DNA of 35,885 nucleotides from Candidatus Nomurabacteria bacterium. Lineage in GTDB: Bacteria > Patescibacteriota > Minisyncoccia > Phycocordibacterales > CAIZLB01. Under the pieces are notes generated by a model. That model was not told where the DNA came from. It was given only the letters and a program-made list of their open reading frames with translations, and ran no database searches. The DNA lies in assembly GCA_943356525.1 (NCBI GenBank), contig CALRFG010000003.1, positions 1 through 35,885 of the forward strand, written 5' to 3'. Made by a program: the position numbers and the translations under genes. Below are positions 1 through 35,885 of the stretch, one piece after another; the stretch's first letter is position 1, and each line of letters opens with the position of its first letter.

Positions 1-12
1 GGGTCACAAAAT

Positions 13-42
13 AAAAAACCTCAACAACAAATGAGGTTTTTT
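13..42 (-). terminator. Rho-independent terminator downstream of umuC (potentially bidirectional)
   Basis: AAAAAACCTCA - acaacaaa - TGAGGTTTTTT inverted repeat directly after the umuC stop on the minus strand; T-run on either strand. Confidence 0.8.
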
Positions 43-44
43 CT

Positions 45-1397
45 TTACCCAATCCTCACCTTCATTAACTCCTTCCACACCGTCGTATACCTTGGACTCA
101 TATGATTTCTCTTCATGGACCATTTCGTTGACTCTTTTTTATTTGCCGCACTATTCCCCCGCAACCTATCTGGTGTTCCTTGAGAGGCTACAACGATAGC
201 ATTGTTTCCAAACTTTTTATTTATCTTATCCAGCGTATCCATAATTTCATTTTTCTCAGTATTTATAAAATCAAAAAATGAATGAGTTATAGTGTCATCT
301 TTTTTTAAATCATGAAATACAGCTCCTGCTTTTACATATTGATAATCTTCTCCTTTTTGATTTTTCTTTACATAACATTTTTTAAATAAATCAGCTGCAA
401 TTTTACTCAACACTAAAGTATCATTTGTTGGTTTTGATAATTCTATCGACGCTGTACCAAATATTTTATTTTGAGAATGTCGACCTGTAGAAATCTCCAC
501 ACTTAATACACCTGTAACAAGTTTTTCCTGCCTAAGCTTTTCTGCACCTCGGGCTATATGAGTTGAGAGAGCTTGTAGTATAAGTTTTGAATCATTTAGC
601 TTAAGTCCAAAAGACCGACTTCTTACCAGGCTTTTTCTTTGAGCATGTCCTGACTCTATGGGATTACATACGACACCTTGCAGTTCAAGAGTGGTTTTCT
701 GTAAAACAATATTATATTTCTTACCTATTACCTTTGCGTCTGCTTCCGCTAAGTTATGGGCTGTATTTATCCCGATACTTTGCAACTTATCTCCAAAACC
801 CCGTCCTATGCCCCACACATCTCCTATAGGTGTGGTTTTCATTGATAGTAATTTATCTGGATAATTCCAAAAACATACTGCTGGAATCTTTTTTTCCCTT
901 AATAACTTTTTAGTAACATCACTCCCTAGCTTAGCCAATGTTTTTGTCTCAGCAATAGACACTCGAACAGGAATACCTGTTCCCTTCATAACTGTGTGAT
1001 ATATATCTTTAGCTAATTTTTGTAGTCTTATTCTTTCATCTTCAATATCTTCATCATCTGCCTCAAGCTCAATAAATGCCTCATCAATTGAATAAACTTC
1101 AACATTATCACTAAACTTTTTTATGGTTTGCATCACTCTTCGACTCATATCTCCATACAAACAATAATTGGATGAAAATACTGCAACTTTATTTTTTACC
1201 ATTATATCTTTTACTTTAAAGAATGGTGTGCCAATACTTATACCTAAACTTTTAACCTCAGGTGTTAATGAAATAACACAACCATCATTATTTGATAATA
1301 CACAAATAGATCTATCTTTCAATTCAGGACGAAAAACTCTTTCACATGAGCAATAAAAAGATGAGCAATCAATCAGAGCAAAGAGTTTTACTTTCAT
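45..1397 (-). CDS. umuC: Y-family DNA polymerase V catalytic subunit UmuC
   Basis: Motifs ALIDCSSFYCSCERVFRPEL, VLSNNDGCVISL, YSIDEAFIEL, KTLAKLGSDVTKK, VWGIGRG; ATG overlaps the umuD stop. Confidence 0.95.
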   Translation of the reverse strand: MKVKLFALIDCSSFYCSCERVFRPELKDRSICVLSNNDGCVISLTPEVKSLGISIGTPFFKVKDIMVKNKVAVFSSNYCLYGDMSRRVMQTIKKFSDNVEVYSIDEAFIELEADDEDIEDERIRLQKLAKDIYHTVMKGTGIPVRVSIAETKTLAKLGSDVTKKLLREKKIPAVCFWNYPDKLLSMKTTPIGDVWGIGRGFGDKLQSIGINTAHNLAEADAKVIGKKYNIVLQKTTLELQGVVCNPIESGHAQRKSLVRSRSFGLKLNDSKLILQALSTHIARGAEKLRQEKLVTGVLSVEISTGRHSQNKIFGTASIELSKPTNDTLVLSKIAADLFKKCYVKKNQKGEDYQYVKAGAVFHDLKKDDTITHSFFDFINTEKNEIMDTLDKINKKFGNNAIVVASQGTPDRLRGNSAANKKESTKWSMKRNHMSPRYTTVWKELMKVRIG

Positions 1398-1819
1398 TTT
1401 CTTTTAAGAACTCGAGCTAGTCCTGTTACTACACCCCAAACTTGTACCTCTTGTCCTTCGACTGGAATAATATTTTCAAACTCTTCATTTGATGCTTCAA
1501 AGAATATTTGATTACCTTTTTTACGAAATGTTTTTACAGTAAACTCATTATCGATTGCGGCAATGACAATATCTCCATCCCTTGCTTCTAAATCTTTTCG
1601 AACGCATAAAATATCCTCTGGTATGATGCCAGAATTTTTCATAGAATACCCTTCAGCTCTTACATAAAATGACGTTGACTCATCGACATGGAATAAGTCG
1701 TTTATATCTATAACACGCTCAGTATAGTCGTCTGCAGGCGATGCAAAACCAGCTTTGACATAGTGAGATACCAAAGGGATAGGTTTAGGTGATGTTTGTT
1801 TATAGTCGATAATACGCAT
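1394..1819 (-). CDS. umuD: UmuD-like S24 (LexA-family) self-cleaving peptidase
   Basis: AG cleavage motif (VKAGFASPADDY), catalytic GYSMKNSGI serine and EFTVKTF lysine; operon with umuC. Confidence 0.93.
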   Translation of the reverse strand: MRIIDYKQTSPKPIPLVSHYVKAGFASPADDYTERVIDINDLFHVDESTSFYVRAEGYSMKNSGIIPEDILCVRKDLEARDGDIVIAAIDNEFTVKTFRKKGNQIFFEASNEEFENIIPVEGQEVQVWGVVTGLARVLKRK

Positions 1820-1827
1820 TACTCTCT

Positions 1828-1856
1828 ATTGTAAACCATAGTTCACCAGATGGCAA
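1828..1856 (-). promoter_or_regulatory. umuD promoter with embedded LexA/SOS-like operator
   Basis: Minus strand TTGCCA-N17-TACAAT; imperfect palindrome GTGAAC-TATG-GTTTAC (1831-1846) overlaps spacer and -10. Confidence 0.65.
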
Positions 1857-1914
1857 AGTGAGGATGTGTTGTGATATTTATGTATTAATAAAAATATAGA
1901 CGTTAAAGGTAAAA

Positions 1915-2295
1915 TTACTTCAACTTATTAAACATATCAATCAACTTATCTAACTTTGCATTTGCTGAAGATAATTCTCTTTTCAATTCTGCTATTCTAA
2001 CCTCCTGCGATGGAGCATAGTTTGAAGTTAAAGGATTTGCTGGTTGTACAAAGTTTTCTGGTGTATCAAATATAGTCTTATCTTTTCGTCTTACATAAGC
2101 ACCTTCAACAGCTGAAGGTTCTCTCATATGTTTAAAACATTCATCACAAAATACCGGCTTTTTACCGTTTGGTTTGAAAGGCACTTCACATGCTTTGTGA
2201 CATGTATCGCATATAGTTTTAAATACTGGGTTGTGTATAGAGTGTACACGTTTAGTGTCATCAGATTCTGCTTTTTTAGGTTTTATATTTTTCAT
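1915..2295 (-). CDS. Zinc-ribbon protein (CxxC...CxxC) with C-terminal coiled coil
   Basis: CDTCHKACEVPFKPNGKKPVFCDECF motif; C-terminal RIAELKRELSSANAKLDKLIDMFNKL looks coiled coil; -10 box 6 nt before ATG. Confidence 0.75.
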   Translation of the reverse strand: MKNIKPKKAESDDTKRVHSIHNPVFKTICDTCHKACEVPFKPNGKKPVFCDECFKHMREPSAVEGAYVRRKDKTIFDTPENFVQPANPLTSNYAPSQEVRIAELKRELSSANAKLDKLIDMFNKLK

Positions 2296-2371
2296 ATAAT
2301 GATTATATCATAGATTAGAGAATATGTAAAATTTACCCTTATACCCTATTGATTTCTGATATAATTGAATC

Positions 2372-2899
2372 ATGAAAAATTCAATGAAAATTTTAATTAC
2401 TATACTAGTCTTTATCATCCTAGTTGGATCATTCTATATTTACAAAATAAAAAAAGATGGCAACACTGAACCCTTTATACCTATAGTTTCAAAAAATCCT
2501 CAAGGAAATAAAAGTTTAACAGATGAACAGTTTACAAACATATCTGAAGATCCTGAAGCGAAAGTTTTAGCACGTGGCGATATAAATAAAGATGGTTTTG
2601 AAGATGCGATAGTTGCAGAAACTTTTTGTGGTGCATCTTGTTCTGTAAACATGGCCGTTGTCTTAAATCAAGAAAACAAAAAAACTATGATTATAGAAAA
2701 TAATCGTTTCGAAGGCTATACAGCTGGAACAGCTCTAAAGAGTGATGTACAGGAAGTAACCATAGAAAATGGGACCATCTCAATAACAGGTAGAGGTCTT
2801 GATTGTGACTATACATGTAGCGAGGAAATATGGAATGTTATAAAAACTTTAAAATATGAGTTGATCGATAATAATATCGTCAGACTTCCTATTAATTAA
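2372..2899 (+). CDS. Membrane-anchored hypothetical protein
   Basis: N-terminal TM helix, extracellular domain with four Cys, GDINKDGFEDAIVAE (FG-GAP/EF-hand-like) segment; TGATATAAT 6 nt upstream of ATG. Confidence 0.7.
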   Translation: MKNSMKILITILVFIILVGSFYIYKIKKDGNTEPFIPIVSKNPQGNKSLTDEQFTNISEDPEAKVLARGDINKDGFEDAIVAETFCGASCSVNMAVVLNQENKKTMIIENNRFEGYTAGTALKSDVQEVTIENGTISITGRGLDCDYTCSEEIWNVIKTLKYELIDNNIVRLPIN

Positions 2900-3666
2900 T
2901 TTTTAGTAAACCAAGGTATAAACTTATTTGTCTTTTTTTCATAATCAGCAAAATCAGGATTTTCTTTCATTTTCTTTTCGAGCATTGGTATACCTGATAT
3001 TTTTAAAATAAGAATAGTTATAGTCAACGGACCTAAAACAGAGAACCAGACCATATTAGCAGACAAAGAAATAATCCATATACCCCACCACATAGTTACT
3101 TCACCAAAATAATTAGGATGTCGTGTCAATTTCCATAAACCTTCTCTCATTAATTTACCTTTGTTGTCAGAGTTTTTTATAAAATTTGATAGTTGCTTAT
3201 CGCCTACTGATTCAAAGTAAAATCCCGTAATCCAAACAATTAATCCTAATAAATCTAACAGTCCAAGAGATGAGAAAATATTTTCATTAATAACAAGAGT
3301 CGGTAAAACTATCATAAAAAGTAAAGCACCTTGTAGTATATAAACTTGCAAATAGGATCTTAGATAAAACCATTTACCCCACTCTTCTCTCCAGGCTAAA
3401 TATCTATAATCCTCAGTCTTACCTTTATTTCTTTTATAAATATGATAAGCAAGTCTTATGCCCCATATGGTTATAAGTAAAGCAACAAGTACACCCCTTA
3501 AGCCAGATTCAAAATCTCTGACCCAAAAAGATAACCAAGTCAAAATAATAAAACCTAATCCCCAAGCTATATCAGCAACATCATTTCTTTTTTTAAATAA
3601 AGATATAATATACCAAACACTCATGTATATAAATAAAACTAAAGCTAACGATGTATAATAATTCAT
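2896..3666 (-). CDS. DUF1295 / steroid 5-alpha-reductase-like membrane protein
   Basis: Multi-TM; DVAWGLGF-like DIAWGLGFI, YRYLAWREEWG, GLWKLTRHPNYFGEVTMWWGIW signature. Confidence 0.88.
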   Translation of the reverse strand: MNYYTSLALVLFIYMSVWYIISLFKKRNDVADIAWGLGFIILTWLSFWVRDFESGLRGVLVALLITIWGIRLAYHIYKRNKGKTEDYRYLAWREEWGKWFYLRSYLQVYILQGALLFMIVLPTLVINENIFSSLGLLDLLGLIVWITGFYFESVGDKQLSNFIKNSDNKGKLMREGLWKLTRHPNYFGEVTMWWGIWIISLSANMVWFSVLGPLTITILILKISGIPMLEKKMKENPDFADYEKKTNKFIPWFTKN

Positions 3667-3669
3667 ATA

Positions 3670-4062
3670 TTAAAATCTATTGAATATTAAAAAAGTGAGT
3701 GACGCTACAGCCGCAGTTACAAAAGAACCCCAGATAAGATCAACTATTGTTACCAATATAGGCCATTTGTCCAAAGTAGCAAGATTAGTCAAATCGTAGG
3801 TAGCATAAGTAATAAATCCAAACAATGCACCAAATAAAAGCGCATGTGTCAGCGAGCCTTTATCTATTGCTGGATTTATAACAAATAAAATCAAAGCCGC
3901 AATAAATAATAAGTAAAAGACCAAAGCAGCTATCCAATTAATATCTGTTTTAAATAAAAAACCAATCTGTTTGGCATAAAAACTTTTAGCTATGAGCCCA
4001 AGCCATAGACCGTCTAGGATTAGAAATATTGGTAATGCTATGAAATATAATTTTATGAACAT
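3670..4062 (-). CDS. DUF2177 family membrane protein (start revised from ORF-track 4080)
   Basis: PIFLILDGLWLGLIAKSFY, GALFGFITYATYDLTNLATLDKWP typical of DUF2177; ATG at 4062 has TGGTATAAT 6 nt upstream, whereas the TTG at 4080 lies in promoter DNA. Confidence 0.85.
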   Translation of the reverse strand: MFIKLYFIALPIFLILDGLWLGLIAKSFYAKQIGFLFKTDINWIAALVFYLLFIAALILFVINPAIDKGSLTHALLFGALFGFITYATYDLTNLATLDKWPILVTIVDLIWGSFVTAAVASLTFLIFNRF

Positions 4063-4089
4063 GAGTTTATTATACCACAAGATTTAATA

Positions 4090-4118
4090 TTGCTAGAGTT
4101 TAATTTAGATGGTATATT
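4090..4118 (+). promoter_or_regulatory. Predicted promoter of 4145 gene
   Basis: TTGCTA-N17-TATATT. Confidence 0.5.
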
Positions 4119-4144
4119 CTATTTGTTAAACACTAAAAAATATA

Positions 4145-4540
4145 ATGGAAACAACAACCGATCACTTTCCATGGACAACTTCCATGATGGTCTTTGTTAT
4201 AGACAAAGACGGTAGAGTTATTCTTAAGGTAAACAATGAACACTGGACCACTTTCAAACTTGACACAACTGGTGATGTTATTATCAGAGATATGGTATGT
4301 AAGGAATTATTTTCAAGCGATATACTTACGTATCCAGAGGATCTTAAACACCAGGGTATTTTAATCAATGAAGGTAGGAATATTTTTATTTATACAGTAA
4401 GTAACTTTGCTACCAATAGTCCTATTCCTTCACTAGGCTCTTTGTGGTATTCAAGGGAAGAAATACCATTTCACAGAATGTCCAGTTTTGAAAAGCATGT
4501 TTTGATAATGATTTTAGATGGGGAAAAAATTGGAATGTGA
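4145..4540 (+). CDS. Divergent Nudix-like protein, Nudix box degenerate
   Basis: MMVFVIDKDGRVILKVNN...W...G...CKELFSSDI in place of the Nudix box; C-terminal LWYSREEIPFHRM resembles MTH1-type WF..DQIPF..M. Confidence 0.55.
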   Translation: METTTDHFPWTTSMMVFVIDKDGRVILKVNNEHWTTFKLDTTGDVIIRDMVCKELFSSDILTYPEDLKHQGILINEGRNIFIYTVSNFATNSPIPSLGSLWYSREEIPFHRMSSFEKHVLIMILDGEKIGM

Positions 4541-4571
4541 AAATGTTTTATTAAACTACGTTCATCAACCC

Positions 4572-4607
4572 AAAAACCGCGGACCTTCACAGGACCGCGG
4601 TTTTTTT
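4572..4607 (+). terminator. Rho-independent terminator
   Basis: AAAAACCGCGG...CCGCGGTTTTTTT. Confidence 0.88.
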
Positions 4608-4632
4608 CTTTTCTGTGTTTTGTAAATTATTT

Positions 4633-5265
4633 TTACAAAGCTTTCAGTATCTCAATTTCCTTTGTCTGAGATTCGATAATATCTTTTGCTATCTGATATG
4701 TTTCATCAACTGCAGGATGTGAATTTGTGATAGTTAAGCCATTTTCAGTATTTGAACTAGATTTTTTAGCTTTATCTATAGCTTTTATAAAATCTTTTGC
4801 TTCCTCTATTGCTTTTTTATGATGTTTTATCATATCTTTTGTATAGGTTTTTGCAAGTTCGTCGCCTTTAAGATTTGTAGTATCGCTCATCATATGTTTA
4901 TAATGGCCATCTGTATTTTTACCATCCATACTCATATCCATACTCATAGTAGGTATATATTCTCCACCTAAATACTGCTCATGAATATTTTTCATTTTAG
5001 AAATTTCAAAAGATTGTATATCAACAACATTGGCTGCAAATATTCTAAGTTTTGGTTCTGATATCTCTAAATCATTCATAACCTTCATGGATGAAGTTAC
5101 AGCCTCTTGATGATGAGGTATCATCATGTTAATAAATTTTTTAACTATAATAGCTGTATCTTTTTCGTCTTTTTTCATAAATGAACCGTCACTGTAACTC
5201 TTATATATTGTAAATCCAACGGCTATTAGTATAAGTAATGTGATTGTTATTGTAAGTTTTTTCAT
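4633..5265 (-). CDS. DUF305 family protein, membrane-anchored
   Basis: Two conserved MIPHHQEAV and MIKHHKKAIEEA motifs after an N-terminal TM. Confidence 0.88.
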   Translation of the reverse strand: MKKLTITITLLILIAVGFTIYKSYSDGSFMKKDEKDTAIIVKKFINMMIPHHQEAVTSSMKVMNDLEISEPKLRIFAANVVDIQSFEISKMKNIHEQYLGGEYIPTMSMDMSMDGKNTDGHYKHMMSDTTNLKGDELAKTYTKDMIKHHKKAIEEAKDFIKAIDKAKKSSSNTENGLTITNSHPAVDETYQIAKDIIESQTKEIEILKAL

Positions 5266-5286
5266 GTATTATAGTATAACACACAG

Positions 5287-5368
5287 GCTGAGATGGCGGA
5301 ATGGTAGACGCACGCGACTCAAAATCGCGCAGGGCAACCTAGTGAGGGTTCAAGTCCCTCTCTCAGCA
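5287..5368 (+). tRNA. tRNA-Leu (CAA)
   Basis: Acceptor GCTGAGA/TCTCAGC, anticodon arm CGCGA-CTCAAAA-TCGCG, long variable arm, T-arm GAGGG-TTCAAGT-CCCTC; CCA not encoded. Confidence 0.95.
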
Positions 5369-5373
5369 CAAGG

Positions 5374-5398
5374 AAAAAAGAGCTTTTAGCTCTTTTTT
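5374..5398 (+). terminator. Terminator hairpin after tRNA-Leu
   Basis: AAAAAAGAGCT-TTT-AGCTCTTTTTT. Confidence 0.8.
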
Positions 5399-5411
5399 CT
5401 TGGGATGGAGA

Positions 5412-5524
5412 GAAAGTGCATAATTGCACTTTCGTGAGGGACTTGAAAGGGTTCTTTCTTATTTTCAAACAGCTTTGCTGTGAGAAAATGGAAAACCCGT
5501 ACTGAAGCTGTAAGCTTCAAGTCC
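5412..5524 (+). other. Highly structured intergenic element between tRNA-Leu and miaA
   Basis: Hairpin GAAAGTGCA-TAAT-TGCACTTTC (5412-5433); arms GGACTTGAA (5439-5447) and TTCAAGTCC (5516-5524) enclosing long hairpin GGGTT...ACAGC-TTT-GCTGT...AACCC and hairpin TGAAGCT-GTA-AGCTTCA. Confidence 0.6.
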
Positions 5525-5543
5525 AAAAGTATATAATAAACCT

Positions 5544-6479
5544 ATGCCCAAACCCAAAATCATCACTATACTCGGCCCCACTGCCATAGGAAAATCAGAT
5601 CTTGCTGTATCTATTTCTCTTTATCTAAAAAAACAAAACATCAACTCTGAGATAATATCAGCTGACTCAAGACAAGTATACAAATACTTAGACATAGGAA
5701 CAGGAAAAATTACAAAAGAGGAAATGAAAAATGTCCCCCATCACATGCTAGACATATTAAACCCTGGTCAGGAGTATAGTGTTTTTCAATATGCACAGGA
5801 TGCAAATAAAATTATAGAATCTTTATTGTCAAAAAGTATTATCCCAATAATATGCGGTGGTACAGGTCAATACATCAACGCGTTACTATTTGAAACATCT
5901 GGAGCAGGTGCAAAACAAAATTCTGAACTAAGAGAAAATCTAGAGCGTGAAAGTTTGGATTATTTACAAACACAATTGAAAAATCTTGCTGAAAAACACA
6001 GTACAGATATTTCAAAAATAGATATTAAAAATAAAAGACGGGTTATAAGAGCAATAGAAATAATCACAGAGCTTGGATATATACCTGAGATAAAGGTAAA
6101 TGATAAATATGAAAATATTATCGTAGGACTCGACACTGATTATGAAATTTTACAAAACAGAATAAAAACAAGAATAGAAAAAAGATTGGATCAAGGAATG
6201 ATACAGGAAGTGGAAAATCTATTAAAAGAAAATAAAGTTGATCATACTCGGTTACAAAAATTAGGACTTGAATATAAATTTATTTCAGATTACTTGACAG
6301 GACTATTGACAGTGGATGATTTTAAAGAAAAATTATACTTTGCTATAATTCATTATGCAAAAAGACAAAAAACTTGGTTTAAAAATAACAAAGAATTAAA
6401 AGATAAAATTGTTTGGTTTGATACTCAAGATGAAAAATATCAAGAGAAAGTAGAAAAATTTATTCAGACTTCCATCTAG
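5544..6479 (+). CDS. miaA: tRNA dimethylallyltransferase MiaA
   Basis: ILGPTAIGKSDLAV, EIISADSRQVYKYLDIGTGK, VPHHMLDI, GGTGQYI motifs. Confidence 0.96.
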   Translation: MPKPKIITILGPTAIGKSDLAVSISLYLKKQNINSEIISADSRQVYKYLDIGTGKITKEEMKNVPHHMLDILNPGQEYSVFQYAQDANKIIESLLSKSIIPIICGGTGQYINALLFETSGAGAKQNSELRENLERESLDYLQTQLKNLAEKHSTDISKIDIKNKRRVIRAIEIITELGYIPEIKVNDKYENIIVGLDTDYEILQNRIKTRIEKRLDQGMIQEVENLLKENKVDHTRLQKLGLEYKFISDYLTGLLTVDDFKEKLYFAIIHYAKRQKTWFKNNKELKDKIVWFDTQDEKYQEKVEKFIQTSI

Positions 6480-7329
6480 CAACTATTCCACAAGGTAATA
6501 ATTTTCCTGTAGAATCTTGTATAGTTAATTCTTTACTTTCAACCTTTCCTTTTGTGAAAATAGCTTCTAAGTTTTGTTTATAGGCAATATGTGAATATCC
6601 ACTAGCGTATCCGTTTACTATAAAAAATAATGCATCAGGTGCCAAAAGTTTTGCAGTCTCTTGTACAAAATCTATAAACTGTTCTTCAAGTTTCCACACC
6701 TGCCCTGCTGATCCACGACCAAATGCGGGTGGGTCCATGATAATACCTTGGTATGTGTTTCCTCGTCTAAGTTCTTTTTTTACAAATGCAAAAGCATCAT
6801 CCAATATCCATCTTATAGGTTTATCTTTAAGTCCAGATAATTCTGCATTTTTCATGCCAACACCGATAGATGGTTTTGATGCATCGACATGAGTCACTTC
6901 AGCACCAGAATTAGCTGCAACTAGAGATGCGCAACCAGTGTAGCCAAAAAGATTTAGGACTTTTATGTTTTTATTTTTATCTATTTTTTTTGATTGCGAA
7001 ATAGTTTCATTAACAAATTTCCAATTGTCATATTGTTCTGGGAAAATACCAGTGTGTTTGAATGGATTTAATTTTACTCCACATCTCAAACCTTTGAAGA
7101 AAATTATAGAAAAATCATCTGGTAAATCTTTATTCGTTTTCCAAATTCCTCTTTCTTCTCTTTTTCCACCTTTGTCTTCAACAAAAATAGCATCGGGTTT
7201 TTCCCATTCTTTGGTTAGTTTCTTAGGCCATAAAGCTTGAGGGTCAGGACGGTCCATGATGAAACCGTTGTATGATTCAAGTTTACGTTTATCTCCAGTG
7301 TCTATAAGGGAGTATTGTAGGTCTTTCAT
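6460..7329 (-). CDS. Class I SAM-dependent (RlmI/RlmK-like) methyltransferase
   Basis: VLNLFGYTGCASLVAANSGAEVTHVDASK, DDAFAFVKKE, GIIMDPPAFGRG. Confidence 0.88.
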   Translation of the reverse strand: MKDLQYSLIDTGDKRKLESYNGFIMDRPDPQALWPKKLTKEWEKPDAIFVEDKGGKREERGIWKTNKDLPDDFSIIFFKGLRCGVKLNPFKHTGIFPEQYDNWKFVNETISQSKKIDKNKNIKVLNLFGYTGCASLVAANSGAEVTHVDASKPSIGVGMKNAELSGLKDKPIRWILDDAFAFVKKELRRGNTYQGIIMDPPAFGRGSAGQVWKLEEQFIDFVQETAKLLAPDALFFIVNGYASGYSHIAYKQNLEAIFTKGKVESKELTIQDSTGKLLPCGIVARWKSE

Positions 7330-7406
7330 GGGATTATGGTAGCATATTCGCTCATATAAAAAAACGCATCTTAGGATGAATTTTTTTGTACATGTCGCTC
7401 ATTCTG

Positions 7407-7478
7407 TGCCGCTAGCGGGAATCGAACCTACATCTACCCCTTAGGACGGGACTGTTCTATCCATTGAACTATAGCGGC
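7407..7478 (-). tRNA. tRNA-Arg (CCT)
   Basis: Minus strand GCCGCTA...TAGCGGCA acceptor, D-arm GTTC/GAAC, loop GTCCTAA (CCU anticodon), T-loop TTCGATT; T-stem has one A-C mismatch. Confidence 0.92.
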
Positions 7479-7498
7479 AAACTGACAAAGTCAGTTTT
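7479..7498. other. Hairpin between FKBP gene and tRNA-Arg
   Basis: AAACTGAC-AAA-GTCAGTTT; no T-run on the minus strand. Confidence 0.45.
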
Positions 7499-7503
7499 AT
7501 AAA

Positions 7504-8034
7504 TTATTGTGCAGTACTACTTCCTTGAGCTTCCATAGCTGATTTTTGCTCAGCCATCATACGATCTGCATCAGCTTTTGAAATAACCTCTACAACCTCT
7601 ACATCAAAAATAAGTGTTGAATTTTTAGGAATTATAACTTTTCCGTCTTGTCCTTTTACGTCCTCAATACCATAACCTTTGTCTGGTGTAATAGTAAGTG
7701 TTTTTTTATCACCTCTTTTAGCCCCTATAAGACCCTCATCCCATCCTTTTATAACTTGACCTACTCCAACCTGGAAAACAAAAGGTTGACCTCTTTTATA
7801 TGAAGAATCAAACTCCGTACCGTTAGCAAGTTTTCCTAAATAGTTTATAACTATAACATCCCCCACCTCAGCAGTCTTTGGCTCAGCCAATACTTGCTCT
7901 GTTGTTGTTGCATTTGTTTCCATATTTTTATTTTTATTATTTTTTGTAACTGAATATGCAATATAACCAAATAATATTACAGCTATTAAAATTATAATAT
8001 AGGTTATTTTTTTATTGCCTTGTGTTGTTTCCAT
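7504..8034 (-). CDS. Membrane-anchored FKBP-type peptidyl-prolyl isomerase
   Basis: VINYLGKLANGTEFDSSYKRGQPFVFQVGVGQVIKGWDEGLIGAKRGDKKTLTI...GYG. Confidence 0.95.
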   Translation of the reverse strand: METTQGNKKITYIIILIAVILFGYIAYSVTKNNKNKNMETNATTTEQVLAEPKTAEVGDVIVINYLGKLANGTEFDSSYKRGQPFVFQVGVGQVIKGWDEGLIGAKRGDKKTLTITPDKGYGIEDVKGQDGKVIIPKNSTLIFDVEVVEVISKADADRMMAEQKSAMEAQGSSTAQ

Positions 8035-8050
8035 TTTAATTTTTATTTAT

Positions 8051-8311
8051 TTATTTTATATTTAATAATTCGTCTATTGCTTCTACATCATATCCTACGA
8101 TAATGTGTCCATCTATGTCTGTAACAGGTACACCAAGCTGACCGCTTTTTTGTTTAGCAATCTCTGCCTGGGCCGAATCCTTACCAACGTCAACAGCTTC
8201 ATAAGCAAAACCTTTTTCTGTCAGATAATCTTTTAGCATATGACAAAACTTACAGCTTTCAGTGCTGTAAATAATTATTTTATTTTTTTGTTCTGTTGTA
8301 TTTGTATCCAT
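8051..8311 (-). CDS. Glutaredoxin-family protein (start revised from 8320)
   Basis: IIYSTESCKFCHMLKDYL..KG..YEAVDV, GVPVTDIDGHIIVGYD; TGATATAAT overlaps the track ATG, MDTNTTEQ start lies 7 nt after it. Confidence 0.9.
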   Translation of the reverse strand: MDTNTTEQKNKIIIYSTESCKFCHMLKDYLTEKGFAYEAVDVGKDSAQAEIAKQKSGQLGVPVTDIDGHIIVGYDVEAIDELLNIK

Positions 8312-8332
8312 AGAAAACATTATATCATTTAT

Positions 8333-8653
8333 TTATCTTTTATCTATAATTTTTATAATTTTCTCATCTTCTTTAGAAACGTCAAGTTTTTTTCTGATTT
8401 CATAATCTAAACCTTGATCAGTTTTCAATCTATCTATGTCTTTATTTAGCTGAGCTTCTCTATTTTTTTGACTTTGATAAGATTCAGTTTCCTTATTGTA
8501 TTTATCTTTTAAATTAAAATAGTTTTTAAAAACCCTTATATTACCTCGAATCAGTATAATTATAATAATAAGAGCAATAAATAAAGTCCACTTAGAACTT
8601 AAAATTCTATTGATAGATGCTTGTTGTTTTTTACGGACTTGAAATTCTCTCAT
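8333..8653 (-). CDS. FtsB/DivIC-like septum formation initiator
   Basis: Single TM followed by coiled coil, ~106 aa. Confidence 0.6.
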   Translation of the reverse strand: MREFQVRKKQQASINRILSSKWTLFIALIIIIILIRGNIRVFKNYFNLKDKYNKETESYQSQKNREAQLNKDIDRLKTDQGLDYEIRKKLDVSKEDEKIIKIIDKR

Positions 8654-8672
8654 TTATTGCTATATTTATATC

Positions 8673-8783
8673 ATGTTTCTAAATCCAAAGCATCGTAAAA
8701 AACTTAACTTCTTATGGGCTATTGTTGTAGCCTTGATAATCATAGCTATGCTGGGCTCATCTGTAATTATGTTGTTTGTGTAA
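8673..8783 (+). CDS. Small membrane protein, 36 aa (absent from ORF track): MFLNPKHRKKLNFLWAIVVALIIIAMLGSSVIMLFV
   Basis: Basic N-terminus plus one TM helix; TGCTATATT exactly 6 nt before ATG, divergent from the FtsB-like gene. Confidence 0.65.
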   Translation: MFLNPKHRKKLNFLWAIVVALIIIAMLGSSVIMLFV

Positions 8784-8785
8784 AA

Positions 8786-10558
8786 TTACCCATTCTTCAT
8801 CATTTTCAAAAAGACTTCGTGCGAGATGGACACCTTTCCTCTTTCCGCCATTTTCTTTTTACCTTTCTTTTGCTTTTCTAAAAGCTTCATCTTACGAGTT
8901 ATATCTCCTCCATACAGATAACCTGTAACATCTTTTCTCATGGCAGATAAAGTACGAGATGCTATGATTCTTCCATTGGCTTTTGCTTGTATCTTGGTCG
9001 TGAACATTTGCTTTGGTAAAACACCTTCTAGTTTTTCAACTGCCTTCGTTGCTTCTTCATCCAATCTTCTTTGTGCCACAACTCTTGTAAATGCTTCGAT
9101 CACCTCTTCAGCAACAAGAATGTCCATGCGTGTCACATCTGCATCTTTCATCTCAAAAAATTCATATGACAAAGAACCATAACCCGAGGTTACACTCTTC
9201 AACTCATCAAAAAAGTTTCTCATCAACTCTCTTAATGGCATCAATATGGTGAGTGACAATCTATCATCACCAAAGTTTTCTGTTTCCATCAAGTCTCCTT
9301 CATGGTCATATAAAAGCTGATAAATATTTCCAGAATATTTTGATGGTGAAATAATCTTTACGCTTATCCAAGGTTCACGAACTTTTGTATAAAATCCATG
9401 TTCAGGAAATAGAGATGGTGAATAGACCATTTTAACATCTCCATTTTTTAAAGTAACTTCATATGTAATACTTGGACTAGCGATAATAAGTGACAGATTG
9501 TATTCTCTCTTCAATCTTTCTGTAATAATTTCTAAATGTAAAAGCCCTAAAAATCCACAACGAAACCCTCTTCCCATGGTTCCCGATGATTCCTCTTCAT
9601 AAGAATATGATGAGTCAGATAAAGATAATTTTCCAAGAGATTGTTTTAACAACTCAAAGTCATCTGCATCTTCTGGGAAAATAGATGCCCAGACCACAGG
9701 TGAAGGCTTCATGTAGCCTGGTAAGGCTGGTAGAGGGCGCCTAAAGCCTGTTATTGTATCTCCGACCGTTGCTATACCAGAGCGTTTTATACCAGTTACG
9801 ATATATCCGATGCAACCAGCAGTTAATACATCTACAGGTCTTTCCTCAGGTGCGAATATACCAACTTCAAGTACGAAAAATTTTTCATCAGCTTGAGCAA
9901 ATATGAGTTCATCCCCTTTTTTAATTTCCCCGTCCATAACTCGTATAAATACAATTACACCTTTATGATTTGAATATTGAAAATCAAAAATCAAACCTCT
10001 AGGATCTTTTGCTTGAGACTCTGACTTTGAAGGAGGAATTATTTCTATAATGGCATCTAGTAATTCTTTCACACCTGCCCCAGTTTTCCCCGAACTTTCC
10101 ATAATAGTACTTTCATCACAACCTAAAAGAATAGATACTTCTTTTTTTATATCAGCAATACGAGCAAGAGGTGAATCTGATTTTGACAATACAGGAATAA
10201 TAACAAGGCCTGCCTCGCGGGCTGCATTTAAAGTAGTCAGAGTTTGAGCTTGTACACCTTGTGTCGCGTCAACCAAAAGTAAACAACCTTCAACAGCTTT
10301 AAGTGCACGAGACACTTCATATGAAAAATCTATGTGACCTGGTGTGTCAATCAAGTTTAAAACATATCCTTTGTATTCCATACGAACAGGACGCATCTTT
10401 ATTGTGATACCTTTTTCTTTTTCAAGTTCCATATCATCGAGAACTTGATTTACCATCTTTCTCTTCTCAACCGTTTGAGTAAGTTCGAGCATACGATCCG
10501 CAAGCGTTGATTTACCATGGTCAATATGAGCTATAATACTGAAGTTTCTTATCTGCAT
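8786..10558 (-). CDS. lepA: Elongation factor 4 (LepA)
   Basis: IRNFSIIAHIDHGKSTLADRMLELT, DTPGHIDFSYEVSR, GFRCGFLGLLHLEI. Confidence 0.97.
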   Translation of the reverse strand: MQIRNFSIIAHIDHGKSTLADRMLELTQTVEKRKMVNQVLDDMELEKEKGITIKMRPVRMEYKGYVLNLIDTPGHIDFSYEVSRALKAVEGCLLLVDATQGVQAQTLTTLNAAREAGLVIIPVLSKSDSPLARIADIKKEVSILLGCDESTIMESSGKTGAGVKELLDAIIEIIPPSKSESQAKDPRGLIFDFQYSNHKGVIVFIRVMDGEIKKGDELIFAQADEKFFVLEVGIFAPEERPVDVLTAGCIGYIVTGIKRSGIATVGDTITGFRRPLPALPGYMKPSPVVWASIFPEDADDFELLKQSLGKLSLSDSSYSYEEESSGTMGRGFRCGFLGLLHLEIITERLKREYNLSLIIASPSITYEVTLKNGDVKMVYSPSLFPEHGFYTKVREPWISVKIISPSKYSGNIYQLLYDHEGDLMETENFGDDRLSLTILMPLRELMRNFFDELKSVTSGYGSLSYEFFEMKDADVTRMDILVAEEVIEAFTRVVAQRRLDEEATKAVEKLEGVLPKQMFTTKIQAKANGRIIASRTLSAMRKDVTGYLYGGDITRKMKLLEKQKKGKKKMAERGKVSISHEVFLKMMKNG

Positions 10559-10636
10559 TGTGTTGATAATACATTATTTATCAGTTTTTGGGTAGTGTCT
10601 AATATTTTTATTCCAAAAATTTAAATTATTAAAAAT

Positions 10637-10665
10637 TTGACATATTTAAGTGTATCTTGTACTTT
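10637..10665 (+). promoter_or_regulatory. Predicted promoter of the 10700 gene
   Basis: TTGACA-N17-TACTTT. Confidence 0.5.
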
Positions 10666-10699
10666 ATAGAAAGAAAGTAATCTAAACCTCAACAAAATA

Positions 10700-11203
10700 A
10701 TGGAATCAAAGCAAAGACCGAAAGTTGCAAAAAAAATCGCAGGAAAAAGAAGATGGTATTTTAGGCCCAGTAGAGTGAAACTCTCCACTGTTCTAAGAAA
10801 TATTACATTCTTTGAAAATTGGACATATTCAAGAAGAGATAGGAATAAAATAATCTCAATCACAAAAAAAAATGTAAAAGATTTAATTTTAGTCACCTTG
10901 GTTGAACTAAAAGAAAATAATTACAAATATAAAAGATTAAGTATTCTTGATGGGTGGATAATCTACAAATGGTTAAGACTCAAAAGATTAAACTTTAGTA
11001 ATTTTGATAAAGAAAAAATTTATATATTCAGCAATCCTTTGTTGCGTCCAAACAATAACACTGCAGTACAAGATTATTATTTTTTTTGTCTAGAGCAGGA
11101 TAGGGAATTTCCGCAAATATGGAAGTGGAAAATAATATCAAGAACATACATAAACGGTGGACAAGGAAATTATAAAGTTCTTTGCCTACCAGTAGGTATT
11201 TGA
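10700..11203 (+). CDS. Orphan basic, aromatic-rich hypothetical protein
   Basis: 167 aa ORF with its own promoter and terminator; no family recognised. Confidence 0.65.
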   Translation: MESKQRPKVAKKIAGKRRWYFRPSRVKLSTVLRNITFFENWTYSRRDRNKIISITKKNVKDLILVTLVELKENNYKYKRLSILDGWIIYKWLRLKRLNFSNFDKEKIYIFSNPLLRPNNNTAVQDYYFFCLEQDREFPQIWKWKIISRTYINGGQGNYKVLCLPVGI

Positions 11204-11217
11204 CAAAAAATCAACAG

Positions 11218-11248
11218 GCAGTCCCCTCATCGGGACCGCTTTTTTTTT
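11218..11248 (+). terminator. Rho-independent terminator
   Basis: GCAGTCCC...GGGACCGC followed by T-run. Confidence 0.88.
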
Positions 11249-11288
11249 GCTTGTTTATTATTTCTTAGATAATAGCTTTTATGAAGGC

Positions 11289-11960
11289 TTACTCTATAGC
11301 CCCGTCTTTCATCACTATAACTCTGTCTGCATTTTTGGCATATTCTGCCTCATGGGTAACCATCACTATTGTTTGCCCTTTTGCATTTATTTCCTTAAAG
11401 ATTTTTAAAACCAAAAGCGATGACTCTGAGTCTAGGTTTGCTGTTGGTTCGTCAGCAAAAATAATAGCAGGACTATGTGCTAAAGCACGGGCAATCGAAA
11501 CTCTTTGTTGCTGGCCACCTGATAATTTAGCTGGGATACTTTCATATTTATCCTGAAGACCTACTTGGTCAAGAACCTCTATAGCTCTTTTGTAAGCCTG
11601 CTGTTTTGTATATCCCTGCATTAAAAGTGGTAAAGAAACATTTTCAAGAGAGGTTAAGTCAGGTAGAAGTGCATAGTCTTGAAAAACATAACCGAGATTA
11701 TTTAAACGAAAATTTGTTCTTTCATCTTCTGTCATCTTTTCTATATTTTTATTATCAAACATAATCTCACCGGATGTTGGAGTATCTAATAAGCTTATTT
11801 GATACAAAAGCGTTGACTTTCCAGCACCAGATCTACCTATAATAGCAACAAATTCACCTCTTTTTATCTGTAAATTAACACCTTTCAAAACCGTAGTTTG
11901 CTTATCTCCGTCTGAAAAAGTTTTTGTAAGATTATTTGTTTTTATTATTAAGTCTTGCAT
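11289..11960 (-). CDS. ABC transporter ATP-binding protein (LolD/MacB type)
   Basis: Walker A GRSGAGKST, LSGGQQQRVSIARALAHSPAIIFADEPTANLDS. Confidence 0.95.
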   Translation of the reverse strand: MQDLIIKTNNLTKTFSDGDKQTTVLKGVNLQIKRGEFVAIIGRSGAGKSTLLYQISLLDTPTSGEIMFDNKNIEKMTEDERTNFRLNNLGYVFQDYALLPDLTSLENVSLPLLMQGYTKQQAYKRAIEVLDQVGLQDKYESIPAKLSGGQQQRVSIARALAHSPAIIFADEPTANLDSESSLLVLKIFKEINAKGQTIVMVTHEAEYAKNADRVIVMKDGAIE

Positions 11961-12000
11961 TATTTTATTTTTAAAAATTATTATAGTTTAATTACTATTC

Positions 12001-13299
12001 TTAACGACCAAGTATAGAATCCAATGTATTTTTACTAACTATCATTCTCGCCGGAATATATCCAGCTATTATAGTTGCTGTAAACAACCCTAACAGTCTC
12101 CACATTGTACCTTCAATAGGAGCATATAATATACCGTCAGAAAAAGGAAAATTTATAGGATTTGCATCTATAAAAGGAACAAGAAAACCGTATAATACAA
12201 GCATACCCAGAGCAGATCCAGCTATTGCATAAAAAGCAGACTGTATTACATATGAATACTCTATAGACTTTGATGAAATACCTATACCTTTTAATATGCC
12301 TATAAATTTACGGCGAGTAAGAGTGTTTACAAAAATAACGATAAATACAGTTATCGAAGCAACAATCAAACCGATACTACCGATAAGATTCCCTAAAAGC
12401 GAAAAAATATTTTTTAAATCTAGTAAAAACTTAGGTAAGGCTTCAGTCGAGGTTTGTATCTTTGCATCAAAATCATATCCATTTGCAAAAAGTACTTCTT
12501 TAACCCTTAATGCATCTTGTTCAGTCGAACCTGAAGAAAGCTTTACTGCTATTTCTGATACATTTGTATCGCTACGTCCAACAAGTTTTTGTAGTTCTGA
12601 TTGTATCATTATAACACGAGCATCTATATCATTTATTTTTGATTTCATAAAACCACGAATATAAACTTCTTTACTATTTCCATTTACTGTTACACGAACC
12701 CTATCACCAACTTTTACTTCCCTAAGTTGTGTAAAACCAGGAGAATCAACTGGAGTTAATTCATTTACAATAAATGCACCTATAAGGACACCGTCTTTAT
12801 CATTATCATTAAGATAAGCTCCGTCGCCAATAACATATTTAGAAAGTCCTGTAGCACGATCTTCTTTTGATGGTATTATACCGGATATAGTTGTTCTTGA
12901 TCTATTTGGTGTCTCTTCTTCTTTTAGAAGTCTCCTATAGTCCGCCTCAACAGTTCCGCTCACCAAAACTCTCGGAATAACATCAGTTACATTAGATAAG
13001 TTTTTTAAAACATTTACTATCTCAGCACTATTTTCTATGATAGATTTCTGAGCAAGATTTGTTATGATTACACTACCAGTGTATCTTTCCTCACTAGCTT
13101 GTATAGAACTTTGTATAAGACCAACGAGTATACCATTTACAACAACAAGGTTTAAAAAAGTTAACATCATAACCACAACTATAAGGCCTGTAGTCCAGAT
13201 ACTCGCGTGTTTTAACTGTCTATATGCCAAAAAAAATCCTATTTTTACATTGTGGATTTTTTTACTTTTTATAACTTTATTAATCTTATTTCTTTCCAT
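12001..13299 (-). CDS. ABC transporter permease (FtsX/MacB-like)
   Basis: N-terminal TM, large extracytoplasmic domain, three C-terminal TMs; adjacent to the ATPase and HlyD genes. Confidence 0.88.
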   Translation of the reverse strand: MERNKINKVIKSKKIHNVKIGFFLAYRQLKHASIWTTGLIVVVMMLTFLNLVVVNGILVGLIQSSIQASEERYTGSVIITNLAQKSIIENSAEIVNVLKNLSNVTDVIPRVLVSGTVEADYRRLLKEEETPNRSRTTISGIIPSKEDRATGLSKYVIGDGAYLNDNDKDGVLIGAFIVNELTPVDSPGFTQLREVKVGDRVRVTVNGNSKEVYIRGFMKSKINDIDARVIMIQSELQKLVGRSDTNVSEIAVKLSSGSTEQDALRVKEVLFANGYDFDAKIQTSTEALPKFLLDLKNIFSLLGNLIGSIGLIVASITVFIVIFVNTLTRRKFIGILKGIGISSKSIEYSYVIQSAFYAIAGSALGMLVLYGFLVPFIDANPINFPFSDGILYAPIEGTMWRLLGLFTATIIAGYIPARMIVSKNTLDSILGR

Positions 13300-14875
13300 A
13301 TATAATTGTTTGATTATTTTCCAAACCTGAAATTATTTCTATATCCCCATTATTATTTATTTCTCCTGTTTTTATTTCAACTTTTTTAACATCTTTCATT
13401 TTTTTAAGATTTGTAGCACAAGAATTATTTTTTACACAAGACTGATCAGTCAATACGTATACCTTTTTTAAACCATTTTCTAAAATAATGCCTGACTGAG
13501 GAATAGATATAACACTAGCCCTCCTATCCGTCTCTATATCTATATTTGTAGTCATACCACTTTTAACTCTTTCATCTTTTCCTATAAATTGTATCTTAGT
13601 TCTATATGTCGAAACACCATCTTTTATAGTTTCAGCAGGATCTATGGATATTATTGATCCTTCAAAAAATACATCTCGACCGTATGCGTCTAGTGTTATT
13701 TTTGTTTTTTGTTCCACCTTTAATTTTGCAACATCATTTTCTGATACATATGTTTCAATTTGATATTCACCATCATTTAAAAGGGTAATAACTGGTGTAT
13801 TTGGAGAGGAAATCTCACCTTCTTTTATATCTACTTTTGTTATAATACCGTCAAAAGGAGCTGTGATTATAGTTTTTTGAACGAAAGCCTGAGCTGAAGT
13901 AACGACAGCTCTTTGTATAGCAACTTCATCTTGAGTACCACCACTTTGTTTTAATCTTAGATTATTTTCAGCTCTATTTAAAGCTGTTATCTTATTTTTA
14001 TATGTTATCTGAGCTTGGTTTAAACTATTTATTGCTATAGTAAAGTTTGTTCTCGCTAAAGAAATATCAGTTTTTTGCGATTGTATACTTGAATAATTAG
14101 AATCAGTAGCTGTAGATTTTTCAGCAACTATTGATATAGCATTATTTGCATCATTTATAAATAATTGAACTTGACCTACATAAACCTTTACTTGGTCTAT
14201 TTCATTTATATTATTTTTAATTTCCCATTTTGGAAGCATTTCTCCTATCTTAACCCTATCATCTGACAATTTTTGTTTTAATGAAGAATTTTGATCAATA
14301 GCATATTTAAATTGAGGATTCACACTACGTGGATTTTCAAAAGAATTATCAACCTTAGACCGTATTGCTTCATCCGCTTTGTTATAAACATTTTGTAATT
14401 CTATTTCAAAAGACTGGCGAGACAAATCAACGTCATTTTGTGCACCAATCAAATCTCCTTCAGCAATAGCAACCTCCTCTCGACGTGAAGCGCCTTGTGT
14501 CTGGCTTAATTGAGCAGATGCTTTTTGTAAACCTGAAACGGCTTCTCCGTTTTGAAGAGAAGCTATAACTTGTTCTTTTTTAACCCTATCGCCTACTTTT
14601 ACATTTACTTTACCAACACGTCCTGAAGTTTCAAAACCCATATCAACATTTTTTGCAGAAATAACTTTACCGGTAAGCGATACGTTTTGAATAAATTCCT
14701 TTACTTCGACTTTATATATAGAAACATCTTTTGAACTTTTACCACCAAACATCATATATAGAGTCACGATCAAAATAACAACTAGAGGTATCCAAACTTT
14801 TTTCTGACTTTTATTTAACCATAAGTTCTTGAAAAATAATATTATTTCGTTAAAAATATTTTTAGTTTTTTGCAT
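13286..14875 (-). CDS. HlyD/MFP-family periplasmic adaptor-like protein
   Basis: SLTGKVISAKNVDMGFETSGRVGKVNVKVGDRVKKEQVIASL, coiled-coil arm, ITAPFDGIITKVDIKEGE. Confidence 0.9.
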   Translation of the reverse strand: MQKTKNIFNEIILFFKNLWLNKSQKKVWIPLVVILIVTLYMMFGGKSSKDVSIYKVEVKEFIQNVSLTGKVISAKNVDMGFETSGRVGKVNVKVGDRVKKEQVIASLQNGEAVSGLQKASAQLSQTQGASRREEVAIAEGDLIGAQNDVDLSRQSFEIELQNVYNKADEAIRSKVDNSFENPRSVNPQFKYAIDQNSSLKQKLSDDRVKIGEMLPKWEIKNNINEIDQVKVYVGQVQLFINDANNAISIVAEKSTATDSNYSSIQSQKTDISLARTNFTIAINSLNQAQITYKNKITALNRAENNLRLKQSGGTQDEVAIQRAVVTSAQAFVQKTIITAPFDGIITKVDIKEGEISSPNTPVITLLNDGEYQIETYVSENDVAKLKVEQKTKITLDAYGRDVFFEGSIISIDPAETIKDGVSTYRTKIQFIGKDERVKSGMTTNIDIETDRRASVISIPQSGIILENGLKKVYVLTDQSCVKNNSCATNLKKMKDVKKVEIKTGEINNNGDIEIISGLENNQTIIYGKK

Positions 14876-14897
14876 AATTGATTAAAGTATAACACTA

Positions 14898-14925
14898 AAA
14901 AACATCTATTTCTAGATGTTTTTTG
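14898..14925 (-). terminator. Terminator after typA
   Basis: AAAAAACATCTA-TTTC-TAGATGTTTTTT. Confidence 0.7.
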
Positions 14926-14943
14926 TTTTTTTGCTTAAATATT

Positions 14944-16761
14944 TTATTGAGCTTTCTTCTTTGCCATCTCTCTATCTGTTTTTGTTAAATATTTCTTTCT
15001 TAGTCTTACGTTGTTTGGAGTGATTTCTAAATATTCATCATCTTGCATGATTTCAAGTCCACGCTCGATAGATATAGTATACGGTGGCACCAAAACTATC
15101 ATATCATCAGTACCTGAGGCACGCATGTTTGTAAGCTGCTTAGCTTTAGTTGGATTAACCTCCATTTCTTCTCCTTTAGATGTGTTACCAACAACCATAC
15201 CTGCATAAACCTCTGTTTGAGCAATAATATACAATACTCCACGAGTTTGTAGATTTCCAAGAGCGAAAGTAAGTGCCTTTCCATTTTCCATAGAAACCAT
15301 AGAACCAACTTCTCTTTTCTCGATAACACCTACATGTTGTCTGAACTCGATAAAACGTGATGATAATATACCTTCACCTTTTGTATCTATAGTAAATTGA
15401 CCTCTGTAGCCAAGTAACCCTCTTGTCGGCATCTCAAAAACTAATCTTGTGATTCCATTTCTCTCACTCATCTGTGTCATAATAGCTTTTCTCTTTCCAA
15501 GCTTTTCAATAACTGCACCTGAGAATTCTTGAGGAACATCGATAACAACTTCTTCAAAAGGTTCATTGAGTCTGTTATCAACCATTTTTGTAATAACCTC
15601 TGGATTTGAAACTTGAACCTCAAAACCCTCTCTACGCATTTGTTCCAATAAAACAGCGATGTGCAATTCTCCACGACCATATACTTTAAATGTATCTCCT
15701 GTTCCACTTTCAAAATCAACTTTTAGTCCAACATTTACCTCAAGCTCTTTTTCTAGTCTATCTCTGATTTGACGTGATGTAACATATTTTCCATCTTTTC
15801 CAGCAAAGGGAGAGTTGTTAACCAAAAAGTTTAGGGCAATAGTTGGCTCATCAATCCCTATTGATTTTAAAGGTTCAACACTTGGGTCTGAGGTAATGGT
15901 TTCTCCGATATATATATCCGTTAAACCTGCAACCATAACAATATCTCCTACAGAAGCTTTTTCTACTTCAACTTTTGATTGTCCGATGAATGAATAAATC
16001 TTAATAATCTTTCCAGTTCTTGGAGCTTTATCATTATTTAAAATATGAACAGTTTTATTTATTTCCATTGATCCGTTCCAAACGCGGCAAAGCGCCATAC
16101 GTCCTAGGAAGTTATCATAGGCTAAGTTAAAAGGTTGTGCGATAAATACATCATCTTCTCTTGTTGGTTTTGCAGCCTCAACATGTGAAAGTATTTCATC
16201 AAATAGTGGATCAAGATTAACAAATTCATCCGTTAATTCTTTTTTGGCTACTGCATCACGACCAATAGCATATACAACTGGAAAATCAAGCTGTGAATCA
16301 TTTGCTCCAAGTTCTATAAATAGCTCTAGAATTTCGTCATGAACTTTTTGAGGATCAGCAGCTGGCTTATCTAATTTGTTCATAATAATTATTGGACTCA
16401 AACCAAGCTCAAGTGATTTTTTCAAAACGAAACGTGTCTGAGGCATAGGCCCCTCTTGTGCATCAACTAAAAGTAAAACAGTGTCGATAGACCTAAGTAC
16501 ACGTTCTACCTCTGAACCAAAGTCGGCGTGACCTGGTGTGTCAACGATGTTGATCTTATGACCTTTGTAAGTAAGTGAAGCATTCTTTGCATATATAGTA
16601 ATACCTCTTTCTTGTTCGATAGAGTTAGAGTCCATAGATCCAGCATCAGCCTTGATGGCACCAGTATAATGAAGCATAGCATCAACCAATGTTGTCTTAC
16701 CGTGGTCCACGTGGGCGATGATTGCTATGTTTCTAATATCGTTTGAATTATTTTGAGTCAT
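14944..16761 (-). CDS. typA: GTPase TypA/BipA
   Basis: IRNIAIIAHVDHGKTTLVDAML, DTPGHADFGSEVERVL, GRGELHIAVLLEQMRREGFEVQVSNPEV. Confidence 0.97.
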   Translation of the reverse strand: MTQNNSNDIRNIAIIAHVDHGKTTLVDAMLHYTGAIKADAGSMDSNSIEQERGITIYAKNASLTYKGHKINIVDTPGHADFGSEVERVLRSIDTVLLLVDAQEGPMPQTRFVLKKSLELGLSPIIIMNKLDKPAADPQKVHDEILELFIELGANDSQLDFPVVYAIGRDAVAKKELTDEFVNLDPLFDEILSHVEAAKPTREDDVFIAQPFNLAYDNFLGRMALCRVWNGSMEINKTVHILNNDKAPRTGKIIKIYSFIGQSKVEVEKASVGDIVMVAGLTDIYIGETITSDPSVEPLKSIGIDEPTIALNFLVNNSPFAGKDGKYVTSRQIRDRLEKELEVNVGLKVDFESGTGDTFKVYGRGELHIAVLLEQMRREGFEVQVSNPEVITKMVDNRLNEPFEEVVIDVPQEFSGAVIEKLGKRKAIMTQMSERNGITRLVFEMPTRGLLGYRGQFTIDTKGEGILSSRFIEFRQHVGVIEKREVGSMVSMENGKALTFALGNLQTRGVLYIIAQTEVYAGMVVGNTSKGEEMEVNPTKAKQLTNMRASGTDDMIVLVPPYTISIERGLEIMQDDEYLEITPNNVRLRKKYLTKTDREMAKKKAQ

Positions 16762-16836
16762 CGCACTATTTTGACATATTTTTGAGAAAATTGCAAAATC
16801 TTGGTCTTTGAGGGATAAAAATGTTTTAATGGGATT

Positions 16837-17673
16837 ATGAATAAAATAAAAAAATCACTTTTATTAACAGCAATGTGGGTTTTGACTGCTATAGGTTTTG
16901 GAATCTATGTCTACATGACTCGTGGTGCAGAACTTGGATTTCAATGGTTCTCAGTTTATGTAACTGAATACATGCTTTCTATAGATAACCTCTTTATCAT
17001 GCTTTTAATTTTTTCTTACTTTAAAGTTGAGGAAAAATATCAGCATCGAGTTCTATTCCTTGGAATTCTTGGAGCTTTTGTGTTTCGTCTAATATTTATA
17101 ACTTTAGGTTTTGAAATAGTTCAAAGATTTGAATGGGTACTATATATGTTTGGCGCCCTTCTTATATATACTGGTTATAAAATTCTTCAAGAGAAAAATG
17201 AAAAGGATCAGAACCTTGATACAAATAAATTATTAAAGTTTTTAAATAAAGTATTGCCTATAGCAAAAGGCAATCATGGTAAGAAATTTTTCATAAGAAA
17301 AGATGGTCAATTTTATATCACCACCCTATTTTTATGTTTATTGATGATAGAATTTTCTGACATCATCTTTGCAGTTGATTCTATCCCCGCTTCATTTGCT
17401 ATCAGTCAGGATAGATTTGTTATTTTCACAGCCAATGCTTTTGCACTTTTAGGTCTTCGGTCCTTGTTCTTTGTTGTAGAATATATATTGCATAAGTTTC
17501 ACCTAATAACTAAGGCTTTAGCGATTATATTATTTTTTATAGGTGGAAAAATGTTACTTGGAATTTTCAATATTCATATTAGTTCCGCTATATCATTAGC
17601 GGTTCTTTTTGGGATAATTTTTACGGCGATAATCTTGTCTGGTATTTTCCCAAAGAAGGAGATGAGGGTGTAG
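16837..17673 (+). CDS. TerC family integral membrane protein
   Basis: YVTEYMLSIDNLFIMLLIF, EFSDIIFAVDSIPASFAIS, FALLGLRSLFF. Confidence 0.94.
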   Translation: MNKIKKSLLLTAMWVLTAIGFGIYVYMTRGAELGFQWFSVYVTEYMLSIDNLFIMLLIFSYFKVEEKYQHRVLFLGILGAFVFRLIFITLGFEIVQRFEWVLYMFGALLIYTGYKILQEKNEKDQNLDTNKLLKFLNKVLPIAKGNHGKKFFIRKDGQFYITTLFLCLLMIEFSDIIFAVDSIPASFAISQDRFVIFTANAFALLGLRSLFFVVEYILHKFHLITKALAIILFFIGGKMLLGIFNIHISSAISLAVLFGIIFTAIILSGIFPKKEMRV

Positions 17674-17727
17674 GCTATTTGTAATATACCCCTTTTCAAT
17701 ACCAATCATCTAGTGTATACTGTGAAC

Positions 17728-17958
17728 ATGTTAACAGTTATTCTAAATATTCTTCCTTATATACAGATATTTCTAGCTATATTGATGGTAATACTTGTAT
17801 TGATACAACAAACAGATTCAGACGCCGGAGGTTCTTTCGGTGGAGGTGGAGCATCTACTTGGCACACACGTCGTGGCGCTGAGAAATTCATCTTTTACTT
17901 TACTATAATTATATCTATATTATTTGTAGCTTCAGTTATCGTTGATCTGTGGAAATAG
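17728..17958 (+). CDS. secG: Preprotein translocase subunit SecG (start revised from 17713)
   Basis: Two TMs with LVLIQQTDSDAGGSFGGGGASTWHTRRGAEKF; track start GTG lies in promoter, TATACT is 6 nt before the ATG at 17728. Confidence 0.9.
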   Translation: MLTVILNILPYIQIFLAILMVILVLIQQTDSDAGGSFGGGGASTWHTRRGAEKFIFYFTIIISILFVASVIVDLWK

Positions 17959-18072
17959 TTTGTAGACCGAGAATATAAAGTTTAATTGTTACTAATTATA
18001 AAAATTTTGAACTGTAACTCTTTACAGACATATCATATTGATATTTCAAAATACTAAATAACAAACAAATAA

Positions 18073-20058
18073 ATGAATCCAAATAATACAAATAACAACT
18101 CTGGTGGTTTTCCAAAACAACCTTCAAGGGTTTATCACGGTGGTCTTAAGAAAAATTTGCCTATAGACAGCATTAGACTAATGCCTGCACAAGCACCTCG
18201 TCCTATAACAAGAAAACAAGATAATAATCTAAATATGAGTAATACTTCAGGTGAGCTTACAGGTATCAAGATGAAAAAACCAGGTGCAAAGCGTTTTAAC
18301 ATGCCAAGAACTAGACCAAATATCGGTTCTGCAAGTCAGATAAAACACGGTCTTAAACATACTATTCCCGAGATATCTCCTGATACTTTTCGTATCATTC
18401 CACTTGGTGGAGTTGAGGAGATCGGTATGAACATGACTGTTTTTGAAAATGAACATGACATCATAGTTATCGATGCAGGTTTTAAATTTAAAGAAGAAGC
18501 TACACCTGGTATCGACTATATATTACCAAACACAAAATACTTGGAAGAAAGAAAACATAAAGTTCGCGCTCTCATAGTAACTCACGGTCACTTGGACCAC
18601 ATCGGTGCCCTACCATATATCATCGAAAAGATTGGTATGCCACCTGTGTACACAAGAAACTTGACCTCACTCATGCTCAAAAAACGTCAAGCTGAATTCC
18701 CTCATGTTCCTGAACTTGATTTTAAAATCATAGAAGGAAATGAAAGTTTAATAATAGGAAAAACTTCTGTAAAATTTTACGGAGTAACTCACTCTATACC
18801 AGACTCTATGGGTATCATTATCGATACACCTTATGGATGGATAACAACACCTGGAGACTTTAAACTAGACCATGTTGACGGAAAACCAACCGATGAGGAA
18901 GAAGACAATTACAAACTATTTGATGGTAAAAATGTTCTTATGCTTTTGGGTGAATCTACAAATATAGAGAATCCAGGGTTTTCTACACCAGAGTCCGTAG
19001 TACATGACAACTTGGCTGAGATAGTAAAAAGTATAAAAGGTAGACTTATTATCGGAATGTTCGCCTCACATTTTTTCCGTATAGCAAAGATAGCTGAAGC
19101 TTGTGAACAAAACGGAAAGAAACTTGTTATCGAAGGAAGATCTTTAAAAAATAATATCGACATAATGATACAAGCAGGAATGCTTAAGATAAAAAAAGAT
19201 ACTGTTATCAATGCACAAGATATGCCTAATTATGCACCTGATAAAATAGTTATCATAGCCACAGGTGCTCAAGGTGATGAGTTTGCAGCTCTTATGCGTA
19301 TATCTACAAAGCAACATAAATATGTGATTATAAATGAAAGAGATACTGTTTTACTTTCATCTTCTATTATTCCTGGTAATGAAAAAGTTGTGCAAAAAAT
19401 GAAAGATAATATTGCTCGTTCAGGTGCAAACATCATGCACTATCGTTCATCTGATGTATTCATCCACGCTACAGGTCACGCAAACCGTGGTGAGATTGAA
19501 TGGCTACATAAAAAACTAAAACCTAGATTCTTTATGCCTATGCATGGTAATCATTATCATTTAAAACTTCACTCAGATCTTGCCATACAACTTGGTATGC
19601 CAAAGGAAAATGTTATCATTCCAGATGACTGTAATATTCTTGAGATACAAGATAAAGGAACTAAACTCGTTAAACTTGCTGTAAAAGCTCCTGACAATGT
19701 TGTTATTGTTGATGGTTTTACTGTTGGTGATATACAAGATGTTGTGTTGAGAGATAGACAGATATTGGCTGAAGATGGAATCTTCGTTGTAGTTGCAATG
19801 CTTAACCCTATGAATGGCCGTCTTATAAAATCTCCTGATATCATATCTCGTGGTTCAGTTTACTTAAGAGAATCACAAGAGTTGTTAAGAGAAATAAGAA
19901 CTACAGTTCGTACGACAATAGAGAAGGCTGTGTATGATACAAGAAATGCACCAGATTTGGATTATGTTAAAGATATAACTACTGATACTTTGGGTAAATT
20001 TATATTTCGCGAGACTAATAAAAGACCGATTATTATTCCGGTGATATTGTTTGCATAA
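18073..20058 (+). CDS. rnj: Ribonuclease J with long N-terminal extension
   Basis: IIPLGGVEEIGMNM, VTHGHLDHIGALPYI, GTPGDFK-like metallo-beta-lactamase/beta-CASP motifs, GHANRGEIEWL. Confidence 0.95.
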   Translation: MNPNNTNNNSGGFPKQPSRVYHGGLKKNLPIDSIRLMPAQAPRPITRKQDNNLNMSNTSGELTGIKMKKPGAKRFNMPRTRPNIGSASQIKHGLKHTIPEISPDTFRIIPLGGVEEIGMNMTVFENEHDIIVIDAGFKFKEEATPGIDYILPNTKYLEERKHKVRALIVTHGHLDHIGALPYIIEKIGMPPVYTRNLTSLMLKKRQAEFPHVPELDFKIIEGNESLIIGKTSVKFYGVTHSIPDSMGIIIDTPYGWITTPGDFKLDHVDGKPTDEEEDNYKLFDGKNVLMLLGESTNIENPGFSTPESVVHDNLAEIVKSIKGRLIIGMFASHFFRIAKIAEACEQNGKKLVIEGRSLKNNIDIMIQAGMLKIKKDTVINAQDMPNYAPDKIVIIATGAQGDEFAALMRISTKQHKYVIINERDTVLLSSSIIPGNEKVVQKMKDNIARSGANIMHYRSSDVFIHATGHANRGEIEWLHKKLKPRFFMPMHGNHYHLKLHSDLAIQLGMPKENVIIPDDCNILEIQDKGTKLVKLAVKAPDNVVIVDGFTVGDIQDVVLRDRQILAEDGIFVVVAMLNPMNGRLIKSPDIISRGSVYLRESQELLREIRTTVRTTIEKAVYDTRNAPDLDYVKDITTDTLGKFIFRETNKRPIIIPVILFA

Positions 20059-20074
20059 AGCTCAAACAAAAAAT

Positions 20075-20103
20075 AGTCCTCCAAGAAATGAGGACTTTTT
20101 TTT
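20075..20103 (+). terminator. Terminator after rnj
   Basis: AGTCCTC-CAAGAAAT-GAGGACT then T8. Confidence 0.88.
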
Positions 20104-20150
20104 GTTTTCACTTTAGTAAGACAACTAAGCTTTTTTTTTAAATATTTTTC

Positions 20151-21074
20151 CTATCCACACACAACTTCAAGTACCAAAAAAGCATTAACAAATCTCATAT
20201 GTCGATAATTTTCCAAAGCCTTAGCAAACAGGATCAAAACTTTTTCCTTATCTTTCCCTTCTCTCAACCTTGAGCGCAGTCTATCCATAAATAAATCATA
20301 CACGATTTTCCCATCTGTATTATTTTGTTTTAACTTATCTATATTTTCAAAAACCTGCTCACCTTTTACCACCTTGTCGATAATCTCATCTATTAAACTT
20401 ATATCCGGAATATTTAAAATATGTTCTATGTTTTCTATTTTTTTTCCATCAACAGATGCTATAACTTTTTGCAAAACAGACAATGTATCACGAAAAGATT
20501 CATCACCACTCATAGCTATCAGTTTAGTCGACTCATCATCTATAGATAAACCTTCTTTTTTTACTACATCTTTTATAACCAGAGAAAGTATATCGATAGA
20601 TGGTTTTTTAAAATTATGAACTTCGCAACGAGAAATGATTGTATCCAAAAGTTTATTCAACTCTGTAGTGGCCAATATATAGATGACATGTTTTGGTGGT
20701 TCTTCTAATCCTTTTAGAAAGGCATTGAAAGCATTTTTCGAAAGCATGTGAACTTCATCCAGTATGTAAACTTTATAAGGTGACAGCATCGGTAATACTG
20801 TAGCACTTTCTATAAGCTCTCTGATGTTATCAACACCTGTGTATGATGCAGAGTCTATTTCATATATATCTGCCTCATTTACACCTAACTCTCTTGCAAA
20901 TATACGAGCAATGGATGTTTTACCAATACCTCGAGAACCCGTGAAGATGTAAGCGTGGTTTGGGGTTTTATTTTCAATTGCTTTTTGTAATACAGAAACT
21001 ATATGATCTTGACCTAGAACGTCACGAAAATTAGAGGGTCTGTATTTTCTGTATAAAGATGTATGTTCTGACAT
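20151..21074 (-). CDS. dnaX: DNA polymerase III gamma (short DnaX); start revised from 21101
   Basis: LYRKYRPSNFRDVLGQDHI, FTGSRGIGKTSIARIFA, YILDEVHMLSKNAFNAFLKGLEEPP, TIISRCEVHNFK. Confidence 0.94.
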   Translation of the reverse strand: MSEHTSLYRKYRPSNFRDVLGQDHIVSVLQKAIENKTPNHAYIFTGSRGIGKTSIARIFARELGVNEADIYEIDSASYTGVDNIRELIESATVLPMLSPYKVYILDEVHMLSKNAFNAFLKGLEEPPKHVIYILATTELNKLLDTIISRCEVHNFKKPSIDILSLVIKDVVKKEGLSIDDESTKLIAMSGDESFRDTLSVLQKVIASVDGKKIENIEHILNIPDISLIDEIIDKVVKGEQVFENIDKLKQNNTDGKIVYDLFMDRLRSRLREGKDKEKVLILFAKALENYRHMRFVNAFLVLEVVCG

Positions 21075-21084
21075 ATGAGTAGTA

Positions 21085-21546
21085 TTATAACAAAGAAACA
21101 ATAAAATTGTACTCCTTCTCGGTCACAGGAATAATCGACAACCTTGAGCCATTTTGGAATAATTTCATTGCAGACAACTCAGAGTGTCGTCTCATTTCAT
21201 CCATAGTTACAGGTTTGGAAAATGTAGAAACATATTTTACGTCAACACATTCCCATATAGGTTTTTCTACAGTCGATCTTTCATCATAATGATCATCTCT
21301 TCTATCTAATGCGGTGATATCTGCATGTGCTTCTTTTATAACCTGTGCCAATCCATACACACCTATAGGTTTAGTATTTGAATGATAAAATAAAACCATA
21401 TCACCCAAAGACATTTCTTTCATATAGTTTCGAGCTTGATAATTCCTTACTCCTGACCATGGTGTTACTTTATCTTTTTTAAGCTGATCGATAGGATAGC
21501 AATCTCCTTCTGATTTCATAAGCCAATAGTTTATGTGTGAATTCAT
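21085..21546 (-). CDS. EVE domain-containing protein
   Basis: YWLMKSEGDCYPIDQLKKDKVTPWSGVRNYQARNYMKEMSLGDMVLFYHSN. Confidence 0.94.
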   Translation of the reverse strand: MNSHINYWLMKSEGDCYPIDQLKKDKVTPWSGVRNYQARNYMKEMSLGDMVLFYHSNTKPIGVYGLAQVIKEAHADITALDRRDDHYDERSTVEKPIWECVDVKYVSTFSKPVTMDEMRRHSELSAMKLFQNGSRLSIIPVTEKEYNFIVSLL

Positions 21547-21570
21547 GATTTGATTTTAGTCTATATTAAT

Positions 21571-21614
21571 AAAAAAACAACCCACACCGACAATATGTCG
21601 AGTTGAGTTGTTTT
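21571..21614 (-). terminator. Terminator after the 21621 gene
   Basis: AAAACAAC..CGACA-ATA-TGTCG..GTTGTTTT; T-run on minus strand. Confidence 0.7.
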
Positions 21615-21620
21615 ACAGGA

Positions 21621-22079
21621 TTATATTATCACCCTGCATTGCCCTGGAAAAATGGATACATTGGGTGACCAGGCGTGGTCTGCTGAAACAAGTTCCAGGT
21701 CTGGACGATCTCTATTCATAGTCAAAACAAAGATATGAGGTATACCTAAAACATCAAATGTTCGTCTAGATGCAAAAACAAGATTAGATCTAAATCTGTG
21801 TGGAGTCTTTTCAAAGTAAGCTAGCAGATGCTCAATATCAAACGGTTTCCAGCAATCTTCTTTGCGGATACTTTTTGCAGCATTTTTTGATATCATCGGC
21901 TCTTTGAAATAAAAATCTCGAATCAAAAAAGTAGCTTTTTCTTTGTAGCTAAATTTAATTTCCTTATATCCAAGTTGTTTGAATATTTTCTCTCTTTGGT
22001 ATTTTGCTACACCTGCCTGAACCAACATGCCTTCAAAAGGCATTTCGTAATTTATCTTAATCATTCCTTTACCAGCCAT
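21621..22079 (-). CDS. Hypothetical protein
   Basis: 152 aa monocistronic ORF with own terminator; no family recognised. Confidence 0.7.
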   Translation of the reverse strand: MAGKGMIKINYEMPFEGMLVQAGVAKYQREKIFKQLGYKEIKFSYKEKATFLIRDFYFKEPMISKNAAKSIRKEDCWKPFDIEHLLAYFEKTPHRFRSNLVFASRRTFDVLGIPHIFVLTMNRDRPDLELVSADHAWSPNVSIFPGQCRVII

Positions 22080-22108
22080 AATATATATAGTGTGCTTTTT
22101 GTTTGTTT

Positions 22109-22132
22109 CCGGTGACTACATTGTCACTTCGG
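22109..22132. other. Stem-loop upstream of the 21621 gene
   Basis: CCGGTGAC-TACATT-GTCAC-TT-CGG; possible 5' leader or operator. Confidence 0.45.
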
Positions 22133-22209
22133 GTATACTATTTAACCATATTTAGAATAAAAGAGCAATTATTAACTTTCAAAAAATCTATGCAAGCTGC
22201 TAAAGTAAA

Positions 22210-23238
22210 TTAATTTTTCAAAAACCCAATAACCTCCCCTGCACTTTCCATAGACATAATTTTTTCTCTGATCTCTTTAGCATCATCAAATCCCGTCATA
22301 TATGTTTTAAAAAACTTTTTCATAACAGCAAAAGATTTTACATCTCCCAATTCTTTATCAAAAACCTCCACTTGTCTAATCAATGCTTTTATTCTATCTT
22401 CCCTACTTGGGATAAATTTCTCGCTTGCATTCAGATTTTCTATATCTTTAAATAACCAAGGATTACCAAACATTGCTCTTCCTATCATTGCACCATCTGC
22501 ATTTGAGTTTTTACATTTTTCATATGCGTCAGATATATCTAGCACATCACCATTTCCAAAGATCAAAGGAACAACTTTTCCTGGATTTTTTTCTGCCCAT
22601 TCATCTCGCATCTTGACAACAGTCTTGACATGAGACCAGTCAGCTTCAACTTTAGACATCTCTTTTCGAGTACGGGCATGTATAGTTATAAGATCAAGCT
22701 CTTGTTCGAGCAAAATTGGTATCCAAGTATCCAACTCTACAGCATTGTAACCAACACGAGTCTTTACAGAAACGGAAAAATCCGCATTGTCACCTCCTAA
22801 ACAAAAATCCCGTCTTGCATCGCGACATGCTTTTATCACATCGATTGCAAGCTCTGGATTTTTAATCATAGCCGCACCGCACTTTTGTTTCTCTATGGAT
22901 TTGTCGGGGCAACCCATGTTTACGTCCACTCCATCGAAACCTAACTCTATACAAAGTTTTGTGGCTTCATACATGTATTGATATGTTGATGAAAAAAGTT
23001 GAACTATTATAGGCCTTTGAAGCTCTTTATCAAATAGCAAATCTTTTTTTAATTTATATTTTCCAATCTCTGTGGCACGTATCAAACCATCAGCTGAAAC
23101 AAACTCTGTCCAAAATATATCAGGGCTTTGTGCCTCAGCTATAACAGTACGAAAAGCTACATCTGTAACATCGGCCATAGGTGCCAATACAAAAAGAGGT
23201 CTTTGTTTATTTTGTTTTAACTTTTGAATGAAGGACAT
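22210..23238 (-). CDS. dus: tRNA-dihydrouridine synthase
   Basis: LAPMADVTDVAFR, GFDGVDVNMGCPDKSIEKQKCGAAMIKNP, VKTRVGYN, TIHARTRKEMSK, GRAMFGNPW. Confidence 0.95.
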   Translation of the reverse strand: MSFIQKLKQNKQRPLFVLAPMADVTDVAFRTVIAEAQSPDIFWTEFVSADGLIRATEIGKYKLKKDLLFDKELQRPIIVQLFSSTYQYMYEATKLCIELGFDGVDVNMGCPDKSIEKQKCGAAMIKNPELAIDVIKACRDARRDFCLGGDNADFSVSVKTRVGYNAVELDTWIPILLEQELDLITIHARTRKEMSKVEADWSHVKTVVKMRDEWAEKNPGKVVPLIFGNGDVLDISDAYEKCKNSNADGAMIGRAMFGNPWLFKDIENLNASEKFIPSREDRIKALIRQVEVFDKELGDVKSFAVMKKFFKTYMTGFDDAKEIREKIMSMESAGEVIGFLKN

Positions 23239-23255
23239 ATTTTTCTATATATAAA

Positions 23256-23618
23256 CTACTTACCTATACTCATTGATGTACCCAAGTTAAACATATAACC
23301 TATACTTGGTAAAGTAAAGCAACTATTACCTGAGTAAATTAGACATATACCAGCACCTGGAACATAATTTCCTAAAGAATTTACAGCAGGTCTTGGTTGA
23401 TACATTTTATGTAAAATAGTAACACCTGTATAGTAAACTAAAGGTAGAGGGGCCTGATATCTTACATCGCGTACATATAGAACCCAACTTGGAATTACAT
23501 TACAAGTACAAGTAATCATCCCAACTATCTGACCTCCAAAGTTTGTGATCGTTGCAGCTTTGGTATTTACAGGGTCTAAAAATATTGTTAAAACAATTAA
23601 TAAAGCAAATAATCTCAT
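23256..23618 (-). CDS. Small secreted Cys-containing hypothetical protein
   Basis: Signal peptide-like N-terminus, GGQIVGMITCTCN..., CLIYSGNSC, GTSMSIGK; TGATATCAT 6 nt before ATG. Confidence 0.7.
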   Translation of the reverse strand: MRLFALLIVLTIFLDPVNTKAATITNFGGQIVGMITCTCNVIPSWVLYVRDVRYQAPLPLVYYTGVTILHKMYQPRPAVNSLGNYVPGAGICLIYSGNSCFTLPSIGYMFNLGTSMSIGK

Positions 23619-23660
23619 ATATTCATGATATCATATATCAGTTATTATATAAATAATTAA

Positions 23661-24974
<1,314 letters not shown>

Positions 24975-24987
24975 AAACTAAAATAAT

Positions 24988-25016
24988 CACTAGTCATAAA
25001 AGGCTGGTGTTTTTTT
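24988..25016 (+). terminator. Terminator after eno
   Basis: CACTAG-N10-CTGGTG then T7. Confidence 0.65.
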
Positions 25017-25017
25017 A

Positions 25018-25045
25018 TTGACAAAACTACCTATAATGATATTAT
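25018..25045 (+). promoter_or_regulatory. Promoter of first tandem small gene
   Basis: TTGACA-N16-TATTAT; the ORF track uses this TTG as a start codon. Confidence 0.5.
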
Positions 25046-25074
25046 TTTACAGTAAATCCGAACCCTCTAAAATT

Positions 25075-25320
25075 ATGAAACCAATAATGAATATACTCAA
25101 TACAATATCAAAAAGCAGACAAGGTGATAAGTTTAAAATGTTTATATCACACATAGGAGAGCATGTTGATAAAGATGCTAACATGGACCTAGATAAGGAA
25201 TTGCATCTAAACTTTTGGATCAGCAGTATTCATGATGATGAAAAGATGACTTCTGACCTGGCTCATGAAATAGCAACTTGGATTGAAGTAAACATTTCGT
25301 TAAATGGTCTTGTTAGCTAA
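25075..25320 (+). CDS. Small hypothetical protein, tandem paralogue 1 (start revised from 25018)
   Basis: MKPIMNILNT... aligns from its ATG with paralogue 2; ends DLAHEIATWIE. Confidence 0.7.
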   Translation: MKPIMNILNTISKSRQGDKFKMFISHIGEHVDKDANMDLDKELHLNFWISSIHDDEKMTSDLAHEIATWIEVNISLNGLVS

Positions 25321-25332
25321 AAAAAACTCCTC

Positions 25333-25374
25333 CCACCCCGGCGAACTATTGATGTTCTCCAGGGTGGTTTTTTT
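25333..25374 (+). terminator. Terminator of paralogue 1
   Basis: CCACCCcGGcGAAC...GTTCtCCaGGGTGG then T7. Confidence 0.88.
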
Positions 25375-25430
25375 GTTGACATATTCTATTATAATGTTAC
25401 TGTATATTAGTAACCGAACCAAACACCACA

Positions 25431-25682
25431 GTGAAAACCATCAATAATATCCTATATGGATTTTGTGCAACAATGCAAGATCCTGACTTCGAAGCTTTTA
25501 TTCTTCAAATACTTGCAGATATTCCCAATAATCCACAGCTCAATAATGATCAAGAAAAAGAATTGATTTCTAAAATAAATAGAAACCCTAAACCTGAAGA
25601 TTTGACATTGGGATTAGCCTATGAAATCTCATGCTGGATAAATAATTTACCTAATACAGACAGTGTGATCGAGCTCACCTAA
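25431..25682 (+). CDS. Small hypothetical protein, tandem paralogue 2 (GTG start)
   Basis: MKTINNILYGF...DFEAFILQIL...GLAYEISCWIN; own terminator. Confidence 0.7.
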   Translation: MKTINNILYGFCATMQDPDFEAFILQILADIPNNPQLNNDQEKELISKINRNPKPEDLTLGLAYEISCWINNLPNTDSVIELT

Positions 25683-25700
25683 ACCATAACATTCACCTAT

Positions 25701-25735
25701 CCCGTTGGACTTACAAAGTCCCCGGGGTTTTTTTT
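25701..25735 (+). terminator. Terminator of paralogue 2
   Basis: CCCGttGGACTT-aca-AAGTCCcCGGG then T-run. Confidence 0.85.
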
Positions 25736-25796
25736 AACTCAAATACTATAATTCATTACAATAAAGTTTATAAAATTTTAACCAAATACTAAATGT

Positions 25797-26372
25797 CTAT
25801 AGATGTATTTTCTTCAATTCCCTTACCCTATCTTTATAATCTGGTATTGTTTCTCCGACTAGGTCCCAAAATTTGTATGAATGGTTAAATTGCCCAAGGT
25901 GACAAAGTTCATGAACAATTATATAGTCAGCGAGATGTTCTGGTATGAGAGCAATCTTATAGTTGAAGTTTAAGTTTCCTCTTCGTGATGCTGATCCCCA
26001 TCGAGTTTTAGTATTTTTTATGGAAATATTTTTGTATGAGAGATTATAATGTTGGTTATATTTAGCAAGTTTTATTGACGCAAGATTTAAAGCTACGTTT
26101 TTATGGAGTAGGTAATCACGGCGTGTTAGTTTTATAGGTTGGGATTTAGTAGGGTTTTCTAATTGAACAGATTTTATTTTTTCTAGTGTGTGTTTTATCC
26201 AGTCTGATTTAGATAGGAGAAAACGCTCCGCTTGCTCCAGGGTGATATGACGAGGTTTAGTGAGTTTGATTTGACCCTGACGATCAATGGTGATGCGTAA
26301 GTATTTAGTCCTTATTCGGTCTGGATTTAGAGTGTAGTCAGGGATCATTATTTTTTCATATTTATTTTCCAT
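25797..26372 (-). CDS. YgjP-like zinc metallopeptidase
   Basis: TRWGSASRRGNLNFNYKIALIPEHLADYIIVHELCHLGQFNHSYKFWDLV. Confidence 0.93.
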   Translation of the reverse strand: MENKYEKIMIPDYTLNPDRIRTKYLRITIDRQGQIKLTKPRHITLEQAERFLLSKSDWIKHTLEKIKSVQLENPTKSQPIKLTRRDYLLHKNVALNLASIKLAKYNQHYNLSYKNISIKNTKTRWGSASRRGNLNFNYKIALIPEHLADYIIVHELCHLGQFNHSYKFWDLVGETIPDYKDRVRELKKIHL

Positions 26373-26379
26373 ACTTCAT

Positions 26380-28482
26380 CTATACATCCAACCTCGCAGC
26401 TCTCGCATTTGACTGTATAAAACTCTTTCTCGATGGAACATCGGTTCCCATCAAAACGTCTATAACTCTATCAGTCGCAACGATATCTTCTATCCTAACT
26501 TGTTTTAAAACTCTTTTCGCTGGATCCATAGTTGTCTCTCCTAACTCATCGGCGTTCATTTCTCCAAGACCTTTATATCTTTGTATAAATGGTTTCTTCA
26601 TAGTTTTTGATTTTGAAGTTGTTTCCTCCTCCTCACCTTCTATTTCCTCAATATTATCCTCTTCTTCACCTTCTTTAATCTCACTATCCGCTTGCTCATA
26701 TCCAATCTTTTTAAAATAGGCATCTTTCTCCGCGTCTGAATAATAATAACCAACTTCTTTTCCATATTTGATCTTATATAGTGGCGGTTGAGCAACATAT
26801 ATAAATCCACCTTCTATCAATGGTCTAAAATATCTATATAGTAAAGTTAATATCAAAGTTCTGATATGAGCACCGTCAACGTCGGCATCGGTTGCGATAA
26901 TAACTTTATGATAACGGAGTTTAGTTATATCAAACACATCACCTATTGCAGTACCAAGTGCGATCACAAGGTTACGAACCTGCTCTGATGCAAGTATTTT
27001 ATCAAGTCTTGCTCTTTCAATGTTTAGGATCTTACCCCTTAGTGGTAGGACGGCTTGTGTCTTTCTGTTTCTTCCTTGAACCGCAGTACCTCCCGCAGAG
27101 TCTCCCTCCACTATAAACAGTTCTGACTCTTCTGCTTTTCGACTTTGACAATCAGAAAGCTTTCCAGGAAGTGTCATTCCTTCTAATGCACCTTTACGTA
27201 GTATTGAATCCTTGGCAGCCTTAGCAGCTTTTCTAGCACGCACAGCAAGAACAACTTTAGAGATTATTTGTTTTGCGTCATCTGGATTTTCTTCTAGGAA
27301 TGATGAAAAGGCTTCACCAAAAATACTTGATACAGCAGACTGTGCTTCTGTTGATCCCAATTTTGATTTTGTTTGCCCTTCAAACTGTATCTCTTGCAAT
27401 TTTACAGAAACAACAGCACATAAACCTTCAAGAACATCATCTCCTGTAAATGATTCATCATCTTTTACTAAATTACTTTTCTTTGCATATGTGTTTAATA
27501 TACGAGTCAATGCTGTTTTGAAACCTGTAACATGAGTACCACCTTCGAGCGTATAAATGTTGTTAGCAAAAGCTACAAGTCGCGGATTCATATCATCTGT
27601 ATATTGAAGTGCTATTTCAACTCCTACGTTAACACCTTCAGCACCTTTATCTTTTGATGTATAATCTTTCTCTACATAGAAGACATTTTTATGAATAACT
27701 TTTTGTGACTGATTATAGAAAGAAACGAGTGAAGATAAACCACCTTCAAAGTAAAATGATATTGATGGCGCTATAATATTTTCATCATATATATAAACAG
27801 AATCATCAAGGAGTGATTTTACCTGCTTTTCATTCATACCAGACTCTCTAAGATCTATAATATTAATAGTTAAACCTTTAACAAGATAAGCTTGTTGTCT
27901 AAAACGTGATACTATCTTTTGCCAATCGTATTCGATACCCTCTTTGAAAATAGTCTCGTCTGGTTTCCAGGTAACAATAGTTCCATGAAGTTTTGATGCA
28001 CCAACTTTTTTAAGAGCATATTTTGGTTTACCGATTTCATATTCTTGTATAAACTTTGATCCGTTTTGATGAACTTCAACACGAGTATGTATTGATAGTG
28101 CATTTACGACAGACGCACCTACACCGTGAAGTCCTCCAGATACTTTATATCCTTCACCACCAAATTTTCCACCAGCATGTAAAACTGTCATGATAGTTTC
28201 CACAGCAGACACTTTAGTTTTAGGATGCAAACCTGTCGGCATCCCCCGCCCATTGTCGACTATACGTATATATCCGTCCGGTAGTAAAGATACTTCAATA
28301 CGATCGGCGAAACCACCCATGGCTTCATCGCGACAGTTGTCAAAAATCTCCCATATAAGGTGATGCAATCCTTCAGGTCCTGTAGTACCAATATACATAC
28401 CCGGACGCTTTCTAACAGGCTCCAGACCCTCTAAGACTTGTATAGAATCGGCATCATAGCCTTTTTGTTTTTTTTCTGCCAT
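26380..28482 (-). CDS. gyrB: DNA gyrase subunit B
   Basis: LEGLEPVRKRPGMYIG, VDNGRGMPTGLHP, GGLHGVGASVVNALS, VEGDSAGGTAVQGRNRKTQAVLPLRGKILNIE, IQRYKGLGEMNADELGETTMDP. Confidence 0.97.
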   Translation of the reverse strand: MAEKKQKGYDADSIQVLEGLEPVRKRPGMYIGTTGPEGLHHLIWEIFDNCRDEAMGGFADRIEVSLLPDGYIRIVDNGRGMPTGLHPKTKVSAVETIMTVLHAGGKFGGEGYKVSGGLHGVGASVVNALSIHTRVEVHQNGSKFIQEYEIGKPKYALKKVGASKLHGTIVTWKPDETIFKEGIEYDWQKIVSRFRQQAYLVKGLTINIIDLRESGMNEKQVKSLLDDSVYIYDENIIAPSISFYFEGGLSSLVSFYNQSQKVIHKNVFYVEKDYTSKDKGAEGVNVGVEIALQYTDDMNPRLVAFANNIYTLEGGTHVTGFKTALTRILNTYAKKSNLVKDDESFTGDDVLEGLCAVVSVKLQEIQFEGQTKSKLGSTEAQSAVSSIFGEAFSSFLEENPDDAKQIISKVVLAVRARKAAKAAKDSILRKGALEGMTLPGKLSDCQSRKAEESELFIVEGDSAGGTAVQGRNRKTQAVLPLRGKILNIERARLDKILASEQVRNLVIALGTAIGDVFDITKLRYHKVIIATDADVDGAHIRTLILTLLYRYFRPLIEGGFIYVAQPPLYKIKYGKEVGYYYSDAEKDAYFKKIGYEQADSEIKEGEEEDNIEEIEGEEEETTSKSKTMKKPFIQRYKGLGEMNADELGETTMDPAKRVLKQVRIEDIVATDRVIDVLMGTDVPSRKSFIQSNARAARLDV

Positions 28483-28503
28483 ATCCTTCTATTATAGCAT
28501 GTT

Positions 28504-30504
28504 TTAGCGAACCTCGAAACCTTCTTGGACCAGTTTTTCAGCCATATTTTGCATGATTAATTTTGTCTCTTCCTCAGTCAATGTTTTCTCATAAGACTGA
28601 AACACAAAACGATATGCATAAGAAGTTTTTCCTTCTTTTTTGAAAATATCAAACCTAAAATAATTTTCTATAAGTGGTTGTTTTGAAACTTCCTCCTTTA
28701 TCATATTTTCTATATCATCCTCACTTTTTCCTAAATCATCATTAACAAAAAATGCTATATCTCTACTCATCGCTGGATAATCTGAACCTTTCTTATATTT
28801 CTTCACTTTGATCAGTGCATTATCAGATAAATAATTATCAGAATGTTCTATGTCATTAAGTTTTATATTATTTAAAATTATTTCACAGATGATAACATTG
28901 TTTACCAACTCAATTTTTCCACCAATCAAACCAAGCTCAGTAACTATTTCATTCATCACATCCTCCGCTTTTTTATCCTTCGGCCATTTTACCATACCAA
29001 AGGCGATAGCAAGACGATTTTCTTCAATCAAATCATTTCCTTTTTGAGAAAATACTTTTCCAATCTCAAAAACCTTAACTATATTTTTTGAAACAAGATC
29101 TAAATATTTAAAGTTATTCTCTACTGCCTTGATAATATTATTTTTCAAATCCCCTCGGAGACTATCTCTGTCAGCAGTGAGCGAGTTTTCAAGTTTTATT
29201 GAATGAGGGTTTATCTTTGAATCAACAAGAGTATGCAATATAACCTCATCAAAATCTTTTGCTTTGAAGAATTTTCTCAAGTTAAAAATAAGTTTATCAG
29301 CATCAGTCTCTAATTCTAGTGTTGGTTTTGCACTGTCCTTAAAACTTTCATCATATATCAAAGACTCAAAACCTTTATTTCTCAAAAATTCGTCAGCCAC
29401 ATCACAAGGCAAATCCAAATCTGATCTATGATACGGAACGATTATTGTATATTTATTATCGCCTTTTTTTATAATTTCAACCCCAGTCTTTGTAAGAATA
29501 TTTTCCAAAAAAGAAACAACTTGATCTGGTATACCTGAATCTTTTAAATCAATCATTTGAGTTATATTGTCAATATCAATGTCAATAGTTTTTCTATTAT
29601 TTTTATTGATAATATTTTCTATACTATCTGATATCTCTGTCTCATGAACTTTTATCTCTGACTTATCCCAAGTTAAAAGATGAATATAATCTTGTACTGC
29701 TAGTAAGAATCTTTCTTTATTTAATCCTTGTTCAAAACGTTTTGATGAATCGTTTAACAAGTTTAAAGATCGCGCAGTTTTTCGAACTGTAACTTGATTA
29801 AAATTGGCTGACTCTAAATATACACTTGTTGTTTTTTCATCTACTTCAGCTTTGCTTCCTCCTTTTACACCAGCTATAGCGAGTATATTATTACTATCTC
29901 GTATAACCAAAGTGTTTGGTTCGAGTTTTATTTCTTTTCCACCGAGTAAGGTTATAGTTTCACCCTCTTTTGAAAGATCTACATGTATTTGTCCCTCAAC
30001 TTTATCTACATCGAAAACGTGTAGTGGTTGTCCTGTGTCGAACATTACAAAGTTTGTAAGATCAACTAATAATGATTTTGGGTTTTGGCCGATAGCAGTT
30101 AGTGATTTTTTAATCCATTCTGGTGATTCAGTATTTTTAATATTTTCTATTTTTGTAAGCGAATACACTGGACATAATTCTGTTAAAAATTTATTTACGA
30201 TTTCGTGATTAACTAAAAAATTTGTAATTAATATATCTTTATCAGTTATATCAAATCTAACATTCTCATCAATAATAAGTTCAGGAATAAGTAGAGATAA
30301 CTCTAAGGCCACATAGCGAAGTCCATGGGCATATGGTCCACGGTCTGGAGTTATCTTTATATCATAGATAAAATCATCATTTTTCTCCTCAAAAGAGTCA
30401 ACTTCAAAAGCATGCATAGTCAGTGTATCCACCAGTTTTTGAGGAGTTGGTAACACTTCAGGATTTTTATAGTAAGTCGATAACCAGTTATACGAAATAA
30501 GCAT
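28504..30504 (-). CDS. pheT: Phenylalanyl-tRNA synthetase beta subunit, compact form
   Basis: MLISYNWLSTYY, DIKITPDRGPYAHGLRYVALELS, SLNLLNDSSKRFEQGL, C-terminal FDX-ACB-like domain. Confidence 0.93.
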   Translation of the reverse strand: MLISYNWLSTYYKNPEVLPTPQKLVDTLTMHAFEVDSFEEKNDDFIYDIKITPDRGPYAHGLRYVALELSLLIPELIIDENVRFDITDKDILITNFLVNHEIVNKFLTELCPVYSLTKIENIKNTESPEWIKKSLTAIGQNPKSLLVDLTNFVMFDTGQPLHVFDVDKVEGQIHVDLSKEGETITLLGGKEIKLEPNTLVIRDSNNILAIAGVKGGSKAEVDEKTTSVYLESANFNQVTVRKTARSLNLLNDSSKRFEQGLNKERFLLAVQDYIHLLTWDKSEIKVHETEISDSIENIINKNNRKTIDIDIDNITQMIDLKDSGIPDQVVSFLENILTKTGVEIIKKGDNKYTIIVPYHRSDLDLPCDVADEFLRNKGFESLIYDESFKDSAKPTLELETDADKLIFNLRKFFKAKDFDEVILHTLVDSKINPHSIKLENSLTADRDSLRGDLKNNIIKAVENNFKYLDLVSKNIVKVFEIGKVFSQKGNDLIEENRLAIAFGMVKWPKDKKAEDVMNEIVTELGLIGGKIELVNNVIICEIILNNIKLNDIEHSDNYLSDNALIKVKKYKKGSDYPAMSRDIAFFVNDDLGKSEDDIENMIKEEVSKQPLIENYFRFDIFKKEGKTSYAYRFVFQSYEKTLTEEETKLIMQNMAEKLVQEGFEVR

Positions 30505-30550
30505 ATAATTAGAGTAGCAGATGGGGTTTTTATTGTAAATCGCTCGGGTC

Positions 30551-30617
30551 TTGACTTATTACTAATACATTGGGTTATATATTTTTAGTTTGCATAAAAC
30601 TATTCTTGGCTTATAAT
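30551..30617 (+). promoter_or_regulatory. Two candidate promoters for a plus-strand ncRNA
   Basis: TTGACT-N18-TTATAT (30551-30580) and TTGCAT-N16-TATAAT (30590-30617). Confidence 0.55.
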
Positions 30618-30621
30618 AAAT

Positions 30622-30788
30622 ACGTAACCGATCCTCCGTCGGAAAAGTTACATACCGGAACAGAAATTATTCAGTTCCACTTGCACATTCTCTCGTAAGA
30701 TATTTGTAATCAGATACTGGCCTGTGCACTTTATCTCGATTTCAAATCTCCTACTTCAACCCAGCTCCTAACGGAAGCTGGTTTTTTT
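30622..30788 (+). ncRNA. Candidate ncRNA 1, about 165 nt
   Basis: Promoter upstream, no ATG ORF, hairpins GTAACCGA../TCGG..GTTAC and GGAAC-A-GAA-ATTA-TTC-A-GTTCC, closing TGCACA...TGTGCA, ending in terminator CCAGCT...AGCTGG-T7. Confidence 0.55.
30761..30788 (+). terminator. Terminator of candidate ncRNA 1
   Basis: CCAGCT...AGCTGG followed by T7. Confidence 0.85.
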
Positions 30789-30824
30789 ATTTACTTTTTT
30801 AAACGTCGGGTGTAATATATATAA

Positions 30825-30967
30825 GTAGCTCTTTCATTGGCACATTTGTCGACCATGTTTTCAGTGCGAAGCTTAACTAATTACAGTATTTAAACAACTA
30901 ACCCCTTTTACGAAAAAGTATAGCGCCCGGAGCGTTCCAGCAATCGCAGGAATTCTCCGGGTCTTTT
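30825..30967 (+). ncRNA. Candidate ncRNA 2, about 140 nt
   Basis: Second terminator-bounded segment without credible ORF (only a 12-codon MFSVRSLTNYSI); weak promoter TTTACT-N17-TAATAT. Confidence 0.42.
30926..30967 (+). terminator. Terminator of candidate ncRNA 2
   Basis: CCCGGAGcgTTCC...GGAAttCTCCGGG then TC and T6. Confidence 0.87.
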
Positions 30968-31129
30968 TTATATTTTTTTCTTCTTCTAACTCAAATAAAA
31001 AAAAGAGCTGTCATTCCATGGCTTCTGAACATGAAATATAAAAATAACCCATTCTTTCCTTGAATGATTTATTTTTATGCGACTTGTTTTGATTTATCAA
31101 AACAGAAGTGCCCTTGTGATAAGTAGTCT

Positions 31130-31861
31130 TTAAAACCACCTACTAAACCTCACATCTCCCATATACATATCACGTATATCATCGATACCATATTTCAACA
31201 TCACCAACCTCTCAAGTCCCATGCCAAAAGCAAAACCTTTATATTTTTGTATATCATCTTTATTCATTTTCTCATTATCTTTAAAACCGTTTTCAATAAC
31301 TTCAGGATGTATCAATCCTCCACCACAAACTTCAAGCCATTTATCTTTCCAAAAAATATCAACCTCAAAACCTGGTTTTACGAATGGAAAATAGCTTGAC
31401 CTAAATCTTACTTGTATATCATCTCCGAAGAACTTTTTAAACGCATAGGTTAAAGTATTTTTTAAATCAGCCATAGAAACATTTTCATCTATGCATAAAC
31501 CTTCAAGTTGATGGAACTCGGCTTCATGTGTCGCGTCAGTTGCTTCATTTCTAAAAACCTTGCCAGCAGATATTATTCTTATCGGAGGAATATTTTCATT
31601 CATACATTTTATTTGAGAGTTTGATGTATGTGTTCTTGGTAATATTCTTTCAATCGATCCTGACTTCTCTATACGCTCAAAACTTTTAGGTAACCAAAAT
31701 GTATCTTGCGAATCTCGAGCTGGATGATCTTTCGCAACACGTAATGCATCAAAAATTTTCCATTCAGTATCTATCTCAGGACCATTATAAAAATCAAATC
31801 CAAGTTCTTTAAATATATCTTTAAGCTCGTATATAGTCTGTGTTACCGGATGTAAACTCAT
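31130..31861 (-). CDS. pheS: Phenylalanyl-tRNA synthetase alpha subunit, catalytic core only
   Basis: Starts at LHPVTQTIYELKDIFKELGF; GPEIDTEWKIFDAL, DHPARDSQDTFW, FHQLEGLCID, GMGLERLVMLKYGIDDIR. Confidence 0.95.
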   Translation of the reverse strand: MSLHPVTQTIYELKDIFKELGFDFYNGPEIDTEWKIFDALRVAKDHPARDSQDTFWLPKSFERIEKSGSIERILPRTHTSNSQIKCMNENIPPIRIISAGKVFRNEATDATHEAEFHQLEGLCIDENVSMADLKNTLTYAFKKFFGDDIQVRFRSSYFPFVKPGFEVDIFWKDKWLEVCGGGLIHPEVIENGFKDNEKMNKDDIQKYKGFAFGMGLERLVMLKYGIDDIRDMYMGDVRFSRWF

Positions 31862-31870
31862 ATCTTTATA

Positions 31871-32629
31871 TTATCTCTTTTTAGTAGTTGTTGCTTTAAC
31901 TGTCGTTGATGCTGTAGTTGTTGCTTTGATAGGATTTGTTTTTTCCAATTGTTCTTGTATGAATTTTTTAGGAAAATATTTTTCAGTTTCTTCTAAGCTA
32001 TGAAAACCTGTATAAACAGTATCATTTATAATAAAAGCTGGGATATTTGTTTCCACAAGTTTATATTTACCAATTAGGGTTTTTATAATACCCAAATCTA
32101 ATCCATAGTCAAAAGAATATACTCTAAGATCTGGATACTTCTTACGAAGTTCAGTTAATACATATCCTTGCTTTGCACACTCACTACACTCTTTTTCTGT
32201 TGTATAAAAATATAATATAAATACATTTTTTACCCCACAACGTTCCGAAGACTTTTTCATAAGTAAATAATCTTTAACCTGAAGTAGGGAATAATATTTT
32301 TTAAGACGATTGATTTCTTCTTTATTTTTTATAGACTGTTCAGAGTATTCGATACGAGTCGCAAGATCATTTAGCTCTGTAGAAAGCATCGAGGATCCAC
32401 CATCTTTACATGTTACATCTTGAAGAAGCGCAAATTGTGTTTCTGATGACTGTATGTCTATAGCAATATCATCTTGTATGTACTTTACATTTTCTAATTT
32501 TTTATTATTAAGATAGCTACTTAAAATAAAAGCACTAATAAATATTACAACTGTAATAAACAAAACAATTACATATTGTACAGGCGAAAAACCATAAGGC
32601 TCAGTTTCGATACTTTTATGTCTATTCAT
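31871..32629 (-). CDS. Membrane-anchored thioredoxin-like protein (CxxC); start revised from 32668
   Basis: One TM, coiled-coil-like segment, FYTTEKECSECAKQGYVLTELRKKYPDLRVYSFD; ATG at 32629 preceded by TGCTATACT. Confidence 0.75.
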   Translation of the reverse strand: MNRHKSIETEPYGFSPVQYVIVLFITVVIFISAFILSSYLNNKKLENVKYIQDDIAIDIQSSETQFALLQDVTCKDGGSSMLSTELNDLATRIEYSEQSIKNKEEINRLKKYYSLLQVKDYLLMKKSSERCGVKNVFILYFYTTEKECSECAKQGYVLTELRKKYPDLRVYSFDYGLDLGIIKTLIGKYKLVETNIPAFIINDTVYTGFHSLEETEKYFPKKFIQEQLEKTNPIKATTTASTTVKATTTKKR

Positions 32630-32654
32630 AATTAAAAACAGTATAGCATAGCAA

Positions 32655-33956
32655 TTACAAATTTTCACGCACCCTTTTATCTATCTCCTTAGTCCAACTA
32701 GCCTCTTTATTTACGCACATATTCCACAGAGCTTTTAAGAGCCACAGAGGTGCAAGTACTAAATATATAGCAAAGAAAAAAATAACATCAAGAAAATTTG
32801 CTTCTTTATTTTGTGATATCCATTTTCCTAATATAAAGGAAAGGATTGCTAATCCGTATAAAACAAATGCGATAAGAGTTGTTACATTTGTATTAATATA
32901 AAATATATCAAGAGAAGGGTTTGTAAATATATCAAATATATTAAAATTAAATCCAACGGTTGAGATTTTTTGAATAAAGCGAGTAATAGGTTGGATTAAA
33001 CCTTGAAAGAAAAAGAACACTATAAAAAGTACAACTATTATTGATATGGCTCCCGTTGGAAGAGTAAAAAATCCTAATGTTCCATATTTTTTTTTAAAAA
33101 ATAAGTCCCTATAATCTAAAACATTTCTCATAAATCCATATAACCAGCGAACTCGTTGTCTGTATAAATCATAGGCATTTTTAGGCCCGAGAGTATATAC
33201 GTATGCATCATTACAGTTATCTATTCTATACCCTGCTCTATGCATACGAAAAGTTATTTCCATATCTTCTGTATTATGCGCTTTTCTGTAGGGACCAATA
33301 GTATCAAAAACTTTTTTTCTGAAAATAGAAAATGGTCCAGGAGTAACATGTATACCTCCCAAGAATCCCATCATTTTTTTATTATATGACCCTACAGTAT
33401 ATTCAGCACGCTGCGCTCTTTGTATAAGAGATTTTGGATTATGTATGACAAGGTTAGGGGTGACAGCCATAAGTTCTGTATTTTCTTCAAAATAAGACAT
33501 AATACGAACTAGAGCCTTGTTATGAACTATCGAGTCTGCGTCTAAACATCCAACATATTCTGATTTTGTTTGCTCCAATCCAAAATTTAAACAGGTATGC
33601 TTTCCTCCATTCATTTTTGTAAATGATTTAACATTTGAATATCTTTGTTCAAGCTCTTTTATTTTACTCCATGTTTTGTCGGGACTTCCATCATCTATAA
33701 GAATGATATCAATTTTGTCCTTAGGATAATCAAGCTCTTGTAAAGATAATACTGTTTTTTCAACTGTTTTTTCTTCTGAATAACAGGGAACAATAATTGT
33801 AACTGTCGGATAGTTACTAAGTGTTATTTCACCTTTTTTACCACCCCTTCTTTCAATCTTTTTATGAAATTTTATAAAAGTAAATAAAAAGAATATCTGT
33901 ACATATACAGAAAAAAAAGTGACTACGATAAATATTACATCTCGAATTGGTGACAT
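32655..33956 (-). CDS. Membrane glycosyltransferase family 2
   Basis: VTIIVPCYSEEKTVEKTVLSL, ILIDDGSPDKT, GCLDADSIV, GGIHVTPGPFSIFRK, HNTEDMEITFRMHRAGY, RQRVRWLYG. Confidence 0.95.
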   Translation of the reverse strand: MSPIRDVIFIVVTFFSVYVQIFFLFTFIKFHKKIERRGGKKGEITLSNYPTVTIIVPCYSEEKTVEKTVLSLQELDYPKDKIDIILIDDGSPDKTWSKIKELEQRYSNVKSFTKMNGGKHTCLNFGLEQTKSEYVGCLDADSIVHNKALVRIMSYFEENTELMAVTPNLVIHNPKSLIQRAQRAEYTVGSYNKKMMGFLGGIHVTPGPFSIFRKKVFDTIGPYRKAHNTEDMEITFRMHRAGYRIDNCNDAYVYTLGPKNAYDLYRQRVRWLYGFMRNVLDYRDLFFKKKYGTLGFFTLPTGAISIIVVLFIVFFFFQGLIQPITRFIQKISTVGFNFNIFDIFTNPSLDIFYINTNVTTLIAFVLYGLAILSFILGKWISQNKEANFLDVIFFFAIYLVLAPLWLLKALWNMCVNKEASWTKEIDKRVRENL

Positions 33957-34013
33957 ATTTTTATTTTTGTACTATAACATAATTATGGTAATAAAAGAAG
34001 TATTCTGAGTTTA

Positions 34014-34505
34014 TCAAATAGATGCGTTTTGAAATAGAAAATTTTGATTTATAACAACAAGATATTCTGTTAGGTTTTGCAATTTTCCCCTATTATCAGA
34101 CCAGGTTATATCAAACTTTAAAAGCCTATTATTTTCAGTTAAGCTTATTTCATATTTTTCAAAATTTAAATATTCATCAATGATAAAGGTTTTGTTTTGA
34201 TAAATATTTTTAATTTGTTTATTATCTATTTTTTGTGTCAAAATCAGATTGTTATTTTTATCAAAAATTTTTAACTCATTGTCGACAATTTTAATACTTG
34301 AATTATATAGATACTGCTGCAAGATATTCAGATTAAAATATATATGATTTTTGACATAATAATTTTGATTATTATTTTGTATAATTTTTTGTAAATAAAA
34401 TACAGACGAGGTTACCATTAAACAAATAATTGAAAAAATACTCATATAAATAAGTAGCTCTATCAATGTTAAGCCTTTTATATTTTGTGTTGTTACTTTA
34501 GCCAT
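34014..34505 (-). CDS. Type IV pilin/pseudopilin-like protein
   Basis: Prepilin motif KGLTLIELLIYMSIFSIICLMV. Confidence 0.85.
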   Translation of the reverse strand: MAKVTTQNIKGLTLIELLIYMSIFSIICLMVTSSVFYLQKIIQNNNQNYYVKNHIYFNLNILQQYLYNSSIKIVDNELKIFDKNNNLILTQKIDNKQIKNIYQNKTFIIDEYLNFEKYEISLTENNRLLKFDITWSDNRGKLQNLTEYLVVINQNFLFQNASI

Positions 34506-35662
34506 AATATATTTGATTGATTATTTATAAGACCTGAAAACAAAAAAGTGTTTTCAAAGCAATTATAAGTATTTACTCTAAATGGTAAATCTATGGTTTT
34601 TAGTAGGTCTAGCTTTTTAGTGAAAAATTGTAATTCTTTATTTTCAGAAGATGAAATTATAAGAATATTTTGATCAACATTTTGTATAAAGTCTACTGTT
34701 CCATAGGCTTTATTCTTGCTTACAAAGTTTAAAATATTGTCTTTTATTTCAAGAAAAAATAATTCAAAACTTGCTACAGTTCGACCAAGATAAACATAAG
34801 GCTCTGAAAAATAAATGCTTTTACCGTTCCCTAGTGACAATGGTGCATCATATGAATATAGGCGATTTAAACCATTATCATATACCATAAGCTCTATATC
34901 TGACGCATTGGCAACGTAGAGATTTCCTGCATTTTCATATATATCACTTACTTGTCCACCTATCTCAAGTGATGATGTTGAGTTTTTGGGAATATTATTT
35001 GAATCAAGAGGTAGAACAAATAATTCACCGCCACTATTATTTTTCTCAGTTCCTACATAAAAGCTTTTATTATATAAATAAATCTTTTTGGGTAAAGCTC
35101 CTGAGGTATATAATTCGTTTATTTTTATGTCACCTATCTGCGATATATTGCTGTCGACCGGGTTTATTTTAAAACTCTTGACATGACTATTGACACTAGT
35201 ATTTAAAACATGGAAAAAGTTGTCATGTAAAAGTGCATCGTTTATACCTGGCCCTGCTTCCAGAGTTTGTATAAGATTTAAATTTATTTGATCACCTGCA
35301 GTGTTGAAATCAAAAATAAAAATATCTTTCTCTGTAGTTGATGCTGAGTTTGTTGTAATTATTATTTTATTTTTTTGATAAATATTAATACTAGTTATTG
35401 GTGTTGAGGTTGATATGTATTGAGACATATTAATAAGTTGTTTTTGAGAAAGATTTTCTAGCTGACTATTTTCAAGATGACAATATTTATTAGAATAATT
35501 ATAATCTTTTACTAAATAAGGAGGGTTTTCAATATTTTTATTTTTGGAATTGATACTTGAAACAAAATAAAATATAAATAAAAAAACTATAGCCAATATT
35601 GCTATGGATACTATTATTTCTGCCAGGTTAAAACCTTTACTTTTGTGTCGTTTTTTTTTCAT
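34493..35662 (-). CDS. Prepilin-type N-terminus fused to predicted beta-propeller domain
   Basis: KSKGFNLAEIIVSIAILAIVFLFIFYF leader followed by repeated blade-like segments (INDALLHDNFFHVL, PKKIYLYNKSFYVG, VSDIYENAGNLYVA, GKSIYFSEPYVYLG, VDFIQNVDQNILII). Confidence 0.75.
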   Translation of the reverse strand: MKKKRHKSKGFNLAEIIVSIAILAIVFLFIFYFVSSINSKNKNIENPPYLVKDYNYSNKYCHLENSQLENLSQKQLINMSQYISTSTPITSINIYQKNKIIITTNSASTTEKDIFIFDFNTAGDQINLNLIQTLEAGPGINDALLHDNFFHVLNTSVNSHVKSFKINPVDSNISQIGDIKINELYTSGALPKKIYLYNKSFYVGTEKNNSGGELFVLPLDSNNIPKNSTSSLEIGGQVSDIYENAGNLYVANASDIELMVYDNGLNRLYSYDAPLSLGNGKSIYFSEPYVYLGRTVASFELFFLEIKDNILNFVSKNKAYGTVDFIQNVDQNILIISSSENKELQFFTKKLDLLKTIDLPFRVNTYNCFENTFLFSGLINNQSNILWLK

Positions 35663-35663
35663 A

Positions 35664-35885
35664 TTATTGTAAAGATTGAGTTAATTGATACATGGGTAAT
35701 ATTATAGAAATACAAATAACCAGAACAATAAGGCCAACAAAAATTATAAGCATAGGCTCAATCATTCTTTGAAATCTATCAAAGGAGTTAAGCAAATTTT
35801 CTTTTATATTTATGTGACAAATTTCAAAAACCTCTTCAAACTTCCCTGTTCTTTCGCCTGAGTCTATGATTGATTCCCAGTCCTT
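35664..35885 (-). CDS. Type II secretion F/PilC family protein, C-terminal fragment cut by window edge
   Basis: Minus-strand translation KDWESIIDSGERTGKFEEVFEICHINIKENLLNSFDRFQRMIEPMLIIFVGLIVLVICISIILPMYQLTQSLQ*. Confidence 0.88.
   Translation of the reverse strand, partial: KDWESIIDSGERTGKFEEVFEICHINIKENLLNSFDRFQRMIEPMLIIFVGLIVLVICISIILPMYQLTQSLQ

Follow-up and report, generated by a model that had tools for sequence, protein, structure and literature searches.

What occupies the space between pheS and pheT in this genome, and is any of it under selection? The window, a stretch of 35,885 nt, is contig C3 of a 626 kb Candidatus Nomurabacteria genome in eight contigs (G000), which we compared with two congeners, G001 and G002, to give three genomes of the genus. 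Both genes lie on the minus strand, pheT at 28504–30504 and pheS, with a PheS catalytic core in Pfam, at 31130–31861. The 625 nt between them (30505–31129) hold no open reading frame of 60 amino acids and no conserved reading frame, and no frame of 15 amino acids or more looks conserved. An earlier note on this DNA had called the gap unusual and free of credible coding sequence, and it was right on both counts. Within the genus the gap spans 625, 637 and 611 nt, against 3–128 nt at the eleven sister-genus loci measured, and a widened non-coding pheS-pheT gap was found in this genus only. The few wide gaps seen in other families (612 and 705 nt, for example) appear to contain protein-coding frames. 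At one locus of another family (L044, genome G036) the pheS-pheT gap carries a TTGACA-type promoter divergent from pheT and then a short stretch ending in a hairpin, a possible parallel.

Tandem plus-strand promoter-terminator units occupy the gap in all three members of the genus: two in the window, three in G002, where one minus-strand terminator also follows pheS, and at least two in G001. The pair in the window corresponds to that described earlier, a promoter with a CCAGCT/AGCTGG-T7 terminator and then a CCCGGAG..CTCCGGG hairpin with its T tract. Setting aside the one after pheS in G002, the five terminators of the G000 and G002 gaps all point in the plus direction. On the minus strand of the window's gap we found no terminator of this type, in keeping with the earlier statement that the terminators do not serve pheS. 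G000 has few such terminators, about 96 in total (0.079 per kb per strand), and two on one strand occur in just 5 of its 262 intergenic regions. Two tandem promoter-hairpin-terminator units, candidate small RNAs, were also observed between a dprA-like gene and topA (G000:C6:3603-3988).

The first unit encodes RNA1, a structured candidate ncRNA of about 165 nt (30624–30788, plus strand) defined by conservation and fold tests. Its promoter (30589–30617, plus) reads TTTGCA-17-TATAAT (10/12; -35 TTTGCA/TTGCAT, -10 TATAAT), and it is here that the block aligned with G002 starts. The predicted RNA, all on the plus strand, opens with P1, a 5′-end hairpin closed by GTAAC/GTTAC (30624–30651), followed by P2, an invariant hairpin, GGAACAGAAATTATTCAGTTCC (30657–30678). 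A 16-nt unpaired linker, ACTTGCACATTCTCTC (30679–30694), varies only at its last base and leads into P3, a long hairpin (30695–30754) that carries a compensatory G-C to A-U change and whose conserved loop, TGGCCTGTGCACT, includes a self-complementary GTGCAC. The unit closes with an intrinsic terminator (30761–30788, CCAGCT..AGCTGG-T7). The terminator stem of G002 has a wholly different sequence (CCGCCC/GGGCGG) with form and T tract kept, which argues for termination on the plus strand. The three hairpins previously proposed for RNA1 were found at their places, with the qualification that TGCACA/TGTGCA has to either make a pseudoknot with P3 or take its place.

RNA1 recurs at the equivalent position in G002 with promoter, body and terminator (81% identity over 174 nt, E 9.6e-39). 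In a 138-column alignment the two bodies are 82% identical and share 53 consecutive invariant bases; at four-fold degenerate sites of pheS, identity between the same two genomes drops to 44%, which is near saturation. Judged by this comparison, RNA1 is under selection. Its consensus fold scored z -3.9, and none of 500 column-shuffled alignments did as well; the P1-P2 half reached z -4.5 and P3, which is weaker, z -2.6, with 7 of 500 column shuffles as good. Two of the 24 substitutions fall within the 60 paired columns, counting pairs formed in both sequences (P 4.7e-5 with the structure picked on both sequences; P 0.004 or 0.05 with single-sequence folds). Together they make up one compensatory pair (G-C in one RNA1 and A-U in its counterpart), and covariation is confined to that pair because the known RNA1 sequences number two.

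The minus-strand fold of RNA1 is equally strong (z -3.9), so the strand call rests on the promoter and terminator. These flank the conserved block, the neighbouring units agree with them, and together they decide for the plus strand. Alignment of the gap among sister genomes, as the earlier note had proposed, gave conservation and one compensatory pair in G002, and no RNA1 in G001. RNA1 has its own promoter and terminator, constraint with no conserved frame, and a secondary structure conserved across two sequences. From these features a stand-alone structured ncRNA, predicted to be transcribed from the plus strand, is well supported.

The suggestion that the gap holds two plus-strand ncRNAs fares differently for RNA2, for which a transcription unit could be supported and a conserved or structured body could not. 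RNA2 (30825–30969, plus, about 145 nt) has a promoter at 30790–30818 (plus, TTTACT-17-TAATAT), with counterparts in the G002 and G001 alignments, and a strong GC-rich terminator hairpin with a T tract at 30925–30969 (plus, CCCGGAG..CTCCGGG). Each of the three genomes keeps a discernible promoter and the opening bases of the transcript (GTAGC), and the terminator is maintained as well. The body has diverged, with no conservation among the three, and its fold does not surpass chance (window z +1.2, G002 +0.2, G001 +0.9). Neither selective constraint nor conserved secondary structure was found, and a fast-evolving small RNA, and no more, is plausible. The common origin once proposed for RNA1 and RNA2 finds no support: the shared GCACATT is a single 7-mer, of which about one is expected by chance (137 x 100 / 4^7), and it is missing from RNA2 of G002. 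The additional unit of G002, RNA0, comes first there, with RNA1 in the middle and RNA2 last; it survives in the window only as a degenerate promoter (30551–30580, plus), in which alignment with G001 and G002 shows TTGACTTATT kept and the -10 lost; in both congeners this promoter is intact.

Other features lie at the edges of the gap. A minus-strand sequence at 30505–30539 (TTTACA-17-TACTCT, preceded by TG) adjoins the pheT start codon, is kept in the three members of the genus and is likely to be pheT's own promoter, giving a near-leaderless start. Near the 3′ end of pheS, a hairpin of undefined strand, AAAAATAA..TTATTTTT (31040–31076), has relatives in G001 and G002 and is a possible bidirectional terminator. 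It is followed by a dispersed intergenic hairpin repeat, CGACTT-hairpin-AGAAGTGCCCTTGTG (31079–31121, strand undefined). This repeat, also written CGACTT-hairpin-AGAAGTGCCCTTGTGGT, was seen at loci L008, L011, L014, L018, L020, L003, L005, L004 and L006 as well and often adjoins tRNA genes. With up to 2 mismatches, its 16-nt core occurs in 19 copies in G002 versus 1 in G000, and G002 also carries it in 56-nt tandem arrays at the ends of contigs C26, C36 and C74; it is possibly a mobile palindromic element. The degenerate promoter, the pheT promoter-like sequence and the repeat had gone unmentioned in the earlier note.

How widely is RNA1 distributed, and does it belong to a known family? A covariance model of RNA1, run on 197 genomes of the order and 15 of the family, matched only G000 and G002; RNA1 was not found in G001, in sister genera or in the 196 other genomes of the order. 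The next matches fell in a clpC-like coding frame or at other chance positions, and we rejected them as RNA1. The core pattern, searched against 84,980 species genomes, gave one match, in the Candidatus Parcubacteria MAG LF-bin-100, which corresponds to G002 and shares the contig concerned. It had no match in viral contigs, and RNA1 had none in phage and plasmid records. A Rfam scan of the gap, at the gathering threshold and at E 10, returned nothing credible. The same scan of all of G000 placed tmRNA, RNase P RNA, rRNAs, tRNAs and two LOOT RNAs outside the gap, bearing out the view that RNA1 is none of 6S, SRP, RNase P RNA or tmRNA. Within the 23S rRNA gene it also gave a group I intron match (L091:12880-13083). 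RNA1 is a previously undescribed RNA family, so far from two species of one genus. The LOOT RNAs (RF03000; L064:266-387 and L065:10116-10244) resemble it in being orphan structured RNAs of G000, where they occur in two copies, but they are unrelated in sequence and fold, and neither RNA1 nor RNA2 matched LOOT even at E 10.

We consider it probable that the gap is a genus-specific sRNA locus, with tandem plus-strand ncRNA genes that include a structured and probably trans-acting RNA1; units, conservation and fold are read from sequence, and transcription, trans action, the partner and the pseudoknot are predicted. Two such genes (three in G002), each with a sigma-70-type promoter and an intrinsic terminator, would separate pheS from pheT, and pheT would apparently use its own promoter. 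RNA1 would run from P1 through the invariant P2, the 16-nt unpaired linker ACUUGCACAUUCUCUC and the long P3 to the terminator. The linker is a candidate pairing segment, and its TGCACA may pair with TGTGCA of the P3 loop to form an H-type pseudoknot; both hexamers are invariant, so covariation is no test of this pairing. RNA1 would act in trans through the invariant P2-linker region, as the contact to a conserved mRNA or protein partner, with P1 and P3 serving as scaffold, and the joint invariance of paired and unpaired bases points to partner recognition. Like RNA1, trans-acting intergenic bacterial sRNAs combine a sigma-70-type promoter, an intrinsic terminator and a length of 100-200 nt with a 5′ hairpin, a conserved unpaired segment and a narrow phylogenetic range. 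As a predicted transcript, RNA1 departs from them in the larger size of its conserved core and in its long P3 hairpin.

Several other readings would account for part of these data. The equally good minus-strand fold and the position of RNA1 upstream of pheT would suit a cis element of the pheS-pheT transcript, such as a pheT leader, an attenuator or a processing element. This seems improbable, however, given that the five terminators of the G000 and G002 gaps (the post-pheS one of G002 aside) face plus, that the conserved block runs from a plus-strand promoter to a plus-strand terminator kept in form and not in sequence, and that all three genomes preserve a promoter-like sequence beside pheT. 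Moreover, the minus strand has no attenuator, and the sole Phe-leader match was sub-threshold and on the opposite strand. Similarly unlikely is a reading of the units as promoter-terminator debris, selectively neutral and doing no more than insulate pheT from pheS. In its favour, the RNA2 and RNA0 bodies diverge fast, RNA2 folds no better than shuffles and the window no longer has RNA0; but the conservation of RNA1 far above synonymous sites is unlike that of a neutral spacer, and on this comparison the reading is already disfavoured for RNA1.

It is very improbable that RNA1 represents a housekeeping RNA (6S or SRP) in diverged form, even though neither was detected in G000. It is missing from G001 and from sister genera, and had no covariance-model match to 6S RNA (RF00013) or SRP RNA (RF00169). 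6S RNA is also a stand-alone gene of similar length, but RNA1 lacks its rod-shaped closing stem and central bubble. RNA1 also lacks the SRP GGAAG motif and, being missing even from G001, cannot replace SRP RNA family-wide. SRP RNA went undetected in the family and among 60 genomes scanned across the order, and none of 15 family genomes had the Ffh M domain (PF02978); both results agree with the published loss of SRP from Parcubacteria (PMC4508563).

Within the favoured reading of a trans-acting RNA1, the partner could be sought among mRNAs. Antisense complementarity of RNA1 to its own genome extended to at most 13 nt, which is chance level. When its conserved segments were compared with 399 orthologous start regions, the best pairing joined the P3 loop to the region upstream of mraZ, and 16 of 60 shuffles equalled it. 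In both genomes, MraZ-type operator repeats in this region (G000:C2:84174-84233) can pair in part with the P3 loop, though no better than chance. Given the joint invariance of paired and unpaired bases, and with start-region pairing within the range of shuffles, we favour action in trans through either an mRNA or a protein partner, and a lineage-specific RNA acting in trans appears likeliest. A sub-case, which we hold possible without favouring it, would make RNA1 a stable structural RNA, not a base-pairing regulator, that binds protein or assembles with itself as kissing dimers through the GUGCAC loop. Invariance of both P2 strands and the linkers goes beyond the needs of pairing alone, the self-complementary GUGCAC is conserved and the antisense search was negative; yet no protein partner gene adjoins the locus, G001 has no RNA1 and the dimer idea is based on a single hexamer. 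More doubtful is the broader proposal of a new RNA family in streamlined Parcubacteria, with RNA1 as its founder, pseudoknotted and possibly dimerising; its locus would turn over fast, with tandem sRNA genes coming and going between pheS and pheT.

To our knowledge, regulatory RNA in Patescibacteria has been little described, and our literature search found little. Patescibacteria genomes have been stripped of many regulators. The find, as read from sequence, is real and modest: in an unusual place lies a new structured RNA restricted to one genus, and its companions are less certain. RNA1 provides a defined sequence to test. A genome of ~0.63 Mb has kept a 625-nt non-coding insertion between two core genes, and the insertion carries an RNA whose conservation exceeds that of synonymous sites; this suggests that RNA-based control persists under strong genome reduction.
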